Source: Burkholderiales bacterium (GTDB taxonomy: Bacteria > Pseudomonadota > Gammaproteobacteria > Burkholderiales > SG8-41). Taken from it: DNA of 36,690 nucleotides. The position numbers and the translations under genes are program-made. This document shows positions 1-36,690 of the stretch, piece by piece. The notes under the pieces are model-generated. The model had not been told where the DNA came from. It worked only from the letters and a program-made list of their open reading frames with translations, and made no database searches. The stretch lies in contig JAIENU010000066.1 of the NCBI GenBank assembly GCA_019751125.1, positions 1 to 36,690 on the forward strand, read 5' to 3'. Each line of letters opens with the position of its first letter. Within the stretch, counting starts at the first letter, position 1.

Positions 1-62
1 ACTTCGAGATCCGCCGCCAGGGCCGGCCTGTCGATCCGGCCAGCCTGTTGCCACCGGCTTGA
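1..62 (+). CDS. C-terminal tip of a probable M23-family peptidase / murein hydrolase activator (partial)
   Basis: Only the last 19 codons lie in the window, ending at TGA 60-62. They read FEIRRQGRPVDPASLLPPA, and the two bases before them (AC) fit a preceding Tyr codon. The pattern Y-F-E-I-R-x-x-G-x-P-V-D-P is the typical C-terminal end of LytM/M23 domains in EnvC- and NlpD-like proteins, which are periplasmic and cleave or activate cleavage of peptidoglycan cross-links. The call rests on this short signature; the catalytic HxH motifs lie outside. The gene converges on the TgpA-like gene with a 45-bp gap filled by repeat copy 1. Confidence 0.6.
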   Translation, partial: FEIRRQGRPVDPASLLPPA

Positions 63-85
63 ACAATGACTGCAGGAATATCCTG

Positions 86-103
86 TAAGCCATTGTTTTT
101 ATT
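86..103 (+). repeat. Dispersed 18-bp intergenic repeat, copy 1
   Basis: The sequence is TAAGCCATTGTTTTTATT, identical to the window consensus (18/18). It lies between the converging M23 and TgpA-like genes, 5 bp short of the latter's stop codon (108-110). Its CATTGTT (91-97) pairs with AACAATG (62-68), and a second stem CAGGA/TCCTG (73-77/81-85) nests inside, so the region can fold into a two-step hairpin. Confidence 0.85.
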
Positions 104-107
104 CGTA

Positions 108-2075
108 TTATTTTTCTTTTATCCGGCGCTTCAGTTCGCGTAAAGCGAGCACGCTGCGGTCGCCTCCATAGCGGATCGCGACATACTGGCCGGTGACCGC
201 GTGCAGCCAGGCCGCCAGTTCCGGACGCATGGCCGCAGCCCGTTCGGCAAAGGCCAACGGTCCTTCGGCAGCACCAGCGCGCAAGCCCAGTCGGGCCAGC
301 CTGCGGCAGAAGCGGTCGTAAAGCGCACGCGCGGCGTCGCTGCGGACTGCACGCAAATCGCGCAGCACCAGCGCAGCGCCGATCAGCAATGCCAGCCCCG
401 CACCGACCACCAGCAGTATTGCCAGCTTCTGCCAGGTCGCGTCATCGAAACCGAGGCTGGACAGGAAACGCCGCTGGCGTTCCGGGGTGTAGCCGAGCAC
501 CCACTGATTCCAGGTGTAGGTGATCGAATCCCAGGTCAGGCGCAGGCTCTGCAGCGCAGCGAAATCGCCGCGCACAAAAATCGGCAGCGGATCGGTGCTG
601 GGCAGCGCGGAGGCAATGCCGCGCTCGACCCGTGCCGGAGAGACCGCTGCGGTCGGATCAACCCGCACCCAGCCGCTGCCTTTCAGCCATACCTCCGCCC
701 AGGCATGGGCATCGGCCTGGCGGATCAGCACGTATTCGCCGACCGGATTGATCTGTCCGCCCTGGTAACCGGTGACCACGCGTGCCGGGATGCCGGCGGC
801 ACGCATCAGCACCGTGAACGCCGAGGAGTAGTGCTCGCAGAACCCGCGCCGGGTGTCGAACAGGAATTCATCAACCGCATGCTGGCCGAGCAGCGGCGGG
901 CTCAGCGTGTAGACGTAATTCTCGTTGCGGAAAGTCTGCAGCACCTCGGCCACCAGCTGGCGGTCATCCTTGTGGCGGCGGCGCAGCTCGGCAGCACGCT
1001 GCAGCGTGCGCGGGTTGTAGTTTTTCGGCAGTTGCAGCGCGCGCTGCAGCATCACTTCGGTGTCATCCGCGCCATAGGCCGGCAGCAGCCGCGAACTCAT
1101 GTCGTAGCGCATGCGGCTGCGCACGGGGGTCGGGCTCAGCAGCTGCATGTCGCGGGTCAGGTAGGAACGCGGCGGCCGCATCACCGGCATTTCCAGCGCA
1201 AACAGCCAGCGCTTGTTGTGCGGCTCGACGGTCACCGTGTAATCGATGACCGGGCCTTCGGACTCCGGCATTTCGTTGATGTTGAACACGAAACGCGGCG
1301 CGGTCCAGGTCTGGCCGTCGTAGTCCCACAGCACGGGGCCGCGCCAGTACAGCGCGGGGGCTTCGGGGATGCGACCACGAAATTCGGCGCGGAAGGCGAC
1401 CGCGTCGGACTGGATCAGGCTGTTCAGGCTGCCCGGACTCATGTTGTCGGAAAGCCCGGTGAGGCCGGCATAGGCGTCATGTGGCAGGCCCCACAGCGGT
1501 CCCTGGATGCGCGGAAACAGCAGGAACAGCACCAGCATCAGCGGCAATGCCTGCAGCAGCAAAGCACCGGCGCGCAGCATCGGCGGTTTCCAGCCCGGCC
1601 AGCGCGCGGTGAACTGCAGCGTGATCAGCGCCACGATCAGCAGCCAGGCACAGCCGAGCATGTAAAGCCCGGTAAGTATGGTCTGCGAGTAGAGAAAGTT
1701 GGTGACCAGCAGGAAAAAGCCCAGTGTCGCCAGCAGCATACCGTCGCGCTGGCTGCGGCCCTCGAGCAGCTTCAGCGCCAGCATCATCACCAGCAGCGAT
1801 ACGCCGGCTTCGCGGCCGAGCAGGGTGCGGTATTCGAGCAGGATGCCCGCCGCAGTGGCGAAGGCGGCCAGCGCGAGCAGCCATTTCCCGGGCAGCCTTT
1901 GATTTCGCGCGGCCAGATAAATGCGCAGCAGCACCGTGGCCAGCACCAGTCCGCCCAGCCAGTTCGGCATGCGCAGCAGATGCGCGGCGCTGGCGAGCAC
2001 GAAGCCCGCGGCGAGCACATAAATCTCGCGCGAGGCCAGCAGCCCGGTTTCAAGCTTGAGCGGTTTCAATGCCAT
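108..2075 (-). CDS. tgpA: TgpA-like membrane transglutaminase (DUF3488 + transglutaminase core)
   Basis: This 655-residue protein has an N-terminal bundle of hydrophobic helices (roughly residues 15-195), a large extracytoplasmic transglutaminase domain, one further membrane helix near residue 555 and a cytoplasmic tail. A Cys-His-Asp triad is visible: Cys413 in GFCEHY, His457 in ADAHAWAEVW and Asp473 in VRVDPTAA. The family includes Pseudomonas aeruginosa TgpA; its physiological substrate is not established. The ATG start overlaps the DUF58 gene by 26 bp, indicating translational coupling in a moxR-DUF58-tgpA operon, a common bacterial arrangement. The stop codon lies inside the AT-rich extension of repeat copy 1. 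Confidence 0.9.
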   Translation of the reverse strand: MALKPLKLETGLLASREIYVLAAGFVLASAAHLLRMPNWLGGLVLATVLLRIYLAARNQRLPGKWLLALAAFATAAGILLEYRTLLGREAGVSLLVMMLALKLLEGRSQRDGMLLATLGFFLLVTNFLYSQTILTGLYMLGCAWLLIVALITLQFTARWPGWKPPMLRAGALLLQALPLMLVLFLLFPRIQGPLWGLPHDAYAGLTGLSDNMSPGSLNSLIQSDAVAFRAEFRGRIPEAPALYWRGPVLWDYDGQTWTAPRFVFNINEMPESEGPVIDYTVTVEPHNKRWLFALEMPVMRPPRSYLTRDMQLLSPTPVRSRMRYDMSSRLLPAYGADDTEVMLQRALQLPKNYNPRTLQRAAELRRRHKDDRQLVAEVLQTFRNENYVYTLSPPLLGQHAVDEFLFDTRRGFCEHYSSAFTVLMRAAGIPARVVTGYQGGQINPVGEYVLIRQADAHAWAEVWLKGSGWVRVDPTAAVSPARVERGIASALPSTDPLPIFVRGDFAALQSLRLTWDSITYTWNQWVLGYTPERQRRFLSSLGFDDATWQKLAILLVVGAGLALLIGAALVLRDLRAVRSDAARALYDRFCRRLARLGLRAGAAEGPLAFAERAAAMRPELAAWLHAVTGQYVAIRYGGDRSVLALRELKRRIKEK

Positions 2076-3018
2076 GAAGGGCGAGGGCGCGCAGGCAGGT
2101 ATTACGGTGGGCGGGTCCGTTGCCGGGTGCCACGGTGTCAGCGGGCAGGCGCAGGCCGTAGGTCAGCTGGCTGCGCTCGGCTTCGATCACCCAGCGCGCG
2201 AGGTGGCTCAGGCGGGATTCGACATCCGTCGCCTGTGGCAAGGCATCCCAGCGCAGCCAAAGCTCGACCGGTGCGCGTCCGGCGAATTGTTTGGTCACCA
2301 GCGTGTCGTCGCGGGCCACGGCTTTCCAGGCGATGTGCCGCGGGGCGTCGCCGGGGCGGTATGGCCGGAGGCCGGAAAACTCTTCCAGCCCCTGGCCCTG
2401 GTCGCCGCCTTCACCGTCACCCGCGGTCGAGGCCGGCAGCGGCAGCCCCGGTGCTGCCGGTGCCGGATACACCAGGCAGCGCACATCCGGCTCGGCATAG
2501 GACCAGGCACGGAACAGTCCTGCCGGAAAACGCGTGACCAGCATCAGGCGTCCCGGACGCAGCCAGCCCCGGCGCTGCGCGGGGATTTCCACGGTGGCGG
2601 TGGCAGTGCCTTCGGCCGGCACATCCACGTAGTCGGCTTCGTTGCGATCGGCAGTTACTGCGATGGCATAACGCGCGGCGCGTGTCGGGTTGGCGAGGTG
2701 CAGTGTGAACAGCGCCATCTCACCGGCGAACACCGCTTCGCTGCGGCCCGCGGTGATGCGCAGTTGCGCCAGGTTGCGGAAGGTATGCAGCATGGTCTGG
2801 ATGCCGGTCGCCGCGAGCAGGAAGGCGAGTACGAAGCCCAGCGACAGGTCGTAATTGGTCGAGCCGATCAGGATCAACAGCACCACCAGCGCCAACAGCA
2901 ATCCCTGTCGCGTGGGCAGGATGAACACCCTGCGCTGAGAGAGCACGATCGCGCCGGATTCCGGCCCGCGCCGCTGGAACATCCAGTTCAGTGCGTTCTG
3001 GCGCAGGGTGCGCAGCAT
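2050..3018 (-). CDS. DUF58 domain-containing protein
   Basis: Two membrane helices near the N-terminus (about residues 36-55 and 58-78 from this start) precede a beta-rich region and the DUF58 signature LRPYRPGDAPRHIAWKA, followed by DDTLVTKQF. DUF58 proteins are nearly always encoded with MoxR ATPases and are thought to be partners or substrates in assembly of envelope complexes; their biochemical role is unknown. The ATG at 3018 gives 322 residues (MLRTLRQNAL). An in-frame TTG at 3030 and GTG at 3024 are possible alternatives, and none has a clear ribosome binding site. The gene follows moxR by a few tens of bases and overlaps tgpA by 26 bp. Confidence 0.87.
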   Translation of the reverse strand: MLRTLRQNALNWMFQRRGPESGAIVLSQRRVFILPTRQGLLLALVVLLILIGSTNYDLSLGFVLAFLLAATGIQTMLHTFRNLAQLRITAGRSEAVFAGEMALFTLHLANPTRAARYAIAVTADRNEADYVDVPAEGTATATVEIPAQRRGWLRPGRLMLVTRFPAGLFRAWSYAEPDVRCLVYPAPAAPGLPLPASTAGDGEGGDQGQGLEEFSGLRPYRPGDAPRHIAWKAVARDDTLVTKQFAGRAPVELWLRWDALPQATDVESRLSHLARWVIEAERSQLTYGLRLPADTVAPGNGPAHRNTCLRALALHGIETAQA

Positions 3019-3056
3019 GGCCACGGTCAAATGGGTGTCAGGGATGAATCAGGTGA

Positions 3057-3971
3057 TCAGGGAATGGCAACCTGCAACAGCAGCGCGGCTGCTGATGTTG
3101 AAGCGCCACGGTCGGCGCCGCTGGCCGTAAGGCGATGGGTGACCACCGCCGGCAGCACGGCCTGCACGTCCTCGGGCACGACATGATCGCGGCCATCCAT
3201 GTATGCCCAGGCGCGTGCGGCCTGCAGCAGCGACAGCCCTGCGCGCGGCGACAGGCCGTGGCTGAAATCGGGGGAAACACGGGTGTGGCGCAGCAGTGCC
3301 TGCACATAATCAAGCAGCGCCGGTTCGGCACGCACCGCGGCCACCGCCTGCTGCAGTTGCAGCAGGTCATCGGAGCCGAGTCGCGGCTTCAATTCACCGA
3401 GCATGGTCCGCCGATCGGTACCGGAGAGCAGTGCACGTTCCGCGGCACTGTCGGGATAGCCGAGCTCGATGCGCATCAGGAAACGGTCGAGCTGCGATTC
3501 AGGCAACGGGAAGGTGCCGATCTGGTTTGAGGGATTCTGGGTCGCGATCACAAAAAACGGCTGCGGCAGCGGGCGGGTCTCGCCTTCGGCGGTGACCTGG
3601 TTTTCCTCCATCGCCTCGAGCAGAGCACTCTGCGCCCGCGGGGTGGCACGGTTGACCTCGTCAGCGAGCACGACATTGGTGAATACCGGGCCGGGATGGA
3701 ATTCGAAGCGCCCGCTGTCACGGTTGTATACCGAAACGCCAAGGATGTCGGCTGGCAGCAGATCGCTGGTGAACTGCACGCGCTGGAAACGCAGGCCCAG
3801 TGCGGTGGCGATGGCGTGTGCCAGAGTCGTTTTGCCCACGCCTGGCAGGTCTTCGATCAGCAGGTGGCCACGGGCAAGCAGGCAGGCCAGCGCGAGGCGG
3901 ATCTGCTGTTCCTTGCCGAGGATGATGTTGTTGATCTGGCCGGCAACGGCATTGATGTCGTGATGGTTCAA
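3057..3971 (-). CDS. MoxR-family AAA+ ATPase
   Basis: The 304-residue protein shows the full MoxR pattern: Walker A LPGVGKTTLAHA (about residues 39-50), Walker B VVLADEVNRATP, sensor 1 ATQNPSNQIGTFPLPESQLDRFLM, and a C-terminal lid with SPRAGLSLLQAARAWA and DVQAVLPAV. MoxR ATPases are cytoplasmic chaperone-like motors that help insert cofactors or mature complexes, often with DUF58 or VWA partners. Here it is the first gene of moxR-DUF58-tgpA. It is divergent from the histidine kinase across 88 bp in which both promoters must lie; no convincing leftward promoter hexamers are seen. Confidence 0.93.
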   Translation of the reverse strand: MNHHDINAVAGQINNIILGKEQQIRLALACLLARGHLLIEDLPGVGKTTLAHAIATALGLRFQRVQFTSDLLPADILGVSVYNRDSGRFEFHPGPVFTNVVLADEVNRATPRAQSALLEAMEENQVTAEGETRPLPQPFFVIATQNPSNQIGTFPLPESQLDRFLMRIELGYPDSAAERALLSGTDRRTMLGELKPRLGSDDLLQLQQAVAAVRAEPALLDYVQALLRHTRVSPDFSHGLSPRAGLSLLQAARAWAYMDGRDHVVPEDVQAVLPAVVTHRLTASGADRGASTSAAALLLQVAIP

Positions 3972-4053
3972 GTTTGCGCCGCTTTCTGACGTAAGAGTGG
4001 GTGGTGCCGGGGATTGGGCTGGCGGAGCCGGTGCAAGGAAACCGGCCGCAGGT

Positions 4054-4080
4054 TAGACAATGATCAGGGCTGATTATAAG
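4054..4080 (+). promoter_or_regulatory. Possible sigma-70 promoter overlapping the kinase start
   Basis: TAGACA (4054-4059) and TATAAG (4075-4080) each match five of six consensus positions, but the spacer is short (15 bp). Transcription from here would begin near 4087, downstream of the assigned ATG at 4060. Either the kinase starts later, or this is not its promoter. Confidence 0.3.
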
Positions 4081-7000
4081 ATGAAGGCCGCGCTGCCAGC
4101 CCCGCCATTCAGGTCAGGTTCAGCAAGTTCAGGGTCTTCCGCTTTGAGTAAAAACGAAGCCGGGCGCAGCACGCCCCGCCAGTCAGCTGCAACCGGTTCC
4201 CAGCCGGCTTCGCGCGCACCGAAAAGGTTTCTGGTTGCCGGTGTTGCTGCGGTCATGGTTGCCACTTTGTCCGGTGGCGGCTGGCTGCTTGCCGTGAGCC
4301 TGCCGCTGGCCGTCGTGCTGCTCGGCTGCGGCTTGATCATTTACCAGCGCGATACCCAGCGGGCGTTGCGCGCCAGCGAAGAACGGTTTCGTGCGCTGAC
4401 GGCCTTGGGTTCGGACTGGTATTGGGAAACGGATGACCAGTACCGCCTGACCCATGTCTCGGAAGGTCTGCTGCGTCTGACCGGCCGCCAGGCCGCCGAG
4501 TTCCTTGAAAAGCGCCACTGGGAACAACCGTTTGCATCGCCGCCCGGCACCGAATGGACGGCGCACAAAACCATCATTGCGCGCTGTGCGCCGTTCCGTG
4601 ACCTTCTGGTTCGTTACGTCAGTCCGCAGGGGCTGGTGGCCTACGGCAGCATCAGTGGCGAGCCGGTATTCGATGCGTCCGGCACGTTGACTGGCTACCG
4701 CGGTGTCGGCAACGATGCCACCGCCGAAGTCGTGCTGCGCCAGCGCCTGCGCATGCAGCATGACGTGACGCGTATCCTCAGCAGCCACAGCGAAGTCCCC
4801 GCGGCGATGGCTGCAGTGCTTGAAACCATATGCCGCACCATGGAGTGGCGCTGGGGTGCCCATCGCCGCATCGAACTTGCCAGTGGTCAGTTGTCCTGCA
4901 ATGCCTGGTGGCTTGCGCCGGGCGTCAATGCCCAGCGCTTTGTTGCCGCGACGCTGGCCCAGAAAACGCTGAATCCCAAAGGCGGGCAGATCGGCCGCGT
5001 ACTGGCTACCCGGGAGGTGCACTGGCTGCCGGACTATCCGCGCGAAGGCGGCCGGCGCGGTGCCGAAATCATCGAATCCGGCATGCGCGGCGGAGTATTC
5101 GTGCCGATCCGTCGCAGCACCGGCGTTTCGGACATCCTGGAATTTTTCAGTGAACGGGTCGAATCCCCGGATCAGGTGCTGCTCGACACGCTGGATGCGA
5201 TTGGCCGTGAAATCGGCCAGTTTTTCGATCGGCGCGAAGCTGAACGCATTTCAGACACCCTGGAGCGCGAGCGCAGCCATCTGCTCGAGCGCCTGCAGCT
5301 GCAGCTGGAAGTGATGCCGCTGCCCTGCATCCTGCAGGACAAGGACATCCGGGTGCTTTATGTCAATCCGGCCGCCGAGGAGGTTTTTGGCTACCGCAAC
5401 GAGGAGCTGCTTGGCCGCGACAGCGCCGATTTCATCGTGCCGCCGCACATGCGTGCCGTCGTCAACGAGCGCCGTGGCCGGGTGCGTGCCGGCGAGCCGG
5501 ATGTGCGCGGCGTCAACGAGAACATGCGCAAGGACGGCCAGTGCGTGATCTGTGAATGGCGCAACACGCCAATCGTGGATGAGCAGGGCAATTTTGCCGG
5601 CATTCTTGCCGTGGCCCAGGATATCACCGAGCACACGGCGATGGTCGCGGCGCTGGAGGAGAGCGAGGAGCGCTACCGCCAGATCTTTGCCGCGACGCCG
5701 CTGCCGATGTGGGTTGCTGATGCCCAAACGCCGCGTTTTCTTGCGGTGAATGACGCGATTGTCAGCAAGTACGGCTACAGCCGCGACGAATTGCAGCGGA
5801 TGACCGCGATCGACATCCAGGTTGAAGGGCAGCGCGATCTGGTTGCAAGGCAACTGCTCGAACGCGATCCGCACCAGCCGGCGCGTTTCCTGCGCCGGCA
5901 CGTGACCAAGGGTGGCGAACTGCTGACCGTCGAGATCACCGCCCAGCCTTTCCAGTTCGGCGGACAGGCGGCGCGGCTGATCCTGGCCAACGACATCACC
6001 GATCGCCAGCGCGCACAGCAGGCACTGGAAAACAGCGAAGCACGATTCCGGGCGATTTTCGAGCAGGCGCTGGTCGGCATCGGCATCGGCATTCGCGACG
6101 CGACCATGCGACCGCGGTTCATCAAGGTGAATCCCAGGTTGTGCGAAATTTTCGGTTACAGCGAAGCCGAGCTGCTCAAGGTTTCAACCGTGGACATCAC
6201 TGCGCCGGAAGACCTTGAAATCACCAACAGGATGAACCATGCGCTGCAGTCCGGCGAAAAAGAGTCCTATTCGCGGCGCAAGCAGTATGTGCGCAAGGAT
6301 GGCAAGCGCATCTGGACCGATCTCACGGTATCGAGGATTGTAGGCGGCGAGGGTGGGGATACCCGCAACCATGTGCTGGTCGTGGTGCAGGATGTCACCG
6401 AGCGCGTGCAGCAGGAAGCAATGCTGATCGAGAGCGAGGCGCGCTACCGGCAGATTTTCGCGCTGACGCCGCTGCCGATGTATCTGCGCGACGAAGAGAC
6501 GCTGCAATTCATCGATGTCAATCGCGCCTGCCACGAGCTGTACGGTTACAGCCGGGAGGAAATGCTCGGCATGTCGCTGATCGACATCCAGACGCCGGAA
6601 GGCCGCGAGCGCTACCTGAACGAGCCGTACGGCCGCCCTATGGGCGCGGTCGAACGCCTGCGCAAGCAGCACATGCGCCGTGATGGCCGATTGCTCGACG
6701 TCGAAATCCACTCGTACCCGACGATGCTTGGAGGGCGCAAGGTGCGGCTGGTGCTGGCAAGGGACATGACCGAAGAGCTCGAAATGGAGCGCCTGCTGCG
6801 CGACAACGAAAAGCGGCTGCGCGCGATTGCCGACAACGTGCCGGCGATGATCTGCTTTTTCGATGCCGCACGCGAAATGCGCTACACCAACTTCGCCTTC
6901 GACCGCTGGTTTGGCGGCGGCGCCACCGCGACAGCCTTTGTCGCGGAAATCCAGTCTTTGCTTGACCTTGCGTTTGCGCGCGAGGAGGCGGTGGCAGAGC

Positions 7001-7887
7001 GTGCGCTGGACACCCTTGCGGGGCGACGTGTGGTGCGGCTGACGCTGCTCCCACAGCGCGGAGACAGCGATGGGGTCGAAGGTGTCTACCTGATGGGTTA
7101 CGACCTGACAGACTTCCGCCGTGCCGAGGCGGAGGTGCGGCAGCTCAATGCCGAACTGGAACAGCGGGTCGAGCAGCGCACGCGCGCGCTGGCCGCAGCG
7201 AACCGCGAACTGGAGTCCTTTTCCTATTCCGTGTCGCATGACCTGCGTGCGCCGCTGCGCACCATCGACGGTTTCAGCCAGATCCTGATCGAGGAATATT
7301 CCGGAGTGCTTGACGCCGCCGGACGCGGCTACCTGGAGCGGGTGCGTGCCGGCAGCCAGCGCATGGCCAAGCTGATCGACGATCTGCTCGAACTGGCGCG
7401 GGTGACCCGGCGCGACCTGCAGATCCGCAGCTGCGATCTCACCGAAATGGTGCAGGACATCATGCGCGAGCTGCGCAGCGCCAATCCGGAGCGCAAGATC
7501 AGGGTCGAGGTCGCGGACGGCATGCAGGTTGATGCGGACTTCGGTCTGCTGCGCATTGCACTCGACAACCTGCTGCGCAATGCCTGGAAATTCACCGCCA
7601 TGCAGGCCGATCCGGTGATCGAAGTCGGTTACGAAATGGAAGGCGGCAACGCGGTGTTTTTTGTGCGTGACAACGGCGTGGGCTTTGACATGGCCTATGC
7701 CAACAAGCTGTTCGGAGCCTTCCAGCGCCTGCACAGCGAGTCCGAGTTTCAAGGCACCGGCATCGGCCTTGCGCTGGTGCAGCGGGTGATCCGCCGCCAC
7801 GGCGGCCAGGTCTGGGCCCGGGCCGAGCCGGGCAAGGGGGCAACCTTCTGTTTCTCGCTGCCCGCTGCCGATGCAGATTCCGAATAA
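4060..7887 (+). CDS. Orphan multi-PAS/GAF sensor histidine kinase
   Basis: At 1275 residues this is the longest gene here. Visible layout: low-complexity N-terminus (1-55), two hydrophobic segments (about 57-95), a PAS domain (about 103-230), a GAF-like domain (about 232-390), PAS blocks beginning near 412, 534, 658, 791 and 917, a short coiled coil (about 1021-1055), HisKA with phospho-acceptor His1060 in SVSHDLRAPLRTIDGF, and HATPase_c with N-box Asn1170/Asn1174, G1 DNGVGFD and G2 GTGIGLAL. PAS blocks 534 and 791 resemble each other (RYRQIF..TPLPM), suggesting internal duplication. The membrane hairpin has almost no periplasmic loop, so sensing is probably cytosolic. No response regulator, receiver or output domain is adjacent, so the partner is elsewhere. 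Start uncertain: the first roughly 50 residues are low complexity and no clear ribosome binding site is seen. Confidence 0.92.
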   Translation: MIRADYKMKAALPAPPFRSGSASSGSSALSKNEAGRSTPRQSAATGSQPASRAPKRFLVAGVAAVMVATLSGGGWLLAVSLPLAVVLLGCGLIIYQRDTQRALRASEERFRALTALGSDWYWETDDQYRLTHVSEGLLRLTGRQAAEFLEKRHWEQPFASPPGTEWTAHKTIIARCAPFRDLLVRYVSPQGLVAYGSISGEPVFDASGTLTGYRGVGNDATAEVVLRQRLRMQHDVTRILSSHSEVPAAMAAVLETICRTMEWRWGAHRRIELASGQLSCNAWWLAPGVNAQRFVAATLAQKTLNPKGGQIGRVLATREVHWLPDYPREGGRRGAEIIESGMRGGVFVPIRRSTGVSDILEFFSERVESPDQVLLDTLDAIGREIGQFFDRREAERISDTLERERSHLLERLQLQLEVMPLPCILQDKDIRVLYVNPAAEEVFGYRNEELLGRDSADFIVPPHMRAVVNERRGRVRAGEPDVRGVNENMRKDGQCVICEWRNTPIVDEQGNFAGILAVAQDITEHTAMVAALEESEERYRQIFAATPLPMWVADAQTPRFLAVNDAIVSKYGYSRDELQRMTAIDIQVEGQRDLVARQLLERDPHQPARFLRRHVTKGGELLTVEITAQPFQFGGQAARLILANDITDRQRAQQALENSEARFRAIFEQALVGIGIGIRDATMRPRFIKVNPRLCEIFGYSEAELLKVSTVDITAPEDLEITNRMNHALQSGEKESYSRRKQYVRKDGKRIWTDLTVSRIVGGEGGDTRNHVLVVVQDVTERVQQEAMLIESEARYRQIFALTPLPMYLRDEETLQFIDVNRACHELYGYSREEMLGMSLIDIQTPEGRERYLNEPYGRPMGAVERLRKQHMRRDGRLLDVEIHSYPTMLGGRKVRLVLARDMTEELEMERLLRDNEKRLRAIADNVPAMICFFDAAREMRYTNFAFDRWFGGGATATAFVAEIQSLLDLAFAREEAVAERALDTLAGRRVVRLTLLPQRGDSDGVEGVYLMGYDLTDFRRAEAEVRQLNAELEQRVEQRTRALAAANRELESFSYSVSHDLRAPLRTIDGFSQILIEEYSGVLDAAGRGYLERVRAGSQRMAKLIDDLLELARVTRRDLQIRSCDLTEMVQDIMRELRSANPERKIRVEVADGMQVDADFGLLRIALDNLLRNAWKFTAMQADPVIEVGYEMEGGNAVFFVRDNGVGFDMAYANKLFGAFQRLHSESEFQGTGIGLALVQRVIRRHGGQVWARAEPGKGATFCFSLPAADADSE

Positions 7888-7917
7888 ATCAGCTTCAGGA
7901 TAAGCCGAAAAAATATA

Positions 7918-7935
7918 AATTAAAACAATGGCTTA
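7918..7935 (-). repeat. Dispersed 18-bp intergenic repeat, copy 2
   Basis: On the minus strand it reads TAAGCCATTGTTTTAATT (17/18). It lies in the convergent gap between the kinase and the Mth938-fold gene. A 7-bp hairpin, ATCATTC-TGCC-GAATGAT (7938-7955), adjoins its TAAGC end. Confidence 0.85.
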
Positions 7936-7937
7936 TA

Positions 7938-7955
7938 ATCATTCTGCCGAATGAT
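7938..7955. other. Hairpin in convergent gap
   Basis: ATCATTC (7938-7944) and GAATGAT (7949-7955) form a perfect 7-bp stem around TGCC. There is no T-tract, so a classical intrinsic terminator is doubtful. It could still limit read-through between converging transcripts. Confidence 0.4.
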
Positions 7956-7994
7956 CACGGCGGCATGCCGATTCAGCAAGCCCACTCGTCACAT

Positions 7995-8375
7995 TCACTC
8001 CATTTCGGGGCAGCACAGCGCGGCGACCACCCGCCGGCCCTCGGCGATCAGCACGTTGTAGGTGCGGCAGGCTGCTGCGGTATCCATGATTTCGATGCCG
8101 ACCCGGGCTTCGATCAGGGGCCGCAGGACGGCGGGATCCGGGAAAACCTGGACCTTGCCGGTGCCAATCAGCACGATTTCCGGCGCTTCGCCCTCGACCA
8201 GCGGCGCCAGAAGCTCGGCGCTCAGTTCATTGATGCCGGCCAGCGGCCAGCGCCGGGGCGGGGTGTCCGGTCGGATCAGCAGGGCATGTTCGTAGCGGGT
8301 GCCCCCGGCCATCAGATAGCCCGGGCCATAGCCGGTGACGGCCAGGGCCGGGGTTTCGGAAAGGTTCAGTTTCAT
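7995..8375 (-). CDS. Mth938-like (DUF498) domain protein
   Basis: A 126-residue single-domain protein. Its spacing of motifs, YGPGYLMAGGTRYEHALLI near the N-terminus and IVLIGTGKVQVFPDP followed by IEIMDTAAACRTYNVLIAEGR, is typical of the Mth938/Xcc981 fold (DUF498, related to mitochondrial NDUFAF3). The bacterial function is not established. Two adjacent Cys near the C-terminus (ALCCPEME) are outside the usual core. The gene is divergent from alaC and convergent with the kinase. Confidence 0.85.
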   Translation of the reverse strand: MKLNLSETPALAVTGYGPGYLMAGGTRYEHALLIRPDTPPRRWPLAGINELSAELLAPLVEGEAPEIVLIGTGKVQVFPDPAVLRPLIEARVGIEIMDTAAACRTYNVLIAEGRRVVAALCCPEME

Positions 8376-8414
8376 CGGTATTTCAACGGGTTTTGACGGT
8401 ATTCAGGGGGATTT

Positions 8415-8443
8415 TTGCCCGGAACAGGCGGACTCGCTACAAT
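8415..8443 (+). promoter_or_regulatory. Probable sigma-70 promoter for alaC-hom-thrC
   Basis: TTGCCC (8415-8420), a 17-bp spacer and TACAAT (8438-8443) fit sigma-70 well. The start site would be near 8450, leaving a leader of about 130 nt before alaC. That leader contains short GC hairpins such as GCCGGC-TTCAG-GCCGGC. No recognised riboswitch or leader peptide was seen. Confidence 0.5.
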
Positions 8444-8579
8444 GATGAATTTCCGCGGGTAAGTCTAGGTTTCTTCGGCATTTTTGCGCCGCGGCAACCA
8501 CTGCCGGCGGTGCTGACCAACCCCGACGCCGGCTTCAGGCCGGCCGATATCCGGCCACCGGCCGTTCTGAGACAGTTTC

Positions 8580-9764
8580 ATGGAAGAGTTTTCGCGCATC
8601 AAACGGTTGCCGCCGTATGTCTTCAATGTCACCGGCGAACTGAAGCTTGCCGCACGCCGCCGCGGCGAGGACATCATCGACTTCAGCATGGGCAACCCCG
8701 ACCAGCCGACGCCGCGCCACATCGTCGACAAGCTGATCGAGTCCGTGCAGCGCACCGATACCCACGGCTATTCGGTGTCCAAGGGCATCCTGCGTCTGCG
8801 CAAGGCGATCTGCAACTGGTACAAGACGCGCTACGACGTCGATCTTGATCCGGAATCGGAAGCCATTGTCACCATCGGCTCGAAGGAGGGCATCGCCCAC
8901 CTCGCGCTGGCGACTCTGGACCGCGGCGACATCGTGCTGGTGCCGAACCCGAGTTACCCGATCCATATCTACGGCCCGGTGATTGCCGGCGCCGACATCC
9001 GCCATGTGCCGATGCACGCCGGCGTGGATTTCTTCGCGGAGCTGGAACAGTCGATACGCGACAGCTATCCGAAACCGAAGATGCTGATCGTCAATTTTCC
9101 GGGCAACCCGACGACGCAGTGCGTGGACCTCGCGTTCTTCGAGCGCCTGATTGCGATTGCGAAGGAGCATGACATCTATGTCGTGCATGACCTGGCCTAT
9201 GCCGACATCGTGTTTGACGGCTACAAGGCGCCGTCGATCCTGCAGGTGCCGGGTGCGCGTGATGTTGCGGTCGAGTTTTTCACGATGTCGAAGAGCTACA
9301 ACATGGCAGGCTGGCGTGTCGGCTTCATGGTCGGCAACCGCGAATTGGTGACCGCGCTGGGGCGGATGAAGAGTTACCACGACTACGGCACCTTCACGCC
9401 GATCCAGGTGGCTTCGATCATCGCGCTGGAAGGCCCGCAGGACTGCGTCGAGAACGTGCGCCAGATCTACCAGGGCCGCCGCGACGTGCTGTGGTCCGGC
9501 ATGAATGCGATGGGCTGGAAGGTCGACAAGCCGCAGGCGACGATGTACATCTGGGCGCCGATCCCCGAGCCATACAAGGCGATGGGCTCGCTCGAATTTT
9601 CGAAAAAGCTGCTGATCGACGGCAAGGTCGCGGTGGCCCCCGGCACCGGCTTCGGCCATTACGGTGATGGCCACGTGCGCTTCGCGCTGATCGAGAACGA
9701 GGCGCGCACCCGCCAGGCCATCCGCACCATCAAGGAAATGTTCCGCAAGGACGGACTGCTCTGA
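8580..9764 (+). CDS. alaC: Alanine transaminase AlaC (class I/II aminotransferase)
   Basis: This 394-residue fold-type I PLP enzyme has the expected landmarks: [16 protein letters not shown] at the N-terminus, [12 protein letters not shown], the [13 protein letters not shown] segment, and Schiff-base Lys in [16 protein letters not shown]. The closest well-known relative is AlaC, which interconverts pyruvate/glutamate and alanine/2-oxoglutarate. In many Proteobacteria it lies directly upstream of hom and thrC, as here, linking alanine and aspartate-family synthesis. The ATG at 8580 gives [15 protein letters not shown], the usual start; the preceding ribosome binding site is weak. Repeat copy 3 fills the 39-bp gap to hom. 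Confidence 0.93.
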
Positions 9765-9776
9765 GCGGATCATTTA

Positions 9777-9794
9777 TAACCTATTGTTTTTATT
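9777..9794 (+). repeat. Dispersed 18-bp intergenic repeat, copy 3
   Basis: TAACCTATTGTTTTTATT (16/18) lies between alaC and hom, ending 9 bp before the hom ATG (9804). It occupies the space where the hom ribosome binding site would be expected, and no Shine-Dalgarno sequence is visible there. Confidence 0.8.
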
Positions 9795-9803
9795 GAATAT
9801 CAT

Positions 9804-11114
9804 ATGAAACCGATCAATGTAGGCCTGCTTGGCATCGGCACCGTCGGCGGCGGCACGTTCAAGGTGCTCCAGCGCAACAGCGAGGAGATCTCGCGCCGCG
9901 CCGGCCGCGCCATTCGTATCGCGATGGTTGCCGACAAGGATGTCGCCCGTGCGAAGAGTGTGGTGGGTGATGCTGCAAAAGTCACCGCCGACGCCAACGA
10001 AGTCGTGACGAATCCGGATATCGACATCGTCGTCGAGCTGATCGGCGGCTACGGCATCGCCAAGGAGCTGATGCTGAAGGCGATCGCCAACGGCAAACAT
10101 GTGGTCACCGCGAACAAGGCACTGCTCGCGCTGCACGGCAACGAGATTTTTGGTGCCGCGCGCGCCAAGGGTGTGATGGTCGCCTTCGAGGCGGCGGTCG
10201 GCGGCGGCATCCCGATCATCAAGTCGCTGCGCGAAGGACTCACCGCCAACCGCATCGAATGGATTGCCGGCATCATCAACGGCACCAGCAACTTCATCCT
10301 GTCCGAGATGCGCAGCAGGGGCGCGGCCTTCGCCGACGTGCTGAAAGAGGCGCAGCGCATGGGTTATGCCGAGGCCGATCCGACCTTTGACATTGAAGGT
10401 GTCGATGCCGCGCACAAGCTGGCGATCATGGCTGCCATCGGGTTCGGCATTCCGGTGCAGTTCGAGAAGGCGCATGTCGAGGGCATTTCCAAGCTCGCGC
10501 AGCAGGACATCCGTTATGCCGGCGAACTGGGTTACCGCATCAAGCTGTTCGGCATCGCCAAGCGCAAGGACGCCGGTTTCGAGCTGCGTGTTCATCCGAC
10601 GCTGATTCCCGAGCGCCAGCTGATTGCCAACGTCGAAGGCGTGATGAACGCGATTCTCGTAAAGGGCGATGCGGTGGGGCAGACCATGTACTACGGTGCC
10701 GGTGCCGGCTCCGAACCGACCGCTTCGGCGGTGGTGGCTGACCTGGTGGATGTCGCACGCATGCTGAGCGCCGATCCGGCGCATCGCGTGCCGTACCTGG
10801 CCTTCCAGCCCGACCAGCTGTCGGACGCGCCGGTGCTGGCGATGGGCGAGGTCGAGACTTCGTACTACCTGCGGCTGCGTGTCGCGGACCAGGCCGGTGT
10901 GCTGGCCGACATCACCCGCATCCTCGCCGACCAGGGCATCTCGATCGAGGCGCTGGTGCAGAAGGAGCCCCAGGCCGGCGAGCAGCAGGTCGACATCATC
11001 CTGCTCACCCACCTGACCCAGGAAAAGAAAATCGACGCCGCGATCCAGCGCATCGAGGCCCTGCCGGTGGTTTCGGGCCAGGTGACCCGGCTGCGCATGG
11101 AGGCATTGCAATGA
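9804..11114 (+). CDS. hom: Homoserine dehydrogenase
   Basis: The 436-residue enzyme reduces aspartate semialdehyde to homoserine with NAD(P)H, the branch point towards threonine and methionine. Domains in order: Rossmann NAD(P)-binding domain with GLLGIGTVGGGTF (about residues 6-18), the catalytic/dimerisation domain with VTANKALLA, FEAAVGGGIPIIKSLREGL and GIINGTSNFILSEM, and a C-terminal ACT domain (about 350-430; LRLRVADQAGVLADITRILADQGISIEAL), normally the threonine feedback site. ATG 9804 begins MKPINVGLLG, the family start. No Shine-Dalgarno sequence precedes it. The stop overlaps the thrC start by 4 bp (ATGA). Confidence 0.96.
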   Translation: MKPINVGLLGIGTVGGGTFKVLQRNSEEISRRAGRAIRIAMVADKDVARAKSVVGDAAKVTADANEVVTNPDIDIVVELIGGYGIAKELMLKAIANGKHVVTANKALLALHGNEIFGAARAKGVMVAFEAAVGGGIPIIKSLREGLTANRIEWIAGIINGTSNFILSEMRSRGAAFADVLKEAQRMGYAEADPTFDIEGVDAAHKLAIMAAIGFGIPVQFEKAHVEGISKLAQQDIRYAGELGYRIKLFGIAKRKDAGFELRVHPTLIPERQLIANVEGVMNAILVKGDAVGQTMYYGAGAGSEPTASAVVADLVDVARMLSADPAHRVPYLAFQPDQLSDAPVLAMGEVETSYYLRLRVADQAGVLADITRILADQGISIEALVQKEPQAGEQQVDIILLTHLTQEKKIDAAIQRIEALPVVSGQVTRLRMEALQ

Positions 11115-12562
11115 GCGTGCCGGCATCCAGACTCGCGCAGGCTTCGCCGGCGCGTTACATCAGCACCCGCGGCCGGATGCCGGTCGCGCGGTTCTGCGAC
11201 GTGCTGCTCGGCGGCCTCGCCCCCGACGGCGGGCTGGTCGTGCCGCAGGCCTATCCGCGCCTCGGCGCCGACGAACTCGCGGCACTGCGCAAGCTGAGCT
11301 ACCCGGACCTGGCCTTCGCCATCATCAGCCGCTTTGTTGATGACATCGCCGAGGCGGACCTGAAGGCGATGGTGCACCGCGCCTACCGCAGCGAGGTTTT
11401 CGGATCCCCCGACATCACGCCGCTGAAAACGCTGGAGCCCGGCCTGCACCTGCTGCAGCTCTCGAACGGCCCGACGCTGGCGTTCAAGGATGTGGCGATG
11501 CAGCTCCTCGGCGAGCTGTTCGAATATGTGCTGGCACGCGAAGGGCGCACGCTGAACATCCTCGGCGCGACCTCCGGCGACACCGGCTCGGCCGCGGAAT
11601 ACGCGATGCGCGGCCGCAAGGGCATCCGCGTGTTCATGCTCTCGCCGCACGGCAAGATGAGCCCGTTCCAGCGCGCGCAGATGTACTCGCTGCAGGACGC
11701 CAATATTTTCAACATCGCGATCCGCGGTGTGTTTGACGACTGCCAGGACATCGTCAAGGCGGTCAGCAACGATGCCGCGTTCAAGAACGCGCACCGCATC
11801 GGCGCGGTGAACTCAATCAACTGGGCTCGGGTGGTGGCCCAGGTGGTGTATTACTTCAAGGGTTATTTCGCGGCGACGCGCGGCAACGACGAAGAAGTTT
11901 CGTTTGCCGTGCCCTCGGGCAATTTCGGCAACATCTTCGCCGGCCACATCGCGCGGATGATGGGCCTGCCGATCCGCCAGCTGATCCTCGCCTCGAACGA
12001 AAACGACGTGCTCGACGAGTTCTTCAAAAGCGGTCGTTACCGCGTGCGTTCCAGCCGCGAGACCGCACAGACCTCGAGCCCGTCGATGGACATTTCCAAG
12101 GCCTCCAATTTCGAACGCTTCGTGTTTGACCTGGTACACCGTGACGCGGCAATGGTCGCGCGGCTGTGGCGCGAGGTGGAGGAGGCTGGCGGCTTCAACC
12201 TCGCCGAAGCGCCGTGCTGGCGCACCATTGCGCAGTACGGCTTTGTTTCCGGCCGCAGCAGCCATGCCGACCGTGTCGCGGCGATCCGCCGCATCCACAA
12301 ACAATACGGCGTGACCATCGACCCGCATACCGCCGACGGCATCAATGTCGGTGTGGAGCAACGCGAAGCCGGCGTGCCGCTGATCTGCCTGGAAACCGCG
12401 CTGCCGGCGAAGTTTGCCGAGACCATACGCGAAGCGCTGGGCCATGACCCGGAAGTGCCGCCGGGATATGAAGGCCTGGAAAGCCGGCTGCAGCGGGTGG
12501 CGGTAATGGATCCGGATGTCGAGGCGGTCAAGACCTACATCGCCAATCGCACAAAAAATTGA
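11111..12562 (+). CDS. thrC: Threonine synthase
   Basis: A 483-residue PLP enzyme converting O-phosphohomoserine to threonine, the last step of the pathway fed by hom. Features: YISTRGRMPVARFCDVLLGGLAPDGGLVVP N-terminal signature, PLP Lys in PTLAFKDVAMQLL, the phosphate/PLP loop ILGATSGDTGSAAEYAM, and FAVPSGNFGNIFAGHIARMMGLP. Length matches the longer proteobacterial subgroup. GGAGG at 11099-11103 lies 7 bp before the ATG, and the ATGA overlap with hom implies translational coupling. The stop codon abuts repeat copy 4, and the gene converges on nadC. Confidence 0.96.
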   Translation: MSVPASRLAQASPARYISTRGRMPVARFCDVLLGGLAPDGGLVVPQAYPRLGADELAALRKLSYPDLAFAIISRFVDDIAEADLKAMVHRAYRSEVFGSPDITPLKTLEPGLHLLQLSNGPTLAFKDVAMQLLGELFEYVLAREGRTLNILGATSGDTGSAAEYAMRGRKGIRVFMLSPHGKMSPFQRAQMYSLQDANIFNIAIRGVFDDCQDIVKAVSNDAAFKNAHRIGAVNSINWARVVAQVVYYFKGYFAATRGNDEEVSFAVPSGNFGNIFAGHIARMMGLPIRQLILASNENDVLDEFFKSGRYRVRSSRETAQTSSPSMDISKASNFERFVFDLVHRDAAMVARLWREVEEAGGFNLAEAPCWRTIAQYGFVSGRSSHADRVAAIRRIHKQYGVTIDPHTADGINVGVEQREAGVPLICLETALPAKFAETIREALGHDPEVPPGYEGLESRLQRVAVMDPDVEAVKTYIANRTKN

Positions 12563-12590
12563 ATTAAAACAAAGGGTTATAGTTAATTCA
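12560..12590 (-). repeat. Dispersed 18-bp intergenic repeat, copy 4, within an inverted repeat
   Basis: The core is at 12562-12579 and reads TAACCCTTTGTTTTAATT on the minus strand (15/18, the most divergent copy). TGAATTAA (12560-12567) and TTAATTCA (12583-12590) are perfect 8-bp arms around it. They include the thrC stop codon on one side and the nadC stop codon (12588-12590) on the other. Confidence 0.75.
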
Positions 12591-13427
12591 GGCGGTGCCG
12601 CTGTCGAAGCGCATCGACAAATCGACGGCGCGAACATCCTTGGTCAGCGCGCCGATCGAAATCCGGTCCACACCGGTTTCGGCAATGGACCGCACATTTT
12701 TCAGTGTGATGCCGCCCGAGGCTTCGAGTGAAGCGCGGCCTGCGGTCCAGCGCACCGCCTCGCGCATCTGATCGAGGCTCATGTTGTCGAGCAGCACCAT
12801 CTTTGCCCCGGCTGCAATGGCTTCGCGCAACTGATCCAGCGTCTCCACTTCGATCTGTATCCACTGCGCCTTCTGCGCCAGAGCGGCCGCTGCCTGCAAT
12901 GCGGCACTGACGCCACCCGCAGCGGCAATGTGGTTTTCCTTGATCAGGATCGCATCCCACAATCCCATGCGGTGGTTCATGCCGCCGCCGGCCAGCACCG
13001 CGTGTTTCTGCGCGACGCGCAGGCCGGGCAGGGTCTTGCGGGTGTCGAGGATCACGGCGCGGGTGCCGGCCACGGCATCGACGTAGCGGCGGGTCGTGGT
13101 CGCCACGGCGGACAGCAGTTGCAGGAAATTCAGTGATGCCCGTTCACCGGTGAGCAGGGCGCGGCTGCGGCCGCGCAGGGTGCAAAGCAAGGCGCCGGGC
13201 TCGATGCGGCCGCCGTCCCGGGCCTGCCAGACGATCTCCACCGCAGGGTCGAGGCGGCGCATGCACGCCTCAAACCAGGCGCTGCCGCAGAGCACCGCAG
13301 ATTCACGGCAGACCACCCGGGCCTTGGCCGGACGGTCGGGTGTGAGCAGGGCAGTCAAATCACCACCGGCGACATCCTCAGCCAGGGCTGCGGTGACATT
13401 GCGTTCGATTTCGGTGTTCAAATCCAT
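12588..13427 (-). CDS. nadC: Quinolinate phosphoribosyltransferase (carboxylating)
   Basis: The 279-residue enzyme makes nicotinate mononucleotide from quinolinate and PRPP, releasing CO2 and pyrophosphate, in de novo NAD synthesis. Motifs are intact: [33 protein letters not shown] (substrate-binding Arg/Lys), the [22 protein letters not shown] loop, [14 protein letters not shown] and [12 protein letters not shown] 13427 gives [11 protein letters not shown]; the upstream ribosome binding site is not strong. It stands alone on the minus strand, converging on thrC and divergent from the glutamate-synthase-like gene. Confidence 0.95.
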
Positions 13428-13475
13428 GTTCGGCAGGGGGCTTGCTGCACTGCGGGTTGCAGTCCGGACTGAAAC

Positions 13476-13502
13476 TTGCCGTTACCAGCAAGCTGCTATA
13501 GT
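13476..13502 (+). promoter_or_regulatory. Possible promoter of the glutamate-synthase-like gene
   Basis: TGC-TATAGT (13494-13502) is an extended -10 element. TTGCCG (13476-13481) is a weak -35 at 15-bp spacing. Transcription would start near 13509, some 34 nt before the ATG at 13543. Confidence 0.4.
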
Positions 13503-13542
13503 GGTGCGGGGGCGATTTTAACCGAGGGTGAAGGAGCGGCAC

Positions 13543-15063
13543 ATGGACGGATTCATGGGCGTGCTGTCGTACGGCATCGGAACGGTGCTCGGCCTGCTGC
13601 TGATCGGCGGGCTGATCATCCTGATCATCCACGATGTCACACAGAAAAAGCACACGGTGCTGCGCAACTATCCGGTTATCGGCCGGCTGCGCTTCTTTTT
13701 CGAGAATCTCGGCGAGTACTTCCGCCAGTATTTTTTCCTCAACGACCGCGAGGAAATGCCGTTCAACCGCGCCACCCGCGGCTGGGTCTACAAGGAAGCC
13801 AAGAACGAGGGCGGGATCATCGGTTTCGGTTCGACCAATGACCTGAGCGCGCCGGGCTCGATCATTTTCGTCAACCATCCCTATCCGGTGCTCGAGGAAG
13901 ACAAGCTGCCGACACCGTCAGTCCTCATTGGCGACGGTTATTGCGAAAAGCCCTTCGAGGCCAAATCCATCGTAAACATCAGCGGCATGAGCTTCGGTGC
14001 GATTTCGCAGCCCGCGGTCGAGGCGTTGTCGCGCGGTGCCGCCACCGCCGGTTGCTGGATGGACACCGGCGAGGGCGGGCTGTCGCCGTACCATCTTTCG
14101 GGCGGTTGCGACGTGATCATGCAGATCGGCACCGCCAAGTACGGCATCCGCGAACTCGACGGCAGCTTCTCGGCATCCAAGGCCAGGGAACTGGCGCAGC
14201 ATGTTGCGGCCTTCGAGATCAAGCTGTCGCAGGGTGCCAAGCCGGGCAAGGGCGGTGTGCTGCCGGGTGAGAAGGTGACCGAGGAAATCGCGCGCATCCG
14301 CGGCATTCCGGTGGGGCAGGATTCGATCAGCCCCAACCGCCACCGCGACATCGCCAATATCGAGCAGCTGCTCGACCAGGTGGCGTACATCCGCAACCTG
14401 ACCGGCCGTCCGGTGGGCGTGAAGACGGCGATCGGCGGCTGGGCGTTCATGAACGAACTCTGCGACGCAGTCCTGCGCCGCGGTCCTGAATATGCACCGG
14501 ACTTCATCGCCATCGATGGCGGCGAGGGCGGCACCGGCGCTGCGCCGCAGACGCTGATGGATCACATGGCGCTGCCGATTGCCGAAGCACTGCCGCGTGT
14601 GGTTGATGCGCTGATCCAGTCCGGCCTGCGTGACCGCGTCAAGGTGGTCGCGGCCGGCAAGCTGGTGACTTCAGCCAAGGCGGCGTGGGCACTGTGTGTC
14701 GGCGCCGATTTCATCAACACCGCACGCGGCTTCATGTTCGCGCTGGGCTGCATCCAGTCGTTGCGCTGCCACCAGAACACCTGCCCGACCGGCGTCACCA
14801 CTCACAACAAGCGCCTGCAGCGCGGCCTGGTGGTCGAGGAAAAATACATCCGCGTTGCCAATTACTGCCGCAACATGAACAAGGAGATCGACATGATCGC
14901 CCACGCCTGCGGCTGCCGCCACGCGCGAGAGTTGAAGCGCGAGCATGTGCGCATCGTGCAGACCGCCAACCAGAGCATCGCCCTGAACATGCTGCACCCT
15001 TATCCAGAGGTCGGCCGGCGTGGTGCACCGGTGCAGGCCATGCCTGGCAGCATCGCGATCTGA
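13543..15063 (+). CDS. Membrane-anchored FMN-binding glutamate-synthase-like protein
   Basis: A protein of 506 residues with an N-terminal transmembrane segment (about residues 9-35, VLSYGIGTVLGLLLIG onward) followed by a GltB-type FMN/TIM-barrel domain. Visible are SGMSFGAISQPAVEALSRGA, GEGGLSPYHLSGG, GVKTAIGGWAFMNEL, AIDGGEGGTGAAPQTLMDHM and a Cys cluster CIQSLRCHQNTCPTGVTTH, matching the Fe-S site of glutamate synthases. It lacks the amidotransferase domain and gltD is not adjacent. The family is widespread, but its substrate is unclear, so calling it glutamate synthase would overstate the evidence. AAGGAG (13531-13536) supports ATG 13543 over an in-frame GTG at 13528. Confidence 0.9.
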   Translation: MDGFMGVLSYGIGTVLGLLLIGGLIILIIHDVTQKKHTVLRNYPVIGRLRFFFENLGEYFRQYFFLNDREEMPFNRATRGWVYKEAKNEGGIIGFGSTNDLSAPGSIIFVNHPYPVLEEDKLPTPSVLIGDGYCEKPFEAKSIVNISGMSFGAISQPAVEALSRGAATAGCWMDTGEGGLSPYHLSGGCDVIMQIGTAKYGIRELDGSFSASKARELAQHVAAFEIKLSQGAKPGKGGVLPGEKVTEEIARIRGIPVGQDSISPNRHRDIANIEQLLDQVAYIRNLTGRPVGVKTAIGGWAFMNELCDAVLRRGPEYAPDFIAIDGGEGGTGAAPQTLMDHMALPIAEALPRVVDALIQSGLRDRVKVVAAGKLVTSAKAAWALCVGADFINTARGFMFALGCIQSLRCHQNTCPTGVTTHNKRLQRGLVVEEKYIRVANYCRNMNKEIDMIAHACGCRHARELKREHVRIVQTANQSIALNMLHPYPEVGRRGAPVQAMPGSIAI

Positions 15064-15083
15064 CGGGGCATCAGAGTGGTTTG

Positions 15084-15101
15084 TAAGCGATTGTTTTTAT
15101 T
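15084..15101 (+). repeat. Dispersed 18-bp intergenic repeat, copy 5
   Basis: TAAGCGATTGTTTTTATT (17/18) lies 20 bp after the glutamate-synthase-like stop codon and upstream of the clpB heat-shock promoter. The AT-rich extension TGATAAATATTT follows. No pairing arm was found for this copy. Confidence 0.85.
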
Positions 15102-15140
15102 GATAAATATTTCATCCCCTGAATACCCCTGCGGAATGTA

Positions 15141-15166
15141 TTGAAATCCCCGATCCGGCGCCCCAT
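15141..15166 (+). promoter_or_regulatory. Sigma-32 (RpoH) heat-shock promoter of clpB
   Basis: TTGAAA (15141-15146), a 14-bp spacer and CCCCAT (15161-15166, followed by CT) match the RpoH consensus CTTGAAA-N13-15-CCCCATnT almost fully. It is correctly placed 36 bp before the clpB ATG, so clpB is very probably heat-induced. Confidence 0.8.
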
Positions 15167-15201
15167 CTCCAAGCCATCGATTACTTCGTCACGAGACAGC
15201 G

Positions 15202-17811
<2,610 letters not shown>

Positions 17812-17913
17812 AACGGCCGCGGCAAAGTGCTTTAACTCCGCACCCTAAGTTTTTGTTTTTTCGCGGCGTCATATTTCGTGCCAACGCCGTTGGGCGGTGA
17901 TTGAAAAAGAGTG

Positions 17914-17942
17914 TTGACTCGGGTTTTTGAGCGGCGTAAAAC
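17914..17942 (+). promoter_or_regulatory. Sigma-70-like promoter in the clpB-Bug receptor gap
   Basis: TTGACT (17914-17919), a 17-bp spacer and TAAAAC (17937-17942) make one of the better promoter matches in the window. No ordinary protein-coding gene begins nearby. It points into the hairpin array that ends at 18173. Confidence 0.5.
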
Positions 17943-17955
17943 AGGCATCAGGTTC

Positions 17956-18072
17956 ATGCAGCACTGTGCCGCCGGTACCCGCGGCACTGCGTGCGAGATT
18001 CCGGGCAACCGTCCGGGTATCGCCTGCCACGATTGCAGTGCGCACTGCGATTGCTTGAGTCCGGGGTGGTGA
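17956..18072 (+). CDS. Possible 38-residue cysteine-rich small ORF
   Basis: ATG 17956 to TGA 18070-18072 encodes 38 residues with six Cys, four of them clustered as ACHDCSAHCDCLSPGW. An in-frame GTG at 17911 would add 15 residues but lies on the proposed -35 box. No clear ribosome binding site is present, and GC-rich DNA yields Cys codons by chance. The same bases may instead serve RNA structure. Listed only because the Cx2C-x3-CxC cluster is striking. Confidence 0.15.
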   Translation: MQHCAAGTRGTACEIPGNRPGIACHDCSAHCDCLSPGW

Positions 18073-18143
18073 GATGCCATTCGTTAAAGGACGCCGCTCT
18101 GGCGGCGCCGCACCGCAAGGTGCCCGCACCTCAGGGTGCACCG

Positions 18144-18173
18144 CGCCCCGCTCAATGCGGGGCGTTTCATTTT
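18144..18173 (+). terminator. Intrinsic terminator-like hairpin
   Basis: CGCCCCGC (18144-18151), loop TCAAT and GCGGGGCG (18157-18164) form a perfect 8-bp GC stem, followed by TTTCATTTTC. It would end the candidate RNA that starts near 17949. Confidence 0.55.
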
Positions 18174-18206
18174 CTCAGCTCAATGCGGAGTGTTTCACTT
18201 TCTCTG
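18151..18206 (+). repeat. Imperfect 28-bp tandem repeat
   Basis: Two units, 18151-18178 and 18179-18206, match at 24 of 28 positions; both begin CTCAATGCGG and contain GTTTCA and TTTCTC. The first unit contains the right arm and tail of the terminator hairpin. The second keeps the tail but has no left arm of its own. Confidence 0.8.
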
Positions 18207-18331
18207 CCGTCGCGTTTTGTCTCTGCTTTGATCCCCATCCAGTTCATTCGACTACGGGCACGATTCTCGAAGAGGCAGTGGTATCATTGCGCGCGCGATT
18301 TTTAGCTGTTCTGAAATATGGAGAAAAAATA

Positions 18332-19312
18332 GTGAAATCAAAGACTTGCAAATACATGCTGACGGCGGCGATGACCCTGGCCGGCATCGTTTCCGCACCT
18401 CTGGCTGCACAATCCTTCCCGGCCAAGCCGGTGCGCCTGATCATCCCGTTCTCAGCCGGCGGAGCAGCCGACGTGCCGGGCCGCATCATCACCCAGCGCC
18501 TGGCCGACCAGTTCAAGCAGCAGGTGCTGGTCGACAACCGTCCGGGTGCGGGTTCGACCATTGGCGCCGATATCGCCGCCAAATCACCGCCTGACGGCTA
18601 CACGCTGTTCATGATCAGCAACACCCATTTCGTCAGTGCCGCGTTGTATAAAAAACTGCCCTACGATTCGCTGAACGATTTCACGCCGGTGACCCAGGTC
18701 ACCAGCGCGCCGAATGTGCTGGTGGTACATCCCTCGCTGCCGGCGAAATCGGTGAAGGAACTGATCGCGCTGGCCAAGGCACGGCCGGGCCAGATCGATT
18801 ACGCCTCTTCCGGCAACGGCAGCACCCAGCATTTGACCGGTGCGCTGTTCGCCAACATGGCGGGCATCAAGATCAACCACATCCCGTACCGCGGCAGCGG
18901 TCCGGTGACCACCGATCTGCTTGGCGGCCAGGTGATGGTGGCTTTCCCCGGCATCGCTGGCATGCTGCCGCACATCAAGACCGGCCGGCTGCGCGCACTG
19001 GGTGTGACCGGCGGCAAGCGTTCGCCGGAACTGCCCGAAGTGCCGACCGTGGCCGAAGCCGGAGTCAAGGGCTACGAGATGGTCGCCTGGTTTGGTGTTT
19101 CAGCGCCCAAAGGCCTGCCCCGTGACCTGCAGATGCGCCTGCATGGCGACCTGCTGCGTGTGCTCAAGTCGCCGGAGATGGCAAAAAGCCTGCAGGCCGT
19201 GGGCCAGGAGCCAGCCTGGCAGGATACGCCGGAGAAGTTTTTTGACTTCACCAAGGTTGAGGCTGACAAATGGGCCAAGGTGGTTCGTGCCAGCGGCGCC
19301 GAAATCAACTGA
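18332..19312 (+). CDS. TctC/Bug-family periplasmic substrate-binding protein (first)
   Basis: A secreted receptor of 326 residues. From GTG 18332 the protein starts with KSKTCKYMLTAAMTLAGIVS, a Sec signal peptide with probable cleavage after LAAQ, then the Bug fold: VRLIIPFSAGGAADVPGRI, VDNRPGAGSTIGADIAAKSPPDGYT, PLPAKSVKELIALA-like segment, YRGSGPVTTDLLGGQV and a C-terminal VEADKWAKVV. Bug proteins capture carboxylates and similar metabolites for tripartite tricarboxylate transporters; no tctA/tctB is nearby, so it is an orphan receptor with unknown ligand. GGAG (18320-18323) supports GTG 18332; longer in-frame starts back to 18074 would run through the hairpin array and destroy the signal peptide. 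A strong terminator follows. It is a clear paralogue of the next gene. Confidence 0.9.
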   Translation: MKSKTCKYMLTAAMTLAGIVSAPLAAQSFPAKPVRLIIPFSAGGAADVPGRIITQRLADQFKQQVLVDNRPGAGSTIGADIAAKSPPDGYTLFMISNTHFVSAALYKKLPYDSLNDFTPVTQVTSAPNVLVVHPSLPAKSVKELIALAKARPGQIDYASSGNGSTQHLTGALFANMAGIKINHIPYRGSGPVTTDLLGGQVMVAFPGIAGMLPHIKTGRLRALGVTGGKRSPELPEVPTVAEAGVKGYEMVAWFGVSAPKGLPRDLQMRLHGDLLRVLKSPEMAKSLQAVGQEPAWQDTPEKFFDFTKVEADKWAKVVRASGAEIN

Positions 19313-19333
19313 CGCTGCACCGCATCATCGATC

Positions 19334-19364
19334 ACAACGCCGCCCTCGGGCGGCGTTGTTTTTT
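19334..19364 (+). terminator. Rho-independent terminator after the first Bug gene
   Basis: ACAACGCCGCCC (19334-19345) and GGGCGGCGTTGT (19348-19359) are perfectly complementary, followed by TTTTT (19360-19364). It separates the two tandem Bug receptor genes into independent transcripts. Confidence 0.9.
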
Positions 19365-19451
19365 GTGTACCGGAATGTGCAGCCATTGTTAACATGGTGC
19401 GGTTGTGGAAGCACGTAGTACCGGACCTATAACAATGAAGGAGGAGACAAT

Positions 19452-20417
19452 ATGATGAAACGCAGCTGTTTACCGGTGACATTGGCACTGATGATGGCGG
19501 CCGGCAGCGTGCTGGCGGCGCAGCCTTATCCGCAGCGCCCGGTGCGCATGATCATTCCCTTTGCCGCAGGCGGCGCCACCGACGTGCCGACCCGGCTGAC
19601 CTCGGCCAAGCTCGCCGAACGTCTCGGTCAGCAGTTCGTCATCGACAACCGGCCGGGGCAGGGCGGCGCGCTGGGCACCGCGGTGGCGGCCAAGGCCGAG
19701 CCCGACGGTTACACCATCCTGCAGGCCGCGACTCCATTCGTGGTGAGCCCGCATGTCTACGGCAAACTGTCCTATGACCCGCTGAAGGATTTTGTGCCGG
19801 TGACTCAGTTCGGCTCGGCGCCGAACGTGCTGATGGTGCATCCGACACTGCCTGCGAAATCGGTGAAGGAGCTGATCGCGCTGGCCAACAGCCAGCCCGG
19901 CAAGCTCGACTGGGCATCTTCCGGCACCGGCGGCGGCCAGCATCTGTTCGGCGAGCTGTTCATGTCCATGGCCAACATCAAGGTCACGCACGTCTCGTAC
20001 AAGGGCAGTGGCGCCGCGATTGCCGACATGCTGGGGGGGCAGGTCAGGATTGGGTTCCCGGGCATCGCGATTGCGCTGCAGCACCACCGCGCCGGACGCC
20101 TGCTGGCGCTGGCCGTGACCACTGCGCAGCGTTCGCAGCAGATGCCCGACGTGCCCAGCATCGCCGAGGCCGGCGTTCCCGGCTATGAGGCAACGTTCTG
20201 GATGGGCATGTCGGTGCCCAAGGGCACACCCAAAGCAATCATCGACCTGCTGCACCGTGAAACCACGGCCCTGCTGAAATCCCCGGATCTGGTCGAAGGT
20301 TTCCGCCGTGCCGGCACCGATGCGGCGCCGTCAACACCGGCGGAGTTCGGCCGTTTCATCCAGTCGGAATACGACAAATGGGGCAAGGTGATCCGCGCCG
20401 TGGGCATCAAGGCCTGA
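19452..20417 (+). CDS. TctC/Bug-family periplasmic substrate-binding protein (second)
   Basis: The 321-residue protein has a signal peptide (MMKRSCLPVTLALMMAAG, probable cleavage after VLAA) and the Bug pattern VRMIIPFAAGGATDVPTRL, DNRPGQGGALGTAVAAKAEPDGYT, SAPNVLMVHPTLPAKSVKELIALA, YKGSGAAIADMLGGQV and EYDKWGKVIRAVGIKA. It shares long identical stretches with the preceding gene (for example PAKSVKELIALA), so the pair arose by duplication. The ligand-contacting loops differ, suggesting different substrates. AAGGAGG (19438-19444) sits 7 bp before the ATG, a strong ribosome binding site. A bidirectional terminator follows. No transporter membrane gene is present. Confidence 0.92.
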   Translation: MMKRSCLPVTLALMMAAGSVLAAQPYPQRPVRMIIPFAAGGATDVPTRLTSAKLAERLGQQFVIDNRPGQGGALGTAVAAKAEPDGYTILQAATPFVVSPHVYGKLSYDPLKDFVPVTQFGSAPNVLMVHPTLPAKSVKELIALANSQPGKLDWASSGTGGGQHLFGELFMSMANIKVTHVSYKGSGAAIADMLGGQVRIGFPGIAIALQHHRAGRLLALAVTTAQRSQQMPDVPSIAEAGVPGYEATFWMGMSVPKGTPKAIIDLLHRETTALLKSPDLVEGFRRAGTDAAPSTPAEFGRFIQSEYDKWGKVIRAVGIKA

Positions 20418-20435
20418 ACAAGGCAGGGCCCAAAG

Positions 20436-20463
20436 AAAAAGCCGCGCAATGCGCGGCTTTTTT
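20436..20463. terminator. Bidirectional rho-independent terminator
   Basis: GCCGCGC (20441-20447), loop AAT and GCGCGGC (20451-20457) form a GC stem flanked by an A-run (20436-20440) and a T-run (20458-20463). It can stop transcription from the second Bug gene and from the opposing dioxygenase gene. Confidence 0.9.
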
Positions 20464-20477
20464 CATGCCGCCGATAC

Positions 20478-21362
20478 TCAGGCGGCGCTGCGTTGCGGCC
20501 ACATTGCGGCAAGGCCGTCGGCGTCAGTGGCAGTGATCGTGGTGCGGATCATGTAACGCGGCTGGTCGTCGGGCCAGGGGCGGCCGCGATGCATCGTGGC
20601 ACGGTTGTCCCACATCACCACGTCGCCGGCCTGCCAGCGGTGCTGGTAGATCTGCTCCGGCTGCGTCGCCAGCGCGGTCAGTTCGTCGATCAGGCGCAGC
20701 GAATCCTCGCGCGACAGGCCGTCGATGGCATAGGTGTGCGAGGCAATGTACAACGCGTCACGGCCGTTCACCGGATTGCGCCAGCGCATGCGCCAGGACA
20801 CCGGCGGCATTGCGGACCGTTCGCGCTCGGAGGCCAGATGCGGGGCGATCTTGCCGCGCGAGTGGGCATAGTCATGCCAGGCGCAGGCGCTGTCGAGGCG
20901 CGCACGCAGTTCCGGTGACAGGCGCTGCCAGGCGCTGCGCATCGACACAAATTCGGTTTCGCCGCCGTGGGTGGGGATGGTGCGCGCAGACAGCACCGAG
21001 GCCAGTGCCGGCGGAATCTTGAAGCAGCTGTCGGTGTGCCAGAGCTGGTTGGCGCGGGCGCGGAGCTCTTCCTTGTGGCCGGGCTTGACCAGCGAGCCAT
21101 CGGGCTCGACGTTGGTGAGAATGCTGAACTGCGTGCCTTCGCCGCGTGAGGCGGCCTTGGCGGTTTCGAGTGGGCCGAAGCGTCTGGAGTAGGCGAGCTG
21201 CAGTTCGTCGGTGATCGGCTGTTTGCGGAACACCAGCACCGAATGTTCCTCGAAGGCGGCGCGAACTGCCGCATAAACTGCCTCGTCGGCAGCCACTTCG
21301 GCCATGCCGACACCGCGGATTTCCGCGGCAAAACCGGGTCCCAGCTTGATGACTTCCATCAT
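20478..21362 (-). CDS. TauD/TfdA-family Fe(II)/2-oxoglutarate dioxygenase
   Basis: A 294-residue dioxygenase. The iron-binding facial triad is present: His109 and Asp111 in QLWHTDSCF, and His258 in NRATMHRGRPW; Arg269 and Arg273 downstream can bind 2-oxoglutarate. Family members hydroxylate sulfonates, aryloxyacetates and other small acids, coupling to 2-oxoglutarate decarboxylation; which substrate applies here cannot be told. GGAGGAG lies just before the ATG at 21362. It is the last gene of a short minus-strand set with the PIN protein and thioesterase. Its neighbours, two orphan Bug receptors, would suit uptake and breakdown of an organic acid, but that link is inference. Confidence 0.92.
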   Translation of the reverse strand: MMEVIKLGPGFAAEIRGVGMAEVAADEAVYAAVRAAFEEHSVLVFRKQPITDELQLAYSRRFGPLETAKAASRGEGTQFSILTNVEPDGSLVKPGHKEELRARANQLWHTDSCFKIPPALASVLSARTIPTHGGETEFVSMRSAWQRLSPELRARLDSACAWHDYAHSRGKIAPHLASERERSAMPPVSWRMRWRNPVNGRDALYIASHTYAIDGLSREDSLRLIDELTALATQPEQIYQHRWQAGDVVMWDNRATMHRGRPWPDDQPRYMIRTTITATDADGLAAMWPQRSAA

Positions 21363-21395
21363 GATCTCCTCCAGCGCAGCCGTCCTTGCGGCGTC

Positions 21396-21836
21396 TTACG
21401 CTGATTCTACGCGTGGCAGCGCCGTATATGCGGCTGGAGTCACGATATGGAACGGCAGTGCATGGCGGGGGCGGGCCATGCGCAGCAATTCGCGATCGCG
21501 GGTGATCAGCGCGAATGCGGAATGACTTGCGGCGAGCTCAAGGAATTTCTGGTCATCGGCATCGGCGCAGCGCGGCAATTGCGGATCCGGAGCTGTGACC
21601 ACCAGCCGTGCGAGCTGCCGGCATTGCGCGAGGGCGTGTTCGATGCCGGCAGCATCCAGTGTCCAGCGTTGCAGCGGATAGGCGAGCACCCGTGTCAGTT
21701 CTTCAAGACAGGCCGCGTCGATGATCACTTCAGCGCGGCCCGCCGCAACATCCTCGCGCACAGTTGCGAGTGCGGTGTCCCCGAACACCAGCCAGTCCAG
21801 CCAGACGTTGCTGTCGAGGACGAGCAGGCGCGGCAT
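21396..21836 (-). CDS. PIN-domain protein (putative toxin-like RNase)
   Basis: A 146-residue single PIN domain. Acidic active-site candidates are Asp8 (VLDSNVWLDW), Glu45/Glu46 (ACLEELTRVL), Asp94/Asp95 (CADADDQKFLELA) and Asp114 (ITRDRELL), the arrangement seen in the COG1569-type PIN proteins annotated as putative toxin-antitoxin components. These cleave RNA using Mg or Mn. No antitoxin-like small DNA-binding gene is adjacent: the upstream partner, 4 bp away, is a thioesterase. It may therefore be an orphan PIN RNase rather than a working toxin. Confidence 0.82.
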   Translation of the reverse strand: MPRLLVLDSNVWLDWLVFGDTALATVREDVAAGRAEVIIDAACLEELTRVLAYPLQRWTLDAAGIEHALAQCRQLARLVVTAPDPQLPRCADADDQKFLELAASHSAFALITRDRELLRMARPRHALPFHIVTPAAYTALPRVESA

Positions 21837-21840
21837 CGGA

Positions 21841-22290
21841 TCAGGCGGTCTTGGGTTTCAGTGATTTCCAGGTCGAGGTGGCCCAGGCCACCAGTTCACC
21901 GTTCTGATCGACCAGCTCGGCGCGCAGGAATGAAATGCTGCGGCCGTGGCGGATGAAACGCGCGGTGCAGACCATCCGGCCGGTGCGTGCGGTGTTGAGG
22001 TACTGCACCTTCATTTCGAGGGTGGCGCCGGGGCCGCTGGTCCGGTGCAGCAGATGGCCCATCGATACATCGAGCACAAAGGCGGTGACGCCGCCGTGGA
22101 TGCCGCCCTGGGGATTAAGCATGAATTCGTGGAGGTCGAATTCGATGCGGCATTCGTCAGCGGTGTAGCTGATGTCGAGTCCGTAAAAGCGGGCGAGGAA
22201 GAATTTGCCGAAGTCCTGCTCGTGGCTGGCCAGTGCCTCCTCGAAGGCGCGGCGTGCGGTGGTTTCGTCGATGCGGGGTCTGCTGGGCAT
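21841..22290 (-). CDS. PaaI-family hotdog thioesterase
   Basis: A 149-residue hotdog-fold protein with the PaaI-type signature GGIHGGVTAFVLD (His65-Gly66-Gly67, Asp74). Enzymes of this family hydrolyse aryl- or acyl-CoA thioesters in the cytoplasm, with the HGG turn binding the thioester and the Asp activating water. The C-terminal half (MKVQYLNTARTGRM ... GRSISFLRAELVDQNGELVAWATSTW) is also typical. It is the first gene of thioesterase-PIN-dioxygenase on the minus strand. ATG 22290 is preceded by no clear Shine-Dalgarno. The true substrate is unknown. Confidence 0.88.
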   Translation of the reverse strand: MPSRPRIDETTARRAFEEALASHEQDFGKFFLARFYGLDISYTADECRIEFDLHEFMLNPQGGIHGGVTAFVLDVSMGHLLHRTSGPGATLEMKVQYLNTARTGRMVCTARFIRHGRSISFLRAELVDQNGELVAWATSTWKSLKPKTA

Positions 22291-22341
22291 ATTGAATGGC
22301 GGAATGAGGGGCTGAAAGGGAGGGCGAAAAAAGCCGACATG

Positions 22342-22369
22342 CTAACACCGCGGGCTGCGCTGTTATAGT
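22342..22369 (+). promoter_or_regulatory. Probable promoter of the third Bug receptor gene
   Basis: CTAACA (22342-22347), a 16-bp spacer and TGT-TATAGT with TATAGT at 22364-22369 (extended -10) make a good sigma-70 promoter. The leader before ATG 22457 would be about 80 nt and contains the hairpin GGCGC-GCACAA-GCGCC. Confidence 0.55.
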
Positions 22370-22456
22370 TGAAGAAAAGTGCTTGAGCAGAAGCAATGAG
22401 CGAGTAGCGGTTTACGGATGACGGCGCGCACAAGCGCCGCAAGCTGAGGAGACTTC

Positions 22457-23440
22457 ATGAAGTGCTGGCAAGGGGTGACCGTAATCCTGGGTTTGCTGCT
22501 TCCGTGCTGGACGCTGGCGCAGCCGGCGTGGAAACCCGAGCGTAATGTCGAAATCATTGTCGGCACTGCCGCCGGTGCCGCTCCCGACAAGACTGCAAGG
22601 CTGATCCAGAAGCTGTGGCAGGAGCGGCGCATTTATGACGGACCGCTGACCGTGGTCAACAAGCCAGGCGGCGGCAATGTCATCGCCTGGAGTTATCTGA
22701 ACCAGCAAGCCGGCAACGGCCATTACCAGATGATCGGCAACCTCAATGTGCTGATCAGCCGCGCGCTGGGCGCGAGCCCGTACGGCCATGGCGATTTCAC
22801 CTGGATCGCAACGCTGTTCGACGAATATTTTGCATTGTCGGTACGCAGTGAATCGCCGCTGGCGAACGGCCGCGACCTGATCGCCCGCCTGCAGAAGGAT
22901 CCCGCTGCGCTTGCCATCGGTGTATCGACTTCAATCGGCGGCGCGAATCATCTTTCGGTGGCGCTGGCGCTGGCCCGCGCCGGCATCGATCCACGCAAGG
23001 TGCGCTTTGTGGCCTTCAAGGGCAGTGCCGAATCAGTGACTGCACTGCTTGGCGGCCATGTCGATGCGGTGTCGACCGCGGCTTCGGCGACGGTGTCCTT
23101 TGTGCGCGCTGGTCAGCTGCGCACGATTGCGGTGTCCGCGCCGCAGCGCTTGGGCGGCGTGCTCGCCGGCGCGCCGACCTGGAATGAACTGGGAGTGAAG
23201 GCGACGATGACCAATTTCCGCGCGGTGATGGCGCCAAGGGGCACGGCGCCGGTGGTGGTGCGTTTCTGGGAAAGCCGCTACGCCCAGCTTTCCGCCGAGG
23301 ATGAATGGAAAAAAGACCTTGAGGCCAATCTCTGGGCGTGGAATTTTCTTGATGCGGCGAAGACCGTGGCTGCGGTCAATGAATACGCGGGTGATGTTGA
23401 TGGGCTGGTGGGCACGTTGGGGTTGCGCAAGCCGCAATAG
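22457..23440 (+). CDS. TctC/Bug-family periplasmic substrate-binding protein (third, divergent)
   Basis: A 327-residue protein with a short signal peptide (MKCWQGVTVILGLLLPCWTLAQ) and a recognisable Bug core: VEIIVGTAAGAAPDKTARLIQKLWQE, TVVNKPGGGNVIAWSYLNQQ, FVAFKGSAESVTALLGGHVDAVSTAAS and APTWNELGVKATM. It diverges strongly from the two Bug genes at 18332 and 19452, with GTAAGAAPDKTAR replacing the usual PFxxGGxxD motif, so it belongs to another Bug subgroup and probably binds a different ligand. GAGGAG (22446-22451) is the ribosome binding site. No tctA/tctB is nearby. It converges on yaiI with repeat copy 6 between. Confidence 0.87.
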   Translation: MKCWQGVTVILGLLLPCWTLAQPAWKPERNVEIIVGTAAGAAPDKTARLIQKLWQERRIYDGPLTVVNKPGGGNVIAWSYLNQQAGNGHYQMIGNLNVLISRALGASPYGHGDFTWIATLFDEYFALSVRSESPLANGRDLIARLQKDPAALAIGVSTSIGGANHLSVALALARAGIDPRKVRFVAFKGSAESVTALLGGHVDAVSTAASATVSFVRAGQLRTIAVSAPQRLGGVLAGAPTWNELGVKATMTNFRAVMAPRGTAPVVVRFWESRYAQLSAEDEWKKDLEANLWAWNFLDAAKTVAAVNEYAGDVDGLVGTLGLRKPQ

Positions 23441-23451
23441 CAACCCATGCC

Positions 23452-23482
23452 AAACAATGACTCATAAGCCATTGTTTTAATT
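23452..23482 (+). repeat. Dispersed 18-bp intergenic repeat, copy 6, with hairpin
   Basis: The core TAAGCCATTGTTTTAATT (23465-23482, 17/18) lies between the converging third Bug gene and yaiI. Its CATTGTTT (23470-23477) pairs with AAACAATG (23452-23459) across a 10-nt loop that contains the TAAGC. Confidence 0.85.
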
Positions 23483-23489
23483 AACTATT

Positions 23490-23942
23490 TTATGCCTTGT
23501 TCTGCTGTGACAACCAGCGATCAAGCTCTGCGGCGAAGGCTTTGCGGTCGGCAAGGCTCAATGCCGGCGGCCCGCCGGTGTCAACACCGCTGCTGCGCAG
23601 GGTGTCCATGAAGTTGCGCATGTCGAGCAGGCCCCTGATGTTGTCGCCGGTGTAACGCTCGCCGCGCGGATTGAGCGCGCTGGCACCCTTGTCGATGACC
23701 GCGGCAGCCAGCGGAATGTCGGCCGTGATCACCAGATCGCCGGCTGCAATGGCATCGGTGATGTGGCGGTCGGCGACATCAAATCCCTGGGGCACCTGGA
23801 CCATCGCAATCCACGGCGAGCGCGGCACCTGCAACGCGCGGTTGGCGACCAGCGTCAGCCGGGTCGAGGTGCGGCCGGCCGCGCGGTAGAGAATGTCCTT
23901 GATGACCGCAGGGCAGGCATCGGCATCCACCCAGATGGCCAT
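23490..23942 (-). CDS. yaiI: YaiI/YqxD family protein (UPF0178, DUF188)
   Basis: A 150-residue cytoplasmic protein of unknown function. It begins with the family hallmark [22 protein letters not shown] and carries [30 protein letters not shown], both highly conserved in UPF0178. The fold is PIN-like with conserved acidic residues (Asp6, Asp8 and the ITADIPLA Asp), so a nuclease role has been suggested, but I know of no assigned reaction. It follows the rhodanese gene after 12 bp and is probably co-transcribed with it. Confidence 0.9.
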
Positions 23943-23954
23943 GCGCAGCCGCCT

Positions 23955-25553
23955 TCAGTGCGCAGGAAGCCTGAATACCGCCTTGTCCTGTTCGCCGAGC
24001 TGGGCCATCAGCCCGGTTTCCCAGGCGAGGTACTGCTTCATCGCCTCGCGGTTGCCGGCGTGGCGATCATGGACAAAGAACAGGTAGTCGATGCAGTCGC
24101 GGTCGGCCGGGCTGTCCGGTGTTGCCACCGTGGCATGACCGGCCGCGGTCCAGGCGGCGAGGCCGCCCTTCAACAGCTGGACATCGCGGATGCCGGCATC
24201 CAGCAGTTCGGTGGCGGCGAGTCGTGCAACATCGCTGTCACCGACCAGCACCACGGGTTGTTTCGCATTTTTTGCATCGGCAGCGATGCGGGTGCGAATG
24301 CTCCAGCGGCTGCCGGGGATGTGGGCTTTGCGGAACGCCATGCTGGCGCCGACATCGATGACGGTGCAGGCCTGGGTGTCGATCAGGGATTTCAGCGCAG
24401 CGGCTTCGATCACCGGCAGTTGCGGCAGGGCCGGAGACGGGACGGCGGGCACAGCCAGCGCCGCCTTGACGCCGCCTTCAAGCACATGGGCTTCGCAGCC
24501 AAGCTGTGTGAGCCAGCTTGCCACCACCGGCGCGCGCACCGCTTCACCGCCGTCGATCAGTACGATGCGCGAGTTGCGCACGCCGACCCACTGGTCGGTG
24601 GCCTGGATCAGCTGGCCGCCGGGGGTGTGCTGGGCGCCGGGTATCGAGCCCTTGGCGAATTCCTCGGGGGTGCGCACATCGCAGAGATAGGTGGTGCGTT
24701 CGGCATCCTTGAACCATGCCGTGACTTCCGCAGGACTGACGCTGCGCAGTTTGAAGCGCGCCATCAGTTCGCGCGCGGCCTGCTGTTGCGCGGGCAATGC
24801 AGCGGCATCGAGGGTTTCGGGATAACGCAGCGTCGAGCCATGCTCGAGCTTGAGGTCAGACAGGAACCAGCCCTGGGTGCCGTTTTCCAGCGCGTACACC
24901 GGGTTCGGCACGCCGAAATTGATCAGCGTCTGCGCGCCGAGGATGGAGCGCGTGCGGCCGGCGCAGTTGACGACAATCTTGGTCTTCGGGTTTTTCACCA
25001 TGCTCGCCACGCGGTACGGCAGCTCTGCATTCGGACAGCAGGTGCTGCCGGGTATGGTCATCTTGTGGTGTTCATGCAGCGGGCGGCCGTCGAACAGCAC
25101 AAAGTCTTCGCCGGTTTCGCGCATCCGCACCAGGTCCTGGGCGGTGATGCGCGGCGTGTTGTAGGCATGTTCAACCATTTCGCCGAACAGCTTGCTCGGC
25201 ACGTTGACGCCCTTGAACAGCGGGTAGCCTGCGGCCTTCCAGCTGCTGATGCCGCCGTCGAGCACTGCAAGGTTGCTGTAACCGGCTGCTGCAAGACGGG
25301 CCACGGCGCGTTGCGCGACGCCGGAGCGGCCATCATCGCAAAGCACGATGCGTGCAGTCTTGCGCGGCACCAGCGCGGCAATGCCCAGTTCGAGGCGGCT
25401 GTACGGCAGTGGCGTCGCAAACAGCAGGTGGTCTTCGCCGAATTCGCCGTCTTCGCGCACGTCCAGCAGCGCGATTTCGCCGCCGTCATGCAAGGCGGCC
25501 TGCAGGGCCGCGGGGGTAAGCGTGGCATGTGACTTGGTGGGTGCTGTGCTCAT
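23955..25553 (-). CDS. Four-domain rhodanese-like protein
   Basis: From ATG 25553 (GGAG a few bases upstream) the product has 532 residues arranged as four consecutive rhodanese-like domains, each introduced by an LLDVR/LFDGR/LCDVR/VIDVG motif. Domain 1 has Cys72 in VLCDDGRSG and domain 2 has Cys197 in VNCAGRTRS, a good sulfurtransferase loop. Domain 3 (LIDGGEAVRAP) and domain 4 (LVGDSDVAR) have Asp where the persulfide Cys should be, so they are probably structural. Rhodaneses carry sulfane sulfur from thiosulfate or persulfides; no signal peptide is seen, so it is cytosolic. It lies downstream of rhlE and is followed by yaiI. An upstream in-frame ATG at 25574 is less likely. Confidence 0.9.
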   Translation of the reverse strand: MSTAPTKSHATLTPAALQAALHDGGEIALLDVREDGEFGEDHLLFATPLPYSRLELGIAALVPRKTARIVLCDDGRSGVAQRAVARLAAAGYSNLAVLDGGISSWKAAGYPLFKGVNVPSKLFGEMVEHAYNTPRITAQDLVRMRETGEDFVLFDGRPLHEHHKMTIPGSTCCPNAELPYRVASMVKNPKTKIVVNCAGRTRSILGAQTLINFGVPNPVYALENGTQGWFLSDLKLEHGSTLRYPETLDAAALPAQQQAARELMARFKLRSVSPAEVTAWFKDAERTTYLCDVRTPEEFAKGSIPGAQHTPGGQLIQATDQWVGVRNSRIVLIDGGEAVRAPVVASWLTQLGCEAHVLEGGVKAALAVPAVPSPALPQLPVIEAAALKSLIDTQACTVIDVGASMAFRKAHIPGSRWSIRTRIAADAKNAKQPVVLVGDSDVARLAATELLDAGIRDVQLLKGGLAAWTAAGHATVATPDSPADRDCIDYLFFVHDRHAGNREAMKQYLAWETGLMAQLGEQDKAVFRLPAH

Positions 25554-25589
25554 CTCGACTCCGTAATTCAGCAAAAATGCAGCACAGTC

Positions 25590-25612
25590 CCGGCAGCACG
25601 ATCGTGCGCCGG
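25590..25612 (-). other. Hairpin between rhlE and the rhodanese gene
   Basis: CCGGC (25590-25594) pairs with GCCGG (25608-25612) and encloses the palindrome GCACGATCGTGC, with one bulged base. On the minus strand a TTTTT run follows after about a dozen bases. It could attenuate transcription between the two genes. Confidence 0.35.
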
Positions 25613-25628
25613 AGACGGCTGCTACCGG

Positions 25629-27014
25629 TTATTTTTTGTCTTTGCCGAGCAGGCCGCCAAGCAGGGCGGCTGTCGGCCGGGTGCTGCGCAGCCGGGGCGG
25701 CGGCGGGGCGGCCACACGTTCGGCAGCGGCCGTTGAAGGCTGGTAAGGCTTGTTGAAATCAAAACCGTCCGCTGCAACCATCGGGCGCGGCGCGGGCGGC
25801 GGTGTGCTGCTGTGCCGTTTTGGCGCTTCGTCACGGGGTTCACGCTCTTCCGGGCGGCTGCGGCGCGGCCGCTCGTCGCTGCTTTCCCCGGCAGTCTCGC
25901 GCGGAATCGCCCGCTTCAGCAGTTTCTCGATATCGGCGAGCAGGCGGTGTTCATCGGGGCAGACCAGCGAGATCGCCTCGCCCGGCATGCCGGCACGGCC
26001 GGTGCGGCCGATGCGGTGCACGTAATCCTCGGGGGTGTACGGCAGCTCGTAATTGATCACGAACGGCAGTTCCTCGATGTCTATGCCGCGTGCCGCGATG
26101 TCGGTGGCGACCAGCACTGTGGCCCGGCCTTCCTTGAAATCGGTCAGTGCCTGTTCGCGCTCGGCCTGGGTGCGGTCGCTGTGGATCGCCGTGGCATTGA
26201 TGCCATCGCGCACCAGTTCGCGCGCGAGCTTGTTGCAGTCGCGCTTCATGCGCAGGAACACCAGCACCTGCTTCATGTCGCGTGAGCGGATCAGCTGCAC
26301 GAGCAGCGCGCGCTTGCGCAGCGCCTGCACTTCGTAGACCTGGTGCTTGACCAGGTCGGCCGGTGCATTGCGGCGCGCAACCTCGATCAGCGTCGGGTTG
26401 CGCAGCATCTGGTTGGCGAGTTTCTTGATCTCGTCGGAAAAGGTCGCCGAGAACAGCAGGCTCTGGCGCTGCGCAGGCAGCAGGGCGAGGATGCGCCGGA
26501 TGTCGGGCAGGAAGCCCATGTCGAGCATGCGGTCGGCTTCGTCAAGGATCAGGATTTCGACCTGTCCCAGCGCGACACTTTTCTGCTGCACATGGTCGAG
26601 CAGGCGTCCCGGCGTGGCGACGAGGATTTCGATGCCCTCGCGCAATGCCTTGGTCTGCGGCTGCATGTCGACACCGCCGTAGACCACGGTCGAACGCAGC
26701 TTCATGAATTTGCCGTAGGCCTTGACGCTGTCGCTGACCTGGGCCGCGAGCTCACGCGTCGGTGTCAGCACCAGCGCGCGCACCGGATGGCGTGCCGGAG
26801 AGGGGCTGGAATTGGCGTAGGGCGCCAGCAGCTGCAGCATCGGCAGCGTGAAGCCGGCGGTCTTGCCGGTGCCGGTCTGGGCGCAGCCCATGATGTCGCG
26901 GCGCTCGAGCACCGCGGGGATTGCTTTCGCCTGAATCGGCGTTGGTTCGGTATAACCCTCGTCGGCGACGGCGCGCTGCAACTCGGGGATCAGATTCAGT
27001 TCGGCAAACGACAT
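25629..27014 (-). CDS. rhlE: DEAD-box RNA helicase RhlE
   Basis: From ATG 27014 the product is 461 residues. All DEAD-box motifs are present: Q motif ([14 protein letters not shown] ... PTPIQ), motif I AQTGTGKT, Ia [16 protein letters not shown] in [32 protein letters not shown] and [13 protein letters not shown] basic, Pro-rich tail (about 360-461) is typical of RhlE-group enzymes acting in ribosome assembly and RNA turnover. The chosen start aligns with E. coli RhlE (MSF...L). An upstream GTG at 27086 would add 24 Pro/Gln-rich residues; neither start has a clear ribosome binding site. It leads the rhlE-rhodanese-yaiI set. Confidence 0.93.
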
Positions 27015-27208
27015 GAGCGGAGGCAACTGCGGCTGTAGGGACTGCGCCGGCGGAGGTTCAGCGACAATGTCGCGAGCGCCGGTCACGATGCACCGGGCTG
27101 GCCGGAGCAGGGCAGTGCGGTAAAAGGAAGGATGAATGCAGGGAAGTCACGCCGCCGGAGTATAGCCTGACCGGGGCCCCGGGGCCAGCGGCAGCCGCGA
27201 CGTTCAGA

Positions 27209-27251
27209 GGGGAAATTTCTCCAATAATTCAGAAATCTGGTAAATTTCCCC
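27209..27251. repeat. Perfect 10-bp inverted repeat upstream of rhlE and the HNH gene
   Basis: GGGGAAATTT (27209-27218) and AAATTTCCCC (27242-27251) are exact complements separated by 23 bp. It lies in the 381-bp stretch between the divergent rhlE start (27014) and HNH start (27396), which otherwise holds no gene I can support and no convincing promoter. There is no T-tract. The distance between arm centres is 33 bp, about three helical turns, which would suit a dimeric or paired regulator. Confidence 0.6.
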
Positions 27252-27395
27252 GAGCTTTCTGCAGGTGCTGGGTGCAAACAAGGTTTGGCAGGATGTTTTC
27301 CACCGGCAGTTCGCCTTCCGTCCTGGTGTGTTTTCGGTCCACCAGTGATCCGGCCGGCGGCACTGCCGACGCAAGATCAACGTGTTCAACACAGG

Positions 27396-28028
27396 ATGAT
27401 TCTGCGCAACATGGACGGCGACTTTCCGATGCTGCATGAGGCGGTGACCGTGAACCGGTTTCCGCTGATCCTGACCCTGGATACCCACGGTGTGCCCCAC
27501 CGCTGGATCAGCTGGCAGCACGCCTGCTATTACTACTCGAAAAACCAGGTCGCATGGAGCCTTGGCGAACGTGCCTTCACCGTGACCGGCGGCCTTAACC
27601 GTGTCACCGGCAAACGTTCCAGCATCAGCGGCTCGAGCATCATCGCGATCAAGGGCAAGGCGATGGCGATGCGCTCCTTCAACCGCGTGCCGCCGCTGAA
27701 CAACCGCGAGCTGTTCCACCGCGACCGCCATATCTGCGCGTACTGCGCCACCGGTTTTTCCGGCACGCGGCTGACGCGAGACCATATCGTGCCGTTCTCG
27801 AAAGGCGGGCGCGACACCTGGATGAACGTGGTCACCGCCTGCCGTGCCTGCAACGAAAGAAAAAGTGACCGCACTCCGGAAGGCGCGGGTATGGAACTGG
27901 TGTACCTGCCCTATGTGCCGAACCGCGCCGAGTATCTGATTCTCACCAACCGGCGCATCCTTGCCGACCAGATGGAATTCCTCGCGCAGCATGTGCCGGC
28001 GCAAAGCCGGCTGCATCAACCCGCCTGA
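27396..28028 (+). CDS. HNH endonuclease family protein
   Basis: From ATG 27396 the product has 210 residues. The C-terminal part is an HNH nuclease with a zinc frame: CAYC (Cys114, Cys117) and CRAC (Cys149, Cys152), the catalytic RDHIVPFSKGG (Asp129-His130) and Asn144 in TWMNVVTACRACN. The N-terminal 100 residues (LILTLDTHGVPHRWISWQHACYYYSKNQVAWSLGE) look like the extension found on a group of small stand-alone bacterial HNH proteins, with no known partner or role. No terminase, intron, restriction or mobile-element gene is adjacent. Nearby ATGs at 27396 and 27411 both fit; no strong ribosome binding site. It converges on the next gene with a single base between stop codons. Confidence 0.87.
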   Translation: MILRNMDGDFPMLHEAVTVNRFPLILTLDTHGVPHRWISWQHACYYYSKNQVAWSLGERAFTVTGGLNRVTGKRSSISGSSIIAIKGKAMAMRSFNRVPPLNNRELFHRDRHICAYCATGFSGTRLTRDHIVPFSKGGRDTWMNVVTACRACNERKSDRTPEGAGMELVYLPYVPNRAEYLILTNRRILADQMEFLAQHVPAQSRLHQPA

Positions 28029-28029
28029 A

Positions 28030-28599
28030 TCAACGCGGTTTGAATTCGCGCATTGCTGCGCGTATTTCATCGGCAGAAGGCGGCTTGCGTTCGCGGAAGA
28101 TCAGCCAGAGCAGGGCGCCGTTGATCAGGATGAAGGTGATCTCGATGTAGAGCAGGGTTTCGACGATGACGTGTGCGGGTTTTTTCGCGAACACGAAATA
28201 GAACCCTTCAAAAGTCGGAATTGCCGCCTTGGTCACCGCGAACACCGATTCCATCGGCGGGAACAGCAGCATCAGCAGCAGATTGGCGCCGGTAAAGATC
28301 AGGGCAGCCGACTGCAGCGTCAGGCTGCTGCGTTTGGCGCCCCCGGCATTGGCGGTTTCGGGTTTGTCGCGCAGCAGCAGCCAGGCGATCGCCAGGTTCA
28401 CCAGCACCACCATGACTTCGATGGCCAGGAAGTTGGCGTTGATCGTGCCCAGCGGCGGCAGGTTGGCCAGGAAATAAAAACCGGAAAACACCGGCAGGCT
28501 GGATGCGGCGACCGAAAACTGATCGACCGGCGGGAACAGACCGATGAGCACCAGATTGACCAGTGCAACTGCCAGTGCAATCCCTTGATTGCGATTCAT
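28030..28599 (-). CDS. Uncharacterised four-helix membrane protein with internal duplication
   Basis: From ATG 28599 (GCAGG ribosome binding site) the product has 189 residues. I do not recognise the family. It consists of two copies of one two-helix unit: residues about 12-80 and 101-173. Shared features in order are NLxLxxLFPP, PxFxGFYF, a variable loop, then IExxxxLxNxxxxWLxxR. Each unit predicts two transmembrane helices, four in total, with a charged linker (residues 81-95) and a charged C-terminal tail (RERKPPSADEIRAAMREFKPR). A -10 element lies 28 bp upstream. It converges on the HNH gene with a one-base gap. Confidence 0.8.
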   Translation of the reverse strand: MNRNQGIALAVALVNLVLIGLFPPVDQFSVAASSLPVFSGFYFLANLPPLGTINANFLAIEVMVVLVNLAIAWLLLRDKPETANAGGAKRSSLTLQSAALIFTGANLLLMLLFPPMESVFAVTKAAIPTFEGFYFVFAKKPAHVIVETLLYIEITFILINGALLWLIFRERKPPSADEIRAAMREFKPR

Positions 28600-28627
28600 G
28601 CGTACCTGCCAGAAAAAAACCTGCGAA

Positions 28628-28633
28628 AGTATA
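28628..28633 (-). promoter_or_regulatory. -10 element for the duplicated-unit membrane protein gene
   Basis: On the minus strand TATACT (five of six consensus positions) lies 28 bp before ATG 28599. No good -35 box is found at 16-18 bp, so the promoter may need an activator. Confidence 0.4.
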
Positions 28634-28717
28634 ACGGAAGCGCTTTGCGTCATTGACCGTTTTCATGGGGCTTCGTGATGCTGTCACGCGCGATGCCACA
28701 CGATGGATACCAGGTTT

Positions 28718-28726
28718 TGTTATGAT
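28718..28726 (+). promoter_or_regulatory. Extended -10 promoter for the PHP-yciO genes
   Basis: TGT-TATGAT (28718-28726) is an extended -10 element. The transcript would start near 28733, about 37 nt before the TTG start at 28770. No clear -35 box is present. Confidence 0.4.
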
Positions 28727-28769
28727 GCCGCCGACCATGTGCCGCAAGCGGCTGATTTGAAAGATATTT

Positions 28770-29597
28770 TTGATAATAGACCTGCATAGCCATTCGACTT
28801 GTTCCGACGGCCTGCTCGCGCCTGCAGAACTGGTTGAACGCGCCGTACAGCGCGGTGTTGATGTGCTGGCGCTGACCGATCATGACGAACTGAAGGGGCT
28901 GCCGGCAGCGCGCGAAGCCGCGGCACACTGGGGGCTGCGGCTGATCGATGGTGTCGAGATCTCGGTGCTGTGGGAGGAGGTCACGCTGCACATCGTCGGC
29001 CTTGCGCTGGATCCGCAGCAGACCGCACTGGTCGAAGGGTTGGCCGCGGTGCGTACCGGCCGCGAGCAGCGCGCGCAACGCATCGCGCAGAGCCTGGATG
29101 CGATCGGCATCCCGGGCACGCTGGAAGGCGCGCGCCGTTATGCCAAGAATCCCGAACTGGTCAGCCGCGCGCATTTTGCGCGTTACCTGGTCGAAGCCGG
29201 GCAGGCTCCGGATACCAATGCGGTATTCCGCCGATTCCTGACGCCAGGCAAACCGGGTTTTGTGCCGCACCAGTGGCCGACACTGGCCGAAGCGCTGGGC
29301 TGGATTCATGGCGCCGGTGGCATTGCGGTGATTGCCCATCCCGGGCGCTACGATCTGGGCGCAGCCCAGTGCGACCGCCTGCTCGAGGAGTTTGTTGCGC
29401 TCGGCGGACGCGCGGTTGAAGTGGTGACCGGGTCTCACGCACCGGATGAATTCGTGACCTGGGCGCGCCATGCACGGCGCTTCGGGCTGCTGGCTTCCGC
29501 TGGTTCCGATTTTCACGGGCCGGGCGAGGGTTATCGCGACATCGGCAGCGTGCCTGCGTTGCCGGCCGGTTGCGAGCCGGTATGGACGCTGTTCTGA
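28770..29597 (+). CDS. rnm: PHP-domain phosphoesterase (RNase AM / 3',5'-nucleoside bisphosphate phosphatase type)
   Basis: A 275-residue polymerase-and-histidinol-phosphatase fold. Metal ligands appear in order: IIDLHSHSTCSDG (His-Ser-His), LTDHDEL, GVEIS, RAHFARYL, IAHPGRYD and GSDFHGPG. Homologues (E. coli YciV/Rnm) remove the 3' phosphate of pAp-type nucleotides and trim short RNAs from the 5' end, including 5S and other rRNA ends. No ATG fits: the conserved N-terminus begins at TTG 28770, giving MIIDLHSHS. It precedes yciO by 39 bp, an order shared with E. coli and many Betaproteobacteria, and probably forms one transcript with it. Confidence 0.9.
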   Translation: MIIDLHSHSTCSDGLLAPAELVERAVQRGVDVLALTDHDELKGLPAAREAAAHWGLRLIDGVEISVLWEEVTLHIVGLALDPQQTALVEGLAAVRTGREQRAQRIAQSLDAIGIPGTLEGARRYAKNPELVSRAHFARYLVEAGQAPDTNAVFRRFLTPGKPGFVPHQWPTLAEALGWIHGAGGIAVIAHPGRYDLGAAQCDRLLEEFVALGGRAVEVVTGSHAPDEFVTWARHARRFGLLASAGSDFHGPGEGYRDIGSVPALPAGCEPVWTLF

Positions 29598-29636
29598 GGC
29601 CGGAGCGACCAGCGCACGGCCAGCGGCCGACTCATC

Positions 29637-30260
29637 ATGTCGCAGTATTTTTCAGTCCACCCGAAGAACCCGCAGCCGCGCCTGATCAAGCGCGCGGCGG
29701 AGATCATCCGTGACGGCGGCGTGATCGTCTATCCGACGGATTCCTGTTACGCGCTGGGTTGCCATATCGGCGACAAGGCGGCGATGCAGCGCATTCGCAG
29801 CATCCGCGCGGTGGACGAACGCCACCACCTGACACTGGTCTGCCGCGACCTGTCCGAGCTGGCCACCTATGCGCGGGTCGACAACAGCCAGTTCCGTTTG
29901 CTGAAAAATGCGACGCCCGGCAGTTATGTGTTCATCCTCGAAGCCACGCGTGAATTGCCGAAGCGGCTGCAGCACCCGAAGCGCCGCACCATCGGCCTGC
30001 GCATCCCCGACCATCCGGTGGTCGATGCTTTGCTTGCCGAGCTGGGCGAGCCGATCCTGTCATCAACGCTGCTGTTGCCCGGCGACGAACAGCCTGAAAC
30101 CGATGCCTCGAATATCCGCGAGCGGCTGGAGCATCAGGTGGATCTGGTGCTGGATGGCGGTTCCTGCGGGCTGGAACCGTCAACGGTGGTAGACCTGACC
30201 GGGCCGGAACCGGTGGTAACACGGGCAGGCAAGGGCGCCTTGGCACCCTTGGGTCTGTGA
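29637..30260 (+). CDS. yciO: YciO/Sua5-type threonylcarbamoyl-AMP synthase-like protein
   Basis: A 207-residue YrdC-fold protein. Features: GGVIVYPTDSCYALGCHIGDKAAMQRI (nucleotide pocket), the KR..GLRIPDHPV motif and SSTLLLPGDEQPETD, with LVLDGGSCGLEPSTVVDLTG towards the end. The N-terminus MSQYFSVHPKNPQPRLI is that of YciO rather than TsaC. Sua5/TsaC proteins make threonylcarbamoyl-AMP for tRNA t6A; YciO proteins are related but the main cellular role is less clear. It lies between the PHP phosphoesterase and trpS. ATG 29637 has a weak ribosome binding site. Confidence 0.9.
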   Translation: MSQYFSVHPKNPQPRLIKRAAEIIRDGGVIVYPTDSCYALGCHIGDKAAMQRIRSIRAVDERHHLTLVCRDLSELATYARVDNSQFRLLKNATPGSYVFILEATRELPKRLQHPKRRTIGLRIPDHPVVDALLAELGEPILSSTLLLPGDEQPETDASNIRERLEHQVDLVLDGGSCGLEPSTVVDLTGPEPVVTRAGKGALAPLGL

Positions 30261-30292
30261 TGCATGCGTTAAAATGGACCCCGGCAGGCCGA

Positions 30293-30334
30293 TTATTCAA
30301 TAAAATAATGTAAGCCATTGATTTTATTGAATAA
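30293..30334 (+). repeat. Dispersed 18-bp intergenic repeat, copy 7, within a long AT-rich hairpin
   Basis: The core TAAGCCATTGATTTTATT (30311-30328, 17/18) lies between yciO and trpS. TTATTCAATAAAAT (30293-30306) and ATTTTATTGAATAA (30321-30334) form a perfect 14-bp stem, continued by AATG/CATT (30307-30310/30316-30319) after one bulged G, with TAAGC exactly in the loop. It is the most complete palindrome among the eight copies. Confidence 0.9.
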
Positions 30335-30375
30335 ATAATTCATCCTGTTCATCCCTTCATTCAACCCGGCAATTC

Positions 30376-31581
30376 ATGTTTGAAAATCGCGTTTTATCCG
30401 GCATGCGCCCGACCGGCGCCCTGCATTTTGGCCATTACCACGGCGTACTGAAAAACTGGGTCAAGCTGCAGCACGAGCACCAGTGCCTGTTCTTCGTTGC
30501 CGACTGGCATGCCCTGACCACGCACTACGACGACCCGCAGACCATCGAAAACCACGCCTGGGACATGGTGGTGGACTGGCTGGCTGCCGGTGTCGATCCG
30601 GCACAGGCCACGCTGTTCATCCAGTCCAAGGTGCCGGAGCATGCCGAACTGCACCTGCTGCTGTCGATGATCACGCCGCTGTCCTGGCTGGAACGGGTGC
30701 CGACCTACAAGGACCAGCAGGAAAAGCTCGCCGAGAAGGATCTGGCGACCTACGGCTTCCTTGGTTATCCGCTGCTACAGAGTGCGGACATCCTGATTTA
30801 CCGCGCCAACCAGGTGCCGGTGGGTGAAGACCAGGTGCCGCACGTCGAGATCACCCGCGAGATTGCGCGCCGTTTCAACCACGTCTTCGGCCGCGAACCC
30901 GGCTTCGAGGAAAAAGCCGAAGCCGCAATCAAAAAACTCGGCGCCCGCCGCGGCAAGCTTTACCGCAAGCTGCGCACGGATTATCTGGAGCAGGGCGACA
31001 ACGAGGCTCTGGATGCGGCGATGGCGCTGCTCGAAGAAACCCAGAACCTGCCCCTGGGCGACCGCGAGCGCCTGTTTGGTTACATCGAGGGCGGCGGCAA
31101 GGTGATCCTGACTGAACCGCAAGCCCTGCTGACCGAAGCGGCCAAGATGCCGGGGCTGGATGGACAGAAAATGTCCAAGTCCTACAACAACACCATCGCC
31201 CTGCGTGAAACCCCGGAAAACGTGGCAAAAAAGGTCAAAACCATGCCCACGGACCCGGCGCGCATCAAGCGCACGGATCCCGGCGACCCCGACAAATGCC
31301 CGGTCTGGCAGCTGCACCAGGTGTATTCGGACGAGGCCAAAAAACAGTGGGTCCGGCAGGGTTGCCGTAGCGCCGGCATCGGCTGCCTGGAGTGCAAGCA
31401 GCCGGTGATCGACGCCATCGTCGCCGAACAGAAGCCGATGCGCGAACGTGCCGAACGCTACCTCGACGACCCGACCCTGGTCCGCAACATCATCGCCGAC
31501 GGTTGTGAAAAGGCCCGCAAACTCGCCCAGGAAACCCTGCGCGACGTGCGCGAGGTCATGGGGCTGGATTACTCGTTGTAA
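30376..31581 (+). CDS. trpS: Tryptophan--tRNA ligase
   Basis: The 401-residue class I synthetase charges tRNA-Trp. It has the HIGH-like motif in TGALHFGHYHG (His17-Phe-Gly-His20) and KMSKS at residues 265-269 (GLDGQKMSKSYNNT). It is longer than the roughly 330-residue E. coli enzyme, with an insertion in the catalytic domain (about 170-235, FGREPGFEEKAEAAIKKLGA onwards) and a Cys-containing segment GCRSAGIGCLECKQPV; this long form is usual in Betaproteobacteria. ATG 30376 begins MFENRVLSGMRPTG. The region before it is filled by repeat copy 7. The ankyrin gene converges 209 bp away. Confidence 0.96.
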   Translation: MFENRVLSGMRPTGALHFGHYHGVLKNWVKLQHEHQCLFFVADWHALTTHYDDPQTIENHAWDMVVDWLAAGVDPAQATLFIQSKVPEHAELHLLLSMITPLSWLERVPTYKDQQEKLAEKDLATYGFLGYPLLQSADILIYRANQVPVGEDQVPHVEITREIARRFNHVFGREPGFEEKAEAAIKKLGARRGKLYRKLRTDYLEQGDNEALDAAMALLEETQNLPLGDRERLFGYIEGGGKVILTEPQALLTEAAKMPGLDGQKMSKSYNNTIALRETPENVAKKVKTMPTDPARIKRTDPGDPDKCPVWQLHQVYSDEAKKQWVRQGCRSAGIGCLECKQPVIDAIVAEQKPMRERAERYLDDPTLVRNIIADGCEKARKLAQETLRDVREVMGLDYSL

Positions 31582-31711
31582 CCGATCCCGCCTGGATTCA
31601 GGCGGCAGTCCGGCTTTCCTGAAATACCCGTATTGGGTCCGGGCAGAGGCCTGCCTGGGTCCAGCCGGGTGGCTCGGATACCCGCATGGCCATCTCTTAT
31701 TGACCCCGACC

Positions 31712-31798
31712 TTGACTTTACATAATACTGATTATACGGTAAATGAAGGCCACTCAGGCGGGATAGGAAATCCAACTAAAACAATTAAATTCAGTTGG
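31712..31798. other. AT-rich palindromes in the trpS-ankyrin convergent gap
   Basis: The 209-bp gap holds two small palindromes: ATAAT-ACTG-ATTAT (31723-31736) and CCAACT/AGTTGG (31772-31777/31793-31798) around a 15-nt AT-rich loop. The loop reads ATTGTTTTAG on the minus strand, resembling half of the dispersed repeat. A promoter-like TTGACT (31712-31717) with TATACG (31733-31738) points right, but no gene follows on that strand. The arm at 31793-31798 runs into the ankyrin gene's last codons. Confidence 0.4.
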
Positions 31799-32438
31799 TT
31801 ACACCAGCTCTTCGAAGTAATTTCTCAACTTCAGGATGATTGCGAGAAACGGCCAAACTCAGCGCTGAATGACCGGCGGCGTTGACCACCTTGGGGTCGG
31901 CGCCATGTTCCATCAACAGCAGCACCATCTGCAGATGGCCTTCCCGTGCTGCCATCATCAAGGCGGTAATGCCGTTGTCAGCGCTGGCATTGACCTCGGC
32001 ACCCTTGCCGATCAGCAGCCTGGCGACATCGACCCGGTTGCGGGAAGCGGCATAGATCAAGGGTGTCCAGCCACTCTGGTTCACAGGTGCGCCGGCATCC
32101 AGCAGCATCCGGGCAACCTCGGTATGGCCATGGATGGCGGCCAGCATCAGCGCACTTTCACCAATCGGGCTGCGGGCATGCAGCCGAGGCATGCCCGCCA
32201 GGATGACCCGGACCACGGCCGGTTTGCCCTCCCGGGCGGCCATCATCAGCAGGGTTTCGCCCTGGGGGCTGACGGTATCGACGTCCATGCCACGGCGCAG
32301 CAGGTCGGTGACGACGTTTTCGTTGTCATTGCGGATGGCGAGCAGCATGTCTTCATAGGCGCTGGCCTGGGCCGGCGTTGCCGATATGAACATCGCTGCC
32401 AGTATCAAGAACAGGGTTGTTACCCGGAGATTTTTCAT
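31791..32438 (-). CDS. Secreted ankyrin-repeat protein
   Basis: A 215-residue protein with a signal peptide (MKNLRVTTLFLILAAMFISA, probable cleavage after AQA) and about five ankyrin repeats, seen as recurring GETLLMMAAREGKPAVV, GESALMLAAIHGHTEVA, WTPLIYAASRNRVDVA, ITALMMAAREGHLQMV and HSALSLAVSRNHPEVE. Export implies a periplasmic scaffold role; the partner is unknown. The ATG overlaps the tatD stop by 4 bp, so it is translated as the last gene of the pabC-to-tatD operon. Repeat copy 8 lies directly upstream, inside the tatD coding end. An ankyrin gene is known in this position in other Betaproteobacteria, so the link is probably not accidental. Confidence 0.88.
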   Translation of the reverse strand: MKNLRVTTLFLILAAMFISATPAQASAYEDMLLAIRNDNENVVTDLLRRGMDVDTVSPQGETLLMMAAREGKPAVVRVILAGMPRLHARSPIGESALMLAAIHGHTEVARMLLDAGAPVNQSGWTPLIYAASRNRVDVARLLIGKGAEVNASADNGITALMMAAREGHLQMVLLLMEHGADPKVVNAAGHSALSLAVSRNHPEVEKLLRRAGVTN

Positions 32439-33208
32439 AAGCTATTGTTTATATTGAATAATTTTTTGAAATTGGTGGTGGTGGCCGCAGCCAGTTCCTG
32501 CAGCGGAATGCCGCGAAGACGGGCAATTTCCTCTCCGACATGGCGTACCAGCCCCGGTTCATTGGTTTTTCCACGAAACGGCACCGGCGCGAGATAGGGC
32601 GAATCGGTTTCGATCAGCATCCGCTCCAGCGGCACCTGGCAGGCCACGGCCTTCAGTTCAAGGGCGTTCTTGAAGGTCACGATGCCGGAAAAGGAAATAT
32701 AGAAGCCGAGGTCCAGCGCTGCATCGGCTACCGCCTGGCTTTCGGTGAAGCAGTGCATCACCCCGCCCGCCTGTTCCGCACCCTCCTCGCGCATCAGGCG
32801 CAGCGTGTCTTCGGCCGCCGAGCGGGTATGGATGATCAGAGGTTTGCCGGTTTCACGGGAGGCGCGGATGTGGTTGCGGAAGCGCTGGCGTTGCCATTCG
32901 AGGTCGCCGGTCAGGCGGTAGTAATCGAGTCCGGTTTCGCCAATGGCGATGATTTTCGGATGATCTGCCAGCTTCACCAGCTGCGCGACCGTGGGTTCCT
33001 CGAGGTCGGGGTAGTCCGGATGCACACCGACCGAGGCATACAGATTGTCGTGGGCTTCGGCCAGCGCCAGCACCCGCGGAAAATCCTCGAGGGTGACACT
33101 GACACACAGCGCGGTGTCGACCGCGTTGTCACGCATTTTGGCGAGTATTTCCGGCAGCCGTCCGGCCAGTTCCGGAAAATCGAGGTGGCAGTGCGAGTCG
33201 ACAAACAT
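32435..33208 (-). CDS. tatD: TatD-family metal-dependent DNase/hydrolase
   Basis: A 257-residue TIM-barrel metal hydrolase. Metal-site motifs: DSHCHLDF at the N-terminus, GETGLDYY (Glu), IIHTRSAAEDT (His), MHCFTES (His) and LIETDSPYLAPVPFRGKTNEP (Asp). Relatives are 3'-5' exonucleases acting in DNA repair or D-aminoacyl-tRNA deacylation. Its last residues, LFNINNSL, are encoded by repeat copy 8 and look appended to the usual end. It starts 5 bp after holB. In several Proteobacteria a pilZ gene lies between holB and tatD; it is absent here. Confidence 0.93.
   Translation of the reverse strand: MFVDSHCHLDFPELAGRLPEILAKMRDNAVDTALCVSVTLEDFPRVLALAEAHDNLYASVGVHPDYPDLEEPTVAQLVKLADHPKIIAIGETGLDYYRLTGDLEWQRQRFRNHIRASRETGKPLIIHTRSAAEDTLRLMREEGAEQAGGVMHCFTESQAVADAALDLGFYISFSGIVTFKNALELKAVACQVPLERMLIETDSPYLAPVPFRGKTNEPGLVRHVGEEIARLRGIPLQELAAATTTNFKKLFNINNSL
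32438..32455 (+). repeat. Dispersed 18-bp repeat, copy 8, inside the tatD 3' end
   Basis: TAAGCTATTGTTTATATT (16/18), followed by GAATAATTTTTT. Unlike the others it lies within coding sequence: read in reverse it encodes the tail of TatD, and its first base is also the first base of the ankyrin gene's ATG. Confidence 0.8.
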
Positions 33209-33213
33209 GGCTT

Positions 33214-34233
33214 TCAGGCCGCGCGGCGCACCGGATTGAGCAGCGCGTGGTAGGCCAGCAGCACACTTTCCATATACAGCTTCGCATTCAGCGGATGCTG
33301 CACATGGCGCTGCTCGCGGGTCAGTTTGCGCTGCAGGCGCAGTGCCGCCAGCGGTTCGATGCGGCGTGACAAAAGGGTGATTTCGCGGACGAAATCCGGG
33401 TTGTAGCGGATGCGGCCGAGCATGCGCTGTTCAACCAGATCGCCGGTCCATTTCTGCAGCCAGCCGACAAAACGCTCCAGCGGCAGGTCGCGCAGCGACT
33501 CGGCGGCGGTGAGCGGGTCAAAACTGCTGTCAGCCAGCAGGCGCAGGAATTCGCTGCGACCGGCCAGTTCATCACCGGCACTAAGCGCCTGTGCCAGCAG
33601 GGGCGCGCCGGAAGCCTGGGCGAGCACCACCTCGGGTTGTGCCACGCCCTGCGCTTTCAGCCAGTCCAGCGCTTCGGCGGTTGCCGGTCGCGCCAGTGGC
33701 AGTTGCCGGCAGCGGCTGAGGATGGTGCGCAGCAGGCGCTGGGGACGGTGGCTGACCAGGATGAAATGGGTGTGCGCCGGTGGTTCTTCCAGATTTTTCA
33801 GCAGGGCATTCGCCGCTGCCACATTCAGTGCCTCGGCCGGGCTGACCACGATCACCTTGCGCCCGCCGCGATGGCTGGCGACATGGATGTAATCATGCAG
33901 TTCACGCACCTGTTCAATGGTGATCCAGGCACTGGCCTTGCCCTCCTTCTCCTTCGGCTTGGCGCCCTCCCCGGTTTCATCGGCCGGCATGTCGGCCTCG
34001 GGCTGCAACATGCGGAAATCCGGATGGTTGCCGCCATCAAACCAGCCGCAGGAGGCGCACTGGCCGCAGGCACGTCCATTCGGCCGGGGTTGCTCGCAGA
34101 GCAGGCTGCGCGCCAGTTCGATCGCCATGTCCTGCTTGCCGATGCCGCGCGGACCGCGCAGCAGCAAGGCGTGCGGCAGGCTGCCGGCTTGGTGCAGCAG
34201 GTCATTGAGCGGGGTTTCGAGCCATTGCACCAT
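33214..34233 (-). CDS. holB: DNA polymerase III delta' subunit
   Basis: A 339-residue clamp-loader subunit. Landmarks: a Walker-A-like RGPRGIGKQD (about 26-35), zinc-binding Cys46, Cys56, Cys59 and Cys62 (CEQPRPNGRACGQCASC), the sensor region VVSPAEALNVAAANALLKNLEEPPAHTHFILVSH and the SRCRQLPL motif. It helps open the beta clamp during replication. A low-complexity insert EGAKPKEKEGKASAW (about 90-104) follows the zinc region. It overlaps tmk by one base and precedes tatD. Confidence 0.94.
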   Translation of the reverse strand: MVQWLETPLNDLLHQAGSLPHALLLRGPRGIGKQDMAIELARSLLCEQPRPNGRACGQCASCGWFDGGNHPDFRMLQPEADMPADETGEGAKPKEKEGKASAWITIEQVRELHDYIHVASHRGGRKVIVVSPAEALNVAAANALLKNLEEPPAHTHFILVSHRPQRLLRTILSRCRQLPLARPATAEALDWLKAQGVAQPEVVLAQASGAPLLAQALSAGDELAGRSEFLRLLADSSFDPLTAAESLRDLPLERFVGWLQKWTGDLVEQRMLGRIRYNPDFVREITLLSRRIEPLAALRLQRKLTREQRHVQHPLNAKLYMESVLLAYHALLNPVRRAA

Positions 34234-34880
34234 CAGCGCGCTGCTTTCCCGGAACAGATCGTCTGCACGATGATTTCAAGCTCCCTGCGGATGTCTTCGA
34301 TGCTGCGGCTGGCGTCGATGACGCGGATCCGCTGCGGATTTTCCTGCGCCCGGCGCAGATAGGCGGCACGCACCCGCTCAAAAAATGCCGTCTGCTCTCG
34401 TTCAAAGCGGTCCGGTTCGCGTGCCGAACGGCTGCGCGCACGGCCGATTTCCGGCGCGAGGTCGAAGTACAGGGTCAGATCAGGCTGCAGATCGCCCTGT
34501 ACCCAGCGTTCGAGGTCGGCAATACGTGTCCAGGGCATGCCGCTGCCGCCGGACTGGTAGGCATAGGTGGCGTCGGTAAAGCGGTCGCAGAGCACCCAGC
34601 GTCCGGCTTCCAGCGCGGGGCGAATCACCCGGGCAATGTGTTCGTTGCGCGCGGCGAACATCAGCAGCGCTTCGGTGTCAGGCTGGCGCGGTTCGCCGCC
34701 GTGGAGCATCCATTCGCGCAGGGTTTCGCCTAGCGCGGTGCCGCCGGGTTCGCGCGTGACGGTGAGACCGGTACCCACTGCCGCGAGTCGTTCGCGCAGC
34801 CATTCCAGATGTGTGGTCTTGCCCGCGCCGTCCATGCCTTCCAGCGTGATGAACAGGCCGCGGTTCATCGCGCTGCTCAT
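34233..34880 (-). CDS. tmk: Thymidylate kinase
   Basis: A 215-residue P-loop kinase making dTDP from dTMP. It shows EGMDGAGKTTHLEWL (Walker A), REPGGTALGE, the DRF motif in WVLCDRFTDATYAYQSGG, and an Arg-rich LID (GRARSRSAREPDRFEREQ). ATG 34880 has GGGGAAG a few bases upstream; a second Met at position 5 is possible. It overlaps mltG by 4 bp and holB by one base. Confidence 0.95.
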   Translation of the reverse strand: MSSAMNRGLFITLEGMDGAGKTTHLEWLRERLAAVGTGLTVTREPGGTALGETLREWMLHGGEPRQPDTEALLMFAARNEHIARVIRPALEAGRWVLCDRFTDATYAYQSGGSGMPWTRIADLERWVQGDLQPDLTLYFDLAPEIGRARSRSAREPDRFEREQTAFFERVRAAYLRRAQENPQRIRVIDASRSIEDIRRELEIIVQTICSGKAAR

Positions 34881-35878
34881 CGTCTTCCCCGGCGCTGGTA
34901 CTGATCAACCGCGCGTTCGTGTTCGGCCAGGGTTCTGGAAAACTTGGAGCTGCCATCGCCGCGTGCAACGAAATACAGCGCATCGCTAGCGGCGGGATTC
35001 AGCGTGGCACGCAGGGCTTCGAGTCCGGGCATGGCGATCGGGGTTGGCGGCAATCCGTTGCGGGTATAGGTATTGTAGGGCGTGTCGGTCAGCAGGTCGC
35101 GCTTGCGGATGTCGCCGTCGAAGGTCGGGCCGATGCCGTAGATCACCGTGGGGTCGGTCTGCAGGCGCATGCCGATGCGCAGGCGGTTGATGAACACGGC
35201 GGCGACCAGTGGCCGCTCGCTGGCGCGGCCGGTTTCCTTTTCAACAATCGAGGCCAGGATCAGCGCCTCGTACGGCGTCTGTAACGGCAGGCTGGCGGCG
35301 CGCTGTTGCCATTGCTCGGCGAGATGTTTCTGCATCAGCCGGTGCGCGCGCTTGAGGATGGCCACATCGCTGCTGCCGTCGCTGAAATGGTAGGTATCGG
35401 GATAGATCCAGCCTTCCGGCGTCTCAGCGTCAATGCCGATGCGATGCGCCGCGTCGCGGTCGCCAAGCCCCGCCAGTTCGGAACGGATTTTCGGATGTGC
35501 TTCGAGCGCCTTGCGCACCTGGGCAAAATTCCAGCCTTCGACGATGGTCAGCGCGATCTGCGCCACGTCGCCACGGGTCATTTGCTGCAGCAACTCCAGC
35601 GGCGTCAGCGGCGCATTGAATTCGTAGTTGCCGGCTTTCAGGCGGCCGGACTCACCCAGCACCCGGGCCAGTAATTCGAAAGGTTCCGGCCTGCCGATGA
35701 TGCCGGCTGCGGCAAGCTGGGCGGATACCGAGCGCAGGCTGCTGCCGCTGCGCACGTCAAAAGTCATGCTGGCGGCCGGCCACTGCAGCGTATGCTGGGC
35801 GTAGGCATAAAGCCCGGCGGCCGCGGCGAGTACGGCCAGGACTGCGGCAATCAGCGCACGTTTAATGAAGCGCATCAT
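34877..35878 (-). CDS. mltG: Endolytic murein transglycosylase
   Basis: A 333-residue protein with an N-terminal membrane anchor (about residues 6-27), a LysM-like segment (VRSGSSLRSVSAQLAAAGII) and the YceG/MltG catalytic domain. The catalytic Glu lies in ASIVEKETGRASERPLVA (Glu213/Glu215), followed by FINRLRIGMRLQTDPTVIYGIG and NTYTRNGLPPTPIAMPG. MltG cleaves nascent glycan strands at the inner membrane. Overlaps with pabC (4 bp) and tmk (4 bp) show tight translational coupling. Confidence 0.95.
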   Translation of the reverse strand: MMRFIKRALIAAVLAVLAAAAGLYAYAQHTLQWPAASMTFDVRSGSSLRSVSAQLAAAGIIGRPEPFELLARVLGESGRLKAGNYEFNAPLTPLELLQQMTRGDVAQIALTIVEGWNFAQVRKALEAHPKIRSELAGLGDRDAAHRIGIDAETPEGWIYPDTYHFSDGSSDVAILKRAHRLMQKHLAEQWQQRAASLPLQTPYEALILASIVEKETGRASERPLVAAVFINRLRIGMRLQTDPTVIYGIGPTFDGDIRKRDLLTDTPYNTYTRNGLPPTPIAMPGLEALRATLNPAASDALYFVARGDGSSKFSRTLAEHERAVDQYQRRGRR

Positions 35879-36690
35879 CCGGGTAATCCTGCAAGTTCAT
35901 CCAGCCATTCCTGCAGGTGGTAAGCAGCGGAGAACCCCTGCCAGTGCCGTTCACCCAGCCGGGCCACCGGCCATACGCCGATCAGGCTGTTGACCAGCAG
36001 CAGGCCGTCGGCATCCTCGAGCCGTGCGCGGTTGATGGCATCAATACGCACGGAAAATCCGTGGCTGGCCCCGGTTTCGAGCATGGCCTGGCGGATCACG
36101 CCGGCAACGCCGCAGGCGGAAAGATCGGGCGTCACCAGTGCACCCTGCTCGATGATGAACAGGTTGCAGCGGGTGCCTTCGATCAGATGTCCCGCACTGT
36201 CCCCGAGCAAACCTTCCGCGATTTCCGCGTCTTGCCATTCCGCCCGGGCCAGCACGTTTTCGAGGCGGTTGAGATGCTTGATTCCGGCAAGCCGCGGCTG
36301 TGACGCCAGCGTGGTGCTGCAGTAACGCACGCTGACACCGTCACGGGGCCAATGTGCGGGATGGTCAGGCAATGGCGATGCGGAAACAATGCGCCGTGCT
36401 TGCGCGGCTTCGGGTATGGCGTAGCCGCGCCCGCCGCTGCCGCGGGTCACGGTGATGCGGATGGCGCAGTCCGGATGTTTGCCGGCGATCCGGGCGAGAT
36501 CCGCGCGCAGATCCTGCTCCGCAGGCGGCGTGATGCCCAGTGCACGACAGTCCCCTGCAAGTTTGGCGTAATGACGATCCCACAACGGGGCGATGCCGCC
36601 GCGCAAAGGAAGTGTGCGGAACACGCCATCGCCATAGGCGAGGCCGCGGTCATCGGCGGGAATCTGGTTCCCGGGCTGGCCGTCAATCAG
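35875..36690 (-). CDS. pabC: Aminodeoxychorismate lyase (5' end beyond window)
   Basis: A fold-type IV PLP enzyme releasing p-aminobenzoate and pyruvate from 4-amino-4-deoxychorismate for folate synthesis. The reading frame stays open to the window end: the first visible codons encode LIDGQPGNQIPADDRGLAYG, the conserved N-terminus, so the true start is at or a few codons beyond 36690 rather than at the internal GTG 36624. PLP Lys lies in LAGIKHLNRLENVLA; RCNLFIIEQGALVTPDLSACGVAGV is also typical. It heads the visible pabC-mltG-tmk-holB-tatD-ankyrin operon. Confidence 0.93.
   Translation of the reverse strand: MIDGQPGNQIPADDRGLAYGDGVFRTLPLRGGIAPLWDRHYAKLAGDCRALGITPPAEQDLRADLARIAGKHPDCAIRITVTRGSGGRGYAIPEAAQARRIVSASPLPDHPAHWPRDGVSVRYCSTTLASQPRLAGIKHLNRLENVLARAEWQDAEIAEGLLGDSAGHLIEGTRCNLFIIEQGALVTPDLSACGVAGVIRQAMLETGASHGFSVRIDAINRARLEDADGLLLVNSLIGVWPVARLGERHWQGFSAAYHLQEWLDELAGLPG

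Follow-up and report, generated by a model that had tools for sequence, protein, structure and literature searches.

A probable gene for a structured small RNA downstream of clpB in the Burkholderiales

Positions 17914-18173 of a 36,690-nt stretch of DNA from a Burkholderiales bacterium (the window, meaning the whole stretch that was analysed) most probably form a separate gene whose product would be a structured non-coding RNA about 225 nt long; we infer its transcription from sequence comparisons and put the probability of this reading at roughly 93%. A preliminary description, made from the window itself, had proposed a discrete structured small-RNA gene at this place. The sequence evidence upholds that proposal: the segment has its own promoter-like box and terminator, it lies after clpB and its stems covary. 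RNA polymerase would start about 6 nt past the TAAAAC box, near 17948, and would stop at the GC terminator, near 18171. The transcript would fold into a four-way junction (P1 to P4) followed by P5, P6 and P7. The features are listed below.

15202-17811, + strand: clpB, the conserved upstream neighbour (Pfam ClpB_D2-small, AAA_2, Clp_N)
17914-17919, + strand: -35 box TTGACT of the putative RNA promoter, read in the sequence
17937-17942, + strand: putative -10 box TAAAAC, inside the conserved GGCGTAAAA (alignments of genus gaps and other genera)
17947-18171, + strand: predicted RNA, about 225 nt, its ends placed from promoter and terminator
17951-17959, + strand: P1 5' strand, closing the four-way junction (consensus structure)
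17961-17992, + strand: P2 hairpin, with the self-complementary loop GGUACC at 17974-17979 (covariation, genus alignment)
17993-18023, + strand: P3 hairpin, the most conserved arm (covariation)
18031-18052, + strand: P4 hairpin, variable in sequence (consensus structure)
18053-18061, + strand: P1 3' strand (consensus structure)
18064-18082, + strand: P5 hairpin (consensus structure)
18089-18109, + strand: P6 hairpin, with a conserved CUCU at the loop (consensus structure, motif count)
18110-18123, + strand: P7 hairpin, variable, with a GCAA tetraloop (genus alignment)
18126-18139, + strand: extra hairpin GCACC-UCAG-GGUGC, present in just 2 of 14 rows, those of the window and of L082, its nearest relative
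18143-18173, + strand: predicted intrinsic terminator, a GC stem followed by an interrupted T tail (33 of 34 loci have an equivalent)

The source assembly comprises 3.46 Mb in 275 contigs, of which the window is C255, and the gap after clpB is single-copy within its own genome. Among the matches listed for the clpB of the window, betaproteobacterial sequences are the closest (best 85%, a Burkholderiales MAG; at least 80 relatives). As first described, the gap measures 520 bp; it is bounded by the clpB stop (17811) and by the GTG that starts a Bug/TctC gene (18332), and the RNA begins 135 nt past that stop. The Bug receptor gene had been called an orphan; it is actually the first of two tandem TctC/Bug-type receptor genes downstream of the RNA (18332-19312 and 19452-20417), which are 51.7% identical to each other. 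The TTGACT-N17-TAAAAC arrangement (17914-17919, a 17-nt spacer, 17937-17942), the string of hairpins past it and the GC hairpin at 18143-18173 with its T-rich tail are all present as originally noted. The GCAA tetraloop is there as well (18110-18123), but it is not fixed: it sits in the variable P7, whose loop follows the GNRA pattern in 14 of 14 genus rows (GUAA in 6, GCAA in 5, GAAA in 2 and GGAA in 1).

Taken in isolation, the promoter, terminator and fold signals are weak. A promoter consensus scan of 17400-18700 listed none, the two terminator-like sites found overlap and compare with 1.2 (sd 1.2) expected, and the fold of 17914-18173 has a z-score of -2.85, with 2 of 200 shuffles equally good. 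The locus stands above chance because of conservation, namely its BLAST matches, a covariation exceeding that of shuffled alignments and the recurrence of the promoter and terminator.

The preliminary description had made its case depend on conservation and covariation of the stems among relatives; both were checked, and both were found. The consensus fold was obtained with RNAalifold from 14 genus sequences aligned by MAFFT, an alignment not fitted to any model. It consists of a four-way junction, in which P1 closes P2, P3 and P4, and then P5, P6, P7 and the terminator. In this unfitted alignment, 17 of the 53 core pairs changed on both sides and 96.1% of the cells were paired, against 90.5% after shuffling; none of 500 shuffles reached the observed level. 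Four of five covariation measures were matched by 0 of 500 shuffles and the fifth (further pair types) by 3 of 500. The fitted alignment of 29 sequences has two-sided changes at 36 of 53 pairs, and 91.8% of its cells were paired versus 76.8% in shuffles; no shuffle out of 500 reached the observed value on any measure, and the values lay far above slid controls. Because alignments A6-A9 were fitted to the model, pair counts on them lean towards it, and the unfitted genus test is the cleaner of the two.

The A9/R3 set holds 29 of 34 matches. It leaves out L083, whose 5' half is unrelated, the divergent L119, L123 and L129, and L128, which we rejected as a genuine member (it looks spurious, and no terminator was seen); L132 and L133 are not part of this set. 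A tighter E-value (A6, A9) removed the false matches to the antisense strand, namely L091, L085 and one within L082. The excess of G-U cells over A-C cells (205 versus 31) fits the + strand, to which the alignment itself had been fitted. When folded singly, L122, L126 and L127 form the same four-way junction from different sequences. The window's own minimum-energy fold is without P1, and the full junction was not obtained in the single-sequence folds of L118, the L130 fragment, L119, L123, L129, L131 and L133. The covariation argues strongly for selection on the structure of an RNA.

All 9 pairs of the P2 main helix changed on both sides in at least one sequence of the 29-sequence alignment, and the P2 loop reads GGUACC in 14 of 14 genus rows and also in L112, L113, L114 and L117. 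It reads AGUACC in L115, and the loops of the g9 and second-family loci differ from GGUACC. The G-U pair adjoining the P3 loop is kept in all 29 sequences. A kissing interaction between P4 and P6 (AGGAG with CUCUU) was considered for the second family and dropped, as it is not seen in the genus.

The promoter, terminator and CUCU motif were counted over 34 loci, with L083 and L128 left out. A TTGAC box with a loosely defined -10 at 15-19 nt occurs in 22 loci, and in 33 the RNA is followed by a GC stem and a T-rich tail, both counts being made without a shuffle control; CUCU stands at the P6 loop in 30. The TTGAC box is absent as such from L086, L089, L091, L094 (TTTGC instead) and six g9 loci. 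L119, the one locus outside the terminator count, has a comparable stem whose loop is longer. Directly adjoining the terminator of the window there is a short duplication, in which the 28 nt at 18150-18177 (the terminator's 3' portion together with the tail) recur at 18178-18205 with 86% identity; L082 also has comparable repeated units past its terminator.

BLAST searches with the gap gave matches in 14 of the 20 other genomes of the genus; beyond the genus, one 32-nt terminator-like match appeared in one genome and none in the other 39. The covariance model R1, built from the genus alignment, matched 24 of 74 family genomes, 15 of which belong to the genus, and R3 matched 26 of the 74 (15 of 21 in the genus and 11 of 53 in the rest of the family). 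Across the order, the rebuilt model R2 had matches in 11 of 399 genomes, exposing a second family (8 of 41 genomes when R2 was run within it), and R3 again matched 11 of 399. A class-wide model search matched 1 of 274 genomes, namely the RNA's own. Because only 7-10 candidates were scored per genome in the order and class searches, absences at these levels are not proof.

Five of the six genus genomes without an RNA match also yielded no clpB C-terminus, and the sixth, G017, has clpB. As neither G017 nor 19 clpB loci from other family genera without matches yielded anything convincing, the RNA is patchy across genera. A search of 20 match-less clpB loci with filters off returned 15 matches up to E = 1, the best of which (19.1 bits, E 0.0041) lies on the clpB coding-sequence side. 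R1 and R2 gave only weak matches on 80 clpB loci (best 19.9 bits, in L078, upstream of clpB), and a motif scan of up to 1.5 kb past clpB in the same 80 loci found no full P6 match. P3-like strings with up to two mismatches, present in 11 of these 80 loci, were judged to be chance. Among the genus loci, L083 (G009:C63, about 220-440) aligns with the others only over the 3' half of the RNA; its 5' half is unrelated, and no clpB was found in its genome. It could be truncated, recombinant or an artefact of assembly.

The position after clpB is independent support for the RNA because the covariance model carries no clpB information. Upstream of the RNA and on the same strand, clpB is found at 13 of 14 other genus loci (the exception, L083, starts near a contig end), at 9 of 11 family loci outside the genus (both exceptions lie near contig starts) and at 6 of 10 second-family places. 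L123, L127 and L129 of the second family are RNA-like copies with terminators that lie away from clpB; the genome carrying L123 has another copy, which is linked to clpB. L128, rejected above, is a further second-family place. In L118 (about 800-1341), L120 (1886-2425, - strand), L132 and L133, clpB and the RNA are separated by a conserved ORF of roughly 180 aa, which in L117 (3-554) lies just upstream of the RNA. This ORF starts MNIHQIQM in some loci, and its copy in L120 had no Pfam match. Because an ORF can intervene and some members are elsewhere, the link between the RNA and clpB looks like an inherited neighbourhood.

These neighbours also bear on an alternative in which the segment would belong to the 3' end of clpB, as a 3' UTR element or a fragment processed from it, or would be a leader controlling the gene that follows. 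The RNA is 135 nt past the clpB stop, and a TctC/Bug-type gene follows it in the window, in L082 and in five g9 loci (L119, L120, L121, L132 and L133). Read-through from clpB is possible, since the hairpin and T tract that lie ahead of the RNA form no clear terminator in the window. However, the RNA has a promoter-like box before it and a terminator after it, the ORF intervenes after clpB in L118, L120, L132 and L133, and L123, L127 and L129 are not beside clpB at all. A leader function is further opposed by the neighbour check covering the genus loci, in which only 2 of 16 loci had TctC-type matches; this gene family is very common in such genomes. We therefore consider a 3' UTR element or leader improbable. 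The T tract in question, TGTTTT at 17849-17861, occurs in every one of the 14 genus loci with clpB. It is preceded by a hairpin in some of them (clear in L091, not in the window, L092 or L085), and perhaps it is the clpB terminator.

A protein-coding gene or short peptide is very improbable. The window has ORFs of 82-104 aa that overlap the region, and an ATG stands in the P5 loop across the genus, but indels of 1, 2 and 11 nt break every frame among the 14 close relatives, most rows have stops in most frames, and it is the base pairs that covary. The indels and scattered stops together exclude a shared reading frame; a peptide starting at the P5-loop ATG was rejected, its frames differing between relatives. 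Just as improbable are chance hairpins or a repeat or mobile element, which the GC-rich window and the weak single-sequence signals might suggest but which the single genomic copy, the conserved position and the covariation contradict; distant blastn against plasmid and phage collections gave no match to the gap.

We compared the RNA, read as an independent gene, with known families. At gathering scores, Rfam reported no family in the window or in the loci of 17 relatives. The RNA had been presented as new, which holds in that it has no match in Rfam 15; the published Burkholderiales-1 candidate RNA, tabulated without an Rfam number in Weinberg et al. 2010 (PMC2864571), stands outside this comparison. 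The literature, searched by title and the start of the abstract, gave no report of an RNA after clpB in betaproteobacteria. 6S RNA (RF00013) is likewise stand-alone, structured and of similar size, but the RNA described here is a four-way junction, and 6S was rejected, as the genome's only match to it lies elsewhere (G000:C71:2326-2507, 76.3 bits).

The best sub-threshold match was to anti-hemB (Burkholderia RNA 7, RF02837), with 30.4 bits in L122 and 26.6 bits in L126 against a gathering score of 49.5, while the window gave no reported match. Anti-hemB has a row of three hairpins that closes with a terminator, and in L122 and L126 these align with P6, P7 and the terminator. However, most of the pyrimidine-rich loop in its first hairpin (model consensus UUCUCCUCCCUGA) falls in a deletion of that alignment, and it has nothing equivalent to P1-P5. 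Anti-hemB was rejected on the score and the missing loop. sX13 of Xanthomonadaceae (RF02232) shares the string of hairpins and a similar GC terminator, and was rejected at 17.7 bits versus 50 required, with the match confined to 18090-18169. The CsrA-titrating RsmY and RsmX (RF00195, RF02144) gave weak sub-threshold matches in relatives, several of them within the terminator region only. RNAs of the RsmY/CsrB type carry several GGA loops. A single GGA occurs in 17947-18171, the scores reach at most 25.5 bits versus the 56-57 needed, and this assignment was rejected too. The resemblances to anti-hemB, sX13 and RsmY lie mainly over the 3' hairpins and the terminator.

A likeness of another kind, by analogy only, is to the ornate RNAs OLE, ROOL and GOLLD, which stand alone and whose shape is under selection. 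Some RNAs of this type form homo-oligomers (PMC12286853), and OLE is about 600 nt long (PMC9723947). The ornate RNAs measure several hundred nucleotides, whereas the RNA here has about 225 and shows no Rfam match to them.

As to how the RNA may act, we favour action through its folded shape, ranking it above antisense pairing and leaving the remainder to other modes; we hold it tentatively, at a little short of even odds. The RNA would be bound by protein through its fold and, in genera that keep GGUACC, the self-complementary P2 loops might join two RNAs into a dimer. We lean towards this mode because the shape is selected, because conserved unpaired positions are few and scattered (identity reaches 85% in only 15 of 53 well-filled unpaired columns), and because GGUACC is kept on a covarying stem. 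We also counted the interrupted T tail of the terminator towards it. Dimerisation cannot be general, since the P2 loop is not GGUACC in g9 or in the second family.

Alternatively, the RNA could be a trans-acting antisense sRNA, in which CUCU in P6 or another loop would pair with mRNAs, for instance at AG-rich ribosome-binding sites. The CUCU that 30 of 34 loci keep at the P6 loop is complementary to AGAG, and the size, own promoter and own terminator suit such RNAs. This mode appears rather doubtful, though, as conserved unpaired nucleotides come only a few to a run and selection acts mainly on structure. Hfq-dependent sRNAs have long U tails, unlike the interrupted terminator tail found here (TTTCATTTT).

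Protein binding through the fold also enters a broader and more speculative proposal, which we regard as unlikely as a whole. The RNA, with its four-way junction, would represent a new class that acts through its shape, is linked to clpB by descent, works as a ribonucleoprotein (RNP), forms a kissing homodimer through GGUACC in some genera, and has a function unlike those of the named bacterial RNAs.

In kind, the RNA would be a stand-alone structured small RNA. The RNA family that it forms has no Rfam match and would extend over two or more bacterial families of a single betaproteobacterial order. With the consensus fold and covariance model, its transcripts and partners can be tested for directly. 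Elsewhere, RNPs and other RNAs that do not act by antisense pairing have come to light from the same pattern, a stand-alone RNA that has no evident seed and whose shape is strongly selected. If the dimerisation proposed for the GGUACC-keeping genera is true, this RNA would join the few natural RNA homo-oligomers.
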